Assembly (NCBI GenBank): GCA_017933995.1 | Contig: JAGBKI010000061.1 | Location: forward strand, 54,249-118,248 | From: Bacteroidaceae bacterium | Lineage (GTDB): Bacteria; Bacteroidota; Bacteroidia; Bacteroidales; Bacteroidaceae | Length of the DNA stretch: 64,000 bases | Direction of reading: 5' to 3' | Shown: one piece after another, positions 1 through 64,000 of the stretch | Layout: every line of letters starts with the position of its first letter | Position numbering within the stretch: the first letter of the stretch is position 1 | The notes under the pieces: generated by a model | Databases searched by the model: none | The model's input: only the letters and a program-made list of their open reading frames with translations | Told to the model about the DNA's origin: nothing | Made by a program: the position numbers and the translations under genes

Positions 1-896
1 CAAATTCCAAGATGCTATCAAAAGACATCGTGACCAATTTCCGCGACCGAGGTTCGGAAGTGAAAGTCTATCCGCTTTCGTTCCGAGAATTTTACGGAAT
101 GGGAGACATGGATAAGGCGGACGCTTTTGAAGAATACCTTGAATACGGCGGGATGCCGCTGGCGGTTTTAGAAAAGAACGAAACGGAAAAGCGGAAATAT
201 CTTTCAGGACTTTTCCGCAATGTATATCTGAAAGACATCGTGGAGCGTTACAAGCTGAAAGACGACAGCGTGCTTGACGCCTTGGTAGATGCGTTGTCGT
301 CATCCGTAGGTTCGCTTACCAACCCCACAAAACTTGCCAATACAGCAAGTTCGTTGATGGGTAAGGCCACCTCCAACCATACGGTGAAGAACTATTTGGA
401 CTTTCTCCAAGATGCGTTCCTGTTCATCGCAGCAAGCCGGTATGACATTAAGGGACGGCGTTACTTTGACAGCATACAGAAATACTATGCTATGGACATC
501 GGACTCAGAAACGCCAAACTGAATTTCAGACAGCAGGAGCGGTCTCATCTGATGGAGAACCTAATTTTCCTTGAGTTGGTGCGCCTCGGATACAGCGTCG
601 ATGTGGGAATTGTTGAGGTCAGGAAGCAGACAGACGGAAAACGCACGGCATCACTGTATGAAATAGACTTTGTGATAAACACCACGCGCAAGCGCATTTA
701 CATCCAATCGGCATTGAACGTTGATACCCCCGAAAAGAGAGCGCAGGAAACGTTTTCAATGAAGCACACGGGAGATTCCTTCCGAAAAATCATCCTTTTG
801 GACGGCAACCGAAAACCGTGGACGGACGAAGATGGCATTACTTATGTGGGCGTAATCCCCTTCCTCCTGGGTGAGATAGATGTGGAGAATATCTGA
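1..896 (+). CDS. AAA-family ATPase with DUF4143 domain, C-terminal part (5' truncated by window)
   Basis: The reading frame is already open at the first base: an in-frame N-S-K precedes the first Met at 12, so the gene begins outside the window. What remains is about 297 residues. The start resembles the linker after the ATPase core of these proteins (MLSKDIVTNFRDRGSEV, then PLSFREF). Next come EYLEYGGMP and a DUF4143-like half ending in a nuclease-like fold (YEIDFVI near residue 217). The family is a set of predicted ATPases of poorly defined role, often found in accessory DNA. The Walker motifs would lie upstream and cannot be checked. Base composition is clearly more AT-rich than in the genes from 1.3 kb onwards, which fits acquired DNA. 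Confidence 0.8.
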   Translation, partial: NSKMLSKDIVTNFRDRGSEVKVYPLSFREFYGMGDMDKADAFEEYLEYGGMPLAVLEKNETEKRKYLSGLFRNVYLKDIVERYKLKDDSVLDALVDALSSSVGSLTNPTKLANTASSLMGKATSNHTVKNYLDFLQDAFLFIAASRYDIKGRRYFDSIQKYYAMDIGLRNAKLNFRQQERSHLMENLIFLELVRLGYSVDVGIVEVRKQTDGKRTASLYEIDFVINTTRKRIYIQSALNVDTPEKRAQETFSMKHTGDSFRKIILLDGNRKPWTDEDGITYVGVIPFLLGEIDVENI

Positions 897-932
897 TTTA
901 GGCGTTATGAAAGTTGATAGGCGGGGAGTGAT

Positions 933-947
933 ATGCAAATCTTGCAT
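933..947. repeat. short inverted repeat after the ATPase gene
   Basis: ATGCAA, ATC, TTGCAT is a perfect 6-bp inverted repeat. It is enclosed by GCGGG (921-925) and CCCGC, which could extend the stem. It may be a transcription end signal for the upstream gene, but no T-run follows. Confidence 0.35.
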
Positions 948-1011
948 AACACCCGCTATTGTTACAATACCAAAGTCGTAACTATGCAGACGGAAAACGA
1001 CGCTTACTACA

Positions 1012-1167
1012 ATGGACAACAACCAAATCATAATTTATCAAGCCGAGGACGGCAGCACGCAGATTGACGTGCATTTTTTACACGTTAATAGTGCGCGTTT
1101 TACACAGCCCCCGACTCCTTTGCTGAAAAGCAACCTGTGCAATTATTGCACAAGTTCAACCATATGA
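1012..1167 (+). pseudogene. relic of a RhuM-family (virulence-associated) gene, N-terminus only
   Basis: From ATG 1012 the first 20 residues, MDNNQIIIYQAEDGSTQIDV, look like the start of RhuM-family proteins (consensus roughly N-Q-I-I-I-Y-Q-x-E-D-G-x-T-x-I-x-V). The resemblance stops at residue 21 and the frame ends after 51 codons. A weak echo of a later RhuM motif (T-Q-R-L-K) follows at about 1168-1182 in another register. RhuM genes are usually over 300 codons and sit in accessory islands, so this is read as a decayed fragment. No other gene was seen in 897-1229. Confidence 0.5.
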
Positions 1168-1229
1168 CACAAAGACTAAAGTCGTCGTGAACCTTATCAA
1201 CCAAGACAACTAAATCGGAAATTCCGGAT

Positions 1230-2159
1230 ATGCATAAAACATTAACACTCCTTGCAGCCATAGCACTTTCTCTTACGGCTATGGCGCAGACTAAAACAAA
1301 CGAAACAATGATAACGTACCACAAAATCCAAGTCGAAGACTGCCAGGTCTTCTATCGCGAGGCAGGCGCGAAGGACAAGCCTGCCGTCTTGCTCCTGCAC
1401 GGCTTCCCCTCCAGCAGCCACATGTTCCGCGAACTGATGCCTGAACTGGCAGACGAGTTCCATCTGATTGCCCCCGACTTCCCATCGTTCGGGCAGACGG
1501 AAAGTCCCGACCGCGAGCACTTTTCTTACTCTTTCGACCACCTGGCAAAGATAGTCGACAAGTTCACTGAGGCCGTCGGGCTGACGAAGTTCGCGATGTA
1601 CGTCTTTGACTACGGCGCGCCCATCGGCTACCGACTGGCGATGTGGCACCCCGAACGCATCACGGCCATCATTTCGCAGAACGGCAATATGTACGAAGAG
1701 GGGCTGGGCAAGAAGTGGGAGGCTCGCAAGGAGTATTGGAAAAATCCCACGCCCGAACTTCGCCAGCAGTTCTCGTCTGCCTATGCGTTGGAAACCATCA
1801 TCGGGCAGTACACCTACGGTACGCCCGAAGGCTCCGTAGGCCCCGACGGCTACAGCCTCGACTACTATTATATCAGCCTCCCCGGTCGCGCCGAGATGCA
1901 GAACGACCTCATCCTCGACTACCGCACGAACGTGGCCCTCTACCCGCAGTTCCAGCAGTACCTCCGTACCTATCAGCCCCCGTTGCTCGCCGTCTGGGGC
2001 GAAAACGACCCCTCGTTCATCCCCGCCGGCGCCTTGGCCTTCAAGCGCGACGTGCCGCAGGCCGAAATCCACTTTGTCCCCAGCGGCCACTTCACCCTCG
2101 AAAGCCATCACGCGGAGATAGCCCGCCTGATGCGCGACTTTCTGACGAGAAACAGATAA
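1230..2159 (+). CDS. secreted alpha/beta hydrolase of the epoxide hydrolase/haloalkane dehalogenase type
   Basis: This 309-residue protein has a signal peptide (residues 1-20, ending AMAQ), so it should act in the periplasm or outside. The alpha/beta hydrolase fold shows the oxyanion motif HGFP (57-60) and a nucleophile elbow VFDYGAP with Asp127 in place of the usual Ser. It also shows an acid in WGEND (Asp260) and a C-terminal His287 (SGHFTLE). An Asp nucleophile is the hallmark of epoxide hydrolases and haloalkane dehalogenases, where it forms an ester intermediate. The substrate cannot be inferred. It heads four co-directional secreted genes (1230-5225). Its signal-peptide DNA resembles that of the thioredoxin gene at 3332. 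Confidence 0.85.
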   Translation: MHKTLTLLAAIALSLTAMAQTKTNETMITYHKIQVEDCQVFYREAGAKDKPAVLLLHGFPSSSHMFRELMPELADEFHLIAPDFPSFGQTESPDREHFSYSFDHLAKIVDKFTEAVGLTKFAMYVFDYGAPIGYRLAMWHPERITAIISQNGNMYEEGLGKKWEARKEYWKNPTPELRQQFSSAYALETIIGQYTYGTPEGSVGPDGYSLDYYYISLPGRAEMQNDLILDYRTNVALYPQFQQYLRTYQPPLLAVWGENDPSFIPAGALAFKRDVPQAEIHFVPSGHFTLESHHAEIARLMRDFLTRNR

Positions 2160-2201
2160 AGCGGAATTTATGCAATAATAAAAATCACATACAATTAGAT
2201 T

Positions 2202-3275
2202 ATGAAAAAGAATCTACTGATGGCCGCAGTCGCCATGATGACTGCCCTGAGTGCGCTGGCGCAGAAGATTGAAGTCGTGGATGCCGATGGTTACGGCATA
2301 CCCCAAGTGGTCGTGCTGACCGAGGACGGCACCCTCATTGGCGTCACCGACATCAACGGCGTGCTGAGCGACGTAAAGGGCAATGCGAAGGTGACACTGA
2401 GACTCGTGGGCTTCAAGTCGCAGACGGTCACCGTGGCATCGCTCGCAGAGGGCAAGGTGACGATGGAAGACCTGGACTACAGTCTCGCCGAAGTGGTGGT
2501 CAAGCCCAAGCCCTACATCTACGTCGAGACCCTCTATCGCGTCTATGTCTATCGCAACGACTCGCTCTGCTACTTCTCGAGCGGCATCATGCCCAACGCT
2601 TACGATGCGAAGAACAAGAAGTTGGAACACGGCAGCTACTCCAATGCCCGTGCCGAATACTGCAACAAACTCGGTGCCGCTGCCACTTGGAGTGTAAGGG
2701 CGCAGAAATACGATGCCGGACAGATAACAATCATTCCGTCGCTGGAGCGGATGGAGAAGAAAATGAAAGACAATCTTTTCGTGACAACGACAGTGAACAG
2801 CCCATCGCGCTCGACCTACAGCAACCCGCAGGGAATCATCAGCTATCTCACCCGTACCGACGGACAGGTGCGCGTCAATCTCGATGCGGGCAAGATGCAG
2901 ATGTATGCCAACGAGGCCAATGGAGAGACCGAGAAACTCGAAAAGCGCCAAATGATGGGCTACGAGAATCAGTACACCATCGCCTGGGCAGAAAATGAAG
3001 AGCGAACCCTCGGTGCCGAGAACTTCCTGATGGAGATGAACCACTGGGAGTACAACGACCATAAGGGCCACGTGAAGTTCTTCATCGAGACCTACGCCAC
3101 CGACCACTACTACATGGACGAGAAGGAGTGGAAAGCCCGCAAGAAGGCCATTAAGGCCGACTACGGTTCGACAATGACCCTCGACCAACTCTCCGACTAT
3201 GCCACGCGGCACAACATCCCCGCCCTCTCGCCCGCTACGCTCCAGGCCATCGGCAAACTGAAGAGCCAATGGTAA
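2202..3275 (+). CDS. secreted protein with carboxypeptidase-regulatory-like N-terminal domain, unknown C-terminus
   Basis: The 357-residue protein has a clear signal peptide (MKKNLLMAAVAMMTALSALAQ). Residues about 22-95 resemble the CarboxypepD_reg/CNA-B-like beta sandwich that opens many Bacteroidota outer-membrane proteins (GYGIPQVVVL, GVTDINGVLSDVKG, LVGFKSQTVTV). The remaining ~260 residues contain no motif I recognise and no TonB plug or barrel features. It is too short to be a SusC protein. It lies 42 bp after the hydrolase and 56 bp before the thioredoxin, so co-transcription is likely. Function unknown. Confidence 0.8.
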   Translation: MKKNLLMAAVAMMTALSALAQKIEVVDADGYGIPQVVVLTEDGTLIGVTDINGVLSDVKGNAKVTLRLVGFKSQTVTVASLAEGKVTMEDLDYSLAEVVVKPKPYIYVETLYRVYVYRNDSLCYFSSGIMPNAYDAKNKKLEHGSYSNARAEYCNKLGAAATWSVRAQKYDAGQITIIPSLERMEKKMKDNLFVTTTVNSPSRSTYSNPQGIISYLTRTDGQVRVNLDAGKMQMYANEANGETEKLEKRQMMGYENQYTIAWAENEERTLGAENFLMEMNHWEYNDHKGHVKFFIETYATDHYYMDEKEWKARKKAIKADYGSTMTLDQLSDYATRHNIPALSPATLQAIGKLKSQW

Positions 3276-3331
3276 GCCCTGTAATAAACACTAAATTCCA
3301 ATTTAGCAAATAAGCACAGCGAAAATTAAAT

Positions 3332-4117
3332 ATGAAGAAAATACCGACAACACTTGCTGCTATAGCACTTGCTCTTACCGCCACCGCCCAAAACACTATC
3401 GTATTCGATATGGAACTCACGCTGAACGACGGCCTAAGGGCTGACAGCGCGTTCGTCGTGGACAGCATCCTCGGCACGCGGCAGCAGATGGGCATCGTTG
3501 CAGCAGAAGGCTGCGTCTTCATCCGTGGCGAGGTGGAAACGCACACCGTCACCACCGCTGCCGTAATGGAAGTAAACCTCACCACGCCGAAACAAGGGCC
3601 GCTACAGATATTTATGCCCTGTAATATCACGGAGAAAGACCTTGAAGACAGCGGACTCTCACCCGACTCCCTCGACGCGCGGCGCGAGAACTACCTGCGC
3701 GTGGGTCAGCACTTTCGCGACTTCGACGGCAAGCAGCCCGACGGAACACCCGCCCGCCTCTCCGACTTCGTGGGGCGCGGGCAGTACGTCCTCGTGGACT
3801 TCTGGGCATCGTGGTGCGGCCCCTGCCGGCGAGAAATCCCCAACCTCATCACCGCCTACGAACGTTACCGTGAGCGCGGCCTCGTGGTACTTGGCGTGGC
3901 CGTAGACGACGAGCCCGATGCCACCCTCGCCGCCATCGCGCAGATGCAGATACCCTATCCCCAACTCATCGACGCCGGCCACACGCCCTACGACCTCTAC
4001 GGCTTCGGCGGCATCCCCCACCTCATCCTCTTCACCCCCGACGGCACAATCCTCGCCCGTGGTATGCGCGGCGCGCAAATCGATGAATACCTCGCCCCGC
4101 TGTTTGGGGAGGAATAA
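3332..4117 (+). CDS. TlpA-family periplasmic thioredoxin-like disulfide reductase
   Basis: The 261-residue protein has a signal peptide (1-20) and an N-terminal ~100-residue region of the DUF4369-like kind often fused to these proteins in Bacteroidota. A thioredoxin fold follows from about residue 127. The redox motif WCGPC is at 161-165 (VDFWASWCGPCRREIP) and the cis-Pro at about 229 (GGIPH). Such proteins reduce or exchange disulfides of exported proteins. The fold is complete and should be active. The next gene starts 20 bp downstream, which suggests one transcription unit. Confidence 0.88.
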   Translation: MKKIPTTLAAIALALTATAQNTIVFDMELTLNDGLRADSAFVVDSILGTRQQMGIVAAEGCVFIRGEVETHTVTTAAVMEVNLTTPKQGPLQIFMPCNITEKDLEDSGLSPDSLDARRENYLRVGQHFRDFDGKQPDGTPARLSDFVGRGQYVLVDFWASWCGPCRREIPNLITAYERYRERGLVVLGVAVDDEPDATLAAIAQMQIPYPQLIDAGHTPYDLYGFGGIPHLILFTPDGTILARGMRGAQIDEYLAPLFGEE

Positions 4118-4136
4118 CCCCAGGAACCATCGCGCA

Positions 4137-5225
4137 ATGAAACCTCACCCAAAAGCCCTCTTCGCCTTTTTTGTCTTGTTTGTCGCTGTATCACAGCGAT
4201 CCGCCCTTGCCGTAACCCCCGCCGACACCATCCCCGACGGCATCTTCTTCCGCATCAGCGGCGGGGGGCTGGCGGAGCCGTCGTACATCCTCGGCAGCCT
4301 GCACACCATCCCCGGCGACTTCGTCCACCACATCCCACACTTCGACGAGGCTGCGGCCAGCGTGCGGCAGTTCGTCTTCGAGAAGGACCTTAGGCGAGCG
4401 TTCCAGCAGACGGGCGTCCTGCAACAGCTCGACAGCCTCACGGAAAAGACCATCGCCCAGCGCGCAGACAGCCTTTTCCGCTACGACGGTGCCGATGCCG
4501 ACCACAACCCCTACGCCGATGAGCTTGACGCAGCCACCTACCGCCTCGTCTTTCGCACGATGACCGAGGACTTCAACCTGCCAGACTTCTACCGAAACTC
4601 TCCGCCGCGCAACATCACGCTCCTTCAGAAGCAATACCCCGCCGCCGTCGGTCGCATCACCGCCGAGATGGGCGTACCCCTCCGCGCCACGGGCTGCCCG
4701 CTCGACCTCTATGTGGCCGACTCCATTGCCCGCCCGCGCGGCGTCGTCATCTGCGACCTCGACACGACCTGGGTGCTCGGCAGTCCTGACAGCACCCTCA
4801 CCAAGTTCCTCGCCGATGAAGCCGCCAGCCTGCACGACCGCCACTTCTACGCCGCCAGCTTCTTCACGCCCGCCGTCTACTACTACTCGTTGATGCTGAA
4901 CATCACGCGCACCTCCTGCGCCAACTACTTCCAATACCGTGGCCGCGCCCTTATGCAACCCATGCAGAGCGAACTGGAACAGCGCATCTTTGCCGAGCGC
5001 AACGCTCTCTGGATGCGCCGCCTGCCCGCCCTGCTCCAAGAGGCTCCCAGCCTTGTCGTCGTAGGCCTCGGCCACCTATTCGACCGCGCCGGCACCCCCG
5101 GCCTGCTCCACTCCCTCCGCGACCTCGGCTACACCATTGAGACCATGGCAGGCCCGTCAGGGAGTAGGGAGCAAAGCTATACCCCGTACGGGCATCACCA
5201 TTCCAAACTCTTTAAGAAAAAGTAA
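4137..5225 (+). CDS. TraB/GumN family protein
   Basis: This 362-residue protein starts at ATG 4137. The open frame extends further upstream, but only by overlapping the thioredoxin gene. Residues 1-25 form a signal peptide. The TraB/GumN signatures are ILGSLHTIP (51-59) near the start and VVVGLGHLFDRAG followed by LRDLGY near the end. The family is related to TIKI-like metalloproteases, and the His of GSLH and GHLF fit that proposal, but bacterial members are mostly uncharacterised. It ends the co-directional set begun at 1230. The Gly/Ser/His-rich tail after about residue 345 is not typical. Confidence 0.8.
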   Translation: MKPHPKALFAFFVLFVAVSQRSALAVTPADTIPDGIFFRISGGGLAEPSYILGSLHTIPGDFVHHIPHFDEAAASVRQFVFEKDLRRAFQQTGVLQQLDSLTEKTIAQRADSLFRYDGADADHNPYADELDAATYRLVFRTMTEDFNLPDFYRNSPPRNITLLQKQYPAAVGRITAEMGVPLRATGCPLDLYVADSIARPRGVVICDLDTTWVLGSPDSTLTKFLADEAASLHDRHFYAASFFTPAVYYYSLMLNITRTSCANYFQYRGRALMQPMQSELEQRIFAERNALWMRRLPALLQEAPSLVVVGLGHLFDRAGTPGLLHSLRDLGYTIETMAGPSGSREQSYTPYGHHHSKLFKKK

Positions 5226-5326
5226 CGCACCTTGGCAGTGGGGACTACAGGACTGCTGAAAATGAGTACAGAGAATAGAGTACTGCGAACAAAGAACAAT
5301 TCAAGAACTTTCAGACGAACGCCCTC

Positions 5327-6286
5327 TCATTGCAACTCCAGCTCCATCTGCACGTCGCAGCGGGCGTAGGGGGAGTTTTCCCCCTTGAGGTGGCGGAAGC
5401 CGTAGCGCTCGTAGAGGTGTACGGCGGCGGCGCACTTGTAGTTGCTTTCGAGGAAGAGGCGGTAGCCACCCGTGCGGCGCGCCTGGGCAATGCAGGCTTC
5501 GATGAGGCGGCGGCCTATGCCGTGGCCCTGCGCGCGGGGCGAGACGGCGAACTTCACCAGCTCGTAGTCGTACTTAGGATTGGCGCAGCGCATCATTGCA
5601 AACGTCCCCACTGGTTCGCCGCGCAGCAGGGCGATAAAGATGTAGCCGCCTTTCTCCAGAATGTTCTCCACAGGATGGTCGAACTCGTAGTAGTCGGCCT
5701 CCTCCACGACGCCGAAGAGGTCGCGAATCCACTCCTCGTTCAACGCGCGGAAGGCGGCGTGGTGCTGCGCATCGTCGAAGGGCACGATTTCCACCTCCGT
5801 CCGTTCGCGCGCCTCCTTCAGTTCTGCCACGCGTTGCAGGAGCGACTTCTCGCCCAGCAGGCGTTCCCACTCGGCAATGGCCGCCCAGAGGTCATGGCGG
5901 CTCTCGCGGTGCAGCTCGTCGATGGCGCGCGCCACGTCTTCATACTGCAACATAATGGCGGCGGTCATACTGCGCCCCTTCGGGGAGAGCGAGGCTACGG
6001 TCTGCCGTGCGTCGCTGCGTCCCTGACGGAAGCGCACCAGCCCCGCCTGCTTCATCTCCTTGAGAATGTTGGAAACCGAGGGGTGCGTGTGGCCTATCTC
6101 GCGGGCAATGGCCGTCACCGTCTTGCCCTCGCCCTCCGTGAGCGCGAAGAACACGGGAAACCACTTCGGGCGCAGTTCCACCTCGTAGAGTTCATAAATG
6201 TCTGCGGCATCCGCCGTCACCTTCTCGGTCAGCGCGCGCAGGCGGCTACCGACGGCCATCTGGCCCGTCTTTCTATAGAAGTCCAT
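5327..6286 (-). CDS. MarR-type regulator fused to a GNAT acetyltransferase
   Basis: A 319-residue two-domain protein. Residues 1-160 carry a MarR-like winged helix (helix-turn-helix about 55-85, AREIGHTHPSVSNILKEM, then wing RFRQGRSDARQ). Residues 163-319 form a GNAT domain with the acetyl-CoA loop RAQGHGIG (251-258) and the closing YERYGFRHL. This fusion is known in several phyla. It probably senses a ligand and acetylates a small molecule or amino group, but the substrate is unknown. The promoter and a palindromic operator lie immediately upstream (6291-6351), which suggests autoregulation. It is convergent with the TraB/GumN gene; 5226-5326 holds nothing recognisable. Confidence 0.9.
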   Translation of the reverse strand: MDFYRKTGQMAVGSRLRALTEKVTADAADIYELYEVELRPKWFPVFFALTEGEGKTVTAIAREIGHTHPSVSNILKEMKQAGLVRFRQGRSDARQTVASLSPKGRSMTAAIMLQYEDVARAIDELHRESRHDLWAAIAEWERLLGEKSLLQRVAELKEARERTEVEIVPFDDAQHHAAFRALNEEWIRDLFGVVEEADYYEFDHPVENILEKGGYIFIALLRGEPVGTFAMMRCANPKYDYELVKFAVSPRAQGHGIGRRLIEACIAQARRTGGYRLFLESNYKCAAAVHLYERYGFRHLKGENSPYARCDVQMELELQ

Positions 6287-6290
6287 AGCT

Positions 6291-6323
6291 TTGCGTAACG
6301 AAATAACGTAATTGATTACGCAA
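6291..6323. promoter_or_regulatory. probable autoregulatory operator of the MarR-GNAT gene
   Basis: The outer arms TTGCGTAA (6291-6298) and TTACGCAA (6316-6323) are perfect 8-bp inverted repeats. Nested inside is CGTAAT-TG-ATTACG (6307-6320). The half-site CGTAA thus occurs three times. The site starts 5 bp from the start codon and touches the -7 box at 6321-6328, so a bound MarR dimer would block transcription. Confidence 0.7.
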
Positions 6324-6351
6324 AAGTACGTGGCTTATTGGAATTAAGCAA
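6321..6351 (-). promoter_or_regulatory. Bacteroidota-type promoter of the MarR-GNAT gene
   Basis: On the minus strand, TACTTTTG (6328-6321) matches the TAnnTTTG -7 box. TTG (6351-6349) lies 20 nt upstream as the -33 element. Transcription would begin inside the palindromic operator. Confidence 0.7.
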
Positions 6352-6464
6352 GTTTTGAGCTGATATTTTTTTATCAGAGTTTGTAAATCGGGGCATGGGA
6401 TACCGCGCCACCAAGTCCACTTATGAAAGAACGAAAAAGCCAAGAAAACTTCTTGTTGGCTTTA

Positions 6465-6560
6465 AAATCTCCAAACTTAGGCTTAATTTCTACAAATCAA
6501 GGCTTAATTTGGCGAAACTTAGGCTTAGTTTGTACAAACTTAGGCTTGATTTGGAGAATT
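6465..6560. repeat. 21-nt-period palindromic element, copy A
   Basis: Four 17-nt units (6473-6489, 6494-6510, 6515-6531, 6536-6552), consensus AAACTTAGGCTTAATTT, are separated by 4-nt linkers in the order CTCC, CTAC, GGCG, GTAC, GGAG. AATCTCC at one end mirrors GGAGAATT at the other. Copies lie at 48943-49038 (reverse orientation) and 60622-60719. This copy sits in the divergent gap between the MarR-GNAT and AraC-type genes. Confidence 0.85.
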
Positions 6561-6610
6561 AGTCCGTTGTAGAAAAGAATGAATCCGATGCGCGGGCGAT
6601 TTTTGGGGGG

Positions 6611-6991
6611 GCGCGGGGAGGTTAAATGCGGGGAAAGGTGATGCGAGAGGGGGTGCAGGTGGTGCTTCGGGCGGGTGATGTGGTTATAATAAGGGAACGG
6701 GAGTTATGGGCGGGCGCGCGGGGAGGTTAAATGCGGGGAAAGGTGATGCGAGAGGGGATGCAGGCGCTGCTGCGGGCGGGTGATGCGGTTATAATAAGGG
6801 AACGGGAGTTGTGGGCGGGCGCGCGGGGAGGTTAAACGTTGTGCGCGGGTGATGCTGCGGGCGGGTGATGTGGCTATAATAAGGGAACGGGAGTTATGGG
6901 CGGGCGCGCGGGGAGGTTAAACGTTGTATGCGGGTGCTGCTGCGGGCGGGTGATGTGGCTATAATGCAGGAGTCGGGCTGTGTGGGCGGGC
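6611..6991. repeat. G-rich tandem repeat, four units of 105, 105, 85 and 85 bp
   Basis: Units start at 6611, 6716, 6821 and 6906 with GCGCGGGGAGGTTAAA. They contain TGCGGGCGGGTGATG and GGTTATAATAAGGGAACGG, and end in GGGCGGGC. Units 3 and 4 lack about 20 bp. A degenerate fifth unit runs to about 7080. The strand is strongly G-rich. No credible protein is encoded. Confidence 0.85.
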
Positions 6992-7176
6992 GCATTCGGT
7001 GGGCTAAAGGCTGTGCGCGGGCACTGCTTCGGGCGGATGGCGCGGTCAAAGACTGCGTGCAGGCGATGCGCTGGGCTTTGGCGGAGGAACGTATAGCGCT
7101 GCGGCGAACTGGCGAGGTGGAATGTGGCGACGCAAAAAAACGGGTGGGGAGGATGGAATGGCAAGAGCGGATTCAT

Positions 7177-7184
7177 TATCTTTG
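7177..7184 (+). promoter_or_regulatory. -7 box upstream of the AraC-type gene
   Basis: TATCTTTG matches TAnnTTTG and is followed by GCAGCC, as at other promoters here. No good -33 box is visible. The position implies that transcription starts at about 7190, inside the longest open frame (7124), so a start codon at 7190 or later is favoured. Confidence 0.5.
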
Positions 7185-7189
7185 CAGCC

Positions 7190-7573
7190 GTGAAAAGCAG
7201 AAAGCGCATCAACAGCAACAGGGCCGACGACCTTTATGTGCAACTGCTGTCGTGGCTCACGCAGCAGGCACGCTACCGCACCGGGGCGTGTGCGCAGGAC
7301 GAGGCGGCGGCCTATCTCGGCGTGTCGGTCTACACGCTTTCGGCGGCGGTGAAACAGAGTGCGGGTGTGCGCTACAACGACATTGTGAACCGTCTTCGTC
7401 TGCGCGACGCCTGTGCCATGCTTGCCGACCCCGCTTGCGCCCATATCACCGCCGAGGATGTGGGTCTGACCGCCGGTTTCGCTTCCCGCCAGGCTTTCTA
7501 CACCGCTTTTCGCCGCTACTATGAGTTTACGCCCAACCAATACCGCGCGGCTCATTGCCCACGCGAGGAATAG
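7190..7573 (+). CDS. small AraC-type helix-turn-helix regulator
   Basis: The protein is essentially an AraC DNA-binding domain. The first helix-turn-helix is AAAYLGVSVYTLSAAVKQSAG and the second lies around AEDVGLTAGFASRQAFYTAFRRYYEFTPNQYR, which matches the family's closing signature. There is no sensor domain. The start is uncertain. An ATG at 7124 gives 149 residues but lies upstream of the -7 box at 7177. GTG 7190 gives 127 residues and a nearly leaderless transcript. The gene ends 30 bp before the subtilase and could control it, though only the position suggests this. Confidence 0.75.
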   Translation: MKSRKRINSNRADDLYVQLLSWLTQQARYRTGACAQDEAAAYLGVSVYTLSAAVKQSAGVRYNDIVNRLRLRDACAMLADPACAHITAEDVGLTAGFASRQAFYTAFRRYYEFTPNQYRAAHCPREE

Positions 7574-7603
7574 CCACTCCCCCACCCTGTCTCCGTCCCG
7601 CTC

Positions 7604-9634
7604 ATGCGTACCGTTCTGCTCACCGTTGCCTTTGCCGCCGCCTTGACTGTGGCGGGGCAACCTGCTGTGGACTTGGCACTGCGCCGCGCATTGGCGGGAA
7701 GCACTCCCGCCGCCTATGCCACACGCGCAGAAAGCACCGCTGCCGACTTGCACAATGTGGTCATTCGACAGAAAGACGGCACACGCTCGTTGCTACCCAG
7801 TTGCATACACATCGGTGGCGACATCTACACCGCGCGCGTAAGCCTCGCCGAACTGGCTGCGTTGGCTGCCGACACCTCGGTGGTGCGTCTCGCCGCCTCC
7901 ACGCGCCACCGCCTCCTCACCGACCGCACGCGCGAAGCGACGGGAGCCGACCGCGTGCAGGCCGCCGAGGCACTCGACGCGCCGTTCACGGGACGCGGCG
8001 TGCTGATTGCCGTCATCGACGAGGGCTTTGAGTATCGGCACGCCGCCTTCCTCGATGCCGACGGACAGAGTCGCGTGCGCGGCGTGTGGAACCGCCGTGT
8101 AGAGGGCAGCGTGCCCACCGCCGATATCCCCACGGGCGGCGACGGCTACAGCGGCACGGGTGGACACGCCACCCACACGGCCTGCATTGCTGCCGGACGC
8201 GCCGCAGGCACATCGGCCTACTACGGCATGGCTCCCGATGCCGCTCTCGTCTTTATTCCCTCGAACCTCGACAACGCCGAACTGCTCGAAGACGCGGCAT
8301 ACGTGGCCAGCGTGGCGCGCGAGGCGGGTGTGCCGTGGATTATCAACATCAGTTTTGGCTCGCACGAGGGTTCGCACGACGGCCTCGACCTTTACAGCCG
8401 CACGATGGACAGTCTGCTGCGCGCCAGCGGCGGTTTTCTCGTTGCCGCAATGGGCAACGAAGGCGGCGACAAGCTCCACGCCGCCGCCACACCCGCTTCG
8501 CCCACTGACACCCTGCGTTTCCTCATCACGCCGACGGGCGCGGAAGCGATGATCGACCTTTGGGCGCAGGCCGACGACTCCTTGCGCCATTTCACGATGC
8601 GTCCGTTTGTGCTTGTCGACGGTGCGGTCGACTACACAGCCGTAGACCTCTCGACAGCATTCCTTGAAGAAATCAGCCCCGACAATCGCAAGCAGCATGG
8701 CGGCCTGCTTGTGGGGCGCAGTGCCCTTTCCGTCGGCGGCACATACTGCCCTGTCGGCATCGAAGTGTGTGGCGCGTCGGGCATCAGCGTTCACGCCTGG
8801 ACAGACGACGGCATGGGCGTCTTCAGCAGCCCCGACGCGCGCTTCGTCACGGGCGACGACCACTACCTTGTCTGCGAGGGCGGCGCCTGCGTGCCGTCGG
8901 CCATCGCCGTGGGAGCGTACACCGCCGCCAACACCACGGCGCGCCTAAACGGCGGCACGGTGTCGTTCAGCCAGTACACCGTGGGGCAAATTTGCCCGTT
9001 CAGTAACAGCGGCCCCTACCTGGGCAGTGAGTCAAAACCTACAGTCGTTGCGCCCGGTGCCGTGGTGCGCTCGGCGGTGTCGAAAGCCGCGCCCGACTTC
9101 TCAGCCCGCGCCTCCACGCTCGTCGAGAAACAGACTGTGGAAGGCGAGGCGTACTACTACGGCTACAAGTCGGGCACGTCGATGTCCACACCCGTCGTGA
9201 CAGGCATTCTCGCCCTATGGCTCGAAGCCTGCCCCACGCTGACACAGGCCGACGTACTCGAAATCCTGCGCACCACAAGTCGCCCCGAAGCCGACGCCCT
9301 GCGCTGGGGCTACGGGCGCATCGACGCTTACGAGGGGCTGAAAGCCGCCTTGGACATTGCCGCGCAGACAGGCATAGAGCGCACACGGCAGAGCGACTTT
9401 CCTGCCGCCCTGCGCCGCACCCCCAGCGGCTGGGATGTCCTTGCCTGCCGCGACGAGGCTGCGCTCCAGTGGCGCATCTGCGACGCTGGCGGGCGCACCC
9501 TCTTGCAAGGCGCTCACCCTTCCCCCGCCCAGGCCGCCTCGTTCCACATCTCCACCAACGCCCTCCCGCACGGTGTCTACATACTCCGTATACATATAGG
9601 TGCGCACGAGGCCGTCCGCAAGTTTGTGCAGTGA
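7604..9634 (+). CDS. secreted S8 (subtilisin-like) serine protease with type IX-type sorting tail
   Basis: The 676-residue protein has a signal peptide (1-18), a ~110-residue pro-region and a subtilase domain. The catalytic triad is Asp139 (AVIDEGFEYRH), His188 (GGHATHTACIA) and Ser526 (GTSMSTPVVTG), with the oxyanion Asn at about 285 (MGNEGG). A large insert of about 200 residues separates Asn from Ser. The last ~70 residues (WDVLAC, then LQWRICDAGGRTLLQG, GVYILRI, RKFVQ) look like a type A C-terminal sorting domain, which directs proteins through the type IX system to the cell surface. It probably degrades or processes extracellular protein. Confidence 0.92.
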   Translation: MRTVLLTVAFAAALTVAGQPAVDLALRRALAGSTPAAYATRAESTAADLHNVVIRQKDGTRSLLPSCIHIGGDIYTARVSLAELAALAADTSVVRLAASTRHRLLTDRTREATGADRVQAAEALDAPFTGRGVLIAVIDEGFEYRHAAFLDADGQSRVRGVWNRRVEGSVPTADIPTGGDGYSGTGGHATHTACIAAGRAAGTSAYYGMAPDAALVFIPSNLDNAELLEDAAYVASVAREAGVPWIINISFGSHEGSHDGLDLYSRTMDSLLRASGGFLVAAMGNEGGDKLHAAATPASPTDTLRFLITPTGAEAMIDLWAQADDSLRHFTMRPFVLVDGAVDYTAVDLSTAFLEEISPDNRKQHGGLLVGRSALSVGGTYCPVGIEVCGASGISVHAWTDDGMGVFSSPDARFVTGDDHYLVCEGGACVPSAIAVGAYTAANTTARLNGGTVSFSQYTVGQICPFSNSGPYLGSESKPTVVAPGAVVRSAVSKAAPDFSARASTLVEKQTVEGEAYYYGYKSGTSMSTPVVTGILALWLEACPTLTQADVLEILRTTSRPEADALRWGYGRIDAYEGLKAALDIAAQTGIERTRQSDFPAALRRTPSGWDVLACRDEAALQWRICDAGGRTLLQGAHPSPAQAASFHISTNALPHGVYILRIHIGAHEAVRKFVQ

Positions 9635-9635
9635 G

Positions 9636-9765
9636 GGAGTTAATCTGTTGATGAGTTAATCTGTTGATAAGTTGTTTGCCACTGCGCCCATCAGCCCCAT
9701 CTCCCTCAGCACCCCCTGCCAACTGATTAACTAATCAACTTATAAACTGATAAACTAAAAACCAA
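9636..9765. repeat. short-period direct and inverted repeats between subtilase and ndk
   Basis: GAGTTAATCTGTTGAT occurs twice in tandem (9636-9672). A roughly complementary tract, ACTGATTAACTAATCAACTTATAAACTGATAAACT, lies at 9719-9758. Together they can form a long imperfect stem after the subtilase. A similar tract is at 58155-58242. Confidence 0.6.
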
Positions 9766-9775
9766 CTCAAAACCT

Positions 9776-10243
9776 ATGGCACTCGAAAAAACACTCGTAC
9801 TGCTGAAGCCCGGCACCGTGCAGCGTGCGCTTGTCGGCGAAGTGATTAACCGCTTTGAGCGCAAGGGCCTGCGCATTGCCGGTCTCAAGATGATGCAACT
9901 CACCGACGCCATCCTGTCGGAGCACTACGCCCACTTGGCCGACAAGCCCTTCTTCCAGCGCGTCAAGGACTCCATGATGGCTTGCCCCGTCGTGGCCCTG
10001 TGTCTCGAAGGTGTGGACGCCATCGAAGTGGTGCGCACCCTGGCTGGCCCCACCAACGGACGCAAGGCCCCTGCCGGCACCATCCGTGGCGACTATTCCA
10101 TGAGTTTCCAGGAGAACATCGTTCACGCCAGCGACGGCCCCGAAACCGCCCGCGCCGAGGTGGCCCGCTTCTTCCGCCCGGAGGAGATTTACGACTGGAC
10201 GCCCAACAACCGCCTCTCCACCTACGCCAACGACGAATTCTAA
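9776..10243 (+). CDS. ndk: nucleoside diphosphate kinase
   Basis: This 155-residue cytosolic enzyme transfers the gamma-phosphate of ATP to nucleoside diphosphates through a phospho-histidine. It starts EKTLVLLKPGTVQR, contains the family core and shows the active-site signature N-I-V-H-A-S-D with His117. Length and motif order are normal for the family. It stands upstream of purF, carA and carB, so the block concentrates nucleotide metabolism. A strong hairpin (10261-10309) follows, so it is probably a separate transcript. Confidence 0.97.
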   Translation: MALEKTLVLLKPGTVQRALVGEVINRFERKGLRIAGLKMMQLTDAILSEHYAHLADKPFFQRVKDSMMACPVVALCLEGVDAIEVVRTLAGPTNGRKAPAGTIRGDYSMSFQENIVHASDGPETARAEVARFFRPEEIYDWTPNNRLSTYANDEF

Positions 10244-10260
10244 GCCCTATGCACAAACAA

Positions 10261-10309
10261 GCAGACGCACCGACAACGCTCCCAAACGGGAGTGCGTCGG
10301 TGCATCTGC
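10261..10309 (+). terminator. strong hairpin after ndk
   Basis: GCAGACGCACCGAC and GTCGGTGCATCTGC pair as the outer stem, with CTCCC and GGGAG as the inner stem around an AAAC loop. About 20 pairs form with a few bulges. There is no T-run, so the end may be Rho-dependent or the hairpin may stabilise the 3' end. Confidence 0.6.
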
Positions 10310-10410
10310 GGATATAGGCATTTGGAAAACGGGCTTTGCAACAGCGCAAAGAAGCATGGCAACCCTGCAAAAATGTTGGCGGATAATTTTTCGTTGCAAC
10401 TGCGAAACAC

Positions 10411-10418
10411 TATCTTTG
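10411..10418 (+). promoter_or_regulatory. -7 box of the purF promoter
   Basis: TATCTTTG followed by CC matches the TAnnTTTG consensus, 78 nt before the purF start. A T-rich tract at 10387-10391 may serve as -33; it is not a good TTTG. Confidence 0.55.
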
Positions 10419-10495
10419 CCCCAAAAGCAATTCTCACAAACCCGGTCACCCGGAATTTCCTAACGAGGTTTTACACCACTTCTTCCCCCTCGCGA

Positions 10496-12394
10496 ATGGA
10501 ACCACTCAAACACGAATGTGGCGTGGCGATGGTGCGGCTGCGCAAGCCCCTCGCCCACTACGCCGCGAAGTACGGCACCTGGCGCTACGGCCTCAACAAA
10601 CTGGCCCTGCTGATGGAGAAACAGCACAACCGGGGTCAGGAGGGCGCGGGCATCGCCTGCATCAAGACGCGCGCGGCGCAAGGCGAGGAGTTCATGTTCC
10701 GCGAGCGCGCCGAAGGGGCACAAGGCATCGAGGCTGTGCTGCGCGAAGCGGGCCGTCAGATTGACGCCTTCAGCCCCGAGCAGCGCCACGACGCGGCGTT
10801 CGCCGAGCACCACATCCCCTTTGCGGGCGAAATCTATATGGGCCACCTCCGGTACAGCACCACCGGCAAGCGTGGCCTTTCGTTTGTCCACCCCTTTATG
10901 CGCCGCAGCAACTGGCGGGCGAAGAACATGGCTCTGTGCGCCAACTTCAACCTCACCAACGTCGACGAGGTGTTCGCCGAAATCGCCGCCAAGGGGCAGC
11001 ATCCGCGCATGGTGGCCGACACGTTCATCCTGCTCGAACAGATAGGCCACCGCCTCGACCGCGAGAGCGAGCGCCTCTTCCAGCAGGCTTTCGCCGACGG
11101 CCTGCGCGACCGCGACATCACCGATTACATCGAAGCCCACATCGACCTGGCCAACGTGTTGCGCACCTCCGCCCCGTCGTGGGACGGCGGCTACGTTGTC
11201 TGCGGTGCCACCGGCAGCGGCGAAATGATGACCCTGCGCGACCCGTGGGGCATACGCCCCGCTTTCTGGTACGCCGACGACGAGGTGGTGGCCGTGGCCA
11301 GCGAACGCCCAGTGCTACAGACCACATTCGACGTCGCCACCGACGAGGTGAACGAACTGCAACCCGGACAAGCGCTCTTCGTCAGCAAAGACGCCCAACT
11401 GCGCATCGAGCAGATCATCCCCGCGCGCGGCCACTGCGCCTGCTCCTTCGAGCGCATCTACTTCAGCCGGGGCAACGACGCCGCCATCTACCGCGAGCGC
11501 AAGGAACTGGGCCGCCAACTGGTGCAGCCCGTGCTGAAAGCCATTGGCGGCGACGTGGCCAACACCGTCTTCTCCTACATCCCCAACACTGCCGAGGCCG
11601 CTTTCTACGGTCTGGTGCAGGGCTTCAACGAACACCTCAACCGGCAGAAGCACGAGGAAATCGAGGCGTTCTTCAAGAACCCGCCCGCTGACCCCGCCGT
11701 GGCCACGCAACTCATCGACAGCATCCTCTCGCGCCGCGTCAGGACGGAAAAGGTGGCGTGGAAGGACATCAAGATGCGCACCTTCATCAGCGACAGCGCC
11801 AGCCGCAGCGACATGGCCGCCCACGTCTACGACATCACCTACGGCGCGCTGCGTCCCCACCGCGACAACCTCGTCATCATCGACGACAGCATCGTGCGCG
11901 GCACCACGCTGCGCGAGAGCATCCTGCGCATCCTCGACCGCCTCAACCCGCGCCGCATCGTCATCGTCAGCAGCGCCCCGCAGGTGCGCTACCCCGACTA
12001 CTATGGCATCGATATGGCCTCGATGGAGGAGTTCATCGCCTTCCGCGCCGCCGTCGAGCTACTCGTGGAGCGCGGACAGTGGCAGCGCCTGCACGACATC
12101 TACAACCGCTGCAAGGCGCAGCAGCACCTGCCCAAAGAGCAGGTCGAGAACTGTGTGCGCGACCTCTACAACGGCCTCACGCAGGAGGAAATCAGCGAGA
12201 AGATGGTCGAGATGCTGCGCCCCGAGGGTGTCAAGACCGAAATTCACTTCGTCTACCAGACACTCGAAGGTCTGCACCGCGCCTGCCCCGACCACCCCGG
12301 CGACTGGTTCTTCAGCGGCCACTACCCCACCCCCGGCGGCAACAAGCGCGTGAACGAGGCCTTCATCAAGTTCTTTGAGAGCAAGAGACACTGA
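10496..12394 (+). CDS. purF: amidophosphoribosyltransferase (glutamine PRPP amidotransferase)
   Basis: This is the first committed enzyme of purine synthesis: PRPP + glutamine gives 5-phosphoribosylamine. The start is ATG 10496 (MEPLKHECGV); the frame is open further upstream but crosses the promoter. Cys8 is the probable N-terminal nucleophile, exposed after removal of a 7-residue propeptide. The glutaminase domain shows MEKQHNRGQEGAG and GHLRYST. The phosphoribosyltransferase domain has the PRPP loop VIIDDSIVRGTT. At 632 residues it is longer than the ~500 of classical PurF, as in other Bacteroidales, with an extended C-terminus (EGVKTEIHFVYQTLEGLHRA). carA follows after a repeat-filled gap. 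Confidence 0.95.
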   Translation: MEPLKHECGVAMVRLRKPLAHYAAKYGTWRYGLNKLALLMEKQHNRGQEGAGIACIKTRAAQGEEFMFRERAEGAQGIEAVLREAGRQIDAFSPEQRHDAAFAEHHIPFAGEIYMGHLRYSTTGKRGLSFVHPFMRRSNWRAKNMALCANFNLTNVDEVFAEIAAKGQHPRMVADTFILLEQIGHRLDRESERLFQQAFADGLRDRDITDYIEAHIDLANVLRTSAPSWDGGYVVCGATGSGEMMTLRDPWGIRPAFWYADDEVVAVASERPVLQTTFDVATDEVNELQPGQALFVSKDAQLRIEQIIPARGHCACSFERIYFSRGNDAAIYRERKELGRQLVQPVLKAIGGDVANTVFSYIPNTAEAAFYGLVQGFNEHLNRQKHEEIEAFFKNPPADPAVATQLIDSILSRRVRTEKVAWKDIKMRTFISDSASRSDMAAHVYDITYGALRPHRDNLVIIDDSIVRGTTLRESILRILDRLNPRRIVIVSSAPQVRYPDYYGIDMASMEEFIAFRAAVELLVERGQWQRLHDIYNRCKAQQHLPKEQVENCVRDLYNGLTQEEISEKMVEMLRPEGVKTEIHFVYQTLEGLHRACPDHPGDWFFSGHYPTPGGNKRVNEAFIKFFESKRH

Positions 12395-12397
12395 AGA

Positions 12398-12536
12398 AAA
12401 AGGAGTTAGAAGAAGTTAAAGAGGAGTTATAGGGAGTTAAAGGCCATTGGCTTCCCTGCCTCCCTCTTCCACACATTTCACTAACACCACAAACGGCTTC
12501 TAACTCCTCTTTAACTCCCCTAAACTCCCCTTTTAT
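12398..12536. repeat. inverted short-period repeats between purF and carA
   Basis: The GGAGTTAGAAG...GAGTTAAAGG tract (12400-12441) is mirrored by CTTCTAACTCCTCTTTAACTCC at 12496-12525, giving a long imperfect stem. The same CTTCTAACTCC/TTTAACTCC wording recurs at 58301-58336. Confidence 0.6.
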
Positions 12537-13613
12537 ATGCACTCCACCCTAATCCTCGAAGACGGCACAACGTTCGCCGGGCGCAGTTTCGGCGCCCCCG
12601 TGAGCGTGGGCGGCGAGGTGGTGTTCAACACCGCCATGACAGGCTACGTCGAGAGCCTCACCGACCCCTCCTACGCCGGACAGCTGATGACGCTCACCTA
12701 CCCCCTTGTGGGCAACTACGGCGTGCCGCCCTTCTGCGTGCGCCCCGACGGCCTGGCCGACTTTATGGAGAGCGACCGCATCTACGCCAGCGCGCTCATC
12801 GTGAGCGACTACAGCACCGACCACAGCCACTGGAACGCCGTGGAGAGCCTCGACGCCTGGATGAAACGCGAAGGCGTGCCGGGCATCACGGGCATCGACA
12901 CCCGCGCACTGACCAAAGTGCTGCGCCGCCACGGCGTGATGATGGGCAAACTCGTCGTCGAGGGCGACCGCCCCGAGGACGTGCGCGAGGAGAACTACGG
13001 CGAGGTGAACTACGTCGAGCGCGTGTCGTGCAAGGAGGTCATCCGCTACAACGAAGGCGCACAGAAACGCGTCGTGCTCGTGGACTGCGGCGTGAAGCAC
13101 AACATCCTGCGCAGCCTCGTCAGCCGGGGCGTGGAGGTGGTGCGCGTGCCGTGGGACTACGACTTCAACGCCCTCGACTTCGACGGTCTGTTCCTCGCCA
13201 ACGGCCCCGGCGACCCCGACCGCTGCGGGCGCACCGTGGCCAACGTCCGCAAGTTCCTCGGGCAGGAGCGCGTGCGCCCCTTGATGGGCATCTGCATGGG
13301 CAACCAACTGCTCTCGAAAGCCGCCGGCTGCACCGTCTATAAACTCAAGTACGGCCACCGCAGCCACAACCAGCCCGTGCGCCAGGTGGGCACCGACCGC
13401 TGCTTCATCACCAGCCAGAACCACGGCTTCGCCGTCAATACCGACAACCTGCCCGCCGACTGGCAGCCCTACTTCGTCAATATGAACGACGGCTCGAACG
13501 AGGGCATCCGCCACACCGCGCGCCCCTGGTTCTCCGCCCAGTTCCACCCCGAAGCCTGCGGCGGCCCCACCGACACCATGTTCCTCTTCGACGACTTCGT
13601 AAAACTGCTCTAA
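12537..13613 (+). CDS. carA: carbamoyl-phosphate synthase small (glutaminase) subunit
   Basis: The 358-residue subunit releases ammonia from glutamine and channels it to CarB for carbamoyl phosphate, which feeds pyrimidine and arginine synthesis. The N-terminal CPSase_sm domain shows GEVVFNTAMTGYVESLTDPSY. The class I glutaminase domain has Cys253 (GICMGNQLL), His337 and Glu339 (FHPEA) as the triad. GICMGN replaces the more common GICLGH, but the nucleophile is intact. carB starts 61 bp downstream. Confidence 0.97.
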   Translation: MHSTLILEDGTTFAGRSFGAPVSVGGEVVFNTAMTGYVESLTDPSYAGQLMTLTYPLVGNYGVPPFCVRPDGLADFMESDRIYASALIVSDYSTDHSHWNAVESLDAWMKREGVPGITGIDTRALTKVLRRHGVMMGKLVVEGDRPEDVREENYGEVNYVERVSCKEVIRYNEGAQKRVVLVDCGVKHNILRSLVSRGVEVVRVPWDYDFNALDFDGLFLANGPGDPDRCGRTVANVRKFLGQERVRPLMGICMGNQLLSKAAGCTVYKLKYGHRSHNQPVRQVGTDRCFITSQNHGFAVNTDNLPADWQPYFVNMNDGSNEGIRHTARPWFSAQFHPEACGGPTDTMFLFDDFVKLL

Positions 13614-13674
13614 GCCTCCCCGCCGTCCTGTCTGTTGCCGCAGTGCAGCAACAGACACAACCCCACCCCGACCT

Positions 13675-16600
13675 ATGACAGACCAAACGATAAAGAAAGT
13701 ACTGCTGCTCGGCTCCGGCGCGCTGAAAATCGGCGAAGCGGGCGAGTTCGACTACAGCGGCTCGCAAGCCCTCAAAGCGCTGCGCGAAGAGGGCATAGAG
13801 ACCGTGCTCATCAACCCCAACATCGCCACCGTGCAGACCAGCGAGGGCGTGGCCGACCACATCTACTTCCTGCCCGTCACACCCTTCTTCGTCGAGAAAA
13901 TCATCGCCCGCGAACGCCCGCAGGGCATCCTGCTGGCTTTCGGCGGACAGACCGCGCTGAACTGCGGCGTGCAGCTCTACGAAAGCGGCGTGTTCGAGAA
14001 ATACGGCGTAAAAGTGCTCGGCACCCCCGTGCGCGCCATTATGGACACCGAGGACCGCGACCTCTTCGTGCGCCGCCTTGACGAAATCGGCGTGAAGACC
14101 ATCAAGAGCGAAGCCTGCGCCGACGCCGCTGCTGCGCGCGCCGCTGCCGCCACACTGGGCTATCCCGTCATTGTGCGCGCCGCCTACGCCCTGGGCGGAC
14201 TGGGCAGCGGGTTCGCGGCGGACGAGCAGGAACTCGACACCATCCTTGAAAAAGCCTTCGCTTTCTCGCCACAGGTGCTCGTCGAGAAGAGTCTCAAGGG
14301 CTGGAAAGAGATCGAGTACGAAGTGGTGCGCGACCGCTACGACAACTGCATCACGGTGTGCAACATGGAGAACTTCGACCCCCTGGGCATCCACACCGGA
14401 GAGAGCATCGTCATCGCCCCGTCGCAGACGCTCACCAACTCGGAGTACCACAAACTGCGCGAACTGGCCATACGCATCGTGCGCCACGTCGGCATCGTGG
14501 GCGAGTGCAACGTGCAGTACGCCTTCGACCCGCAGAGCGAGGACTACCGCGTCATCGAGGTGAACGCCCGCCTCTCGCGCTCGTCCGCGCTGGCCAGCAA
14601 GGCCACAGGCTATCCCCTGGCCTTCGTCGCGGCCAAACTCGGTCTGGGCTACGGCCTCTTCGAACTGAAAAACAGCGTGACGCGCACCACGAGCGCCTTC
14701 TTCGAACCCGCGCTGGACTACGTCGTGTGCAAGATTCCGCGCTGGGACCTCGGCAAATTCCGTGGCGTGGACCGCGAACTCGGCTCGTCGATGAAGAGCG
14801 TCGGCGAGGTGATGGCCATAGGCCGCACGTTCGAGGAGGCCGTGCAGAAAGGCATCCGTATGATAGGCCAGGGGCTGCACGGCTTCGTGGGCAACCGCGA
14901 GCTGAAGATTGACAACGTCGAGGCGTCGCTCGCCGCACCCACCGACAAGCGCCTGCTGGTCATAGAGAAAGCCTTCTTCGACGGCATGAGCGTGGAGCGC
15001 ATCCACGAACTGACGAAGATTGACAAGTGGTTCCTCTACAAACTTCAGAACATCTTCCGCACCAACGCCCGCCTGCGCGCCGTCCCCACGCTCGCCGACC
15101 TCTCGGACGACCTGCTGCTTCAGGCCAAGCGCGAGGGCTTCACCGACTTCCAGATAGCCCGCGCCGTAGCCACCGGCAGCCCCGCGCACGCCCCCAGCGG
15201 CGACGACGTGCGCGCCGAGCGCAAACGGCGCGGCATACTGCCCGTCGTGAAGCGCATCGACACGCTGGCAGCCGAATACCCCGCCAAGACCAACTACCTC
15301 TACCTCACCTACAGCGGCACCACCCACGACGTGCGCTACGAGGGCGACCGACGCAGCGTCGTCGTGCTGGGCAGCGGAGCCTACCGCATCGGCAGCAGCG
15401 TCGAGTTCGACTGGTGCGGCGTGCAGGCGCTGGAGACCATACGCAAGGAGGGGCTGCGCAGCGTCATGATCAACTACAACCCCGAGACCGTCTCGACGGA
15501 CTACGACATGTGCGACCGCCTATACTTCGACGAACTGACCTTCGAGCGCGTGATGGACATCATCGAACTCGAAACGCCGCGCGGCGTCATCGTCAGCACC
15601 GGCGGGCAGATACCCAACAACCTCGCCATGCGCCTCGACGCCAACGCGGTGCCCATCCTCGGCACGGCGGCGCGCTACATCGACAACGCAGAGGACCGCG
15701 AGAAGTTCAGCGAAATGTTGCGCCGCATCGGTGTGGACCAGCCCGAGTGGAGCGCGCTCACCACGATGGACGACATACGCGGCTTCATCGACCGCGTGGG
15801 CTTCCCCGTACTGGTGCGCCCCAGCTACGTGCTCAGCGGAGCGGCCATGAACGTGTGCAGCAACTGGGAGGAACTCGAACGCTTCCTGCTGTTGGCCGCC
15901 AACGTGTCGAAAGAACACCCCGTCGTCGTCTCGCAGTTCATCGAGCACGCCAAGGAGATTGAGATGGACGCCGTGGCGCGCGACGGCGAAGTCATCGCCT
16001 ACGCCATCAGCGAGCACATCGAGTTCGCCGGCGTGCACAGCGGCGACGCCACCATACAGTTCCCGCCCCAGAAACTCTACGTCGAGACCGTGCGCCGCAT
16101 CAAGAAGATTTCGCGCCAGATAGCCCGCGAACTCCACATCAGCGGCCCCTTCAACATACAGTTCCTTGCCCGCGAGAACGACATCAAGGTCATCGAGTGC
16201 AACCTCCGCGCCTCGCGCTCCTTCCCCTTCGTGAGCAAGGTGCTCAAGGTGAACCTCATCGAACTGGCCACGCGCGTGATGCTCGGCCTGCCCGTCGAGC
16301 CGCCCTCCGCCTCGCTCTTCGACCTCGACTATGTGGGCGTCAAAGCCTCGCAGTTCAGCTTCAACCGCCTGCAAAACGCCGACCCCGTGCTGGGCGTCGA
16401 CATGAGCAGCACCGGCGAGGTGGGCTGCATCGGCGACGACAGCCAGGACGCGCTGATGAAAGCCCTCCTGAGCGTCGGCCAGCGTATCCCCGAGAAGAAC
16501 ATCCTCCTCTCCACCGGCAACGCCCTGCAAAAGGCCGACCTGCTGCCTGCCGCACGCACGCTTGTCAAACACGGCTACAACCTCTACGCCACCCCCGGCA

Positions 16601-16920
16601 CCAGCCGCTACCTCACCGAGAACGGCGTGCAGAACACGCTCGTCAGCTGGCCCAGCGACGCCCAGGGCACACCCGCCACCGACGCCGACCGGCCCGAAAA
16701 CGTCCTCGACCTGATGCACCGTGGCGGCGTGGATTTCGTGGTGAACGTCCCGAAAGACCTCACCCCGCGCGAACTGACCAACGGCTACAAGGTGCGCCGC
16801 ACCGCCGTCGACCTCAACATCCCGCTCATCACCAACGCCCGCCTCGCCTCCGCCTTCATCTCCGCCTTCTGCACCCTCACCCCCGACGACATCGAGGTCA
16901 AGAGTTGGGAGGAATACTAA
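13675..16920 (+). CDS. carB: carbamoyl-phosphate synthase large subunit
   Basis: The 1081-residue protein has the expected duplicated architecture. The first synthetase half begins KKVLLLGSGALKIGEAGEFDYSG. An oligomerisation region (around 400-545) follows, then a second half begins VVLGSGAYRIGSSVEFDWC. Each half has an ATP-grasp domain (ALGGLGSGF; VRPSYVLSGAAM). The C-terminal MGS-like allosteric domain (LLSTGNALQKADLLPAARTL, then HGYNLYATPGTSRYL) normally binds UMP or ornithine. It forms the complex with CarA directly upstream. It ends at 16920 and is convergent with pepT. Confidence 0.97.
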   Translation: MTDQTIKKVLLLGSGALKIGEAGEFDYSGSQALKALREEGIETVLINPNIATVQTSEGVADHIYFLPVTPFFVEKIIARERPQGILLAFGGQTALNCGVQLYESGVFEKYGVKVLGTPVRAIMDTEDRDLFVRRLDEIGVKTIKSEACADAAAARAAAATLGYPVIVRAAYALGGLGSGFAADEQELDTILEKAFAFSPQVLVEKSLKGWKEIEYEVVRDRYDNCITVCNMENFDPLGIHTGESIVIAPSQTLTNSEYHKLRELAIRIVRHVGIVGECNVQYAFDPQSEDYRVIEVNARLSRSSALASKATGYPLAFVAAKLGLGYGLFELKNSVTRTTSAFFEPALDYVVCKIPRWDLGKFRGVDRELGSSMKSVGEVMAIGRTFEEAVQKGIRMIGQGLHGFVGNRELKIDNVEASLAAPTDKRLLVIEKAFFDGMSVERIHELTKIDKWFLYKLQNIFRTNARLRAVPTLADLSDDLLLQAKREGFTDFQIARAVATGSPAHAPSGDDVRAERKRRGILPVVKRIDTLAAEYPAKTNYLYLTYSGTTHDVRYEGDRRSVVVLGSGAYRIGSSVEFDWCGVQALETIRKEGLRSVMINYNPETVSTDYDMCDRLYFDELTFERVMDIIELETPRGVIVSTGGQIPNNLAMRLDANAVPILGTAARYIDNAEDREKFSEMLRRIGVDQPEWSALTTMDDIRGFIDRVGFPVLVRPSYVLSGAAMNVCSNWEELERFLLLAANVSKEHPVVVSQFIEHAKEIEMDAVARDGEVIAYAISEHIEFAGVHSGDATIQFPPQKLYVETVRRIKKISRQIARELHISGPFNIQFLARENDIKVIECNLRASRSFPFVSKVLKVNLIELATRVMLGLPVEPPSASLFDLDYVGVKASQFSFNRLQNADPVLGVDMSSTGEVGCIGDDSQDALMKALLSVGQRIPEKNILLSTGNALQKADLLPAARTLVKHGYNLYATPGTSRYLTENGVQNTLVSWPSDAQGTPATDADRPENVLDLMHRGGVDFVVNVPKDLTPRELTNGYKVRRTAVDLNIPLITNARLASAFISAFCTLTPDDIEVKSWEEY

Positions 16921-17083
16921 GAGGCTTTCTCGGTTAATAATCAAAAGTTAATTTTCCGTTCTCGACGTCTTTATTCGCGCGGCCTTGCGTCCTTTGGACG
17001 GCCTCAGAGGCCGCCTAAAGGGAAACTTTGTTAAGTTCATACCCTGCCTACTTATTTGGCTGAAGCGTCTCTATCTGCTGCAA

Positions 17084-17130
17084 AAGGCTTGGCTTCACGA
17101 CGGAATGTCCGTTCGGTGAAGCCAAGCCTT
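17084..17130. terminator. bidirectional hairpin between carB and pepT
   Basis: AAGGCTTGGCTTCAC (17084-17098) and GTGAAGCCAAGCCTT (17116-17130) are perfect 15-bp arms, with an inner CGGA/TCCG pairing. It lies between convergent genes and probably ends both transcripts. The stretch 16921-17083 holds a GC-rich imperfect hairpin near 16980-17025 and otherwise nothing seen. Confidence 0.75.
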
Positions 17131-17219
17131 GTTATAAGGGACTAAACCTTGTTATAAGGGGAACAAGTCTTGTTATAAAAGCCCCAAGGGTTTGTTATAA
17201 GGTGAAGCCAGGGCTTGTT
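17127..17219. repeat. tandem array with CTTGTTATAAGG units, period 20-23 nt
   Basis: TTGTTATAA begins at 17129, 17149, 17170 and 17192, and a degenerate TTGTTGAAA at 17215. Units such as CCTTGTTATAAGG are themselves palindromic. The period is close to the exact 21 nt of the other arrays in this window. Confidence 0.75.
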
Positions 17220-17236
17220 GAAAGTTATTGCGTGCC

Positions 17237-18469
17237 TCAGTCGTTGAATTGCCCGGCGAGTTCGGCGATGTTTACGACGACTTGCATGGCTTTGTGAAGG
17301 CTGGGGATGGGCAGGAACTCGTGCGGGCCGTGGAAGTTGAGGCCGCCGGCGAAAATGTTGGGGCACGGGAGGCCACGGAACGAGAGCTGGGCGCCGTCGG
17401 TGCCACCACGGATGGCCTGAACACGGGGCGAGACGCCGGCAGATTCCATTGCTTTTATCGCCATGTCGATGACGTGGGGCACAGGTTCGACTTGCTCGCG
17501 CATGTTGCGGTATTGCTCGCGCAGGGTGACTTTGACGGTGCCTTCGCCGTACTTTTCGTTGAGTTCCTCGCCAAGTTGCTCCATGAAACGTTGGCGTTCG
17601 TGGAACTTGCGGGCGTCGTGGTCGCGAATGATGTAGGAGAGCGTGGCGCGCTCGCAGCCTCCCTCGATGGCCAGCAGGTGGTAGAAACCTTCGTAGCCCT
17701 CGGTGGTTTCGGGCAGGTCGGTGTCGGGGATGCGGCTGACAAGTTCGGCGGCGATGCGAGCGGCGTTAATCATTTTTCCCTTGGCATAGCCTGTGTGTAC
17801 GCTCTTTCCCGTTATTTCTATCTTGGCGGCGGCGGCGTTGAAACACTCGTATTCGAGTTCGCCAACCTCGCCGCCGTCCATCGTGTAGGCCCATTGGCAG
17901 CCAAACTTCGCGACGTCGAACTTTTGCGCGCCGAGACCGATTTCCTCGTCGGGGTTGAAGGCCACGCGGATGGTGCCGTGCTTGATTTCGGGGTGCTCTT
18001 GGAGATAGACCATGGCCTGCACGATTTCGGCGATGCCTGCTTTGTCGTCGGCGCCGAGCAGGGTGTGGCCGTCGGTGACGATGATGTCCTCGCCGATGTG
18101 GCGGCGCAGTTCGGGGAAGGTGGCCGTGTCGGTGACGATGCCCGCTTCGGCGTCGAGCACGATGTCCGTGCCGTCGTAGTTCTCCACGATGCGCGGTTTG
18201 ATATTGGCTCCCGAACAATCGGGGCTGGTGTCGTAGTGGGCGATGAAGCCAACGACGGGCGCGTCGGGCTTTCCGTTGGCGGGCAGCGTGGCGTAAATGT
18301 AGCCTTGCTCGTCCATCTCGACGTCTTCGAGGCCAACGGACTTGAGTTCCTCGGTCAGGAAACGGGCGAAAACGAGTTGTTTGTCGGTGCTGGGCGTTTT
18401 GCCCGCGTCTTCGGCGGACTGGGTGTCGAACGTGGTGTAGGTGAGAAAACGTTCTACGATGTTTTTCAT
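17237..18469 (-). CDS. pepT: peptidase T (tripeptide aminopeptidase)
   Basis: This 410-residue cytosolic M20 metallopeptidase removes the N-terminal residue of tripeptides. Zinc-site motifs are in place: HYDTSPD (His78, Asp80), LLGADDKAG (Asp141), NPDEEIGLG (Glu175/176), TMDGG and the C-terminal HGPHEF. The dimerisation domain shows [16 protein letters not shown] and [10 protein letters not shown]. Length is normal. The start ATG at 18469 is 15 bp from the ApbE-like gene end, so the two are likely co-transcribed, although they have no obvious functional link. Confidence 0.96.
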
Positions 18470-18484
18470 AGTTTTATGTTGTAT

Positions 18485-19606
18485 TTAGGGATGTCTATTG
18501 GCTTCGCGGGGAAATCCGTCGCTTTGCCACACCTGCATGGTGCCGTCGGCGGCGGCATGGATGAGGAGTGCTTCGAGGCCGCGATGGCTTGTGGTGATGG
18601 CGCGCGCGCTGTCGAGGCCGAGTGTCATGAAGGCCGTGGCGAAGGCATCGGCTGTGGCACAGTCGGGAGCCACGACCGTGGCCGAGAGAAGCGTCTGCGC
18701 GGCGGGCCGTCCCGTGCGCGGGTCAATGGTGTGGGCCACACGTTGTCCGCCCGCCTTGTAAAAGTTGAGGTAGTTGCCGCTGGTGGCCACGGCACCCGTG
18801 CCGAGCGCCACTACGGTCTGCAAAGCCCCGGCTGCGGCGTCCTCGGTCGTGGGCCTGACCACGCCAACCGTCCACGGCTTTGCGTCGCGGTTCACGCCGC
18901 GCGCCACGATTTCGCCGCCAATCTCTACCATATAGTCTTCAACGCCATGGGCGGCCAATACGGCCGCGAGGCGGTCGACGGCAAAGCCTTTGGCAATGGC
19001 GCCGAGGTCTATCTGCACGCGCGGATCGGCCTTAGCGAGGCGTGTGCCGACGAGGCTCACTTTGGTATAGCCCACAAAGGCGCGCAGGCTGTCGACGGCG
19101 GCATCGGTGGGCGACTTGCGCCCGTCGGGACCGAAGCCCCACGCTTTGACGAGCGGCCCCACGGTGATGTCAAACGCGCCGCCGGTGGCCTCGCTCACCT
19201 GCAAGGCGCGGCGGAACACGGTGCGAAACAGCGTGTCGGTCTCGTCGGTGGCGTTGCTGTTGAGGCGCGTCAGCAGGCTTTCCTTGTTAAACAAGGAGAG
19301 CGAGGCATCGATGCGCGCCAACTCGGCTTTGAGCGCGTCGTGCAGGTTGTCGGCGCAGCGGTAGGTGGCGTGATAGTATGTGCCAAAGGCTGCCCCTTCG
19401 TCAGCTTGCCAAGGCAAGTTGGCGTGGCGGCGCACTGCCCACACCGTGCCCGCAATGAGGAACAGCAGGAAAGCCGCGCGGACGAAAATCTTGAGCGGCC
19501 TGGCGGCTCTCGTGGCTTTCGCGTCGCGACAGGCAGGCTCTGTGGCCTGGACATCGGGGGCTGCCGACGCGGCTGCGGCGCTACTGTCGTGTGTTATGGC
19601 GGACAT
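18485..19606 (-). CDS. apbE: FAD:protein FMN transferase (ApbE family), membrane-anchored
   Basis: ApbE attaches FMN covalently to threonines of exported flavoproteins such as RnfG and NqrC. The 373-residue protein shows the family motifs SLFNKES (104-110), DITVGPLVKAWGFGP, DLGAIAKGFAVDRL, VEIGGEIVARG, TSGNYLNFY and HTIDPRTGRPA. Residues 1-38 are an Ala-rich cytosolic stretch followed by one membrane segment (about 40-57). There is no lipobox, whereas many homologues are lipoproteins. A -7-like TACCTTTG is at 19654-19647. Confidence 0.92.
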   Translation of the reverse strand: MSAITHDSSAAAASAAPDVQATEPACRDAKATRAARPLKIFVRAAFLLFLIAGTVWAVRRHANLPWQADEGAAFGTYYHATYRCADNLHDALKAELARIDASLSLFNKESLLTRLNSNATDETDTLFRTVFRRALQVSEATGGAFDITVGPLVKAWGFGPDGRKSPTDAAVDSLRAFVGYTKVSLVGTRLAKADPRVQIDLGAIAKGFAVDRLAAVLAAHGVEDYMVEIGGEIVARGVNRDAKPWTVGVVRPTTEDAAAGALQTVVALGTGAVATSGNYLNFYKAGGQRVAHTIDPRTGRPAAQTLLSATVVAPDCATADAFATAFMTLGLDSARAITTSHRGLEALLIHAAADGTMQVWQSDGFPREANRHP

Positions 19607-19646
19607 CGTGTGTTTCCTTGGCGGATTGGGTTTTCGCTAATCACGG

Positions 19647-19654
19647 CAAAGGTA
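19647..19654 (-). promoter_or_regulatory. -7 box for the apbE-pepT pair
   Basis: TACCTTTG on the minus strand, 41 nt before the apbE start codon, matches TAnnTTTG. No convincing -33 element was seen at the right distance. Confidence 0.45.
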
Positions 19655-19686
19655 TGCATTTATCCGCAAACCGTGAAAGGCTGATG

Positions 19687-19795
19687 GGCTTATAAAACTT
19701 TTTTATGGCTTGAAGAATTTTTTCTTTGGCCTGAATAATTTTTTCTTTGGCTTAAAGAAAATTTTCTTTGGCTCAAATAAAAGTTTCCACGGCGC
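19687..19795. repeat. tandem array with TTCTTTGGCTTAAAGAA units, 21-nt period
   Basis: GGCT/GGCC cores start at 19687, 19707, 19728, 19749 and 19770, so the spacing is 20, 21, 21 and 21 nt. Each core is flanked by near-palindromic T-rich and A-rich arms, best in TTTTCTTTGGCTTAAAGAAAA. It lies between apbE and ruvC. Open frames across it encode only low-complexity Lys/Phe peptides and are not called as genes. Confidence 0.8.
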
Positions 19796-19870
19796 AAGAA
19801 AAATGTAAAGAAAACCACCCCGTTGCGTGCAAAAGCACACAAGAGCCGTCCGAAACCGCGCAAAAAGCAA

Positions 19871-19899
19871 GCCTCCGCAAGCATTGTGCAAACGGAGGC
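19871..19899 (-). terminator. hairpin after ruvC
   Basis: GCCTCCG (19871-19877) and CGGAGGC (19893-19899) pair around a 15-nt loop, 22 bp past the ruvC stop codon. Confidence 0.5.
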
Positions 19900-19921
19900 C
19901 GTGTCAGCAGCGGGCGTGGGG

Positions 19922-20518
19922 CTACAGCGTGGTGCGCAGGCGCCCTGGGTTGTTCTTGAGAAAACTCTTCCACGAACCGCCGCCGCTCCCGCCGCCCGGC
20001 ATGGCACGGTGCGTGTGCAGGTGGTGGCAGTAGGCCGCCGCGAGCGCGTCGGTAGCGTCGAGGTGGGGCAGCATACGCTCGTCGGGGATGTGCAACAGGC
20101 GCTGCATGAGCGCCGCCACCTGTTCCTTGCTCGCATTGCCATTGCCCGTGATGGCCTGCTTGATTTTCATCGGGGCGTATTCGTGAATGGGTATGTCGCG
20201 GCTAATGGCGGCTGCAATGGCCACGCCCTGCGCGCGTCCCAGCTTGAGCATACTCTGCACGTTTTTGCCAAAAAACGGAGCCTCGATGGCCAGTTCGTCG
20301 GGCAGGAAACCCTCAATCAAGCCCATCACGCGCTCGTGTATGCGCCCGAGCTTTAAATATACATCGGCCACGCGCCGCAGGTCAATCACGCCCATTGCGA
20401 GCATCTCGGCTTCAGAACCAGCAGTCTTCAGCACGCCGTAGCCCATGACGTTCGTGCCAGGGTCTATGCCCAGGATAATGCGCTCGCGCGGCGCGGTTTT
20501 CAAAGCGGTGGTGGCCAT
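19922..20518 (-). CDS. ruvC: Holliday junction resolvase RuvC
   Basis: RuvC cuts four-way recombination junctions together with RuvAB. The start ATG 20518 gives 198 residues beginning [28 protein letters not shown]. The open frame continues upstream, but without protein-like sequence and past the promoter. Acidic active-site residues are in [20 protein letters not shown] and [13 protein letters not shown]. The tail [20 protein letters not shown] is a little longer than in typical ~170-180-residue members. Confidence 0.95.
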
Positions 20519-20551
20519 CGGAAAAAAAGGAAACGGTTGGGAAAAACGCTG

Positions 20552-20559
20552 CAAAAGTA
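20552..20559 (-). promoter_or_regulatory. -7 box of ruvC
   Basis: TACTTTTG on the minus strand, 33 nt before the ruvC start. The -33 region is weak. Confidence 0.5.
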
Positions 20560-20722
20560 CACAAACGGCGGCGAAACGGCGGCGGACAAGACGGAAAACC
20601 TGCGCCGACAGCCACAACCCACATAGCCGGCACGTCGCGCGGATGGCGCCGCACCAAAACGCGCCAAAGGCGTGCGAAAAGTCGCTTTTCGGGCGGCGGC
20701 GGCCAAAAAAAGCGCGCAAAAG

Positions 20723-20753
20723 TTTGCCGTTCGCACCGCTTGGCGTACTTTTG
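20723..20753 (+). promoter_or_regulatory. consensus Bacteroidota promoter for the DUF1573 gene
   Basis: TTTG (20723-20726), a 19-nt spacer and TACTTTTG (20746-20753) form an exact match to the Bacteroidota housekeeping promoter. The start codon is 60 nt further on. It is one of the two clearest promoters in the window. Confidence 0.85.
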
Positions 20754-20813
20754 CGCTTGCAACGCGCCGCATCAGCAGCGCGCATCAAGCCCCAAGAAAC
20801 ACACACAAGCGTC

Positions 20814-21185
20814 ATGAAAAAGATTCTACTGCTGTTCGCAGCCGTGCTGTTCAGCATTGCCGCCAGCGCGCAGGCCGTGGCAAAATTCGACAAGACCAGC
20901 CACAACTTCGGCACCATCGCCCCCGGACAGGCTCAGACCGTCACGTTCAACTTTACGAACACCGGCGACCGTCCGCTCATCGTGCAGCAGGTCTTCACCT
21001 CCTGCGGCTGCACCGCCGCCGAGTACACCAAAACCGAAGTGGCACCGGGCGCAAAAGGAACCGTCACCGTGAAATTCGACGGCAAGAACCCCACCAGCGG
21101 CACTTTCACCAAGACCATCACCGTCCGCACCAACGCCAGCAACTCCATTGTGCGCCTCACCATCGAGGGCACCATCAAAAAATAA
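20814..21185 (+). CDS. secreted DUF1573 domain protein
   Basis: A 123-residue protein with a signal peptide ([20 protein letters not shown]) and one DUF1573 immunoglobulin-like domain. The signatures are F[10 protein letters not shown], [22 protein letters not shown] (the SCGC motif) and a [12 protein letters not shown] strand. The family is very common in Bacteroidota and probably binds or scaffolds in the periplasm; no enzymatic role is known. It is divergent from ruvC and has its own consensus promoter. Confidence 0.9.
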
Positions 21186-21337
21186 ACCTACACGCGCACC
21201 AACGCGCGCCTACCAACTTCGTGAGCCATATTTATTGAGGGCAACATGGTTAAAAATTGAGGCAGAGTTCTGGCTGCTGGTAGATTTTCTCATGTTTTTC
21301 ACCCACCTCAGTCACTGCTTCGCGGCTCACGAAACGC

Positions 21338-21371
21338 GGGGAGAGCGCTTAGCTCTCCCCACACTCTTTTT
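21338..21371 (+). terminator. intrinsic terminator after the DUF1573 gene
   Basis: GGGGAGAGC (21338-21346), a 5-nt loop and GCTCTCCCC (21352-21360) form a perfect stem followed by ACACTCTTTTT. This is the classic shape of a factor-independent terminator. The rest of 21186-21463 shows nothing else. Confidence 0.8.
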
Positions 21372-21463
21372 ATAACGTTGTAAGTCCTTCTGTTACCAGA
21401 GTTTCTAAGTAGTCGCGATTGCTCAAGAACTCATAAACTAAATCATTAACCCCCTCAGGTACG

Positions 21464-22522
21464 ATGACCAACCAGCACAATCATCTCGTTATCATGGCTG
21501 GCGGCGTGGGAAGCCGCTTCTGGCCGATGAGCAGCGAAGCCCGCCCGAAACAGTTCCTCGACATTCTGGGCTGCGGGCGCACACTCCTGCAACTCACGTT
21601 CGACCGCTTCGCACCTCTCGTGCCCAAGGAAAACGTCTGGGTGGTCACTGGCGAACAATATGCCGACCTCACGCGCGAGCAGCTGCCCGATGTGCCGGCG
21701 GCCAACATACTCTGCGAACCGGCCCGCCGCAACACCGCCCCGTGCATCTGCTACGCCAGCTGGAAGATAAAGAAGCGCGACCCGCGCGCCAACATGGTGG
21801 TCACGCCCGCCGACCACTTCGTGGCCGACATCGAGGGTTTCCGTCAGGCCATAGCCGAGGCGCTCGAATTTACCAGCGAGACCGATGCCATCGTGACGCT
21901 CGGCATCCGTCCCACACGCCCCGAAACAGGCTACGGCTACATCAAGGCCGACCTTGCCTACAGCACACCGCGAAAGAAAAACATATACCGCGTCGACGGA
22001 TTCAAGGAAAAACCCGACCTCGACACCGCTAAGGAATACCTCAGCCAGCCTGGCTACCTCTGGAACGCAGGTATTTTCGTCTGGAGTGTCAGCACAATCG
22101 TCAACGCCTTCCGCGTGTACTGCCCTGAGACCAACCGAGGCTTCGAAGGTCTTTTGGCAACGCTCGACACGCCCCAGGAAACAGCCGCCATTGCCGAGCT
22201 GTACGACCAGTGCGAGAGCATTTCGGTCGACTATGCCATTATGGAGAAGGCAGAGGAAGTCTTTGTGCGCCCCGCCGACGTGGGGTGGAGCGACCTCGGC
22301 ACATGGGGTTCACTGCTGGCGCAGACGCAGCGCGACGAACACGGCAACGCCCTCATCGGAAAGGACATAGCCGTGTTCGACACCAACAACTGCATCGTCC
22401 ATACCACTGACTGTCGCAGGGTAGTCGTTCAAGGACTCGACGGCTACATCGTGGCCGAAAAGGACGGCGTGCTGATGATTTGCAAACTCAGTGAAGAGCA
22501 ACGCATCAGGCTGTTCCACTGA
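21464..22522 (+). CDS. manC: mannose-1-phosphate guanylyltransferase
   Basis: This 352-residue cytosolic nucleotidyltransferase makes GDP-mannose from mannose-1-phosphate and GTP, for glycan or capsule synthesis. The nucleotide-binding signature is MAGGVGSRFWPMS (11-23). Downstream motifs include TPADHFV, GYGYIK, FKEKPD, LWNAGIF and DVGWSDLGTWGSL. It lacks the C-terminal phosphomannose isomerase domain of bifunctional enzymes, as is usual in Bacteroidales. No glycan cluster surrounds it. Confidence 0.93.
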   Translation: MTNQHNHLVIMAGGVGSRFWPMSSEARPKQFLDILGCGRTLLQLTFDRFAPLVPKENVWVVTGEQYADLTREQLPDVPAANILCEPARRNTAPCICYASWKIKKRDPRANMVVTPADHFVADIEGFRQAIAEALEFTSETDAIVTLGIRPTRPETGYGYIKADLAYSTPRKKNIYRVDGFKEKPDLDTAKEYLSQPGYLWNAGIFVWSVSTIVNAFRVYCPETNRGFEGLLATLDTPQETAAIAELYDQCESISVDYAIMEKAEEVFVRPADVGWSDLGTWGSLLAQTQRDEHGNALIGKDIAVFDTNNCIVHTTDCRRVVVQGLDGYIVAEKDGVLMICKLSEEQRIRLFH

Positions 22523-22527
22523 TTCAA

Positions 22528-22740
22528 GGTTTAAGAAGTTTAAGAGGCTTAAGGAGGTCTAAGAGGTTTAAGAGGTTTAAGAGGCTTAATCCATTCGGCA
22601 CGTATCCCATTCACCCCATTAAACCCCATTACCCCTGCCCTTCCTATGCACTTTCCTCCCGGACGGATTAAACCTCTTAAGCCTTTTTAAACCTCATTAA
22701 ACCTCATTAAACCTTTTTTCAACCTCATTAAACCTTAAAG
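22528..22740. repeat. 9-nt-period array and its inverted counterpart between manC and mutY
   Basis: GGTTTAAGA-like units repeat seven times at 9-10 nt from 22528 to 22592. After about 70 bp a complementary tract (GGATTAAACCTCTTAAGCC at 22665, then CCTCATTAAACC units to 22735) can pair with it. The two form a large imperfect hairpin ending at the mutY start. Confidence 0.75.
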
Positions 22741-23790
22741 TTGGACTTCTCCCCCACCCTCCAGCACTGGTACGCGCGCCACGGACGCACACTGCCTTGG
22801 CGCGGCATAGCCGACCCGTACCGCATCTGGCTCTCCGAGGTAATCCTCCAGCAGACGCGCGTGGAGCAAGGGCGGAGCTACTACGAACGCTTCACGCAAC
22901 TGTTTCCCACTGTGGCCCACCTCGCCGCCGCCACCGAGCAGCAAGTGCTCGCCGCGTGGCAAGGGCTGGGCTACTATAGCCGCGCGCGCAACCTGCACAA
23001 AGCCGCCAAGGCCATTGCCGCCCAAGGCCGCTTTCCCGACACCTACGACGCGCTGCGCGCCCTGCCCGGTGTGGGCGACTACACCGCCAGCGCCATTGCC
23101 TCGCTGGCCTTCGGACTGCCCTACGCCGTGGTCGACGGCAACGTCTACCGCGTCCTGTCGCGCTTCTTCGCCATCGCCACGCCCATTGACACCCCGGCAG
23201 GAAAGCGCGAGTTCAAGGCGCTGGCCGACGAACTGCTTGACCCTCGCCACAGCGCCGCACACAATCAAGCGCTGATGGATTTCGGTGCCACGCTCTGCAA
23301 CCCGCGCTCACCGCATTGCGCAGACTGCCCCCTCCAGGACGCCTGCGCTGCCCGCGCCGAGGGACAGCCCGAAGCCTATCCCGTGAAGAGCCGTCGCCAG
23401 CAAGTCACCACGCGCCGCTTCACCTATCTGTATATACGCCATGCCCACAGCCTGCTGCTCCATCGCCGCGCTGCGGGCGACATTTGGCAGGGGCTTTACG
23501 AACCATGGCTCATTGAGCGTGAGCAAGGCGTTTCCGCCGACGAGATAGTCCGCAGTGTAAGCGACGCCCTTGGCATCAGTGCCGACCAGATTGTTTTGCG
23601 CCACGTCGCAAACGGCATCCGCCACCAGCTCACCCACCGCCTGCTCATCGCCGATGCCTACATCGTCACACTGAGCGCCCCGCCCGTCTGCCTACCTACG
23701 GGCTACGAATGGGCCGACCTCGACAGCATCGTCCGCTATCCCCTACCCCGCCTCGTGGAACGCCTCTGGCAAGAAGCGAACCGCATTTAA
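22741..23790 (+). CDS. mutY: A/G-specific adenine DNA glycosylase
   Basis: MutY removes adenine mispaired with 8-oxoguanine. The start is TTG 22741; no ATG fits, and the N-terminus (MDFSPTLQHWYARHGRTLPWRG) lines up with the family start. The helix-hairpin-helix is LPGVGDYTASAIASLAFG. Catalytic residues are Glu33 (SEVILQQTRV) and Asp132 (VVDGNVYRVLSR). The [4Fe-4S] cluster ligands are Cys186, 193, 196 and 202. The C-terminal ~120 residues form the NUDIX-like domain that reads 8-oxoG. Length (349) is normal. Confidence 0.95.
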   Translation: MDFSPTLQHWYARHGRTLPWRGIADPYRIWLSEVILQQTRVEQGRSYYERFTQLFPTVAHLAAATEQQVLAAWQGLGYYSRARNLHKAAKAIAAQGRFPDTYDALRALPGVGDYTASAIASLAFGLPYAVVDGNVYRVLSRFFAIATPIDTPAGKREFKALADELLDPRHSAAHNQALMDFGATLCNPRSPHCADCPLQDACAARAEGQPEAYPVKSRRQQVTTRRFTYLYIRHAHSLLLHRRAAGDIWQGLYEPWLIEREQGVSADEIVRSVSDALGISADQIVLRHVANGIRHQLTHRLLIADAYIVTLSAPPVCLPTGYEWADLDSIVRYPLPRLVERLWQEANRI

Positions 23791-23855
23791 GGACTTATCC
23801 ACCCCTATAAAAAAGCACGGCAGACGCAATCCGCTTCCCATGCAATGCCAGACGC

Positions 23856-24148
23856 TTCTTTTTCAGCACCGCCCCGCTTCAGCCCAAAGTGGAGGCCGAT
23901 GCCCGTGAAGCCGTTCTATACCCCTCGCAGTTCGCCACCGAGTACAAAAGCCACGTCATCCGTGCCAACGCCTCCATCTGCGAAAGCAACGAAGAGCGCT
24001 GCAAAGCCCTCCGCCTCCTGCTTCGGAAACTCTCGCCAGGCGATATGGGTCGGGGCACAGCCACACCGAGCAACCGCTGCCCCACACCGCCATTCTTCCC
24101 CTACGCATCGCCACGATGAGCGGCAAGCACAAGCGCGTCTGCCCATAG
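23856..24148 (+). pseudogene. relic of a pyridoxamine 5'-phosphate oxidase-like (NimA-type) flavoprotein
   Basis: One frame (about 23856-24080) reads VLYPSQFATEYKSHVI, then NEERCKALRLLLRKLSPGDMG. This matches the second half of the Nim/PNPOx-like family (P-x-x-F/Y-T-T-x-Y-x-S-V-I...E-x-x-R-x-A-L-x-x-L-x-x-K-Y-S-P). A shift of frame then gives HTAILPLRIATMSGKHKR, the family's usual ending (T-A-x-L-x-I-x-I-x-x-M-T-G-K). The N-terminal half is absent. Two defects (a frameshift and loss of the start) make this a dead fragment. The family includes nitroimidazole reductases, but this copy cannot function. Confidence 0.65.
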
Positions 24149-24159
24149 ACAAAGCTTCA

Positions 24160-24231
24160 TGATACAAGACGAAAAAGCCCACGCACCTACACACCAACGG
24201 CTCCAGACATCACGCCGCAGTACATAAACGT
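24160..24231 (+). pseudogene. relic of the 5' end of an acyl-ACP thioesterase gene
   Basis: About 68 bp from ATG 24160 match the first 68 bp of the intact thioesterase gene at 25023: ACAAGACG, then CACCTACACACC, ACGGC and GACATCAC are shared in order. A one-base shift near codon 7 puts the rest out of frame, and homology ends at CCGCAGTACA. It is a partial duplicate; with the intact gene it brackets the methyltransferase. Confidence 0.7.
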
Positions 24232-24275
24232 GGTCTGCTAACTTCGTAAGCACCGAAAACACCCAGTTTTGGGTA

Positions 24276-24306
24276 TTGCCGTGCACGGCTGTTACGCCTA
24301 CTTTTG
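24276..24306 (+). promoter_or_regulatory. promoter of the methyltransferase gene
   Basis: TTG (24276-24278), 20 nt, TACTTTTG (24299-24306), followed by CAGC. The start codon is 29 nt downstream. Confidence 0.65.
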
Positions 24307-24334
24307 CAGCGCAACAACGCAGACAAAAAAAGCA

Positions 24335-24952
24335 ATGAACTTACTGAACAAATTCTGGAACACAAGTGCGCGTCCCGACGGTAGGTTGGGACGGCTCAAC
24401 CTGCGGTTTATGAACATTGCACACACGCCAATGGCGCGTTGGAACCTTTCCCTCATCGCGTGGCAACCTGCCTGGACTGTGCTTGATGTGGGCTGCGGCG
24501 GTGGGCGGAACCTCGCCCGTCTGCTGCGGCTTTGCCCAAAGGGAAAGGTGTACGGCATTGACATTTCTGAGGACAGCGTGACTTATTCACGCCGCAAAAA
24601 TAGTCACGCCATCAAAAACGGTCGGTGCGTCGTGGAACTGGGTAGCGCCGACGCCATGCCTTTCACCGACGCGATGTTTGACGTTGTAACGGCTTATGAA
24701 ACCGTCTACTTCTGGCCCGATCTGCCACTTGCTTTCGCGGAAGTAGGGCGCGTGCTGAAGCCCGGCGCCACGTTCACCTTCTCATACGGACTCAAGACCG
24801 ATACTGCCATGCGCTATTGGGAAGAACAAGTGGAGGCGATGCACCTACTTCCCGTAGAAGAAATCAAGTCCTTGCTCACAGCCGCAGGGTTCTCCCACAT
24901 ACATACCACTGCGAAAGGCAAAGCGACTATCAACTTCCGCGCCATACACTGA
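24335..24952 (+). CDS. class I SAM-dependent methyltransferase
   Basis: The 205-residue protein starts at ATG 24335, just after its promoter. It carries a methyltransferase type-11 fold: motif I VLDVGCGGGRNLARLL, acidic loop YGIDISEDSV, motif II-like GSADAMPFTDAMFDVVTAYETVYFWPD and the post-motif L-x-x-G-F near the end (LLTAAGFSHIH). Many such proteins methylate small molecules or lipids; the substrate is unknown. It lies between a thioesterase relic and the intact thioesterase. It is more AT-rich than most of the window. Confidence 0.85.
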   Translation: MNLLNKFWNTSARPDGRLGRLNLRFMNIAHTPMARWNLSLIAWQPAWTVLDVGCGGGRNLARLLRLCPKGKVYGIDISEDSVTYSRRKNSHAIKNGRCVVELGSADAMPFTDAMFDVVTAYETVYFWPDLPLAFAEVGRVLKPGATFTFSYGLKTDTAMRYWEEQVEAMHLLPVEEIKSLLTAAGFSHIHTTAKGKATINFRAIH

Positions 24953-24970
24953 CAGACGGTATTCGCCTCC

Positions 24971-25001
24971 TTTGTCAGCCAGCACAGATTGCTTATCTTT
25001 G
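24971..25001 (+). promoter_or_regulatory. consensus promoter of the acyl-ACP thioesterase gene
   Basis: TTTG (24971-24974), 19 nt, TATCTTTG (24994-25001), then CGG: an exact Bacteroidota promoter 21 nt before the start codon. Confidence 0.85.
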
Positions 25002-25022
25002 CGGTCCTAAGAAGATAAGCAT

Positions 25023-25820
25023 ATGTTACAAGACGGAAAATACCGACACACCTACACACCGACGGCGTCGGACATCACACCGCAGTACAGGCTCACGCCA
25101 AACGCGATGCTGATGTACTTCCAAGACAGTTTCGCTCGGCTGATGACCATTCACGGCTTCGCGGCGTTCGACATCGTGAAGCAGCGGCGCATGTGGGTGG
25201 TCACCGAGGTGCGGATGGACATACAGCCCACGGTCACCTATTGGGCGGAGGACTTCACCGTGGAGGTGTGGGTGAGCGAACTGACCTCGCACCGACTCTA
25301 CTGCGACTTCCGCATTGTGCGTAAAGACAACGAACAGTTGATAGCCTCAGGCACGAGCCAGTGGAACATTCTCAACCTTGACACCAAGCGCTTGGAGGCA
25401 ACGGATTTCTTTGCCCAAAGGGTGACCGTAGTGCCCGAACTGATGTGCGGCGGCCACAAGAAAATGCGTTTCCCGAAAGTGCCGTCGTATGACCTGCAGA
25501 CCGAGCACCGCGCCACACGCCTTGACCTTGATTTCAACAACCACGTCAGCAACCGCAGTTACGTCAGCCTCGCCCTGCTCACTATGCCCGAAGAAGTACT
25601 GGCGTCGCAGATGCTCGCCACGCTCACCGTCCACTGGCTGCGGGAAACGTATCTTGACGACACGCTCCTTTGCCGCATGGCACGCACAGAGGAAGGTTCT
25701 TATCTCCATACACTCACCAATGCCGACGGAGTAACGGTTTGCGAACTCCTAAGCCGTTGGCAGCCGCAACCGTCTTCGCCCGATGTCAGCGAAGTGCTGG
25801 ACAGAAAACTTTTGCAATGA
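25023..25820 (+). CDS. acyl-ACP thioesterase
   Basis: A 265-residue double hot-dog protein of the acyl-ACP thioesterase family (FatA/FatB-like), which releases fatty acids from acyl carrier protein. The first hot-dog shows MLMYFQDSFARLMTIHGF and RMWVVTEVRMDIQ. The second has the active-site segment DLDFNNHVSNRSYV with the Asn-x-His pair of the family, then LTVHWLRETYLDD. Length is typical for bacterial members. It has its own consensus promoter. A 68-bp copy of its 5' end lies at 24160. Confidence 0.88.
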   Translation: MLQDGKYRHTYTPTASDITPQYRLTPNAMLMYFQDSFARLMTIHGFAAFDIVKQRRMWVVTEVRMDIQPTVTYWAEDFTVEVWVSELTSHRLYCDFRIVRKDNEQLIASGTSQWNILNLDTKRLEATDFFAQRVTVVPELMCGGHKKMRFPKVPSYDLQTEHRATRLDLDFNNHVSNRSYVSLALLTMPEEVLASQMLATLTVHWLRETYLDDTLLCRMARTEEGSYLHTLTNADGVTVCELLSRWQPQPSSPDVSEVLDRKLLQ

Positions 25821-26093
25821 AGTGAAAAGAATAAACAATAGGCACTCAAAGCTCGTAGCAAGTCATTCTTATATATACTCCGATGAGAATAGAAACTGGG
25901 CGCACCCAACCTATAGAGTTTTTCAACCGCACGCTGTAACATCTGCAACGAAGAAAGATAGAAAAATCCGCGCGAACGTAGAAATCGTAAACCTATTGGA
26001 CTTTTCCCGCCGCGAGCAGCTGCCCACGTGTCTCACAGAGAACCACGCCACCTCCTGCGAAGCTTGGGTCACGGCGAACTACCAACATTGATA
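25821..26093. other. AT-rich gap, no recognised gene
   Basis: An open frame continues through the stretch on the plus strand (to 26091), but its translation (SKLVASHSYIYSDENRNWAHP and onward) matches nothing I recognise, and it has no ribosome site or start of its own. It is treated as non-coding or decayed. Confidence 0.4.
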
Positions 26094-27443
26094 ATGAGGA
26101 CCCCTCTGGCTTTTATTCTGACTATGACCACAACGCTAAATCTCTTGGCGCAGGGCGCGGTAGACGTACACGCGCACATCATTCCCCCGACTTTTGTTGA
26201 ACATTTGCGGCAGCACGGCGCGCTGATGGACGAGGGTTTCCCGCTGCCCCGATGGGACGCGGAGGAACACCTGCGCTGGATGGACGAGGCGGGCGTGGAG
26301 ACCGCCGTGCTGACACTGGCCGCGCCGCAGCCGTTCGACGCACAGGCCGTGCGAACTGCCAACGAAGAGGCTGCGCGGCTGAAGCGCGAGCATCCCGGTC
26401 GCTTCCTCTTCTGCGCCGCCCTGCCGCTACCCGACGTGGACGCCGCCGTCCGCGAGGCCGTCTATGCGCTCGACACGCTGAAAGCCGACGGCATCAAACT
26501 GGCCACGAACGCACGCGGGCAGTACCTCGGCGCGGCGGAACTTGACACGCTCTTCGCCGTGCTCAACGAACGACGTGCCGTCGTCATCCTCCACCCCCAC
26601 CGCCCCGAACCCGTCAGCCGCGAGGTGATGGCGCAAACGCCCTTGGCCATGCAGGAGTATCTCTCCGAGACCACCCGTGCCGTCAGCAACATGATTTCGC
26701 GCAACGTGCTGGCACGCTACAGCAGTATAAAGGTGGTCGTGCCCCACTGCGGAGCCTACCTGCCGCTGGCCGTGCCGCGTATGAAGTCGCTCACGCCCGT
26801 GATGCAAGCCAATCGACTTGTGGGCGAAATCGACTGGGAGGCCAACCTTGCCGCGCTTTACTACGACCTGGCCGGTGCGCACTCGCCGCAAGCCATTCGC
26901 ACGCTGCTCACCGTCACCACGCCCGACCACCTGCTCTATGGCTCCGACTATCCCTACGTCGCCTCGCAGGTGCTCACCGACGGCATCGCCCGTATGCGGA
27001 AGTACCTTGCCGACGAGCCCGACCTCGCGCCTTTCCAGAGGATGATTCTCTCAGAGAACGCCCGCCGTCTCTTCGGTCTTTCCGCTGGGCAACCCACGGC
27101 GGACTCGACTGGCGGGCAGATGATAGTGCGCATTGCCGAGGTGGAAGTTTATCCGCAGTACCTTGAAGAATATCTCGCATTCGCCCGCGAAGTGGACAGC
27201 GCCAGCGTAGCCCAAGAACCCGGCGTCATTTGCCTCTTCCCGATGCAGAGTGCCGACGAGCCTACACAGATTCGCATCCTCGAGATATACGCCTCTGAAG
27301 AAGCGTATCAGCATCACATCCAGACCGCCCACTTCCAGCGCTACAAGCAAGGCACGCTCCACATGGTGAAGTCTCTCGCCCTGCCCACGATGCAGCCCCT
27401 CGACCCGCAGACGATGGGCGGGATTTTCCACAAGATGCGATGA
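26094..27443 (+). CDS. amidohydrolase fused to a C-terminal antibiotic-biosynthesis-monooxygenase (ABM) domain
   Basis: The 449-residue protein starts at ATG 26094 with a probable signal peptide (MRTPLAFILTMTTTLNLLAQ). Residues about 21-335 are a metal-dependent amidohydrolase of the ACMSD-like TIM-barrel group: VDVHAHIIP, VILHPHRPE, VPHCGAYLP and the closing GSDYPY, which supplies the catalytic Asp. Residues about 345-440 (MIVRIAEVEVYPQYLEEYLAFAREV, then EPGVICLFPMQ and QTAHFQRYKQG) form a separate ABM/YgiN-like ferredoxin fold. Such domains oxidise quinols or act on small aromatics. The two activities in one exported chain suggest a two-step reaction on one substrate, which is not identifiable here. 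Confidence 0.85.
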   Translation: MRTPLAFILTMTTTLNLLAQGAVDVHAHIIPPTFVEHLRQHGALMDEGFPLPRWDAEEHLRWMDEAGVETAVLTLAAPQPFDAQAVRTANEEAARLKREHPGRFLFCAALPLPDVDAAVREAVYALDTLKADGIKLATNARGQYLGAAELDTLFAVLNERRAVVILHPHRPEPVSREVMAQTPLAMQEYLSETTRAVSNMISRNVLARYSSIKVVVPHCGAYLPLAVPRMKSLTPVMQANRLVGEIDWEANLAALYYDLAGAHSPQAIRTLLTVTTPDHLLYGSDYPYVASQVLTDGIARMRKYLADEPDLAPFQRMILSENARRLFGLSAGQPTADSTGGQMIVRIAEVEVYPQYLEEYLAFAREVDSASVAQEPGVICLFPMQSADEPTQIRILEIYASEEAYQHHIQTAHFQRYKQGTLHMVKSLALPTMQPLDPQTMGGIFHKMR

Positions 27444-27953
27444 GCGTGGGGAGGTTTTTGTCTAATTTTTCTAATTTGGTCCTCACGAATACGCTGTTAG
27501 AGGGCACAAAAAACTTAGTATCGTTTGCAGTTCCGTTACAAATGCATAACTTTGCACTACGAAACGCGGACAACGGTCTCCAAACCATAACAGGGCAACC
27601 CATATTGCTCACTGGCTGTAGCCCGTTTGCACCAGCGTTACTTTGACAATAAGGCCGCAAAGGTTCGATTGGGATACTCATCAAATAGAATCGAATTTCC
27701 GAGAAGGTTTGTCCTGCTCAATGGCGTGCCGATACGCACTGTAAAAGGTGTGGGGTCGGATTACAAAGACTGGACGGCGCTCAAAACTTGTTTTTCCCGG
27801 AGTTTCATCACATCACCGATGCGGTCTTTTTCTTTTCAGCCGGGAACCAGGTATTAGGGACAGGCGGCACAGAGCACGCCCAAGCGGACACCAGCGAACC
27901 ACATCCGCTTTTGCCCTAAGACCTTGTTCCCGCTTTTCAATCCCTTAAAAGCC
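27444..27953. other. 510-bp gap before rarA: strong promoter and long leader, no confirmed gene
   Basis: Besides the promoter at 27524-27554, no convincing gene is seen. One frame late in the gap (FHHITDAVFFFSAGNQVLG, ending near 27919) looks protein-like, but it lacks a start and needs a frame change from the preceding KDWTALKT. It may be a decayed coding remnant of unknown family. Confidence 0.35.
27524..27554 (+). promoter_or_regulatory. consensus promoter far upstream of rarA
   Basis: TTTG (27524-27527), 19 nt, TAACTTTG (27547-27554), then CAC. The start of transcription would be about 27561, leaving a ~390-nt leader before rarA. Confidence 0.7.
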
Positions 27954-29222
27954 ATGAAACCACTTGCCGAACGTATGCGCCCCACCTCGCTCGAAGAATA
28001 CATCGGGCAGGAACACCTCGTCGGTCCAGGCGCAGTGTTGCGCAGCATGATCGATTCGGGACGGATCACAAGTTTCATTCTTTGGGGGCCGCCGGGCGTG
28101 GGCAAGACTACGCTGGCACGCATTGTGGCCGAGACGCTGCAAGTACCCTTCTATACGCTGAGCGCCGTGACCAGCGGCGTAAAGGAGGTGCGCGAGGTCA
28201 TAGAAAAGGCGCGAAGCAACCGTTTCTTCAACAGCGCAAGCCCCATTCTTTTTATTGACGAAATCCACCGTTTCTCCAAATCCCAGCAAGACTCCCTGCT
28301 GGGCGCGGTTGAGAACGGAACGGTGACGCTCATTGGCGCGACGACCGAAAATCCGTCTTTCGAAGTCATACGTCCGCTCCTGTCACGCTGTCAGGTCTAT
28401 GTGCTCGAACCGCTTGAGGCCGAAAGTCTGTTGGGGCTGATGCGCCGCGCCATTGAAACGGATGTGGTGCTTTCGCAGCGTGACATTGAGGTTAAGGAGA
28501 CGGGAGCCTTGTTGCGCTACAGCGGAGGCGACGCCCGTAAACTCCTTGGGATTTTAGAACTCATCGAATCCGCGCAACCCGAAGGCAAAATTATCATAAA
28601 CGACAAGGCTGTCACCGAACGTCTACAGCAAAACCCCGTAGCCTATGACAAGGACGGCGAACAGCACTACGACATAATTTCCGCCTTTATAAAAAGTATT
28701 CGCGGCAGCGACCCCGATGCAGCCATTTATTGGCTTGCACGGATGATTGCTGGTGGCGAAGACCCGAAATTCATTGCCCGGAGGCTGGTCATCAGCGCTG
28801 CCGAAGATATCGGCTTGGCCAATCCTAACGCCTTGCTGCTGGCCAATGCGGCTTTTGACGCTGTGAACAAAATTGGATGGCCCGAAGGACGTATCCCACT
28901 GGCTGAGGCTACGGTCTATCTCGCCACTTCGCCCAAAAGCAATACGGCCTATCTCGCCGTTGATGCCGCTTTGGCAGAGGTGAAACGTTCTGGTAACCAA
29001 CCCGTACCCCTTCACCTGCGCAATGCGCCCACAAAGTTGATGAAGCAATTGGGCTATCACGATGGCTACAAGTATTCCCACGATTTTCCCAACCATTTTG
29101 TGCGGCAACAATATCTGCCCGATGCGTTGAAAGACGTGCGTTTTTGGCAACCAGCCGACAATAGTGCCGGGGAAAAGAAACTTGCGGACTATTGGCACCG
29201 CTGCTGGGACGGCGGCAGATAA
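27954..29222 (+). CDS. rarA: replication-associated recombination protein A (AAA+ ATPase)
   Basis: RarA (MgsA) is a clamp-loader-like ATPase that acts at stalled replication forks with SSB and RecA. ATG 27954 (MKPLAERMRPTSLEEYIGQ) matches the family start; an in-frame TTG 30 bp earlier adds nothing homologous. Walker A is GPPGVGKTT (45-53) and Walker B is ILFIDEIHRF (98-107). Sensor 1 IGATTENPSFEV and arginine-finger region PLLSRCQVY follow. The C-terminal tetramerisation domain has SDPDAAIYWLARM and GYHDGYKYSHD. Length (422) is normal. Confidence 0.95.
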   Translation: MKPLAERMRPTSLEEYIGQEHLVGPGAVLRSMIDSGRITSFILWGPPGVGKTTLARIVAETLQVPFYTLSAVTSGVKEVREVIEKARSNRFFNSASPILFIDEIHRFSKSQQDSLLGAVENGTVTLIGATTENPSFEVIRPLLSRCQVYVLEPLEAESLLGLMRRAIETDVVLSQRDIEVKETGALLRYSGGDARKLLGILELIESAQPEGKIIINDKAVTERLQQNPVAYDKDGEQHYDIISAFIKSIRGSDPDAAIYWLARMIAGGEDPKFIARRLVISAAEDIGLANPNALLLANAAFDAVNKIGWPEGRIPLAEATVYLATSPKSNTAYLAVDAALAEVKRSGNQPVPLHLRNAPTKLMKQLGYHDGYKYSHDFPNHFVRQQYLPDALKDVRFWQPADNSAGEKKLADYWHRCWDGGR

Positions 29223-29293
29223 TCATAGCCCCAGATAGATGAAAAGTTGGAATAAAAACAATAAATAAAAGGGAAACGACGCGATTGTTTCCC

Positions 29294-31324
29294 TTAGCGC
29301 TTTACCACACGGTCGAGTGCCTTTCCGAACTGCTCCACTATACCAGAGAGTTCTTTTATTTCCCCCAGAATCTGCATGGTGCGCCCCATGTCTGCCCGCG
29401 CTTCGGGCGCAAGAAGCCTTCGGCGCAAAGTCTCAAGCCGCTCGGAGAGGATGTAGTACTTGAGGGTGTTGAGCTGTAGGGATACGAGTTCGGGCAGGCG
29501 GTCTTTCTCTTCCACATACCCGGCGAGCTGGCTGGGACTGAGCATCACGAAGTCGCTCTCCTGCTGTGCGGCGAACGCGCTGACGGCGGTGTCGGCGTGG
29601 TGCATGAAATAGGTGGCTGCGCGCCAGTTGGGCGTGCCGGCCATACGCGCGGCCTCGGTGATGATGGTGGCTGCGACGGGGTTGGAGGGGACGATGCCGT
29701 CGGCGGCGAGGTCGTCGGCCACATAGCGTGCGAGGGTGAGGGGCGGGGGGGCGTCGTCGATGAGGCACTCGCCGTAGCGCACGACGAGGGCGGCGACCTG
29801 CATCTCCTGGCGGGCGGCCTTGGTGTCGGCGGCGGCTGAGGTGGCTCGGGCTATCTCGCGTTCGGCGGCTTCGGCGGCGAGCATCTCTTCCTCCTCGGGC
29901 GTGAGGGGCGGGCGCGGGCCTTCGTCGGACGCGGGGGCGGCTGTGGCGGGGCGAGAGGGCTGGCCGGTGGGGGCCGTAGCGGCGTTTTCGCGCTGCTGCC
30001 GCTCGCGCTGGATGCGCTGGCGGCGCAGTTTGGCGATTTCGGTCAGGAGCAGTTGCTCGCCCACCTGCATCATGGCGGCGCACTCGCGCACGTACATCTG
30101 GCGTACGAGGGCGTCGGGGATGACGCTGATGCTCTGCACGATGTTGGCGATAAGGGCGGCGCGTTGGGTGGGGTCGGTGCCGGCGTCCTTGAGCAGGAGG
30201 CCGGTCTTGAAACGGATGAAGTCGGTCTCGTGTTGGGCGATGAACGTGCGGAACTCGTCGGCGGTGTGGCTGCGTGCGAAACTGTCGGGGTCCTCGCCGT
30301 CGGGCAGCAGCAGGACCTTGATGTTCATGCCGCCGGCCAGCAGCATGTCGATGCCTCGCAGGGAGGCTTTGATGCCTGCTGCGTCGCCGTCGTAGAGGAT
30401 GGTGATGTTCTTCGTGAAGCGTCCCAGCAGGCGTATCTGCCCCTCGGTGAGCGAGGTGCCGCTGCTGGCCACGACGTTCTCGATGCCGCTTTGGTGCATC
30501 TGCATCACGTCGGTGTAGCCCTCTACGAGGAAGCAGCGGTCGTGGCGGGCGATGGCCTGCTTGGCGAGGAAGAGGCCGTAGAGTTCGCGGCTCTTGTTGT
30601 AGATTTCGGAGTCGGGGCTGTTGACGTACTTGCCGACGTTCTTGGTCTTCTCGCCGAGTATGCGTCCTCCGAAGGCTACGACGCGCCCGCTGACGGTGTG
30701 GACGGGGAAGATGACGCGCCCGTGGTATCGGTCGACGAGGCGTCCGCTGTCGGTTTTGAAGCAGAGGCCGGTCTTGAGCAGGTATTCCTCCTTGTAGCCC
30801 TTGGCCATTGCCTGCGCGCCCATAGAGAAGCCCCGGCGGTCGGGGCAGAAGCCGAGCTGGAACTTGCGTATGGTGTCGTCGCGGAAGCCGCGCGAGCGGA
30901 AGTAGGCCATTCCGACGGAGACGCCCTCGGGGTCGGTGCGCAGGCATTCGGCGAACCAGTCGCGCGCCCACTCGTTGAGGACGAACATGGCCTCACGGTC
31001 GTTCTGCGTGGCCTTTTCCTCGGCGGTGAGTTCCTTTTCGTGCACCTCGATGCCGTACTTGCGGCCCAGCCACTTGATGGCCTCGGGATAGGTGAGCTGC
31101 TCGTGCTTCATGAGGAAGCCGACGGCGTCGCCTCCCTGTCCGCAGGCGAAGCACTTGCAGACCTGGCGCGCTGGCGAGACGTAGAACGAGGGGGTCTTGT
31201 CGTCGTGGAAGGGGCATAGGCCCTTGTAGTTGACACCCGCCCGTCGCAGCGGCACGAACTGACGCACCACGTCGACGATGTCGGTGGCTGCCAGCACGCG
31301 GTCTATGGTCGGGCGGTCAATCAT
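29294..31324 (-). CDS. dnaG: DNA primase
   Basis: DnaG makes RNA primers at the replication fork. The N-terminal CHC2 zinc ribbon uses Cys37, His40, Cys58 and Cys61 (CPFHDDKTPSF, then CKCFACGQGG). The TOPRIM core shows VEGYTDVMQMH and the metal-binding YDGDAAG. A long linker rich in Ala, Pro, Arg and Gln precedes the C-terminal helicase-binding part, which starts around residue 510. Length (676) is slightly long for the family because of the linker. It begins 23 bp after the aspS stop codon, so aspS-dnaG form one transcription unit. Confidence 0.97.
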   Translation of the reverse strand: MIDRPTIDRVLAATDIVDVVRQFVPLRRAGVNYKGLCPFHDDKTPSFYVSPARQVCKCFACGQGGDAVGFLMKHEQLTYPEAIKWLGRKYGIEVHEKELTAEEKATQNDREAMFVLNEWARDWFAECLRTDPEGVSVGMAYFRSRGFRDDTIRKFQLGFCPDRRGFSMGAQAMAKGYKEEYLLKTGLCFKTDSGRLVDRYHGRVIFPVHTVSGRVVAFGGRILGEKTKNVGKYVNSPDSEIYNKSRELYGLFLAKQAIARHDRCFLVEGYTDVMQMHQSGIENVVASSGTSLTEGQIRLLGRFTKNITILYDGDAAGIKASLRGIDMLLAGGMNIKVLLLPDGEDPDSFARSHTADEFRTFIAQHETDFIRFKTGLLLKDAGTDPTQRAALIANIVQSISVIPDALVRQMYVRECAAMMQVGEQLLLTEIAKLRRQRIQRERQQRENAATAPTGQPSRPATAAPASDEGPRPPLTPEEEEMLAAEAAEREIARATSAAADTKAARQEMQVAALVVRYGECLIDDAPPPLTLARYVADDLAADGIVPSNPVAATIITEAARMAGTPNWRAATYFMHHADTAVSAFAAQQESDFVMLSPSQLAGYVEEKDRLPELVSLQLNTLKYYILSERLETLRRRLLAPEARADMGRTMQILGEIKELSGIVEQFGKALDRVVKR

Positions 31325-31347
31325 TGGGAGCTTGTTTGTTGTGAACC

Positions 31348-33114
31348 CTAATCCGTCTGCTTGGCCAGTGCTATTTTGAGTTCCTGCAACTGCTCGGGTG
31401 CAACGGGGGCGGGTGCGTCGAGCATCACGTCGCGTCCGGCGTTATTCTTGGGGAAGGCGATGACGTCGCGTATGCTGTCAAGACCGGCGAAGAGCGACAC
31501 GAAGCGGTCGAGGCCGTAGGCCAGGCCGCCGTGGGGCGGTGCGCCGTACTTGAAGGCGTTCATCAGGAAGCCGAACTGCTCCTGCGCCTTTTCGGGCGTG
31601 AAGCCCAGCACCTCGAAAATCTTGGCCTGCAGCACTGCGTCGTGGATACGGATGGAGCCGCCGCCCACCTCGATGCCGTTGCACACCATGTCGTAGGCGT
31701 CGGCCAGCACGCTGGCGGGGTCGGTGTCGAGTTTGGCCACGTCGCTGGGCTTCGGCGCGGTGAAGGGGTGGTGCATCGCCATGAGGCGCTGCTCCTCGTC
31801 GCTCCACTCGAACATGGGGAAGTCGACAACCCAGAGCAGGGCGAACTTGTTCTTGTCGCGCAGGCCGAGGCGGCTGCCCATCAGCAGGCGCAGTTCGCAG
31901 AGCTGCTTGCGCGTGCGGTTGGCGTCGTCGCCGCTGAGGATGAGGATGAGGTCGCCGGGGTTGGCGCCCATCGCCTCCTTGAGCCGCTGGAGCACCTCGG
32001 GGGTGTAGAACTTGTCGACGCTGGACTTGACCGTGCCGTCGTCGCCGACGCGGGCGTAGACAAGACCCTTGGCCCCGATTTGCGGGGAGCGCACAAAGTT
32101 GGTCAGTTCGTCGAGCTGCTTGCGCGTGTAGACGGCGCAGCCGGGGGCGCAGATGCCGCCGATGTAGGCTGCGTCGTTGAACACGCCGAACTCGCCCGTG
32201 CCTTTCAGCACGCCGTCGAGTTCCACGAACTCCATACCGAAGCGCATGTCGGGCTTGTCCGAGCCGAAACGGCGCATGGCCTCGTGCCACGACAGGCGCA
32301 GGAAAGGCGCGTCGCCCAGTTCCACGCCGCGCAGCGTGCGGAAGAGGTGTTTCGTCATGCGCTCGAAGACGCTGATGACGTCGTCCTGCTCCACAAAACT
32401 CATCTCGCAGTCAATCTGCGTGAACTCGGGCTGGCGGTCGGCGCGCAGGTCTTCGTCGCGGAAGCACTTCACAATCTGGAAGTAGCGGTCCATCCCGGCC
32501 ACCATCAGCAGTTGCTTGAGCGTCTGCGGGCTTTGGGGCAGGGCGTAGAACTGGCCGGGGTTCATGCGCGAGGGCACGATAAAGTCGCGCGCGCCTTCGG
32601 GCGTCGAACCCACCAGCACGGGCGTCTCGATTTCGAGGAAGCCCTCGCCGTCGAGGAAGTGGCGCACTTCGAGGCAGAACTTGTGGCGCAGTTCGAGGTT
32701 GCGGCGCACCGGCTCGCGGCGCAGGTCGAGGTAGCGGTACTTCATGCGCAGTTCGTCGCCGCCGTCGGTGTTCTCCTCAATGGTGAAGGGCGGGGTGAGC
32801 GCCTCGTTGAGCACACGCAGTTCGCTGACGATGATTTCCACGTCGCCCGTGGGGATGTTTTTGTTCTTGGAGTAGCGCTCGGACACGGTGCCGACGGCCT
32901 GAAGGACGAACTCGCGGCCTATCTTGTTGGCGCGGTCGCACAGTGCGGCGTCGGTCTCTTGGTTGAACACCAGCTGCGTCACGCCGTAGCGGTCGCGCAG
33001 GTCTATGAAAGTCATTCCGCCCATCTTGCGCACGCGCTGCGCCCAGCCGGAAAGCGTCACGGTTTCGCCCACATTGGCGAGGCGCAGCTCGCCGCAGGTT
33101 CTGGTTCTGTACAT
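31348..33114 (-). CDS. aspS: aspartate-tRNA ligase
   Basis: The 588-residue bacterial-type AspRS charges tRNA-Asp. The start is ATG 33114 ([29 protein letters not shown]); the open frame upstream includes the promoter. The anticodon-binding OB fold is followed by class II motif 2 ([20 protein letters not shown]), the GAD insertion domain typical of bacterial enzymes, and motif 3 ([15 protein letters not shown]). Whether it is discriminating or non-discriminating is not decided by what I see. dnaG follows directly. Confidence 0.97.
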
Positions 33115-33171
33115 ATATAAATAAGGTATAAGGTTTGCAAGTTTAGGACGCCCCCGAGGGCGTAATGCGCG

Positions 33172-33179
33172 CAAAATTA
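33172..33179 (-). promoter_or_regulatory. -7 box of the aspS-dnaG unit
   Basis: TAATTTTG on the minus strand, 58 nt before the aspS start codon; the -33 is not clear. Confidence 0.45.
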
Positions 33180-33243
33180 CGTATTTCCGCGCTTTATATT
33201 CCTTCCCCCACCCTTTTTCCTTCCAAATTGCAAGGTTCCGAAA

Positions 33244-33329
33244 GAAACTCCTGGCTTTTAACTCTAAAAACAACCCGCTTAACTTTGAAGTTAGAAGGAT
33301 TGTTTTTAGAGTTAAAAGCCAAGAGTTTC
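33244..33329. repeat. 30-bp inverted repeat (hairpin) between the aspS promoter and a lipoprotein gene
   Basis: Arms 33244-33273 and 33300-33329 match in 29 of 30 positions (GAAACTC, TGGCTTTTAACTC, TAAAAACAA and complement). The 26-nt centre holds a second palindrome, TAACTT-TG-AAGTTA. It lies 30 bp past the stop codon of the upstream minus-strand gene and may terminate it. Confidence 0.8.
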
Positions 33330-33358
33330 ACCCTATAAGGGGAAAAGAGCTACGCCTG

Positions 33359-33844
33359 TTATTTGGGGTTGACGTACTGGATAGTCTGTTCCTGTTTGGA
33401 GGAACGCAGGTCGCCATCGTCGGTGAAGACTATGCTCGTGCTGGTCAAACGCTCAAATGCGAGCGTCTCGGACTTGCCGTCCTTGGTGTACGTGATGGTG
33501 CCCTTGGTGGGGTCGCTGCTGTCGATGGTGATGGCCGTGATGGGGTACTGGTGGTGCAACACGTACTGGTCGGCGTAGGGCTTCATCTTTTCGGTGGTGG
33601 CATACTTGCTGACGTGGCCGATAATGGTGAGTTGTGTCGTCGTAACTTCACGATAGTACTCATCGTAGTCCTTGTGGTGGAGGAAAGAAATGCCATAGGG
33701 GGCTTTCCATAGACCGATGACCATCTGACGGGAGGCGGCCAGGTTATCGGGTACGTCGCCGTCCTTGGCCTCGCTGTCGCAGGCCGTGAAGGCGAAGGTG
33801 CTGGCCATGAAGGCCAGGAGAGCAATGAACTTGATTGCTTTCAT
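33359..33844 (-). CDS. small lipoprotein of unknown function
   Basis: A 161-residue protein from ATG 33844. A longer open frame exists, but the signal peptide MKAIKFIALLAFMASTFAFTAC fixes this start. Cys22 in the lipobox F-T-A-C is the lipidation site, followed by acidic D-S-E residues. The mature part (QMVIGLWKAPYGISF, LAFERLTSTSIVFTDDGDLR) resembles lipocalin-like small lipoproteins, which is a weak guess. It is the last gene of the minus-strand accessory locus and does not share the MKKFL leader of its neighbours. Confidence 0.75.
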   Translation of the reverse strand: MKAIKFIALLAFMASTFAFTACDSEAKDGDVPDNLAASRQMVIGLWKAPYGISFLHHKDYDEYYREVTTTQLTIIGHVSKYATTEKMKPYADQYVLHHQYPITAITIDSSDPTKGTITYTKDGKSETLAFERLTSTSIVFTDDGDLRSSKQEQTIQYVNPK

Positions 33845-33904
33845 TGTGTTGAAAAGGGTTTTGGTGAATAAAAAAGGTGGATTGTTTGTTGGGGCTTGGG
33901 GATT

Positions 33905-33940
33905 AGAGACTATAGAAACTATAGAGACTATAGAAACTCT
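33905..33940. repeat. 9-nt tandem repeat, four units
   Basis: AGAGACTAT, AGAAACTAT, AGAGACTAT, AGAAACTCT follow without gap. The array ends in the stop codon of the gene at 33939. Confidence 0.8.
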
Positions 33941-35360
33941 ATTCTTCATTATATGGCGCGAGGGCGCAGACGCGGAAGCCGATGAAGCCGTCACAGCTGT
34001 TGGGGTCGATGCCCTGGCGGTAGTCGTACTTGAGGCACTCGATGTCGCTGATGGCGCTGCCGCCGCGAATGACTTTCTTGTCGCTGCGGATGGTGCTGAG
34101 GCCGTCGAGGCTGGCGTGGCTGTTCACAGCGGTGAAGAGGCCGTAGTCGTCGCGGCACCACTCCCACACGTTGCCGTTCATGTCGTAGAGGCCGATCTGA
34201 TTGGGCTTCTTCGTGGCCACGTCGTGGGGCTTGCCGCCGGAGTTGTCCTTGGCCCAGGCTGTTTCGTGGTAGTCGTCGTAGGCACCGTAGTCGTGGGCGA
34301 CGCCGCCGGCCATCTGCGCGGCGTAGGCGCCGAGCTGCCACTGCGCCTCGGTGGGCAGGGTGAACTCTATGCCGGTGAGTTGGCTGAGTTTCTGGCAGAA
34401 CTCCAAGGCTTCCTGCCACGTCACAAAGGTCATGGGCTGCTTCGCGCCGGTGTACTTGCTTGCGGGCATCTGGCCCATCACGGCGATATAGAGTTGCTGC
34501 GTCACCTCGGTCTCGCCGAGGTAGAAGTCGCGGTCAACCTTGGCGAAGTGCACGTTGATGCCGCTGTAGTCCCGCTGCGTGCCCATCACGAACTCGTTGT
34601 AGCCCACGCGGAGGATGTTGAACGTCACGCCTTTGACGGTGAAGGTCTCCTTGGCCTTGGTGAGTTGCTTGGGTGCGCTGTTCTGCGTGCTGCGCCCGTA
34701 AGTGATGGTGGTGCCGTTGGTGTAGCAGTTGGGCGGCAGGGCGAGCGTGGATGTGCTTGTAGTGCCTGAGCCACCACCGGGTGTAGGGTGGTCCACACGG
34801 CGACCGGTTGCTGGGTCAATGGGGCGACCGCTTACCGGATCAACTGTTGAGCCGGGGCTAATGTTGGCTACGGTGGGACGGCTTGCCTGGCCGGCCGAGG
34901 GACGTTGCGCGGGGCGTCGCCCGGACGTGCGGAGGTTTTCGCGCACGGCCCAGTAGCGGGCGTTGTCGTGGACGGTGATTTGGAAACTGTCCGTCGTGAG
35001 CCGCTCGTAGCGGAAGCCGAAGCTCTCGCCCGGGCGGTTGGCGTTGATGTAGCCGCGCTTCACCTCGGTGCGGGCGTCGAGCGGGCGGATGTCCCAGCCG
35101 GTGTATTCCAGCACCTCGGTTCTGCCGGTGGCGTTGTCGCGGTAGTGGAGGCGCAGCACGTGGCCGGTCTGGTCGAGCACCTCAAGGCGCGTGGCGGTGC
35201 GCGTCGCGCCACTGGGGACGTAGGCGGGGTGCAGCGTGAACGTGCCTTGCAGGTACTGCTTGTAGTTGTCGAGCGTCACCTGCGCCCGCGTGCCGAGGGG
35301 CAGGAGGGCGAGCAGGAGCAACAGTCCCGTCCACGTTCTGGCAGTCATTAGGGTTTTCAT
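33939..35360 (-). CDS. secreted protein: shared N-terminal domain plus formylglycine-enzyme-like (SUMF1) domain
   Basis: The 473-residue protein has a signal peptide (to about residue 27, ending TRAQ). Residues ~28-140 form a domain (VTLDNYKQYLQGTF, LEVLDQTGHVLRLHYRDNATGR) also present in the next two such genes (36132 and 37600). A Pro/Gly/Ser-rich linker (about 145-215) contains VSGRPIDPATGRRVDHP. Residues ~240-470 are an FGE-sulfatase (SUMF1) domain: ETEVTQQLYIAVMG, LPTEAQWQLGAYAA, GLYDMNGNVWEWCRDDYG and KKVIRGGS, ending in FIGFRVC. Only one of the two copper-binding cysteines expected in true FGEs seems present (IECLKYDYRQ), so sulfatase activation is doubtful. Confidence 0.82.
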   Translation of the reverse strand: MKTLMTARTWTGLLLLLALLPLGTRAQVTLDNYKQYLQGTFTLHPAYVPSGATRTATRLEVLDQTGHVLRLHYRDNATGRTEVLEYTGWDIRPLDARTEVKRGYINANRPGESFGFRYERLTTDSFQITVHDNARYWAVRENLRTSGRRPAQRPSAGQASRPTVANISPGSTVDPVSGRPIDPATGRRVDHPTPGGGSGTTSTSTLALPPNCYTNGTTITYGRSTQNSAPKQLTKAKETFTVKGVTFNILRVGYNEFVMGTQRDYSGINVHFAKVDRDFYLGETEVTQQLYIAVMGQMPASKYTGAKQPMTFVTWQEALEFCQKLSQLTGIEFTLPTEAQWQLGAYAAQMAGGVAHDYGAYDDYHETAWAKDNSGGKPHDVATKKPNQIGLYDMNGNVWEWCRDDYGLFTAVNSHASLDGLSTIRSDKKVIRGGSAISDIECLKYDYRQGIDPNSCDGFIGFRVCALAPYNEE

Positions 35361-35382
35361 AGGTTGTATTGTTTATAGGTTA

Positions 35383-35922
35383 TTATTCTCCAGAGAGGTC
35401 TACGTATTCGGGGAGGGCTTCGAGCTTGCGGTAGTGGATGCTTTCGCTGCCTGCCACATAACTGTCGGAGGTGAACTCATAGATGTAGAACGGCATTGAT
35501 GGGCCATTTTCCTTAATGATGATTGTGAGGACGCAGCTGGGGTCTGTCTTTGTTAGTTCCACACTGGAGATGTGTTTCGCCTTAAGCAGTTTCACCCATT
35601 TCCCGACGTATTCCAGATATTGCTTAGAACCCTCGCGGATATGATAGAGGTGGAAATACTTCGCCTCCGAATAATAGGTTAGCATACCGTCGAAGTATTC
35701 ATCGCCGAGCATGGCTTCCTCCCGCTCCCATGCGCCCCAGAGCATCTTCTGGGCTTCGGCGGAAGTCTTGGGCGTCTTAGTCTTTGTGTCGGTCGAAGGC
35801 TTTTCGGGCTTCTCAGTCTTGTCTTTGTCTTCTTCGTCGTCATCGCTGCCGCAGGAGGCGAAGGAGAGTGGCAGTGCTACGGCGAGGAGCGCGTAGGCTG
35901 CGAAGGATAGGAATTTCTTCAT
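35383..35922 (-). CDS. lipoprotein with the shared MKKFL leader, unknown function
   Basis: A 179-residue protein with leader MKKFLSFAAYALLAVALPLS, lipobox F-A-S-C at Cys24, then a D/E/K/T-rich stretch (about 25-55) typical of surface-exposed Bacteroidota lipoproteins. The globular part (MLWGAWEREEAMLGDEY, YLEYVGKWVKLLKAK) resembles no named family. Its leader is one of seven near-identical copies in this locus. Confidence 0.8.
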   Translation of the reverse strand: MKKFLSFAAYALLAVALPLSFASCGSDDDEEDKDKTEKPEKPSTDTKTKTPKTSAEAQKMLWGAWEREEAMLGDEYFDGMLTYYSEAKYFHLYHIREGSKQYLEYVGKWVKLLKAKHISSVELTKTDPSCVLTIIIKENGPSMPFYIYEFTSDSYVAGSESIHYRKLEALPEYVDLSGE

Positions 35923-35985
35923 TGTTATGGTTGTTTAGGTTATTGTTGAAGTATCGACAATTAAGGAGTACCCCTATCGGGGTAG

Positions 35986-36078
35986 AAATCTTACAAATCT
36001 ATACAAATCTTTCAAATCATGAATTGGCCGCAATGAAGCAGAAAAGATTTGTGAGATTTGAAAAGATTTGTTGGATTT
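35986..36078. repeat. imperfect 33-bp inverted repeat with CAAATCTT units
   Basis: Arms 35986-36018 and 36046-36078 contain repeated AAATCT/AGATTT words and pair at most positions. A separate small hairpin, TACCCC-TATC-GGGGTA, lies just before at about 35968-35983. It lies between two minus-strand genes. Confidence 0.6.
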
Positions 36079-36131
36079 CTCGCCAAAGGCGACTAATTAA
36101 TTACTTCATCATAAAGTGAATTTATGTTCGT

Positions 36132-37523
36132 TCAACGGACACGCCGCCCGCTGATGGTGGTGTTGCCAGTGCCGGGCTGCGGGGGCGCGGCGGGTGCGGA
36201 AACGACGAAGCGGAAGCCGTGGCCGAGGATGGCTACCTGCGCGTCCTTGTCCTGCTCGCGGGCGGTGACGCGAATGTCGAAGACGTCGGTGCCGTCGGTG
36301 GGCGAGTTGTAGCGACCGCCGCGCACCTGGTGCTTGCCGTTGCGCATCACAATGCCGCTCTGCTGCGGGTCGGTCTGCGCCTCGGCGGTGTAGCTACCGT
36401 CGGGGTCGTAGCACCACTCGGAGACGTTGCCGCTCATGTCGTACAGACCGAGTTCGTTGGGCTGCTTCTGCGCCACGGCATGCTCCGTGCCGCGCGAGTT
36501 TCCAGCGTACCATGCCACAGCGTCGGCGTTGTCGGAACCGGCGTATCGGTAGCCTCGGCTTTTCTGCCCGCCCTTAGCGGCATACTCCCACTCCGCCTCG
36601 GTGGGCAGGCGGAACTTGTGGCCGGTCAGTTGCGAGAGTTTGTTGCAGAACTCGTTGCAGAGCTGCCACGTGAGGAGTTTCACGGGATAGCGGGCGTTCA
36701 TGTGGCGGTCGCGCAGGTCGTCGTGGCGGTTGTAGAGGGCTTCGTACTTGGCGACACCCATCACGGCGGCGAAGAGTTCCTGCGTCACCTCGGTTTCCAG
36801 CATATAGTAGGTGGTGAGCGTCACGGCGTGCTGCGGGCGCTCCTCGTCGTAGGCCGAGCCGTCCTTGGCACCGGGGTGACCCATCTGGAACGTGCCGCCG
36901 TCCACGCGGATGAGGTTGAACGTCACGCCGCCCACAGTGAAGGTCACCTTCGCCCCGCTTAGCGTTTCAGGGATGACGTTCGGTATGTCGGGCAGTGTGA
37001 AGGGGGCTTTGCCCGGCTGGTATACAGGCTGTACGGGCTGTGTCTGTTGTTGAACCACAGTGGGTTGGTCGGTGGGCGCGGCATCGGTACGGGCGAGTTT
37101 GAAGGCGCGCCCGGAGAGGTAATAGAGCGTATAGCCCTTGTCGCTTACGCCGCGATACTGGAAACTCTTGGAGACGGTGTCGCGCCGGGCATCGAGGGTG
37201 TAGCAGTAGATGTAGCCGTCCTTGAAGTTGCTCTTGGTCAGCCCACGGACGGTGCGGTAGTTGTACTCCTCCGCGAAGTCCCTGCCTGTCTCGTTGTCGC
37301 GCCCGTGGACGGTGAGGCGGTGGCCGAAGACGTCGTCGAGGAACTCTACACGGAGATACTGCTTGGGACTGGTAGCGTCGCCGCCGCCCGAGGTGATGTC
37401 GAACGTGCCGTGGAGGTAACCAAGGACGTTTTCCTTAGTCACCTGGGCTGTGGCGAGAACGGGGATGAGGGCGAGCAGCAGGAGTCCTACCCACCATAAT
37501 ATAGCAGTCTTGTGGCTCTTCAT
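36132..37523 (-). CDS. secreted protein: shared N-terminal domain plus SUMF1-like domain
   Basis: The 463-residue protein starts at ATG 37523 (MKSHKTAILWWVGLLLLALIPVLATAQ, signal peptide); a longer frame would run into the next gene. Residues ~28-155 repeat the domain of the gene at 37600 with high identity (LDDVFGHRLTVHGRDNETGRDF, FKLARTDAAPTDQP). A Gln/Pro linker leads to an FGE-sulfatase domain (GGTFQMG, ETEVTQELFAAVMG, LPTEAEWEYAAKGG, GLYDMSGNVSEWCYD, HQVRGGRYN, HGFRFV). Both copper-ligand cysteines of catalytic FGEs appear missing (RGGRYNSP, FDIRVTAREQ). It ends in GNTTISGRRVR, a motif shared with its neighbour. Confidence 0.82.
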   Translation of the reverse strand: MKSHKTAILWWVGLLLLALIPVLATAQVTKENVLGYLHGTFDITSGGGDATSPKQYLRVEFLDDVFGHRLTVHGRDNETGRDFAEEYNYRTVRGLTKSNFKDGYIYCYTLDARRDTVSKSFQYRGVSDKGYTLYYLSGRAFKLARTDAAPTDQPTVVQQQTQPVQPVYQPGKAPFTLPDIPNVIPETLSGAKVTFTVGGVTFNLIRVDGGTFQMGHPGAKDGSAYDEERPQHAVTLTTYYMLETEVTQELFAAVMGVAKYEALYNRHDDLRDRHMNARYPVKLLTWQLCNEFCNKLSQLTGHKFRLPTEAEWEYAAKGGQKSRGYRYAGSDNADAVAWYAGNSRGTEHAVAQKQPNELGLYDMSGNVSEWCYDPDGSYTAEAQTDPQQSGIVMRNGKHQVRGGRYNSPTDGTDVFDIRVTAREQDKDAQVAILGHGFRFVVSAPAAPPQPGTGNTTISGRRVR

Positions 37524-37599
37524 CGGGTTGTTGGTTATGCCAGGCCGTTCTTTGCCGAAACAATCATTGATAAAGTCTAATGACCTTTTGAGGATGTAT

Positions 37600-38790
37600 T
37601 TAATAGTGATTAACCGGCAGTTCGCTGCGGGGGACGCGGCGGGCCTTGACCCACTTGCCGTGGAAGTTGAGGAAGAACTCGGCGCTGTCTTTGGTGAGTT
37701 TGCGGAAACCCATGGCGTAGCCGAGAGTGCCAATGGTGAAGTTGCCGCTGGTGGCGTCGGCGAAGGTAATCTTGCTCACGGCGTCGGAGGTGTAGACGTT
37801 GCCGGCGCGCACTTGGCCTGCCACGGTGGCGGGCTTGGCGCGGCCCCGTATCTCAACCCCGTTCTCGGAGGGCTTGAGGGTGTAATAGAGGGGCTGGCAG
37901 GCGGCGAATATGGGGAACTTGCCGCCCATGCGCCAGCAGTGCTCGGTGTCGTCCACCATCCAGGCGTAGCCTGGGTCGGCCAGTATGGCGAGGGCTTCCT
38001 CGGTAGTGGTGGGTACGTTGGGGTCGGCGGGCTGGGATGGAGTGGTCGGTGTGGTCGGTGTGCTTTCCACACGGCGTCCGCTGATGGTGGTGTTGCCGGT
38101 GGCGGGAGTGGTCGGGGTGGCCTGTGTACCCTGCGTGTCGGTGGTGACGCGCCGTCCGCTGATGGTGGTGTTGCCCGTAGCAGGAGTTATAGTGGAAGCG
38201 GGGCGGGCGGGATCGGCGGCGGTGACGGAGGGGCGCGCGGGCTGCTGCACCTCAGTCACTTGCTGCACGGGCTGCTGGGCTTGCTGGTGCTGGGAAAGTT
38301 GCTGTCGCGACGCCTGCTGGCGCTGGGCCTCCTCGCGCGAGATTTGCTGGGCCAGGACGGGCTGGTCGGCGGGTGCGGCGTCGGTGCGCTCAAGTTTGAA
38401 ACCCTTGTTGATATAGGTCAGGGAGAGGCCCTCGGGCTTGAGGTTCTTGTAGCAGAAGTTGCGCTTGACGGTGTCGCGCTTCTCGTTGAGTTTGTAGCAG
38501 TAGATGAAGCCCGTGCGCCAGTTGCTCACGCCGCTGTGTTTGATGCTGGTGATGGTGTACTCGTCGGCGAAGTCCTTGCCGGTTTCGTTGTCGTGGCCGT
38601 AGATGGTGATGCGGTGGCCAAAGACGTCGTCGAGAATTTCCACGCGGGAGTACTGTTTGGGGTCGGTCTCTACGCCGCCGCCGGAGGCGATGTCGTAGGT
38701 GCCGTGGACGTACTCCTGGAAGTTGTTGATGTCAATCTGCGCCACGGCGCAGAGGGGCAGGAGGACGAAAAGAAGAAGTGCTTTTTTCAT
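37600..38790 (-). CDS. secreted protein with the shared N-terminal domain and GNTTISGRRV repeats
   Basis: The 396-residue protein starts at ATG 38790 (MKKALLLFVLLPLCAVAQ, signal peptide). Residues ~19-150 are the shared domain (NNFQEYVHGTYDIASGGG, LDDVFGHRITIYGHDNETGKDF, FKLERTDAAPADQP). A long Gln/Ala/Pro/Thr-rich linker (about 155-265) contains GNTTISGRRV twice. The C-terminal ~130 residues (AWMVDDTEHCWRMGGKFP, YYTLKPSENGVEIRG) match nothing I recognise and replace the SUMF1 domain of its paralogues. Function unknown; a surface or periplasmic structural role is a guess. Confidence 0.78.
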   Translation of the reverse strand: MKKALLLFVLLPLCAVAQIDINNFQEYVHGTYDIASGGGVETDPKQYSRVEILDDVFGHRITIYGHDNETGKDFADEYTITSIKHSGVSNWRTGFIYCYKLNEKRDTVKRNFCYKNLKPEGLSLTYINKGFKLERTDAAPADQPVLAQQISREEAQRQQASRQQLSQHQQAQQPVQQVTEVQQPARPSVTAADPARPASTITPATGNTTISGRRVTTDTQGTQATPTTPATGNTTISGRRVESTPTTPTTPSQPADPNVPTTTEEALAILADPGYAWMVDDTEHCWRMGGKFPIFAACQPLYYTLKPSENGVEIRGRAKPATVAGQVRAGNVYTSDAVSKITFADATSGNFTIGTLGYAMGFRKLTKDSAEFFLNFHGKWVKARRVPRSELPVNHY

Positions 38791-38812
38791 AGGAGGGGAG
38801 GGTGGAGATGAT

Positions 38813-38893
38813 AGAGACTTTAGAAATTTTAGAGATTTTAGAGGTTCTATAGTCTCTAAAGGCTCTATGGACTCTAAAGTTTCTAAAAGTTCT
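38813..38893. repeat. 9-nt tandem repeat, nine units
   Basis: AGAGACTTT, AGAAATTTT, AGAGATTTT, AGAGGTTCT, ATAGTCTCT, AAAGGCTCT, ATGGACTCT, AAAGTTTCT and AAAAGTTCT run without gaps for 81 bp. The last unit overlaps the end of the gene at 38883. The two halves are roughly complementary. Confidence 0.85.
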
Positions 38894-39416
38894 CGGTCGG
38901 TCTGTGCTTCCTGCGCACGCCCCAAGCCACGAGCAGGGCGATGCCGGCTCCAAGGGGCAGGAGGGCGAGAACGCAAACGATGATGGTGACGATGTAGGCG
39001 CCGGAGAAGCCGCGCGGCGGTTCGGGAATGCCGTAGAGGTCTTCGTAGAGGTCACTGCTTTCAATGCTGTCAATCTGTGCACGCAGTTCGCGGGCGCGGA
39101 GGGTGTCGCCCTGCGGCGCAGAGACTGCCTCGGTTTCATCGGCCTCTTCGTCAACGACGGGTTCGGCATCGGCGAGGAGGAGGCGCAGCGAGTCGAGTTC
39201 TGCGGTGAGGGCCTCGCGCTGGTCGTCGAGGGCGTGCCAGTCGTCCTGTCGCTGGTAGAACGCCTTGTCCTCGGTGTAGCCGTAGACGACACCGTAGACG
39301 ATCATCAGCAGGGCGACTGCGACGCACACAAAGCCGCCCGTGGCGAGGCAGCCGTTGAGGCAGCCGGACGTGCGGGGCTGCTGCGGGGGCATGGGTTCGT
39401 AGGTTCTTGCGTTCAT
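38883..39416 (-). CDS. membrane protein with two transmembrane segments and a coiled-coil loop, unknown function
   Basis: A 177-residue protein. A Pro-rich N-terminus (MNARTYEPMPPQQPRTSGC) precedes membrane helix 1 (about 27-47, GFVCVAVALLMIVYGVVYG). A hydrophilic stretch with heptad-like Leu spacing follows (about 55-130, LTAELDSLRLLLADAEP, ELRAQIDSIES). Helix 2 is about 143-167 (AYIVTIIVCVLALLPLGAGIA) and the tail is basic. No family is recognised. The start overlaps the stop of the upstream gene by 4 bp (ATGA), so the two are translationally coupled. Confidence 0.72.
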   Translation of the reverse strand: MNARTYEPMPPQQPRTSGCLNGCLATGGFVCVAVALLMIVYGVVYGYTEDKAFYQRQDDWHALDDQREALTAELDSLRLLLADAEPVVDEEADETEAVSAPQGDTLRARELRAQIDSIESSDLYEDLYGIPEPPRGFSGAYIVTIIVCVLALLPLGAGIALLVAWGVRRKHRPTENF

Positions 39417-39949
39417 TGGTTTTTAGGTTCTTGCGGCTTCACACCGTCCTGCTGTGCGGCAGGCGGCTCTTCGGGCTGCACCCGGCGGACGTAGGTCTGC
39501 AGGCTGCGCACTTGGCGGACGGTGCCGAAGAAGCGTTTAAGGATGGGGCCGACAACGGGGATGGCGTAGTACCACGGCTCGCCCCACTTGTAGTCGTCGA
39601 TGGGCAGGCGGTTGTTGAGTTCGTGGAGCACGGCGCTGCGCGTCTGCCGCTTCACGTTGTCGATGACGTTCTGCCGGCGGCCTTTGGCCTGCTCGCGCTG
39701 CAGGGCGGCCTCCTGCTCGGGGTCTTTGCGGAAGTGGGGGCCGAGGCGGGCCAGGAGGTCGTTGTACTGCTGCGTGAGGGGCGAGGCGGCTAGGCGCGTC
39801 TCGAACTCGCCCTGGTCGGCGCACTCGGCGGCGAGGGCGTCCATACGGGCGAAGAGGTCGTCGGCCTCGGCCTGGAGGGCGGCGGGCGGGTCGTAGTAGT
39901 CGGTGACGACATTGCGCCGCACGGCTGTCCAAGGGTGTGGGGTGGGCAT
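39413..39949 (-). CDS. hypothetical protein, first gene of a two-gene unit
   Basis: A 178-residue soluble protein without signal peptide. It is rich in Ala, Arg and Glu and mostly predicted helical (LQAEADDLFARMDALAAE, EAALQREQAKGRRQNVIDNV). A hydrophobic patch (YYAIPVVGPILKRFFG, about 128-143) might touch a membrane. The tail is Pro/Gln-rich. It is coupled to the membrane protein gene downstream by a 4-bp overlap, suggesting the two products work together. No family is recognised. Confidence 0.65.
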   Translation of the reverse strand: MPTPHPWTAVRRNVVTDYYDPPAALQAEADDLFARMDALAAECADQGEFETRLAASPLTQQYNDLLARLGPHFRKDPEQEAALQREQAKGRRQNVIDNVKRQTRSAVLHELNNRLPIDDYKWGEPWYYAIPVVGPILKRFFGTVRQVRSLQTYVRRVQPEEPPAAQQDGVKPQEPKNQ

Positions 39950-39969
39950 AGTGGTAATATAGAACTTTA

Positions 39970-40163
39970 ACGCGTTGGCGCAATTAGCCCTACAATGCGA
40001 ATTTTGAATAATTTTGAATTTAATTTTGTAAAATTTCTCGCCGTAGGCGACAACTCTTTATGCGCTTCGCGCAGTAACCGAGTTCTACTCGCTTCGCTCG
40101 TCGAAGAAATTTATCATAATTTATATCAAAATTGAACAAATTGTGGTAATTCCGCCAACGGGT
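39970..40163. mobile_element. MITE-like element, copy 1
   Basis: A 194-bp non-coding element with terminal inverted repeats: ACGCGTTGGCGCAATTA at the left end against TAATTCCGCCAACGGGT at the right. It is flanked by a perfect 10-bp direct repeat, TAGAACTTTA (39960-39969 and 40164-40173), which looks like a target-site duplication. Inside are small palindromes (TCGCCGTAGGCGA, GCGCTTCGCGC). Copy 2 at 45586-45778 is about 90% identical and inverted. Confidence 0.72.
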
Positions 40164-40170
40164 TAGAACT

Positions 40171-41235
40171 TTAGAACTTTATCTCCTGATAGCGCACGTC
40201 GGAGGCGGGGCGGCGCAGGAGGTACCAGCCGAAGGGGTCGACGAGGTTGAAGCGGTTGTAGTTGGGGGCGACGTAGACGCCGGTGGTGCCGAGGCGGTTG
40301 TACTTTGCGGTGCGGCCCACCAGTGCGCTGAAGGAACTTTCGGCCACGGTCAGCAGACCGGCGGTGCGCTCGTAGGTGTCGGGCCAGAAGCCCACCTTGC
40401 CCACGCAGAGGCCAACCCACTGGCCGGCGTAGGCGGAGAGCAGGAAGTTGCTGGCATCGCGGGAGACGTGGGCCACGACGTAGAGGCTGAAGTCCTCCTC
40501 GGCGCGGTAGTCGAGGCGCAGGGGCTGGTCGATGTCGTCGGCGATGGAGAGCAGCGCGGCGGGGAGGCCCGTCTGCGTGAGCGAGGCGAACAGTGCGGCC
40601 TGGGTCTCGTCGGTGGTTTCCCACTGGCCGTGCATCATGGCGCGAGCGCTCTCAAGGCCGGTGGGGTGGTCGCCGGTGTCCTCCCAGCCCGTGGTGAAGG
40701 GATGGGGCGTGCGCGTGGCGCGGGCCATGTCGACGATGTCGGTGTGCTGCTCGCCCTCTTCGTCGGTGTAGACGAAGGTGAGGCGCACCCAATCCTTGGT
40801 GTAGAAGGCATAGAGCATGGTGTGCTCGGCCTCTTCGTCCTCCTCGGCGTCGTCGACGGTGACGAGCAGGGTGCCTGAGCGTCCGTCGGTGGCGGTGACG
40901 GGCGTGAGCTTCCAGGTGCCGCTGGTGAACTCGGTGTCTTCGGTGGCCTTGTCGGTGGGGGTGAGGTCACTGACGCTGCGGTAGGTGCCGTCGGCTCGGT
41001 ACTCAACGTAGGTGTAGCGCGTGCTGCCGTCTTCCTGCCTTTCGGCTTGGTACCAGATGCCGGGCAGGTAGTCCGCCGCGATGACGGCGGGGTCTACGGC
41101 TTCGCCGGGCAGGATTTCGGGTTTGGTGGGGTCGTCGGGGGTGTCGTCGTCGTCATCGCCGCCGCACGAGGCGAGCGAGAGGGGCAGGGCTACGGCCAAC
41201 AGGGCGTAGGCTGCGAGGGAAAGGAACTTTTTCAT
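40171..41235 (-). CDS. lipoprotein with the shared MKKFL leader, unknown function
   Basis: A 354-residue protein. The leader MKKFLSLAAYALLAVALPLS has lipobox L-A-S-C (Cys24), then GGDDDDD and a Pro/Asp/Thr linker. Two related ~140-residue halves may be present: each starts with a statement-like strand pattern (GIWYQAERQEDGSTRYTYVEY; MHGQWETTDETQAALF) reminiscent of lipocalin-like domains, and this is tentative. The stop codon lies inside the direct repeat that bounds the MITE-like element. The leader DNA is identical to that of the gene at 41331 over about 65 bp. Confidence 0.78.
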   Translation of the reverse strand: MKKFLSLAAYALLAVALPLSLASCGGDDDDDTPDDPTKPEILPGEAVDPAVIAADYLPGIWYQAERQEDGSTRYTYVEYRADGTYRSVSDLTPTDKATEDTEFTSGTWKLTPVTATDGRSGTLLVTVDDAEEDEEAEHTMLYAFYTKDWVRLTFVYTDEEGEQHTDIVDMARATRTPHPFTTGWEDTGDHPTGLESARAMMHGQWETTDETQAALFASLTQTGLPAALLSIADDIDQPLRLDYRAEEDFSLYVVAHVSRDASNFLLSAYAGQWVGLCVGKVGFWPDTYERTAGLLTVAESSFSALVGRTAKYNRLGTTGVYVAPNYNRFNLVDPFGWYLLRRPASDVRYQEIKF

Positions 41236-41257
41236 CGTTTTAGGGAGTGGGGGTTAT

Positions 41258-41305
41258 CGGAGTGTTCGGAATACTCGGAGTTCTCGGAGTACTCAGAATA
41301 CTCCG
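41258..41305. repeat. 9-nt tandem repeat, five units, in the leader of the lipoprotein gene
   Basis: CGGAGTGTT, CGGAATACT, CGGAGTTCT, CGGAGTACT, CAGAATACT, then CCG. It lies 22 bp upstream of the start codon at 41235, in the 5' untranslated region of that gene. Confidence 0.85.
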
Positions 41306-41330
41306 TATTATATATACACGCGCGCGAGGC

Positions 41331-42443
41331 TCATTTGTCGTCGCGATATTTGTAGCTGAAGCCGTAGACGGCGGCAATGCTGGGTTTGATGCCGTCGGAC
41401 TTCGTGGTGCCGTCGTCGTTGAAGTCGTAGGTGAGCTGGTAGGTGCCGTCGGAGCCACTTACGGCATTCTTGACGTCGACGCTGGTGGGCAGGAGCGTGG
41501 GGTTCTTGCCGAAGCAGCCCGTGAGGCAGAGGGCGGCCCATACTTGATCGTCGATGTTGGGGTTCGTGACGATGCGGCCCAGGGGCATATAGCCCAGCGT
41601 CTGGAGCGGGGTGGACTGGTTGCCTTGGTAGTAGAAGGTATAGGTGGAGGGATTGTCGTGGAAAGTCCCTTTGGCTGAGAGGAGCTTCTCCTCGTCCCAC
41701 GTCAGGTCGTAGGCCACGACAATGGAGGGTGCGCTGATTTCGGTCCAGGCGGCGCGGGTGAGGCGGCCCTGGGCGTCGTAGGTGAAGGTGTGGGTGTAGG
41801 AGCTGCGCCCGCCTGTGTATTCATACTCCGTGACGAGGCGCGTCACCAGTGGCGTGCCACTCTTGAAGGTGAGGGTGAGCGTTTGGTTGCCGTTACGGTA
41901 GCGACCCTCGCTGATGCGCGTCATGCCGCAGATGTTGGTGAAGCGGCCTTGCGCGTCGTACTCCACAGGCTTGCTGCCCACGGCGGTGAGCAGGTGGTAG
42001 TGCCCGTCCTTGTCCTTGATGGAGAAGACGGACGAGGGTTCTTCTTCCGGTTCTGGGGCGGCCTTGACGGTGACGGCGATGGTGGCCTTCACGTCGGGAT
42101 AAAGCACGGAGGCGATGGTGACGGTGGCGGTGCCGGCGGCGACGGGGGTGATGCGCACGGACTGGTCGTCGATGAAAGCGACGGTGCAGACACTCTTGTC
42201 GGACGAGGTGCTGGAAAGGGTTATGTAACTGACTTCGGCGGGCGATGCCTTAAAGGTGGCGACAGCCGGTTCGTCGCCCACGTTCAATTCAAGCGTGCTC
42301 TGGGTGAAAGCAAGGGAAGTGACGAAACCGAAAGGCTTATCGGGTTCGTCGTCATCGTCCTTGTCGCCGCCACACGAGGCGAGCGAGAGGGGCAGGGCTA
42401 CGGCCAACAGGGCGTAGGCTGCGAGGGAAAGGAACTTTTTCAT
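41331..42443 (-). CDS. lipoprotein with bacterial Ig-like domain and DUF4595-like C-terminus
   Basis: A 370-residue protein with the shared leader and lipobox L-A-S-C. Residues ~38-128 form an Ig-like (BIG2) domain, ending VAAGTATVTIASVLYPDVKATIAVTV. The remainder resembles DUF4595/YD-like proteins that fold as repeated strand pairs: HYHLLTAVGSKPVEYDAQGRF, TFTYDAQGRLTRAAW and LTWDEEKLLSAKG. It is probably displayed on the outer surface; the ligand is unknown. The gene at 42468 has the same architecture and is a paralogue. Confidence 0.8.
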   Translation of the reverse strand: MKKFLSLAAYALLAVALPLSLASCGGDKDDDDEPDKPFGFVTSLAFTQSTLELNVGDEPAVATFKASPAEVSYITLSSTSSDKSVCTVAFIDDQSVRITPVAAGTATVTIASVLYPDVKATIAVTVKAAPEPEEEPSSVFSIKDKDGHYHLLTAVGSKPVEYDAQGRFTNICGMTRISEGRYRNGNQTLTLTFKSGTPLVTRLVTEYEYTGGRSSYTHTFTYDAQGRLTRAAWTEISAPSIVVAYDLTWDEEKLLSAKGTFHDNPSTYTFYYQGNQSTPLQTLGYMPLGRIVTNPNIDDQVWAALCLTGCFGKNPTLLPTSVDVKNAVSGSDGTYQLTYDFNDDGTTKSDGIKPSIAAVYGFSYKYRDDK

Positions 42444-42467
42444 TGTTGCGTTTGCGTTTTTTGAGGG

Positions 42468-43931
42468 TTATAAAGAAGTGTACTGGTAGGATATCTGCGA
42501 GGTGCTTTCCCAATAGGGCGAGAAGTCCTCCGTCGTGAGCAGGCCGGCGGAGTTGAGCGTGCAGGTGACGTTCTGGGAAGTGGTGTTGCCGTAGTAGAGG
42601 AGGGATCTGCTTGTGGGGAGCAAGGCGGGACCTTCGCCGAAGCAGCCGAGGGCGGAAAGGGCGGCACAAAGTTGCACGGAGAAGTTATTGGTGTAAAGGC
42701 CGGAGAACACGACCGGGGCGATGCCCATACGCTTCGTCGGGTTGGCCCGGTTGCCGCTATAGAAGAGGGTGAATTGCATGTCGGTCGCGCTGCTGTAGCG
42801 TCCCGTGGCAAAAGTACTAAGAAGTTTCTCGTCGTTCCAAGTCAGGGTGATGACTTTGGTGTTGCCCTCCTTCACGCCGTTGCTCTCCCAATCGTCGGTG
42901 CATCTCACCAGGCGGTTCTTCGAGTCGTATTGGAAATTGAGCGTCGTGATATTCCTTTGGGTGCCCTCTTTCTCAAGCACCAGCCGCTCAAGGAGGTGCG
43001 TGCCGCTCTTGAAGGTGAGCGCGAGGGTGTAGTCGCCGCCACGGAAACGCCCGTCGGCGAGGCGCGGCAGACCGGCGATGGTTTTCAGTTCGCCCTCGGC
43101 GTCGTACTCAACGGCGTAGTTGCCGACTTTGGTAAGGCGGTACTTCTTGCCGTCGGTGCCGGTGATTGCGTAGGGCTGTTCGGGCTTGGTGACGTTGAGC
43201 GTGAAGGAGGACTGGGAGCCGTCGGGGGCGATGACGCGGATGGTGGTGGTGCCTGCGGCTCGCAGGGTGATGGTGTTTCGGCTGGTGCTGGCGGCATCGG
43301 AGACGGTGGCCACGGAGGTGTTCGAACTTTCCCAGCGGGCGCCGGTGACGGCATCCTGATAGACGGAGAAACTTCCCCGGCTATAGTTCAGCAGGTGGAC
43401 GTCGAGGGTGGTGCCTGCCTGCGCCTCGGCCTCGCCACCCGTGGCAGGGAACGTCTTGTGGGAGCGGTCGGGATAGGTGACGTAGAAGCCCACGTACTTC
43501 ATCCTCGGCTCCTCATCGGGCTTCACCTCGCCAGCGGCCTTGACGGTGACGGCGATGGTGGCCTTCACGTCGGGATTGCTGCGGGAGGAGACGGTGACGG
43601 TGGCCGTGCCGGCGGCAAGAGGCTTGATGTAGACAGCACCGGCCACGAGTTCGTTAGCACCCTCGGCGTCAAAGCGGGCGGTGCAGACGGACGGGGCACT
43701 GCTGCTGACAAGCATCGTCTTGTCGGTGGCTGTAGAAGGGTTGTATAAGCAGATTGTGCCGCCCTCATCGCTGCCGGCGGTGAGAGTCAGTTCCGTATCG
43801 GAAAGGATGATCTGGGTCACGGCGACCTTTTCCGTATCGTCGTCGTCCTTGTCGCTGCCGCAGGCGGCGAGAGCCACGGGCAGGGCTACGGCGAGGAGCG
43901 CATAGGCTGCGAGGGTGAGGAACTTTTTCAT
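42468..43931 (-). CDS. lipoprotein with two Ig-like domains and DUF4595-like C-terminus
   Basis: A 487-residue paralogue of the preceding protein. The leader MKKFLTLAAYALLAVALPVA has lipobox L-A-A-C. The first BIG2-like domain is about 35-130 (AAGTATVTVSSRSNPDVKATIAVTV) and the second about 140-250 (ending GTTTIRVIAPDGSQSSFTLNV). A DUF4595-like part follows (YRLTKVGNYAVEYDAEGEL, FQYDSKNRLVRCTDDWES, LTWNDEKLLSTFA). One extra Ig domain relative to 41331 suggests domain duplication or loss. It is divergent from the toxin-antitoxin pair at 44026. Confidence 0.8.
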   Translation of the reverse strand: MKKFLTLAAYALLAVALPVALAACGSDKDDDDTEKVAVTQIILSDTELTLTAGSDEGGTICLYNPSTATDKTMLVSSSAPSVCTARFDAEGANELVAGAVYIKPLAAGTATVTVSSRSNPDVKATIAVTVKAAGEVKPDEEPRMKYVGFYVTYPDRSHKTFPATGGEAEAQAGTTLDVHLLNYSRGSFSVYQDAVTGARWESSNTSVATVSDAASTSRNTITLRAAGTTTIRVIAPDGSQSSFTLNVTKPEQPYAITGTDGKKYRLTKVGNYAVEYDAEGELKTIAGLPRLADGRFRGGDYTLALTFKSGTHLLERLVLEKEGTQRNITTLNFQYDSKNRLVRCTDDWESNGVKEGNTKVITLTWNDEKLLSTFATGRYSSATDMQFTLFYSGNRANPTKRMGIAPVVFSGLYTNNFSVQLCAALSALGCFGEGPALLPTSRSLLYYGNTTSQNVTCTLNSAGLLTTEDFSPYWESTSQISYQYTSL

Positions 43932-43964
43932 TGTCGTGGGTTTATGAGTTTCTTAGTTTGTGAG

Positions 43965-43997
43965 TTTGCTCGTTGTGTGGTATTTTGTTTAACTTTG
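43965..43997 (+). promoter_or_regulatory. promoter of the YoeB-like toxin-antitoxin pair
   Basis: TTTG (43965-43968), 21 nt, TAACTTTG (43990-43997). The antitoxin start is 29 nt downstream. Confidence 0.65.
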
Positions 43998-44025
43998 CAG
44001 GCGTAAAACCTAAACGGGATAAGTT

Positions 44026-44292
44026 ATGACTGCCGTACAACTACAAGCGATGAACACGCAGATTTGGCACGATATGGCCGAGCTCTCCGACAGCGAGAAA
44101 CTGATGAGCCGTGTGGCGAAGTACCTGCGCCGCCTTGTGAAGGAGAAGAATGACCCGACGCTGATGACGCGCGAGGAGTTCTTCGCGAAGATTGACCGCG
44201 CCGAAGAGCAGTACCGCCGTGGCGAGTATACCGAGCAGTTGCCGGGTGAGAGCGTAGAGGACATGCTAAAGCGTTGCGGCTATGCAGTATAG
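44026..44292 (+). CDS. antitoxin-like protein of a YoeB/RelE-type module
   Basis: An 88-residue, charged, mostly helical protein (LMSRVAKYLRRLVKEKND, EEFFAKIDRAEEQYRRGEY, SVEDMLKRCGYAV). I recognise it as antitoxin-like mainly by position and by its C-terminal shape, which resembles the toxin-wrapping tails of Bacteroidota RelB/YefM-like partners. No clear DNA-binding motif is seen. Its stop overlaps the toxin start by 11 bp, the usual arrangement for translational coupling. It is transcribed against the surrounding lipoprotein genes. Confidence 0.72.
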   Translation: MTAVQLQAMNTQIWHDMAELSDSEKLMSRVAKYLRRLVKEKNDPTLMTREEFFAKIDRAEEQYRRGEYTEQLPGESVEDMLKRCGYAV

Positions 44293-44557
44293 TCTCCGCT
44301 ACACGCCCGAAGCCAACGTCGGCCTTGCGCAGCTCCGCAAGAGCGAGCCAAAAGCCTTCAAGAAGGCTGTGCGCCTGCTGGCCGAACTGCAATCCTCTCC
44401 GCGCACGGGTACCGGACACCCTGAACCTCTGAAGGGTTCGCCCGAAGGCCGCTGGAGCAGAAGGATTACGAAGAAGCACCGCCTTGTCTATCAGATACTG
44501 GACACGGAAGTGGTTGTCCTCGTGCTTTCCGCCTACGGTCACTACGAAGACCGATAG
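44282..44557 (+). CDS. YoeB/Txe-family mRNA interferase toxin
   Basis: A 91-residue RelE-superfamily toxin that cuts mRNA on the ribosome. The C-terminal signature of YoeB is clear: EPLKGSPEGRWSRRITKKHRLVYQI, then VLVLSAYGHYEDR. The conserved Glu, Arg, His and terminal Tyr positions seem present, so it should be active. The antitoxin gene overlaps upstream. The pair is inserted in reverse orientation inside the lipoprotein cluster. Confidence 0.88.
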   Translation: MQYSLRYTPEANVGLAQLRKSEPKAFKKAVRLLAELQSSPRTGTGHPEPLKGSPEGRWSRRITKKHRLVYQILDTEVVVLVLSAYGHYEDR

Positions 44558-44643
44558 TCCGCTCCCCGCTGCGCCGCACACGCTCCCCCGCCCTCGCTGA
44601 AGGGCGGGGGAGTTTTGCGTGGTGGGGGTGTGGCGGCGGGTCA

Positions 44644-45546
44644 TTACTTCTTCTTGTACTCGGTGTAGCTGTAGTTGGTGGTATATTCGTAGTTGGTAGA
44701 GTCGTGGTACTTGTACTGCGTGAGCAGGCCGGCGGCGTTGTGGGTGAGGCCGTAGGAACGGGTTTGATTATTGTCGCTGTTGGTGTTGTCCACATAGCTG
44801 CGGCTCTTGAGCTGGTGCTTCGTGCCCTTCATGCCCCAATTGAGGGCTTCAAAGTTGCCGGGGAGAAATTCGTCGTAGAGGCGTCCGTCGGTGTTTTCAA
44901 CGGTTAAGTAGTTATACGTTCTAACATCGTCGTACGTACCGCTGTAGGTTCTGCCGTCGGTATACTTGCTGCTCCACGTACCTTTTCGGGTAATCTTCGA
45001 TATGTCGCCGTCCCTCCAGGTGTAAGTGTAGGTGTATTCGTAGGTTCTGGTCTCATCGGATGATTTCGAAGTTTGTGTGTATTTGTAGCCTGCTATGCCG
45101 TTGGCGCCGTAGGAGATAATGTAGCTGGCGTAGCCCTCTGAATCGCTGTCTTTCCAGGTGTGGTAGATAGTGGTAAGCTGGCCTTTGTCGTTGAGGTTGT
45201 ACTGGTAGTCGTCGGTGAGGCTCCTGAGGCGGCTTGCGCTCCATTCGTAGTCGCCGTAGTACTCAACCCACTGGCCGTTGTAGGTGATGTCGTAGGGATA
45301 GGTGCCATATTTGCCGATGCCTTCGTAGTGCGTCAGCAGGTAGTACTTCCCGTCGGTGCCTTTCCTAAGGCCGCTGAGGGCGGTGGCGTGGGGCGGGGTC
45401 TCGGTGGTGGGGTCCCAGGTGTCTTCGGGGTCGGGGGTGCTGGGCGTTTCGGGTTCGTCGTCATCGTCCGAACCGCAGGCGGTGAATGTAAGGGGCAGGG
45501 CTACGGCCAACAGCGCGTAGGCTGCGAAGGTAAAGAATTTTTTCAT
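44644..45546 (-). CDS. lipoprotein with the shared leader and YD/DUF4595-like repeats
   Basis: A 300-residue protein with leader MKKFFTFAAYALLAVALPLT, lipobox F-T-A-C and an acidic/Pro/Thr linker (about 25-50). The mature part is a Tyr- and Thr-rich strand-repeat protein (YQYNLNDKGQLTTIYHTW, YEYTYTYTWRDGDISKI, YGLTHNAAGLLTQYKY), resembling the DUF4595 group of its neighbours but without an Ig domain. Probably surface-exposed; function unknown. Confidence 0.78.
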   Translation of the reverse strand: MKKFFTFAAYALLAVALPLTFTACGSDDDDEPETPSTPDPEDTWDPTTETPPHATALSGLRKGTDGKYYLLTHYEGIGKYGTYPYDITYNGQWVEYYGDYEWSASRLRSLTDDYQYNLNDKGQLTTIYHTWKDSDSEGYASYIISYGANGIAGYKYTQTSKSSDETRTYEYTYTYTWRDGDISKITRKGTWSSKYTDGRTYSGTYDDVRTYNYLTVENTDGRLYDEFLPGNFEALNWGMKGTKHQLKSRSYVDNTNSDNNQTRSYGLTHNAAGLLTQYKYHDSTNYEYTTNYSYTEYKKK

Positions 45547-45585
45547 TGTTATGAGTTTTTGAGTTTCTTGGTTTGTTAGTTTATC

Positions 45586-45778
45586 ACCCGTTGGCGGAAT
45601 TATTGAACTTGTTCAATTTTGATATAAATTTTGATGAATTTCTTCGACGAGCGAAGCGAGTAGAACTCGGTTACTGCGCGAAGCGCATAAAAAGTTGTCG
45701 CCTACGGCGAGAAATTTTACAAAATTAAATTCAAAATTATTCAAAATCCGCATTATTGTACTAATTCCGCCAACGCGT
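45586..45778. mobile_element. MITE-like element, copy 2 (inverted relative to copy 1)
   Basis: A 193-bp copy with ends ACCCGTTGGCGGAATTA and TAATTCCGCCAACGCGT. It interrupts the leader of the gene at 44644: the flanks TTAGTTT (45576-45582) and TTAGTTT (45783-45789) form a direct repeat, and removing the insert restores GTTTGTTAGTTTGCTC, similar to the leaders of neighbouring lipoprotein genes. With copy 1 it brackets 40164-45585. Confidence 0.72.
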
Positions 45779-45807
45779 TTTATTAGTTTGCTCTTACGCG
45801 GGTAAAA

Positions 45808-45992
45808 CGGCCTGAAAGGCCAGCGAGCGCACAGCCCAGGGCAACGCCCTGGGGCGGGACGGATGTCTATCCCCGCCCTGTAAGGGCAAAAGCGTGCTGC
45901 ATGAAATGCTTTTGCCCTTACAGGGCGGATTTTGTGTGTGCCGCTTCCCCAGGGCGCTGCCCTGGGCTAACAGCTGTTGGCCTTTCAGGCCG
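45808..45992. repeat. 185-bp nested palindrome
   Basis: Four nested pairings share one centre: CGGCCTGAAAGGCCA (45808-45822) with its complement at 45978-45992; AGCCCAGGGC (45833-45842) with 45959-45968; GCCCTGGGG (45846-45854) with 45947-45955; and a 21-bp perfect pair (45873-45893 with 45908-45928) around a 14-nt loop. Some arms are also self-complementary (GGCCTGAAAGGCC, CCCAGGGC with GCCCTGGG). It fills most of the 45547-46043 gap together with MITE copy 2. Confidence 0.85.
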
Positions 45993-46043
45993 TGGCCGTG
46001 CCGAAACCTTCATTGCAAAATAGCCAAACGTTTGGTTTTATGG

Positions 46044-47666
46044 TCAGTTGTGGTATGCCTCAAGGTCGGCGGAGACGTCGACGGAAGTGGGGTCTACGTA
46101 TTGGTGGTTGGAGCGGTGGATGAAAGTCCAGCCGGTAGGGTTGACGTCGTTGCGCTGGCTGGCATCCTCCTCGTCCACCACTTTGATGTAGACGCCCACG
46201 TTGCCATGGCGCGTGTATTGGATAACTTTAGGGAGTTTTTGCTCCGGGCCATCGATGGTGAAGGTGATGGTGCCCTGCGAGGGGTCGCCCCAGGTGCTGT
46301 TGACGTTGAAGGTGATGGCGGCGGTGGGGAGGTTCACGTACCTCAGATCCACGTTGACCCACTTGCCTTGAAGTTTCTTGTCCTTGAGCAGCGGGCTGTC
46401 CTTCGCAGCGTCGCCTATGTGCATCACCAGCGTGGGCTTCATCGTGCGTTCACCCGTGGCGGTAAAGCGCAGGCGCAAGGGCTGGTCCATACACTTGACG
46501 AGTTCGGCGTAGAAGGCGTTGTTGTTCTTAGGGATGATGTTGCCTGTCACCTCGTCGCTCATCTCCTGCGTCAGCACGTAGACAAAGCTCTTTTCGGCGA
46601 AGTTGTTGGTGCTGGTCAGCACGCTGGAGGTGGGAGCCGTGCCCGTGCCCTTCCACTCCTCCGTGCCTCCATAAACGTAGGTGTAGTTGGCTTCGTAGGT
46701 GGGGCTGGAGGAACCGGCACGGTCGAGCATGCCGAAAACGGTCAGGCTGCGCCCGCCGCGCGTGATGCCTGTGCTGACAGACGAGCCGGTTTTCGACCAA
46801 CCGTAGGGCACGCTGTTGCTGCCCTTGCCCAGCAGACCGGCGTAGAAGAAGCCGCGCAGGTAGTCGAGGTCGATGTCCGCAAGCGTCTCGAAGCCGTAGA
46901 GCGCCTGCGGCTCCCACTGGGCGGCGGGGTTGCTGTCCGAGGCGCCAATTTCGTTGACGTCGTACTGCCACTCGAACATCGTGCGCTCCAATGCGTTCTG
47001 CTTGTGCGTCTGGGTGTAGGCCACGCGGGTAAGTTTGTCACCGCTCCAGGTGAGTACGTAGGTGTAAGTCTCGGTTGCGCTGCTGCCCACCGTCGTCTGG
47101 CTGACGACGAACTTCTGGAGGTGCTGACCGCTGTAGGAGGCCGTGATGTCGTGGTCCACCTTCGTGCCGTTCCGCTCCGTCTTGGTGAACTGCATACGCG
47201 AGAGCAGGCCCTGCGCGTTCCACTCGTAGGTGGGGCGGTAGCGGTAGCCGTCGTAGAGCGGGTTGCCGTTGTTGTCGCAGAAGTCCACAAAGAGATTCGA
47301 GGCTTTCAGGCTGATGACGGTCATGTCGTTCTTCGCCGCGTCCTCGTACCAGATGGTGCTGAGGCTGCGGTATCCGTTGGCATCGGCGTCGGCGTAGGCC
47401 AGGCTTATCTCCGGCTCATCGTTCGCGTCACCGCCGTTGGTGTTGATGCCACGGTGTTCCTTGACAGTCTTGAGCAGGTAGTCCGCTCCGTCCGTGCCGG
47501 TGAGGTGGCCCGCCGCGACGAGCATCGTGCCGGGCACCTGTTCGGGCTGGGCCGGGTTGTCGGGGTTGTCGGGCGTGTCGTCGTCATCGCCGCCGCAGGC
47601 GGCAAACGTAAAGGGCAGGGCTACGGCCAACAGCGCGTAGGCTGCGAGGGTGAGGAACTTTTTCAT
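46044..47666 (-). CDS. large lipoprotein with the shared leader, DUF4595-like
   Basis: A 540-residue protein starting at ATG 47666 (leader MKKFLTLAAYALLAVALPFT, lipobox F-A-A-C, then GGDDDD). A longer frame exists but lacks the leader at its start. An N-terminal strand-repeat region (LLKTVKEHRGINTNGG, YEWNAQGLLSRMQFTKTE, LTWSGDKLTRVAYTQ) is like its neighbours. The C-terminal ~170 residues (PLRLRFTATGERTMKPTLVMH, LQGKWVNVDLRYVNLP) are related in style to the lipocalin-like half of the protein at 40171. Function unknown. Confidence 0.78.
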   Translation of the reverse strand: MKKFLTLAAYALLAVALPFTFAACGGDDDDTPDNPDNPAQPEQVPGTMLVAAGHLTGTDGADYLLKTVKEHRGINTNGGDANDEPEISLAYADADANGYRSLSTIWYEDAAKNDMTVISLKASNLFVDFCDNNGNPLYDGYRYRPTYEWNAQGLLSRMQFTKTERNGTKVDHDITASYSGQHLQKFVVSQTTVGSSATETYTYVLTWSGDKLTRVAYTQTHKQNALERTMFEWQYDVNEIGASDSNPAAQWEPQALYGFETLADIDLDYLRGFFYAGLLGKGSNSVPYGWSKTGSSVSTGITRGGRSLTVFGMLDRAGSSSPTYEANYTYVYGGTEEWKGTGTAPTSSVLTSTNNFAEKSFVYVLTQEMSDEVTGNIIPKNNNAFYAELVKCMDQPLRLRFTATGERTMKPTLVMHIGDAAKDSPLLKDKKLQGKWVNVDLRYVNLPTAAITFNVNSTWGDPSQGTITFTIDGPEQKLPKVIQYTRHGNVGVYIKVVDEEDASQRNDVNPTGWTFIHRSNHQYVDPTSVDVSADLEAYHN

Positions 47667-47692
47667 AGGGAGTGTTTTTGAGTTTCTTAGCT

Positions 47693-47735
47693 TGCTCTTA
47701 CGCGGGAAAACGGCCTGAAAGGCCGTGGCCGTGCG
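47693..47735. repeat. deletion derivative of the nested palindrome
   Basis: TTGCTCTTACGCGGG, AAAACGGCCTGAAAGGCC and GTGGCCGTGC reproduce the two outer ends of the 45808-45992 palindrome (45789-45821 and 45989-46000) joined without the middle. Confidence 0.7.
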
Positions 47736-47831
47736 CCAAGGGAACTTTGTGTCGGTATGTGGCGGCGGTGCAGCATTGTTAATTAGGAAAAGAACGAGGG
47801 CGCTCCATATTATATATACGCGCACTTGGCG

Positions 47832-48332
47832 TCACTCGTCGTCGCCCGTGAAGAGGGTGAAAGTGTAGGTCGTTCCGTCAGGGCGCTGGAGCGCAAAGCG
47901 GTTGAGGTCGTGGTTGCCATTTTCGTCGGCGGGGAAATTCCAGTTCCACGTGCCGATGTCTTCGTTGTTGTGGAGGTTACGCAGGGTGACGGTGCCGAGC
48001 CAGGGACGCTTGGCATTCTGCTTGATCGTGCCCTCGTAGTTAGGATACATTTCGGTGACGATTTCGTGGTCCACCTCGTGCAAGACGTATATGTTAATCT
48101 TAGAAGGATTGAGAGGGTCGAGATTGCGGATGGTGACGTACTCGTGGTCAAATTTGCCCTCGAAGAGTTTATCAGGGCTTTCCGTCATCCATTGGGAACT
48201 GTACGTCAGTTCTTTGAAGCGGGTTTTGTCAAAGGACTCTTTGTCGTCATCGTCGCTTCCGCAGGCGGTGAACGTTAGGGGCAGGGCTACGGCCAACAGC
48301 GCGTAGGCTGCGAGGGTGAAGAAATTTTTCAT
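47832..48332 (-). CDS. small lipoprotein with the shared leader, unknown function
   Basis: A 166-residue protein starting at ATG 48332 (MKNFFTLAAYALLAVALPLT, lipobox F-T-A-C, then GSDDDD). The mature part (FKELTYSSQWMTESPDKLF, IGTWNWNFPADENGNHDLN) may be a small lipocalin-like or Ig-like beta domain; I cannot name it. It is the most upstream gene of the locus. No consensus promoter is seen between 48333 and 48395. Confidence 0.75.
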   Translation of the reverse strand: MKNFFTLAAYALLAVALPLTFTACGSDDDDKESFDKTRFKELTYSSQWMTESPDKLFEGKFDHEYVTIRNLDPLNPSKINIYVLHEVDHEIVTEMYPNYEGTIKQNAKRPWLGTVTLRNLHNNEDIGTWNWNFPADENGNHDLNRFALQRPDGTTYTFTLFTGDDE

Positions 48333-48394
48333 AAAGCTATAAAGTGATGTTTGCAAAAAGAACTTCTCGCGCGCGTGCGTATTATAAAATACGA

Positions 48395-48429
48395 CACGTC
48401 CGCCCTCTATTTTAGAGAGGACAGACGTG
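48395..48429. terminator. hairpin upstream of the lipoprotein locus
   Basis: CACGTC (48395-48400) pairs with GACGTG (48424-48429) and CCTCT with AGAGG inside, with short unpaired segments between. No T-run follows on either strand. Confidence 0.4.
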
Positions 48430-48486
48430 CCGCCAGCGCACCTTGCTCAAGGCGCGCATTTTGTTGTGTTTGAGCGTTTTACTATA

Positions 48487-48499
48487 GGGGGGGGGGGGG
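48487..48499. repeat. homopolymer of 13 G
   Basis: ACTATA is followed by thirteen G and then AAATCGC. The tract is in non-coding DNA. It could vary in length in the population or be an assembly-sensitive spot. Confidence 0.85.
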
Positions 48500-48942
48500 A
48501 AATCGCATTCCACCTGGCGTTTAACCAACAGCAAGCGCCGGAACAGCCTTAAACGCGAATTTTTACGCGGGGTTAGCATCGCCGACGCGTAATACAGGTG
48601 GCAAGTTGTCGTTTGCCGCCTGCGGACGAAAGGGTTTCGGTTGCAGGATGTGTGGGTTGTGGGTTATCAGTTATTGGTTGTGGACAGCAAATGGCGGGCT
48701 GTGGGCGCGGCCAATGCCATCACGCAGCAAAAATAGACAAAACTCTTTAAGAAACAAGGTCTAACGGGGATAAAAATGGTAAAGGAGCCTTCAAAAGACA
48801 GTCCGAGCGGGCGTGCATGTGCGTTTTTCTGTTAGGAAAAAAATGTTTCCTGAGCAGCATCATCAATTTGTGGCTTGTAAATTTTCGGCGTACACCAAGA
48901 AGATAGTATTTAACCCCACTGAAAAACTCCGCCGTGGCTTTC

Positions 48943-49038
48943 AATTCTCAAAATTAAGCCTTAATTTGTACAAACTAAGGCTTAATTTCGCCAAACTTAG
49001 GCTTAGTTTGTAGAAACTTAGGCTTAATTTGGAGAATT
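48943..49038. repeat. 21-nt-period palindromic element, copy B (reverse orientation)
   Basis: Units at 48951-48967, 48972-48988, 48993-49009 and 49014-49030, with linkers CTCA, GTAC, CGCC, GTAG, GGAG. Read on the minus strand, the linkers are CTCC, CTAC, GGCG, GTAC, TGAG, the same order as copy A. It lies in the divergent gap upstream of gyrA. Confidence 0.88.
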
Positions 49039-49218
49039 AGCCCAAGAAAGAAAGTTTTTGCAAGCCCACAGATAGGAGTTGCGGGGAAGATCGTGGCGAT
49101 TGGAAAGGCTGCAAGATGCAGAGAGCAAGGAAATGGAGGATAATGGCGGCGAAAGACGGTCGGCAGAACGCCCTGCCAGCCACGACAAAAGAGGGAAAAA
49201 GAAAGATAAGAGCGGGAT

Positions 49219-49252
49219 TTTGGCGGTATTTCAGACTAAATTCGTACTTTTG
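49219..49252 (+). promoter_or_regulatory. gyrA promoter
   Basis: TTTG (49219-49222), 22 nt, TACTTTTG (49245-49252), then TGC; the gyrA start is 42 nt downstream. The spacer is slightly long. Confidence 0.6.
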
Positions 49253-49294
49253 TGCGCTTTTTAAGCATTCCGTAGTAACATCTCATACACCAAT

Positions 49295-51898
49295 ATGGCA
49301 TTAGACGACAGAATCATCAACGTCAATATCGAGGAGGAAATGCGCTCCTCCTACATTGACTACTCCATGTCCGTAATCGTGGCCCGCGCCCTGCCCGACG
49401 TGCGCGACGGCTTCAAGCCCGTGCACCGCCGCATCCTCTACGGTATGGACCAAATCGGCAACACGCACGACAAACCCACCAAGAAGAGCGCCCGTATCGT
49501 GGGCGAGATACTGGGTAAGTACCACCCCCACGGCGACAGCAGCGTCTACGGCGCGCTGGTGCGTATGGCGCAGGACTGGAACATGCGCTACACGCTCGTC
49601 GACGGGCAGGGCAACTTCGGCTCGATGGACGGCGACAGCCCCGCCGCCATGCGTTACACCGAGGCGCGCCTCTCGCTGCTCGGCGAGGCCATGATGCAGG
49701 ACATCGACAAGGAGACCGTCGACATGCAGAACAACTTCGACGACACCCTGACCGAGCCCACCGTGCTGCCCACGCGCATCCCCAACCTGCTCGTGAACGG
49801 CGCCAGCGGCATCGCCGTCGGCATGGCCACCAACATCCCCACCCACAACCTCAGCGAGGTCATCGACGGCTGCGTGGCCTACATCGACAACCCCGACATC
49901 GACGTGCCGGGCCTGATGCAGTTCGTCAAAGCCCCCGACTTCCCCACTGGCGGCTACATTATGGGTATGCAGGGCGTGCGCGACGCCTACGAAACCGGGC
50001 GCGGGCGCATCGTCATCCGCGCCAAGACCGAGATTGAGAACACGCCCACGCACGACAAGATTGTCGTCACCGAAATCCCCTACGGCGTCAATAAGGCCGA
50101 ACTCATCCGCCACATCGCCAACCTGGTCGGCGAAAAGAAGATTGACGGCATCAGCAACGTCAACGACGAGAGCGACCGCGAGGGAATGCGCATCGTCGTC
50201 GACCTGAAGCGCGACGCCAACAGCGGCGTGGTGCTCAACAAACTCTTCAAGATGACCGCCCTACAGAGCAGCTTCTCCGTGAACTGCATCGCCCTGTGCC
50301 ACGGCCGTCCCAAACTGCTCACGCTGCGCGACTGCATCGGCCAGTTCGTCGAGCACCGCCACGACGTCACCATACGCCGCACGCAGTACGAACTGCGCAA
50401 GGCCCAGGAGCGCGCCCACATCCTCGACGCCCTCATCATCGCCAGCGACAACATCGACGAGGTGGTGCGCATCATCCGCTCCTCGCGCACGCCGCAGCAG
50501 GCGCAGGAACGCCTGATGGAACGCTTCAGCTTCGACGAGGTGCAGGCCAAGGCCATCGTCGACATGCGCCTCGCCCAGCTCACCGGCCTGCAGCAGGAGA
50601 AGTTGCACCAGGAATACGACGAACTGATGAAGCGCATCGAGTTCTACAACCTCATCCTGAGCGACGACAGCGTGTGCCGCAAGGTGATGAAGGACGACCT
50701 CATCGAAGTCAAGGAGAAGTACGGCGACGCCCGCCGCAGCGAAATCCTGCTCAGTGCCGAGGAGTTCAACCCCGAGGACTTCTACGCCGACGACGAGATG
50801 GTCATCACCCTCTCCCACCTGGGCTACATCAAGCGCACGCCCCTCACCGAATACCGCCAGCAGGCGCGCGGCGGCATGGGAAGCCGCGGCAGCGCCTCGC
50901 GCGACGGCGACTTCATCGAGCACCTCTACCACGCCACGATGCACAACACGATGCTGTTCTTCACAGCCCGCGGACGCTGCTACTGGCTCAAGGTCTACGA
51001 CATCCCCGAAGGCGCCAAGAACAGCAAGGGACGCGCCATCCAGAACCTCCTGCAAATCGAACCCGGCGACAGCGTCAGCGCCTGCCTCCAGATACGCAAA
51101 CTGGGCGACGCCGAGTTCTGCGCCAGCCACTTCGTCTGCTTCGCCACCCGCCTCGGCCTCGTCAAGAAAACCTGCCTCAGCCTCTACAGCCGCCCCCGCG
51201 CCAACGGCATTATGGCCATCAACATTCGCCCCGAGGACGAGGTGGTCAGCGTCATCCTCACCAACGGCGACAACGAACTCGTACTGGCCAGCCGCAACGG
51301 CAAGGCCATACGCTTCCACGAAAACCTCGTGCGCCCCATGGGACGTGTCAGCACCGGCGTGCGCGGCATGAGGATTGACGACGACGGCGAGGACGGCCTC
51401 GTGGGCATGATTGCCGTCAACGACCCCCAGCGCGAGACCATCCTCGTGGTCAGCGAGAAGGGCTACGGCAAGCGCACCGACGTCGACGAATACCGCGTCT
51501 TCACCGGGCGCGGCGGCAAGGGCGTCCGCACGCTCAACGTCACTGAGAAGACCGGCAAGGTCATCGCCCTGCGCGTCGTCATCGACGAGATTGACCTGAT
51601 GATCATCAACAAGAGCGGCATCACGCTGCGTATGCACGTCGACGAGATACGTGCCACCGGGCGTGCCACACAGGGCGTGCGCATCATCAACCTCGAAAAG
51701 CGCGGCGACACCATCAGCAGCGTCTGCCCCGTAGCCCGCGCCGAGGACGAAGAGACCGAGACCACAGAGGCCGCCGACGGTGTTGCCGTTAAAGCCACAG
51801 AGGCTGCGTCCGCCGAGGGCATAGAGGCACTTCCCGCCGCCCCCGAGGCCAAAGCCTCAGAGGCTCCCGCCCTCCCCGAACAGCCCACCCTGTTCTAA
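49295..51898 (+). CDS. gyrA: DNA gyrase subunit A
   Basis: GyrA carries the active-site tyrosine that cuts and rejoins DNA during negative supercoiling. The 867-residue protein shows Tyr121 ([11 protein letters not shown]), the quinolone region [17 protein letters not shown] (77-93) and the C-terminal beta-pinwheel. The GyrA-box-like motif is near [10 protein letters not shown]. The tail after residue ~810 is Glu/Ala/Pro-rich and low in complexity. Residue 86 (the E. coli Asp87 position) is Gly and residue 82 (Ser83 position) is Ser. A TPR protein gene follows, as in related genomes. Confidence 0.97.
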
Positions 51899-51998
51899 GG
51901 CCTCCTTGTTGTGTTTGTTGCTGCATCGTAGCAACCCCACGCAACGCCCAGCCAACAGATAAACCCAGCAACAGATGAACTGATTAACTCATAAAGCC

Positions 51999-53303
51999 AT
52001 GAAAAAACAACTGCTCACCCTCGCGCTTGCGGTGATGGCCATCGCCGCCACGGCGCAGAACTCGGCTATCTACAAGATAGACGAACTCATCCAGAAAGGC
52101 CAGCTTGGTGCAGCTGCTTCGCTCGCCGACGAAATCTTGGCCAACCCCAAGACGACTAAGTTCCAAGAAGTTTACAACAAAGCGGGCCAGGTGCAAATCA
52201 TGCAGTTCACGCCCGAACTCATACAAGCTTCGCAGGGAATGCCTTTCGATACGCTCACGTTCTGCACTGGTGTGGATCGCGCCGTGAAGTATTACACCAA
52301 AAGTTTCGAAGCCACGCAAGGCGTTGACGCCAAAGGCAAGCCCAACAAGTCCGACAAGAAGATTGCCGAGGACACGCACCAGCGCCTTCTCGCTATGGTA
52401 GACTTCTACAACTATGCGGCCATGTTTGTCTATGCTAACGGCGACAAAGACAACGCCCTGCGCTACTTCCAGAGCTATGTGGACTACCCGAAGAATCCCG
52501 CTTTCAGCCCAGAAGAGCGCGACTCGCTGAACCTTGCCAACAAGGAGAACTACGCCCAGACGCGCTACAACCTCTGTATGCTCTATTACACCAAGAAGGA
52601 CTGGCCGAAACTCCTTGCCAACGCCCCGGCAGCCCTTGAGGACCACTTCAACAACCACGACATATACGTAGCCCTCGAGAATGCTTATCTTGAAATGGGC
52701 GACAGCGCCAAGTGGGAAGAAACCCTCATTGACGCCGCCACGCTTGAGGGCGACGCAGGCTTCTCCGACGAGCTGATAGGCTACTACTACACCAACCATC
52801 TCTCGGAAAAAGCCACGACGCTTGTGAACAACATGACGGCGCAGCGTCCCAACGATGCGATGACGTGGTACATCAAAGGCTGTGTGGAAAACGACCTCAA
52901 CAACGACATCGAAGCCGCCCGTGAAGCCTATCGCCACTGTCTGGCCATCGACCCGGCATTCCTGCGCGCGAACATCAATATGGGCGTGACCTACAACAAC
53001 GAGATTGCCCGCCGTGCCGCCAACCACGAGTTCGACAACGCCAACCGTGGCATGTACAGCCGCGACACAAAGGACATCTTCATGCAAGAAACACGCACCA
53101 TCCGCGACCTCTACCTTGAGTCGTGTAAATACTTTGAAGCTGCCCGCAACGCCGCGCCCGACCAGCCGCGCGAATGGGGACGCAAACTGCAGGGCGTGTA
53201 TGCGCAGCTGCGTCTTCTCCATGAAAACCTCGACGAGAAAGACGTGGCCAAGCAGTACGAAGAGAAGTACGACGAAGTAACCAAAATCTGCGACGCCATG
53301 TAA
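51999..53303 (+). CDS. secreted tetratricopeptide-repeat protein
   Basis: The 434-residue protein has a signal peptide (MKKQLLTLALAVMAIAATAQ) and is nearly all helical. TPR-like pairs are visible around residues 150-260 (YNYAAMFVYANGDKDNALRYFQSYV, RYNLCMLYYTKKDWPKLLANA, ALENAYLEMGDSAKWEETL) and 285-325 (MTWYIKGCVENDLNNDIEAA, RHCLAIDPAFLRANINMG). Proteins of this type follow gyrA in many Bacteroidales. The role is probably as a periplasmic scaffold; the partner is unknown. Confidence 0.85.
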   Translation: MKKQLLTLALAVMAIAATAQNSAIYKIDELIQKGQLGAAASLADEILANPKTTKFQEVYNKAGQVQIMQFTPELIQASQGMPFDTLTFCTGVDRAVKYYTKSFEATQGVDAKGKPNKSDKKIAEDTHQRLLAMVDFYNYAAMFVYANGDKDNALRYFQSYVDYPKNPAFSPEERDSLNLANKENYAQTRYNLCMLYYTKKDWPKLLANAPAALEDHFNNHDIYVALENAYLEMGDSAKWEETLIDAATLEGDAGFSDELIGYYYTNHLSEKATTLVNNMTAQRPNDAMTWYIKGCVENDLNNDIEAAREAYRHCLAIDPAFLRANINMGVTYNNEIARRAANHEFDNANRGMYSRDTKDIFMQETRTIRDLYLESCKYFEAARNAAPDQPREWGRKLQGVYAQLRLLHENLDEKDVAKQYEEKYDEVTKICDAM

Positions 53304-53331
53304 ACTGGCACGTTCCCCCTACCCTCCTATC

Positions 53332-53385
53332 CACAAAGACGCAAAGTCTCGCAAAGTTCCCTTTGCGTCGCTTCGCGTCTTTGTG
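53332..53385. repeat. CACAAAGACGC inverted repeat between the two TPR genes
   Basis: CACAAAGACGC (53332-53342) and GCGTCTTTGTG (53375-53385) are perfect arms. Inner words GCAAAG and CTTTGCG add a second pairing. Similar 'cgcaaag' palindromes are scattered through many unrelated bacterial genomes. Confidence 0.7.
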
Positions 53386-53421
53386 TGAAGGAGCGGCGTC
53401 CCACACAAAAAACTCCGACCT

Positions 53422-54675
53422 TTGCGCAAATACCTCTACATATTCTTCTTATTCACTGCCCTGACGGCCACAGCCCAAAAGACGGTAAGCCCTAAGAAAG
53501 CATACAAGCCCGTGCGCACCGCGCTCAAGGCAGGCAAGGCTACCGACGCGCTAACGGCCATCAACAAGTTGGCCGCCGACAGCGTCTACTGCGGCGACCC
53601 GAAGCTCTATGCCTACGGCATTGATGCCGAGCAGCTGCTTTGCGAAAGCTACAACGAGAAGATGTATCTCTCGCAAAAGATTGACACGGCGCAGTTCTTT
53701 GCCGCGAATTACGAGCTTTGCCGTTTCATCCTCCGTTGCGACACCGCCGAGCTGAAGAACGCCGCTACGCAAGGCCGCACTGGCACAGACGCTTCCCCGC
53801 TCCCCTATCGTCGGCAGAACCGCCACCTGTTGCAGCAATACTATCCCAACCTCAGTGCCGCTGCCCGTTTCCACTACGCCAAGCGGCAGTACGCCGAGGC
53901 GCGCCGCTACTTCGCTTACGTTTTCGGGCTGCCACGCCACGCCATCTGGGGAGGCGACACAGCCGTCACGCAGACCAAAACGTACCACGAGAACCGCTAC
54001 CTCGACTTCCGCTGTATGTACGAGTTGAAACAGTACGCCGACATGCCCGCCTGCGCCGCGCCCCTGCTCGCCGACAGCGCGCTCCACCAGAGCGTGCTCG
54101 ACATGCTCGTCACCGCAGCCCGCGAGCGCGGCGACAGCGCCGACTACATACGCCTCGTCCGCCAAGGGCTTGACGAGCAGCCCGGGCGTATGGAGTACTT
54201 CGCCGTGCTGGCCAACTACTTCACCGCCCGCGGCCTCTACGGCGAGACCGTGGCGATGACCGACACGCTCTTGGTGCGCGACCCCATGAACCGCTACTAC
54301 CTGCTCAGCCGCTGCCTCGCCCTGTTCGACATGGGGCGGCTCGACGACAGCAAGGTGGCCGCCGAACGACTGCTCAGTGTTGACAGCACCGCCGCCGAGG
54401 CCCACTACATCCTGGGCTACTACTATTTCCAGCAGGCCGAGGCCGTCGAACTGCCGCGCCAGACGCGCAGCGCACTCTACCGCTCCGCCAAGCAGCGCCA
54501 GGCCGACCTATACGCCGAGGCCCGGCCCCACGTCGAGCAGTTCCGCCAGGCCATGCCCGAGGAGCAGGAACGCTGGGCGCCGATGCTCTACAAGATATAC
54601 CTCAACCTCAACCTCGGGCGCGAGTTTGAGGAGATAGAACGCTTGATTGGCGGACTGCCATTGCCGCCCGCCTGA
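53422..54675 (+). CDS. secreted TPR-like helical repeat protein
   Basis: A 417-residue protein. The start is TTG 53422, giving the signal peptide MRKYLYIFFLFTALTATAQ directly; no ATG fits. The body is helical repeats (FHYAKRQYAEARRYFAYVFG, YLDFRCMYELKQYADMPAC, EYFAVLANYFTARGLYGETVAM, YYLLSRCLALFDMGRLDDSKVAAERLL, AHYILGYYYFQQAEAVE). It is related in style, though not obviously in sequence, to the TPR protein upstream. Function unknown. Confidence 0.8.
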   Translation: MRKYLYIFFLFTALTATAQKTVSPKKAYKPVRTALKAGKATDALTAINKLAADSVYCGDPKLYAYGIDAEQLLCESYNEKMYLSQKIDTAQFFAANYELCRFILRCDTAELKNAATQGRTGTDASPLPYRRQNRHLLQQYYPNLSAAARFHYAKRQYAEARRYFAYVFGLPRHAIWGGDTAVTQTKTYHENRYLDFRCMYELKQYADMPACAAPLLADSALHQSVLDMLVTAARERGDSADYIRLVRQGLDEQPGRMEYFAVLANYFTARGLYGETVAMTDTLLVRDPMNRYYLLSRCLALFDMGRLDDSKVAAERLLSVDSTAAEAHYILGYYYFQQAEAVELPRQTRSALYRSAKQRQADLYAEARPHVEQFRQAMPEEQERWAPMLYKIYLNLNLGREFEEIERLIGGLPLPPA

Positions 54676-54707
54676 TTTCAAACTCCCAGTCCCTAATCCG
54701 CCCCGTG

Positions 54708-54770
54708 TGCCTGGCTTTGGCAAACGCCTGCCTGGCTTTGGCAAACGTCTGCCTGGCTTTGGCAAAAAAA
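54708..54770. repeat. tandem array TGCCTGGCTTTGGCAAACG, exact 21-nt period
   Basis: TGCCTGGCTTTGGCAAACG starts at 54708, 54729 and 54750 (the third copy ends in a run of A). The core GCC-TGGCTTT-GGC is palindromic at its edges. It lies between the TPR and M3 peptidase genes. Confidence 0.85.
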
Positions 54771-54842
54771 GTGAAGCGCGCCCGCGACGGCCAATAAGCG
54801 CACCGATTTACGCCGTCAAGCCTTGATTTTCGACCACTACCG

Positions 54843-56870
54843 ATGAACCCACTCCTCACCCCACCCGCCACGCCCCACGGAGCGTTCCCCTTCGACCGCA
54901 TCACGCCTGCCGACATCGAGGAGGCCGTCCGCGAGGGTATGGCCCGCCACCGCGCCGAGGTGGAGCGCATAGCCACCGACCCCGCAGCCCCCACCTTCGA
55001 GAACACCATCGTTGCGCTGGAGCGCAGCGGGCGCCTGCTGGCCGATGCCGAGGCCGTGCTGCACAACCTCTTCAGCGCCTGCACCGACGACGCCCTCGAC
55101 GCCCTCACCGAACGCCTCGCGCCCGTCACCGCCCGCCACTACACCGAGCTGGCCCTCGACCCGCGCGTCTTCGCCCGCGTCAAGGCCGTCCATGACGCCC
55201 GCCCCCGGCTCGACGATGAGGACGCCACCTTGCTGCGCGACACCTACGAGGGCTATGTGCGCAGCGGCGCCCTGCTCGACGACGACGGCAAGGCGCGCCT
55301 CAAAGCCATCAACGAGCGCCTGGCCCAGCTCACCATGCGCTTCTCGCAGAACCACCTCAAGGAGACCAACGCCTTCACCCTCCACCTCGCCGACGAGACC
55401 GACCTCGACGGCCTCACGCCCGACCAGCGCACACGCGCCGCCGAGGAGGCCGCGCGACAGGGCAAACAAGGTTGGGCCGTCACGCTCCACGCGCCCAGTT
55501 ACGGCCCCTTTATGGCCTACAGCACGCGCCGCGACCTGCGCCGCAAACTCTACATGGCCTACCAGACGCAGTGCACGCACCCGGGCGAGACGTGCAACCT
55601 GCCGCTGGTGCCCGAACTCGTGAACCTGCGCCTGGAGCGCGCCCAACTGCTGGGCTACAAAAACCACGCCGAATACGCCCTGGCGCGCCGCATGGCCGCC
55701 CGTCCCGCAAGCGTCTACGGCCTGCTCGACAGCCTCATCGAGGGCTACAAGCCCGCCGCCCTGCGCGAACTCGACGACGTGGCCGAGAAAGCCCGCCGCA
55801 CCGAGGGCGACGCCTTCACGCTGCAGCCCTGGGACTACGCCTACTACTCACGCCTGCTCAAACAGGAGCGCTACGACCTCGACCCCGAGATGCTGCGCCC
55901 CTACTTCGAACTATCGCGCGTCAAGGCCGGCGTCTTCGGCCTGGCCGAACGCCTCTACGGCATCACGCTGCGCCCCGCAGCCGATGTGCCCGTCTACCAC
56001 CCCGACGTCGAGGCTTACGAAGTCTACGACCGCGACGGCGCGTTCCTCGCCCTGTTCTACTACGACCCCTTCCCGCGCCCCAACAAGCAGAGCGGCGCGT
56101 GGATGACCGACTACCGGCCCCAGTGGCGCGACGCCGAGGGCACCGACCACCGGCCCCACGTCGCCGTCGTGACCAACTTCACACCGCCCACGGCCTCCAA
56201 GCCCTCGCTGCTCACACTCGGCGAGGTCGAGACGCTGCTCCACGAGTTCGGACACGCCCTCCACGGCATCTTCGCCGCCACGCGCTACGCCTCGCTCAGC
56301 GGCACGAACGTCTACTGGGACTTTGTGGAACTGCCCTCGCAGTTTATGGAGAACTACGCCGTGGAGAAGGATTTTCTCGACACCTTCGCCCGCCACTACG
56401 AAACGGGCGAGCCGCTGCCCGCCGACCTCGTGCGCCGCATCCGCCAGAGCCGCAACTTCGGCGTGGCCTACGCCTGTATGCGCCAGGTGTCGTTCGGACT
56501 GCTCGACATGGCGTGGTACGACCGCACCGAACCTTTCCGGGGCGACGTCGCCGCCTTCGAGCGCGAGGCGTGGCAGCGCGCGCAACTGCTGCCGCCCCCT
56601 TCGGAGTGCTGCATGACGGTGCAGTTCGGCCACATCATGACCGGCGGCTACAGCGCGGGCTACTACAGTTACAAGTGGGCCGAGGTGCTCGACGCCGACG
56701 CTTTTGCCGCCTTCACCGAGGAGGGCATCTTCAACCCCGCCACCGCCGCCCGCTTCCGCCGCTGCGTCCTCTCGCAGGGCGGCACGCGCCACCCCGCCGA
56801 CCTCTACCGCGACTTCCGCAGCCAGGCTCCCACCATCGAGGCCCTGATGAGGAGGGACGGGATTGTGTAA
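54843..56870 (+). CDS. M3-family zinc metallopeptidase (oligopeptidase A / dipeptidyl carboxypeptidase type)
   Basis: A 675-residue thimet-type peptidase that degrades short peptides. The zinc motif is HEFGHALH within LGEVETLLHEFGHALHGIF (about residue 465), with the downstream Glu in WDFVELPSQFMENY. The substrate loop GYSAGYYSYKWAEVLDADAF is the conserved C-terminal family signature. No signal peptide is present (MNPLLTPPATPHGAFPFD), so it should be cytosolic. Choosing between the prlC and dcp type is not safe from the sequence alone. Confidence 0.93.
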   Translation: MNPLLTPPATPHGAFPFDRITPADIEEAVREGMARHRAEVERIATDPAAPTFENTIVALERSGRLLADAEAVLHNLFSACTDDALDALTERLAPVTARHYTELALDPRVFARVKAVHDARPRLDDEDATLLRDTYEGYVRSGALLDDDGKARLKAINERLAQLTMRFSQNHLKETNAFTLHLADETDLDGLTPDQRTRAAEEAARQGKQGWAVTLHAPSYGPFMAYSTRRDLRRKLYMAYQTQCTHPGETCNLPLVPELVNLRLERAQLLGYKNHAEYALARRMAARPASVYGLLDSLIEGYKPAALRELDDVAEKARRTEGDAFTLQPWDYAYYSRLLKQERYDLDPEMLRPYFELSRVKAGVFGLAERLYGITLRPAADVPVYHPDVEAYEVYDRDGAFLALFYYDPFPRPNKQSGAWMTDYRPQWRDAEGTDHRPHVAVVTNFTPPTASKPSLLTLGEVETLLHEFGHALHGIFAATRYASLSGTNVYWDFVELPSQFMENYAVEKDFLDTFARHYETGEPLPADLVRRIRQSRNFGVAYACMRQVSFGLLDMAWYDRTEPFRGDVAAFEREAWQRAQLLPPPSECCMTVQFGHIMTGGYSAGYYSYKWAEVLDADAFAAFTEEGIFNPATAARFRRCVLSQGGTRHPADLYRDFRSQAPTIEALMRRDGIV

Positions 56871-56926
56871 GGGCACTTGTTCGTGCTTTGTTCCCTTTTG
56901 CTTCACGCTGTCAAAGGGATTATTGC

Positions 56927-56934
56927 TATTTTTG
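56927..56934 (+). promoter_or_regulatory. -7 box upstream of the PIN-toxin module
   Basis: TATTTTTG, 22 nt before the antitoxin start codon, matches TAnnTTTG; the -33 region is poor. Confidence 0.45.
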
Positions 56935-56955
56935 CCACCAAAGACGTTCACAGTT

Positions 56956-57303
56956 ATGACCACAGCCACTCGCAACCGCATCCACCGCACGCCGATGGCG
57001 CCCTACGTCTCTTTGATGGAGGGTATGAGCCGCAGCGATATGCAGGTAGTTGTCACCTTCCTGCAAGAAGCCATTAGAGACAAGGCCCACCGCCGCACCG
57101 CCCCCAAGGCTAAGCCCGTCTCGCTGGCAAACATCACTGCCCCCAACCTGCGCTGGTTTATTGAGAACGACCTGCGCCCCGATTGGCACACCCACAAAAA
57201 CTTGTGGGACGAACTCACCGACGACCAGCGCGCATTGGCCGAGCGCCTCAACCTGACACCCGATGACATAGACGAGCGCACATTCAGCCTGCTGACACGA
57301 TGA
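56956..57303 (+). CDS. putative antitoxin paired with a PIN-domain toxin
   Basis: A 115-residue protein starting at ATG 56956. It opens with a basic, Thr-rich N-terminus and has a short helix-forming middle (VSLMEGMSRSDMQVVVTFLQEAI). The C-terminus is charged (LTDDQRALAERLNLTPDDIDERTFSLL). It overlaps the PIN gene by 4 bp (ATGA), the normal order for VapB-like antitoxins. The assignment is by position and by the type of partner, not by a known fold. Confidence 0.72.
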   Translation: MTTATRNRIHRTPMAPYVSLMEGMSRSDMQVVVTFLQEAIRDKAHRRTAPKAKPVSLANITAPNLRWFIENDLRPDWHTHKNLWDELTDDQRALAERLNLTPDDIDERTFSLLTR

Positions 57304-57716
57304 TGAAAGTCTTTCTTGACACAAACATCCTGCTTGACATCACTCTCCGTCGTCAGCATTTTGCAGAGGCCGTCGAGGTGTGGCAGGGAGGTTTTGAGGG
57401 GAACTATGAAGTTTGCGCGTCCGCTCTATCCTTTGCTAATGCGGCCTATATCATGCGCAAGTGGCCACAATTTGCCCGAAACGAGGTCTTGCTGCATCTT
57501 GCAGATAACATCACCATCCTTCCACTGGAGGACGGACAGATTAAGGAGGGTTTAGCCAGACCCGCTCCCGATTTTGAGGATACCCTCCAGTATCTAGTGG
57601 CAAAGGCATATGGTTGCGATACGATTGTGACCTACAACAAGCGCGATTTCCTGGGTTTCGGCGATATGCAAATCCTTACCAGCGAGGAGTTTCTCCTGTC
57701 CCAAAAGCGACAATAA
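57300..57716 (+). CDS. PIN-domain toxin (VapC-like ribonuclease)
   Basis: A 138-residue PIN domain. The first acidic site is in MKVFLDTNILLDI (Asp7), the middle acidic residue in the SALSFANAAYIM region, and the last in DTLQYLVAKAYGCDTIVTYNKRDF, which matches the fold's ending. VapC-type enzymes cut specific RNAs. The gene is more AT-rich than its neighbours, which suggests horizontal transfer of the module. dCMP deaminase starts 13 bp downstream. Confidence 0.88.
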   Translation: MMKVFLDTNILLDITLRRQHFAEAVEVWQGGFEGNYEVCASALSFANAAYIMRKWPQFARNEVLLHLADNITILPLEDGQIKEGLARPAPDFEDTLQYLVAKAYGCDTIVTYNKRDFLGFGDMQILTSEEFLLSQKRQ

Positions 57717-57729
57717 ACGATTATCCTTT

Positions 57730-58167
57730 ATGCAAAAGCACCACAACCTTGACCTGCGCTACCTGCGCATGGCGCGCATCTGGGCCGAGAACTCCTACTG
57801 CCGGCGCCGGCAGGTGGGCGCGCTTATCGTGAAGGACAAGATGATTATCAGCGACGGCTACAACGGCACGCCCAGCGGCTTTGAAAACGTCTGCGAGGAC
57901 GAGCACGGCCTGACGAAGCCCTACGTCCTCCACGCCGAGGCCAACGCCATCACCAAGATAGCGCGCTCGGGCAACAACAGCGACGGCGCCACCCTCTACG
58001 TCACCGACGCCCCCTGCATCGAGTGCGCCAAACTCATCATACAGGCCGGCATACGCCGCGTGGTCTACTGCCGCGAATACCGCCTGCGCGAGGGCCTCGA
58101 CCTCCTGGAGCGCGCGGGCATCGAGGTCGTCTACATCCCCCTGCCGCAGACGGAAGTTAATCAGTAA
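57730..58167 (+). CDS. deoxycytidylate (dCMP) deaminase
   Basis: A 145-residue zinc deaminase converting dCMP to dUMP, the precursor for dTMP. Zinc ligands are His68 (VLHAEANAI), Cys96 and Cys99 (DAPCIECAKLI), and Glu70 is the proton shuttle. The N-terminal CRRRQVGALIVKDKMIISDGYNG and the closing YCREYRLREGLDLLERAGIEV fit the ComEB/dCMP deaminase group. Length is normal. Confidence 0.93.
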   Translation: MQKHHNLDLRYLRMARIWAENSYCRRRQVGALIVKDKMIISDGYNGTPSGFENVCEDEHGLTKPYVLHAEANAITKIARSGNNSDGATLYVTDAPCIECAKLIIQAGIRRVVYCREYRLREGLDLLERAGIEVVYIPLPQTEVNQ

Positions 58168-58242
58168 ATCAGTTGTTCTGTTAATCAGTAGGCGGGTTGA
58201 TAAGTTAATCAGTTGATAAGTTGATTAGTTAATCAGTTGGCT
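58155..58242. repeat. 8-nt-period array (AGTTAATC/AGTTGATA)
   Basis: AGTTAATC, AGTAAATC, AGTTG..., AGTTAATC, AGTTGATA, AGTTGATT, AGTTAATC, AGTTGG: units of 8 nt with some interruptions. CTTCTAACTCC/TTTAACTCC words follow at 58301-58336. The rest of the gap to 58354 shows nothing else. Confidence 0.75.
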
Positions 58243-58354
58243 GTCGCTGTCCGTTGGTGCTGTTGACTTTCCATTTTGAAACCGCGCTTGCCCACATTCG
58301 GCTTCTAACTCCCCTTTAACTCCTCTTTAACTCCCCTCATAACCCTTTCCCTTG

Positions 58355-59977
58355 ATGTCCCCCCGTTCCCCCCGTTTCGTTCCCCTTATGGTCGCCGTCG
58401 GCGTGGTCGTCGGCATCATCATCGGCAGTTTCTACGCCAACCACTTCGCCAGCGGCAGGATGAGCGTCATCAACTCCTCCGGCAACAAAATCAACGACCT
58501 GCTCCACCTCGTCGACGACTACTACGTCGACACCGTCGACGTGGGCGACCTCGTGGAAAAGGCACTGCCCAAAATCCTGCAGGAACTCGACCCCCACAGC
58601 ACCTATGTCAGCGCGCGCGACGCCGAGGCGTCCATGCAGGAACTCAAAGGCAGTTTCAGCGGCATCGGCGTGCGCTTCACCATCTACGACGACACCGTCT
58701 GCGTGGTGCGCGCCATCGCGGGCGGACCCTCCGAGCGCGCGGGCGTCAAGGCTGGCGACCGCATCGTGGCCGTCGACGGCAGGCCATACGTCGGCGAGAA
58801 GGTGAACAACGACACCACCATGCGCCTGCTCAAAGGACCCAAGGACAGCCGCGTGCGCCTCACGCTGTGGCGACCCCTCGAACAACGCCGCCTCGACGTC
58901 ACCGTGACGCGTGGCGACGTGCCACTGCAAAGCGTCGACGCAGCCTATATGGTCGACAAAACGACGGCCTACATCCGCATCAGCACCTTCTCCGAAACCA
59001 CCTACAACGAGTTCATCACCGCCATGGCACGCCTGCGCGGCGAGGGGATGCAGTCGCTTGTCATCGACCTGCGCGGCAACCTCGGCGGCTATATGTCGCC
59101 AGCCGTCAAGATTGCCAACGAGTTCCTGCCCCGCAAGAGCCTCATCGTCTACACGCAGGGACGCACCATGCCGCGCGAGGACTACAACAGCGACGGGCGC
59201 GGCGCCTACCAGTCGCTGCCACTCGTCGTGATGGTCGACGAAACGTCGGCCTCGGCCAGCGAAATACTCGCCGGCGCGCTCCAGGACAACGACCGCGCCA
59301 CCATCGTCGGTCGCCGCTCGTTTGGCAAGGGACTTGTGCAGGTGCCCATCGAGTTCCGCGACGGTTCGATGATACGCCTCACCAAGGCGCGCTACTACAC
59401 ACCCTCGGGCCGCTGCCTGCAAAAGCCCTACACGCCCGGCGATGAGGACGAGTACGAGAAAGACCTCGTGCTGCGCGAAGTCAGCGGCGAGTACTACTCG
59501 CCCGACAGCATACGCCACTCCGAGGATAAGTATACCACCCGCCACGGGCGCACCGTCTACGGCGGTGGAGGCATCATCCCCGACGTCTTCACCCCGCGCG
59601 ACACCACCGCCTTCACGCCCTACCTGCGCGAGGCCGTGATGCGCGGCCTCACGGGACGCTTTGCCTTCAGCTACGTCGACAGCCACCGCCGCGCCTTCAA
59701 CGCCTACGCCACGTCGTCCGAACTGCTGCGCCACCTCGAACGCCAGCCCCTCGTCAGCCTCTTCACAGCCTTTGCCGACAAGAGCGGACTGGCGCCCAAC
59801 GCCGCGCAGATAGGCCGCAGCCGCTCCCTCCTGTTGCAGTATCTCACCACCGGCATCATCGTCGACCTTTTCGACGAGCAGGATGCCGTGCGCTACGCCA
59901 ACGGCAACGACCCCGCCGTGCAGCGCGCGCTCCAGATTATACGCGAGGGCAAAGCAGATCCCACCGCGACGGAATAG
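58355..59977 (+). CDS. S41-family C-terminal processing peptidase
   Basis: The 540-residue protein starts at ATG 58355 (an in-frame TTG lies one codon earlier). A membrane anchor or signal segment is at about 9-33 (FVPLMVAVGVVVGIIIGSF). A PDZ domain follows (about 95-180, GIGVRFTIYDDTVCVV, AGVKAGDRIVAVDG). The Ser/Lys catalytic core is DETSASASEILAGALQDNDRATIVGRRSFGKGLVQ, read in parts (Ser in TSASAS, Lys in SFGKG). These proteases trim or degrade periplasmic proteins by their C-terminus. The C-terminal ~140 residues are family-typical. Confidence 0.93.
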   Translation: MSPRSPRFVPLMVAVGVVVGIIIGSFYANHFASGRMSVINSSGNKINDLLHLVDDYYVDTVDVGDLVEKALPKILQELDPHSTYVSARDAEASMQELKGSFSGIGVRFTIYDDTVCVVRAIAGGPSERAGVKAGDRIVAVDGRPYVGEKVNNDTTMRLLKGPKDSRVRLTLWRPLEQRRLDVTVTRGDVPLQSVDAAYMVDKTTAYIRISTFSETTYNEFITAMARLRGEGMQSLVIDLRGNLGGYMSPAVKIANEFLPRKSLIVYTQGRTMPREDYNSDGRGAYQSLPLVVMVDETSASASEILAGALQDNDRATIVGRRSFGKGLVQVPIEFRDGSMIRLTKARYYTPSGRCLQKPYTPGDEDEYEKDLVLREVSGEYYSPDSIRHSEDKYTTRHGRTVYGGGGIIPDVFTPRDTTAFTPYLREAVMRGLTGRFAFSYVDSHRRAFNAYATSSELLRHLERQPLVSLFTAFADKSGLAPNAAQIGRSRSLLLQYLTTGIIVDLFDEQDAVRYANGNDPAVQRALQIIREGKADPTATE

Positions 59978-59985
59978 CCGCCACG

Positions 59986-60579
59986 ATGCCCGATTTTATG
60001 CCGCCTACCGCCCAGCCCGCCGCCCCTTTGGACAAACCCACCTTGCGCCACCACATTCGCGCGCTGAAGCGCGGGCAGACCGCTACGCAGTTGCGCGAGT
60101 GGTCTGCGCTGTTGGCCGATGCCCTGGCCACTCACCCTTGGTTTGTGGCCGCACGGAGCGTGATGCTCTTCGCCTCCCTGCCCGACGAACCCGACACGTC
60201 GTCGCTCCTCAGTGCTTTCGCCGCAAGCAAACGCCTCTTTCTGCCCGCCGTGGTAGGCGACGAAATCGAGGTGCGCCGCTACAGCCCCGATAATGTGCTT
60301 ACCACTGGAGCCTATGGCATTAGCGAACCGACGGGCGATGTGCTCCACGACCTCGCGGAGTTGGACTTGATTGTCGTGCCGGGCGTAGCGTTCGACCCCG
60401 AAGGCCACCGCCTTGGGCGTGGGCGCGGCTACTACGACCGCCTCTTTGCCCGCGCTGACGCACAGCCCCCCTCCCCTACCCGCCCACGCCGCTTGGGCTA
60501 CGCCTTTCCGTTCCAGATTCTGCCGCACGTCCCCTCAGAACCACACGACGCGCTGATGGACACCGTGCTGACGCTGTGA
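59986..60579 (+). CDS. 5-formyltetrahydrofolate cyclo-ligase
   Basis: A 197-residue cytosolic enzyme that converts 5-formyl-THF to 5,10-methenyl-THF with ATP. The family motif is VVPGVAFDPEGHRLGRGRGYYDRL (read in parts), with the N-terminal basic helix KPTLRHHIRALKRGQ and the central RRYSPDNVLTTGAYGISEP. It starts 8 bp after the S41 gene, so co-transcription is probable. Length is normal. Confidence 0.94.
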   Translation: MPDFMPPTAQPAAPLDKPTLRHHIRALKRGQTATQLREWSALLADALATHPWFVAARSVMLFASLPDEPDTSSLLSAFAASKRLFLPAVVGDEIEVRRYSPDNVLTTGAYGISEPTGDVLHDLAELDLIVVPGVAFDPEGHRLGRGRGYYDRLFARADAQPPSPTRPRRLGYAFPFQILPHVPSEPHDALMDTVLTL

Positions 60580-60621
60580 AACAAGCGCTGCAAGCCATGA
60601 AAATCCCGCCTTGTAGCTTTT

Positions 60622-60719
60622 AATTCTGCAAATTAAGCCTAAGTTTCTACAAATTAAGGCTTAGTTTGGCGAAATCAAGGCTTAGTTTGTACAAATTAAG
60701 GCTTAATTTGCAGAATTAG
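60622..60719. repeat. 21-nt-period palindromic element, copy C
   Basis: Units at 60630-60646, 60651-60667, 60672-60688 and 60693-60709, linkers CTGC, CTAC, GGCG, GTAC, GCAG. The ends AATTCTGCAAATTAAGCC and GGCTTAATTTGCAGAATT are perfect 18-bp inverted repeats. Relative to copy A the outer linkers changed together (CTCC/GGAG to CTGC/GCAG). It lies in a convergent gap. Confidence 0.9.
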
Positions 60720-60863
60720 TCCGCTGTAAAAAGTTTTTAGCCCGCCCCGGTTGGTTTCCGGAGCGGGCTAAGTGTTTGTTTATACGGCTTTGCTCAGGCC
60801 GGTCGCAAGCGCTGGGCGGCAAGGTGGCCATGGGCGTCAAGACGCAGCGTTGATAGGCGGGCA

Positions 60864-61487
60864 TCAATAGCCCACGGGGTGGTTGAGCAGCAGCATCGTC
60901 GTTTCGGGAAGGCCAAGCGCCTCGCGCAGCGCGGCTTCGTCCATCGTCATGCGCGCCACGGTCTTGAGGCCGAGGGCTGTGCAGGCGAGGTAGATGTTTT
61001 GGCTCACGTAGCCCGCGTCGACCGTGCCCATCCGCTCGGCGTTGCGCGGAAACTTGGTCAAGTCGCTCGCAAGCAGAAGGGAGATAGGGGCTGTGGCGGC
61101 AAACTCCTGTCGGCTGGCCACGGACTTGCGCACGTCGCACTCGGACACCTGGCGCAGCGCATTGTCCTTGGGTTGGTAGAGCCACACACCGTCGTGACGG
61201 CACACGTAGACAAGAATGTCTTGACGGTTCATAGCCGAGGGGGCGGTGATTTTGCCGTCGGCGGAACTGATGCCGCAGGCGGCCCAGAGCAGGTTGGACA
61301 ACACTTGGTCGGGCACGGCGCGCGTGGCATCGTACTCGCGCACGGAGCGGCGGGAGTGGAGCGCCTCGGCGAGGCTCATGGCGTCGGGGAACTGTGGGGC
61401 GGGAAGCGGCAAGACGGTCTGCGCGCCACACGCCAATGCCCCGGCGATGAACAGCACCGGCAGCAGGGAAACGAATCGTGGTTTCAT
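60864..61487 (-). CDS. secreted nitroreductase-family protein
   Basis: The 207-residue protein starts at ATG 61487 with a signal peptide (MKPRFVSLLPVLFIAGALACGAQ). The nitroreductase fold shows LAEALHSRRSVREYD, LWAACGISSADGKITAPSAMNRQ, a mid-domain YVSQNIYLACTALGLKTVARM and the closing LLLNHPVGY. The FMN-binding Arg residues in SRRSVR are present. Most nitroreductases are cytosolic; exported ones of the SagB-like type occur in Bacteroidota. It could use FMN delivered in the periplasm. Confidence 0.88.
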   Translation of the reverse strand: MKPRFVSLLPVLFIAGALACGAQTVLPLPAPQFPDAMSLAEALHSRRSVREYDATRAVPDQVLSNLLWAACGISSADGKITAPSAMNRQDILVYVCRHDGVWLYQPKDNALRQVSECDVRKSVASRQEFAATAPISLLLASDLTKFPRNAERMGTVDAGYVSQNIYLACTALGLKTVARMTMDEAALREALGLPETTMLLLNHPVGY

Positions 61488-61656
61488 CGGTGTGTGAGTT
61501 TGGGTTCGTATTGACAGGCAAAGGTGCAAATAAATTCCAGAAAAGGCAAGTGCACCCGCCGGAAAGCACGCGAAACGCGCTAAAACCCGCGTGGCGGCAC
61601 GCTATGTCGGCGGAAAAGCGTAATTTCGCGGCAAATCACCAAAACCGACTACTACT

Positions 61657-61920
61657 ATGGCAAGCCGCAAAACACTCAAGAAATCTGTCAAAAGCATTGC
61701 GCAGGAACTGCTCAGCGACCTCGTAGCACTCAGCCTCACCGGCGACGCCGACCGCGAGCGTCTGGCCGCGTTGGCCGCCCGCACCGTGGCGATGGAAAAG
61801 GATTTCGTGGCCCGCATCAGCCACGCCGAGCCGGGCAACGTGCCTTACTTCTTCAAGAAACTGCGCGCCGACTTCGAGCGCGAGGCCAACGCCGTGGCCG
61901 CCGAAATCGTCACGCTCTGA
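61657..61920 (+). CDS. small conserved hypothetical protein
   Basis: An 87-residue helical protein (MASRKTLKKSVKSIAQELLSDLVALS, then RLAALAARTVAMEKDFVARISH, ending FFKKLRADFEREANAVAAEIVTL) with no cysteines, signal or known domain. A TAATTTCG sequence at 61621-61628 is a near -7 box. The acyltransferase starts 10 bp downstream, so they are probably co-transcribed. I recall such small proteins beside acyltransferases in Bacteroidales, but cannot name a family. Confidence 0.72.
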   Translation: MASRKTLKKSVKSIAQELLSDLVALSLTGDADRERLAALAARTVAMEKDFVARISHAEPGNVPYFFKKLRADFEREANAVAAEIVTL

Positions 61921-61930
61921 CGCCGGGCGT

Positions 61931-62512
61931 ATGATACGTTTCCTCTGCCGCAAACTCCTCTTCGGCCTGCTGGGCTGGGAGGAGCAGGTCAGCGTGCCGC
62001 GCCGCGCGAAGTGCGTCATCGCCGTTGCGCCCCACACGAGCAACTGGGACTTCATCGTGGGCGAACTCTACTACGCCGCGCTGGGTCGCCACGCGGGCTT
62101 TCTGATGAAGAAGGACTGGTTCGTAGGGCCGCTGGGCGCGCTGTTCCGCGCCTTGGGCGGCATCCCCGTGGACCGCAGCCGCCACGGCAGTATGACCGAC
62201 GCCATCGCCCAGGCCGCGCGCGAGGCCGACCGCTTCGAACTGGCCGTGACGCCCGAAGGCACGCGCAAGCCCGTAGACCGCTGGAAACGCGGTTTCTACT
62301 TCATCGCGCAAAAGGCCGGGCTGCCCATCCAACTCTTCGCCATCGACTACCGCCACAAGCGCATCGTCTGCACGCGCGAAGTGGTGCCGTCGGGCGACTT
62401 CGAGCGCGACTGGCGCGAGATTATGGACTACTACGCGCAGTTCGAGGGCTGCGCCCGCCGTCCCGGGAATTTCCGCGTGGACAACTGCGAGTTTTCGGAG
62501 GGGCGAGGGTAA
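61931..62512 (+). CDS. 1-acyl-sn-glycerol-3-phosphate acyltransferase-like protein
   Basis: A 193-residue PlsC-like acyltransferase. The HX4D catalytic motif is APHTSNWDF (His and Asp), the phosphate-binding block is VTPEGTRKP, and LGGIPVDRSRHGSM is the third block. It should move fatty acyl groups to a lysophospholipid or related lipid at the inner membrane. The N-terminus is only mildly hydrophobic. It is shorter than classical PlsC (~240), as in the small-acyltransferase group of Bacteroidota. Confidence 0.88.
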   Translation: MIRFLCRKLLFGLLGWEEQVSVPRRAKCVIAVAPHTSNWDFIVGELYYAALGRHAGFLMKKDWFVGPLGALFRALGGIPVDRSRHGSMTDAIAQAAREADRFELAVTPEGTRKPVDRWKRGFYFIAQKAGLPIQLFAIDYRHKRIVCTREVVPSGDFERDWREIMDYYAQFEGCARRPGNFRVDNCEFSEGRG

Positions 62513-62539
62513 GCCATATTTCCCACTGCCCGTCGTGGG

Positions 62540-62641
62540 GGACGCTTCCAGCGTCCGTCATAAACACCCCGGCCACCGCAGGTTCGCTCCATTTCATTCC
62601 GCGAACCAGCGGTTACAGAGGGGGAGACGCTTTCAGCGTCT
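62540..62641 (+). terminator. hairpins after the acyltransferase gene
   Basis: GGACGCT-TCC-AGCGTCC (62540-62556) and AGACGCT-TTC-AGCGTCT (62625-62641) are perfect 7-bp stems of near-identical sequence; the second is followed by TTT. GGTTCGC/GCGAACC (62581-62607) pairs between them. 62642-62750 holds nothing recognised. Confidence 0.6.
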
Positions 62642-62750
62642 TTTCACTCCCGACAGGATATAACGAGAACGCTGGTAAAATCAATAGCGCGCAAGGAGTC
62701 CTTATTCGTCGCAAACACTAACGCACACTAAACCCCAACCGTTACTCCCG

Positions 62751-64000
62751 ATGCCCCTGAAACGACTGCTGCTCCCACTCCTTATTATATTATATGCCGC
62801 CACGGCCACGGCGCAGACCGCGCCCGCCGAGGTGCGCGAGGCCGTCGGCGCGTGGTTCGCCGCCTACCGTGTGGACGGGTTCCGCCCCACGCGCCCCATG
62901 GGCTGCGACGGCGTGAGCGTCGACGACAGCCTGCGCTTCGTGCGCGTCACGGCCAACGAATCCTTCTGCTCGCAGCCTTTCACGCCCGAGGTAGTTACGT
63001 CCGTCACGCGCCAGTTGCAACTGCGCCTGCCCCAGCCCTACAATACCTACCGCCTCGAACTGGTCGACGGCAAGGGGCAGAGCCTGGAGCAGTACATCCC
63101 CAACCACCTGCGCACCTCCGGCCAGGATGAGAGCCGCCTGTGGGGCAGCATAGACTACAAAGGCGCGCCTTGGGTGACCAACGTGTCGCGCCCCGTGCAG
63201 CACGCGAAAGGGCTGGAGGGCAGGCACCTGATGGTGACGCCCAGCCACGGGCGATACTACAAACTGGGCAAATGGGAGTGGCAGCGTCCCTTCCTTTTCT
63301 GCACCACCGAAGACCTCTTCACGCAGAGCGTCGTGCTGCCGTTCCTCTACCCGATGCTCGAAAACGCGGGCGCGGTGGTCGGCACGGCGCGTGAGCGCGA
63401 CATGCAGACGGCCATGGTGGTTGTGGACAACGACGCGCCGACCATGGGCGGCACCTACGAGGAGAGCGGCGACACAACCGTGTGGCGCGACGCCCCCGCA
63501 CTGGGTTTCGCCTCCCCAGCGGGCGCGCTGACCGACGGCGACAACCCGTTTGCGGCGGGCACTGCGCGTATGGCCACCGGCACCACCAACCGCCGCGCCC
63601 ACGTCTCGTTCGCCACGTGGACGCCCAACGTGCCGCGCAAGGGGCGCTACGCTGTCTACGTTTCCTACGCCAGCCTGCCCAACAGCGTCACCGACGCCCT
63701 CTACACCGTCTATCACACCGGCGGCAAGACCTCCTTCCGCGTCAACCAGCAGATGGGCGGCGGCACGTGGGTCTACCTCGGCACGTTCGACTTCGACGCC
63801 GGGCAGAACCGCCAGGGGCGCGTCACACTCTCCACGCAGACCGACGGGCGCGGCGTGGTCACCGCCGACGCCGTGCGCCTGGGCGGAGGCATGTCGCTCG
63901 TCAGCCGTGGCACGGCGGGGCGCAGCGGGCTGCCGCGCTTTCTCGAAGGCGCGCGCTACCACGCCCTCTATAGCGGTATGCCGCGCGAGGTTTACAACGC
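62751..64000 (+). CDS. secreted golvesin/xanthan-lyase-like protein, 5' part (runs past window end)
   Basis: From ATG 62751 the frame stays open to the window end (416 residues). The signal peptide is MPLKRLLLPLLIILYAATATAQ. The sequence PSHGRYYKLGKWEWQRPFLF, TEDLFTQSVVLPFLYPMLENAG, then YAVYVSYASLPNSVTDALYTV and FDAGQNRQGRVTLSTQTDGRGVV carries the golvesin C-terminal-like/xanthan-lyase carbohydrate-binding fold (about residues 285-380). Bacteroidota members often carry a catalytic domain further on, such as an N-acetylmuramoyl amidase, which lies outside the window. A role in cell-wall or glycan binding is likely; the enzyme activity cannot be judged here. Confidence 0.75.
   Translation, partial: MPLKRLLLPLLIILYAATATAQTAPAEVREAVGAWFAAYRVDGFRPTRPMGCDGVSVDDSLRFVRVTANESFCSQPFTPEVVTSVTRQLQLRLPQPYNTYRLELVDGKGQSLEQYIPNHLRTSGQDESRLWGSIDYKGAPWVTNVSRPVQHAKGLEGRHLMVTPSHGRYYKLGKWEWQRPFLFCTTEDLFTQSVVLPFLYPMLENAGAVVGTARERDMQTAMVVVDNDAPTMGGTYEESGDTTVWRDAPALGFASPAGALTDGDNPFAAGTARMATGTTNRRAHVSFATWTPNVPRKGRYAVYVSYASLPNSVTDALYTVYHTGGKTSFRVNQQMGGGTWVYLGTFDFDAGQNRQGRVTLSTQTDGRGVVTADAVRLGGGMSLVSRGTAGRSGLPRFLEGARYHALYSGMPREVYN

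Follow-up and report, generated by a model that had tools for sequence, protein, structure and literature searches.

Chromosomal sites of the Noc and matS type are single, conserved and palindromic, have A/T edges, and occur in a copy number similar to that of the arrays described below. In the ends of Tn7 and in plasmid iterons several 21- to 22-bp protein sites lie side by side, and CRISPR arrays combine unique spacers of about 30 nt with cas genes. Among dispersed bacterial repeats, REP, BIME and REPIN sequences are presented in the cited accounts as high-copy intergenic palindromic repeats with over 100 copies per genome, and BIMEs as REPs that are regularly spaced in alternating orientation (PMC2817692, PMC3116915, PMC3733652). 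Noc-binding sites are characterized in the source cited here as specific sites scattered around the chromosome (PMC4331003). For the Bacteroidales, the account of BrickBuilt, a MITE minisatellite of Porphyromonas gingivalis, reports a dispersed element (19 in one strain) built of 23-nt direct repeats in larger number than the units described below (18 in one element), with terminal inverted repeats like those of the IS5 family and target duplications in 3 of 4 complete copies (PMC4596501).

To this background we add a dispersed array from a Bacteroidaceae bacterium, noticed in a stretch of 64,000 nucleotides (the window). The window contains three copies, A, B and C, at the places given in the preliminary description, and each has, as described there, four 17-nt units separated by 4-nt linkers at an exact 21-nt period (Table 1). 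Searching the window for the unit with up to 2 mismatches gave 16 matches versus a mean of 2.24 in 100 shuffles (largest 6), and the 12 exact matches among them together make up the three arrays. Other features of the window were recorded as well: a longer, G-rich tandem repeat adjoins array A (about 6590-6990), a 21-bp short tandem repeat with TTTGGCAAA boxes (CTGGCTTTGGCAAACGCCTGC) at 54674-54770 is possibly a further array family, and a Bacteroidales-1 (6S-like) RNA lies at 27653-27832 (Rfam RF01693, 108.7 bits), which supports an origin in the Bacteroidales.

Table 1. Cores and flanks of the three arrays in the 64-kb window.
Feature	Position	Strand	Description	Basis
Array A core	6473-6552	+	four 17-nt units, linkers CTAC-GGCG-GTAC	sequence, unit search
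Array A left flank	6389-6472	.	expected degenerate 21-nt units, A/T triplet per 21 nt	family-level result, 156 flanks
Array A right flank	6553-6636	.	expected degenerate 21-nt units	sequence and family-level result
Array B core	48951-49030	-	four units, linker order as in A on the minus strand	unit search
Array B left flank zone	48867-48950	.		family-level result only
Array B right flank zone	49031-49114	.		family-level result only
Array C core	60630-60709	+	four units, linkers CTAC-GGCG-GTAC	unit search
Array C left flank zone	60546-60629	.	overlaps end of ORF 59986-60579	family-level result
Array C right flank zone	60710-60793	.		family-level result only

The source genome (G000; 2.48 Mb in 66 contigs, 83.7% complete) was searched with DNA and pattern searches, followed by inspection of the stretches around each match. 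This gave at least 78 arrays, 77 with the four-unit core and one with two units, after 4 chance two-unit chains had been left out of 82. In five chains, those of window B, L100, L118, L122 and L124, chance or imperfect extra units were removed, and at L100 and L118 further imperfect units stand beside the four-unit core. Because these searches favour intact copies, decayed copies may be under-counted. The preliminary description had named many copies with a conserved linker order as support, and random unit numbers and linkers as evidence against the element: the copies are indeed many and their unit number is near fixed, but the linker order varies. The order CTAC-GGCG-GTAC, common to A, B and C, is found in only 16 of the 77 four-unit arrays genome-wide (8 forward, 8 reverse), and linker order was therefore rejected as a property of the family. 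The linkers themselves are drawn from few sequences, mainly GTAC, GGCG/CGCC, CTAC/GTAG and GTAA/TTAC. A search for the GGCG junction matched 54 times without a mismatch and 20 times with one, in some arrays twice; among the matches listed, those with 2 mismatches had mostly other linkers. None of the 78 arrays lies inside a gene predicted by a simple gene finder; 25 are in divergent, 20 in convergent and 28 in tandem context, and 5 have one side undefined. A coding reading, in which by eye the 21-nt unit would equal seven codons, was dropped because the arrays are symmetric and outside predicted genes. A second dispersed repeat of about 245 bp, REP-like in having palindromes of the ACGCTTCCAGCGT type and long inverted repeats, was observed at window positions 62523-62643, at L073 (1660-1919) and at 24 further loci, often 88-150 bp from an array.

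The units follow the grammar AAA-half-S-half-TTT, and the half-words CTTAATTT, CTTAGTTT and CTAAGTTT account for 255, 155 and 132 of the 616 halves, respectively. Within a unit, CTTAATTT pairs with itself as often as expected (57 observed versus 56.4), and CTAAGTTT does not pair with itself at all (0 observed versus 15.1 expected). A hairpin would form where equal halves face one another over a linker; in G000 such pairs were observed 3, 6 and 0 times versus 23, 20 and 13 expected. Perfect inverted repeats across linkers are thus avoided in this genome; the opposite holds for the related genome G012, in which perfect palindromes across junctions are common. All 308 units have the same base at unit positions 0, 6, 10 and 15, and at position 3 they have either C or T. 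Among the 41 closest copy pairs, differences per site were 0.008 at fixed positions, 0.098 in linkers and 0.109 at variable positions, so that fixed positions change 12-fold less than linkers; the fixed and variable classes, but not the linker class, were defined from the same data as tested. The element as a whole is near-symmetric, and its core ends share AATCTSC/GSAGATT-like sequence.

The 21-nt lattice continues beyond the core. A/T triplets occur 4-6, 25-27, 46-48 and 67-69 nt from the last unit in about 99, 99, 93 and 73% of the 156 flanks, respectively, the commonest of them have no TpA step, and G/C pairs lie between them. The left and right flanks of one array fall into the same hand-made class in 26 of 78 cases versus 15.4 expected (P 0.002), and they are identical at 11.2 versus 10.0 of 22 positions, a value that none of 2000 permutations reached. 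Because the two flanks match each other above chance, they seem to belong to the element. A word resembling the core of G012 was present in 18 of the 156 G000 flanks versus 1.15 in shuffled flanks, and older array units may contain the new cores. Minisatellites with a 21-bp period, consisting of several near-identical copies with one A/T triplet per unit, adjoin the arrays at L114 (about 1844-2000), L088 (1540-1900) and L103 (2180-2310).

Arrays are dispersed over the chromosome at many sites, as chromosome-organising sites of the NBS and matS type are, and in two genomes they keep a minimum spacing. Within contigs of G000, none of 34 gaps was shorter than 7.5 kb versus 10.0 such gaps expected, and none of 4000 simulations was without them. 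The 1.3 Mb of G033 for which all matches were listed contain 38 arrays with a mean gap of 35 kb (CV 0.69) and no gap below 10 kb versus 9.4 expected (0 of 4000 simulations). A narrower pattern applied to the entire G033 contig gave a gap CV of 1.12 and a weak depletion of short gaps (3 gaps below 10 kb versus 7.5 expected, P 0.03). The null for spacing was random placement anywhere, not limited to intergenic gaps; matches less than 2 kb apart were merged, and the 21-bp repeat near 54.7 kb of the window was not counted as an array. L137 and L138, in which no array was seen, were left out of the spacing test and of the comparison of loci between G000 and G033.

Positional orthology of arrays between species was not found, either between G000 and G033 or between G000 and G012. 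Genes beside G012 arrays had their orthologue beside a G000 array in 1 of 12 cases versus 6 of 97 for other genes (P 0.57), and the comparison of G000 with 32 G033 arrays gave 9 locus pairs, which were judged to be near chance without a computed null. Array B lies 264 bp upstream of gyrA (49295-51898 of the window), and arrays are also present upstream of gyrA in G012 (where it stands at the end of a contig, with units at 16-57 and gyrA called as a gene from 328) and, at a distance of about 1 kb, in G067; the three together are one case and are given as an anecdote. Of the gene adjacencies across arrays 0 of 13 were kept, versus 28 of 35 across short non-array gaps (four congeners summed). We do not claim arrays as synteny breakpoints because this reading is confounded with operon boundaries, and there are only 2 long non-array control gaps, of which 0 kept the adjacency. 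At the G012 array L223 (5093-5155), the likely orthologue of one neighbouring gene lies beside array L096 of G000, and the opposite neighbour is 54% identical to a gene beside L098, which is also matched by another G012 gene; judged from these similarities, this placement might reflect a rearrangement at arrays.

Two of the 58 genus members, G000 and G067, gave matches to the G000 core, so that the conservation of site sequence among relatives that characterizes chromosome-organising sites was not observed. We also searched with a sequence-free layout pattern (TTT-4-AAA repeated at 21, with overlapping matches), using its reversed form as a control. Matches to the pattern and to the control were, among the matches listed, 158 and 4 in G000, 177 and 0 in G033, 27 and 0 in G062, 34 and 0 in G066, 92 and 3 in G001, and 41 and 8 in G067. 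On the same basis of the matches listed, the pattern was absent from 31 of the 58 genus members, and most other congeners had few matches or no more than in the control. G068 had 0 forward and 47 reversed-layout (AAA-4-TTT) matches among those listed, and maybe carries another variant. When 247 genomes of the order were searched, G262, which belongs to another family, gave 100 matches versus 0 in the control, G136 gave 16 versus 1, and G087 and G104 gave 6 versus 0 each, and several AT-rich genomes had similar forward and control counts. G116 (same family, another genus) gave 21 versus 0, the matches listed there being near-perfect 21-bp tandem repeats at four places; these repeats are of the TTTGAAAAAAAGGCGGCGGGC type and lie at C1:70668, C6:19848, C11:96216 and C15:82558. 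The cores differ between genomes, with AAAACGTGGGAGATTTT in G033 and AAAGGCCGGCAGCCTTT in G262. When arrays of at least 3 units were scored, exactly four units were present in 73 of 74 arrays in G000, 22 of 32 in G033, 3 of 6 in G062, 4 of 4 in G067, 2 of 2 in G066, 1 of 1 in both G001 and G136, and 1 of 3 in G262, where the other two have five units.

The closest relative found by gyrA is G012 (87% identical over the query), in which the G000 layout pattern was not found. This genome has arrays of its own, with units of the form AAA-N5-ACGGA-N5-TTT, or its reverse complement, that follow each other every 21 nt with no linker between them; they occur at seven places in 160 kb according to two methods, the profile of the second having been built from arrays of the first, and most have three or four units. 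A period scan for at least 68% self-identity over two periods, covering 17 congeners (1.20 Mb) and the window, 1.26 Mb altogether, gave 34 self-similar places at period 21, 18 at period 22 and 1 at period 23, including places in stretches known beforehand to hold arrays (3 in G067 and 6 in the window). Periods 15, 16, 18 and 24 gave 16, 9, 10 and 5 places, respectively, and periods 17, 19, 20 and 25-31 gave none. Repeat periods in multiples of three are expected from coding repeats, and some period-21 places look like these. At this threshold, periods 21 and 22 gave no place in three of the 17 sampled congeners (G004, G081 and G065). In G000, in 10 of 16 congeners and in one of five outgroup genomes (G222, lag 22, z 3.3), intergenic lag identity at 21 or 22 reached z of at least 3; 320 kb of outgroup stretches (G222, G116, G117, G179 and G166) contained no period-21 or -22 place. 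Stretches of G262 chosen around known matches contained two further period-22 places, 22-bp tandem palindrome arrays unlike the 21-bp arrays of this genome, at L298 (12663-12745) and L301 (8422-8517). A scan of genome contigs with the G000 core, possibly not including the source genome, gave one chance-looking match, in Fructobacillus, and the viral contigs scanned gave none.

Two readings offered in the preliminary description, a phased protein array and a structured RNA, fared differently. The protein array fits because the unit number is near fixed, the 21- or 22-bp period recurs across species, the copies are constrained and the arrays keep a minimum spacing, and these features, with a period of two helix turns, are what a functional binding array would show. 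By contrast, a structured RNA, or a bidirectional terminator of tandem hairpins, is very improbable. As RNA, both strands of A, B and C do have a more stable fold than shuffled sequences (z -3.4 to -8.8), but so would any near-palindrome, and the arrays are found in gaps of all three kinds, divergent, convergent and tandem. G000 avoids perfect inverted repeats across linkers, although for the commonest word it does not avoid equal halves inside one unit, and the Rfam search gave no family above threshold at arrays in the window or at the five array loci tested; RNA was rejected as the main reading. Intrinsically curved or wrapped DNA, such as gyrase or HU/IHF sites, in which the phasing of A/T tracts would matter and the core sequence would not, accords with the flank triplets every 21 nt and with the phasing of A/T tracts at 10.5 bp in G000 (R 0.67 versus 0.30 shuffled, 74 arrays). 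However, core positions in G000 are about as constrained as the A/T tracts, phasing is weak in G066 (R 0.30 versus 0.25 shuffled, 2 arrays), and in G262 it is below the shuffled value (0.14 versus 0.52, 3 arrays), so that curvature is not borne out as a conserved feature and this explanation is improbable.

A mobile, non-autonomous interspersed repeat is the strongest competitor, possible if on the unlikely side. A putative transposase would bind the four-unit array and deter insertion nearby, and such target immunity would account for the minimum spacing; Tn7 ends have several 22-bp transposase sites and show immunity. The turnover of core sequence and of array positions between close species favours such a repeat, and so does the second repeat that often lies close to arrays. 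Against it stand the 12-fold constraint on fixed positions relative to linkers and the lack of a match for array C in plasmid or phage collections. Y1_Tnp (RAYT) had 5 matches in G000 and 1 in G066 but was not detected in the array-bearing G033, G062, G001 (74% complete) and G067 (55% complete), and a RAYT-REP system was rejected on this account. A classical MITE was rejected for lack of target duplication, as the 78 arrays showed no excess of 4-9-nt direct repeats to about 150 nt out. The Mu/Tn7-type transposase C-domain (PF09299) had matches in 0 of 58 genomes, a weak argument since the control was silent as well.

Over the mobile repeat we favour, tentatively and at not quite an even chance, the reading of arrays as binding platforms for a putative chromosome-organising protein with fast-changing specificity. 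The constraint on copies and the keeping-apart of arrays point to function. Each array would be a platform for a sequence-specific, dimer-like DNA-binding protein, with one dimer on each 17-nt quasi-palindrome, and four sites two helix turns apart would place four dimers, probably cooperatively, along the same face of the helix, and the complex could spread outwards over the degenerate 21-nt units to its left and right. Arrays that lie in intergenic gaps about every 30-35 kb and are kept apart would suit a chromosome-wide job, for which compaction, domain boundaries, segregation and coupling to division are candidates. If the recognition sequence changes quickly, each species would have its own core while the layout stays. 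A bolder proposal, which we consider unlikely, is that the arrays are a bacterial counterpart of fast-evolving centromere satellites: genus-wide, dispersed four-site arrays and a co-evolving putative chromosome protein, with layout, density and minimum spacing inherited and the recognition sequence replaced genome-wide between close species. If the favoured reading is right, the genus would replace scores of chromosomal protein-binding arrays between close relatives while keeping their geometry, and would offer a tractable model of how chromosome proteins co-evolve with their sites under conflict or drift. The array could serve as a DNA bait for pulling out the putative protein. Should the arrays prove to be mobile instead, we would have an interspersed repeat whose recognition array has four units and whose copies obey a spacing rule at the scale of the chromosome.

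The preliminary description knew of no named element with this architecture, and our literature search, whose coverage excluded most subscription journals, found none: we found no named repeat family whose defining features the arrays meet, and their function may be of a known kind. The spacers that define CRISPR arrays are absent, as the linkers here are 4 nt and from a small set. From Tn7 ends and iterons the arrays differ in having at least 78 intergenic copies in one genome. With REP, BIME and REPIN sequences, as described in the accounts cited, they share being high-copy intergenic palindromic repeats; unlike REPs, they usually have four units at 21 or 22 bp, keep a chromosome-scale minimum spacing and, in G000 though not in G012, avoid hairpin pairing across linkers, and the RAYT transposase was not detected in four array-bearing species, some with incomplete genomes. 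Like the Noc/matS type, in so far as the source describes it, they are specific sites scattered around the chromosome, but they are four-site arrays with species-specific cores. BrickBuilt is the nearest printed Bacteroidales element: on its published description both are dispersed and made of short tandem repeats, whereas the arrays have four units, no target duplication was found at them, and the two elements differ in period, ends and unit number.
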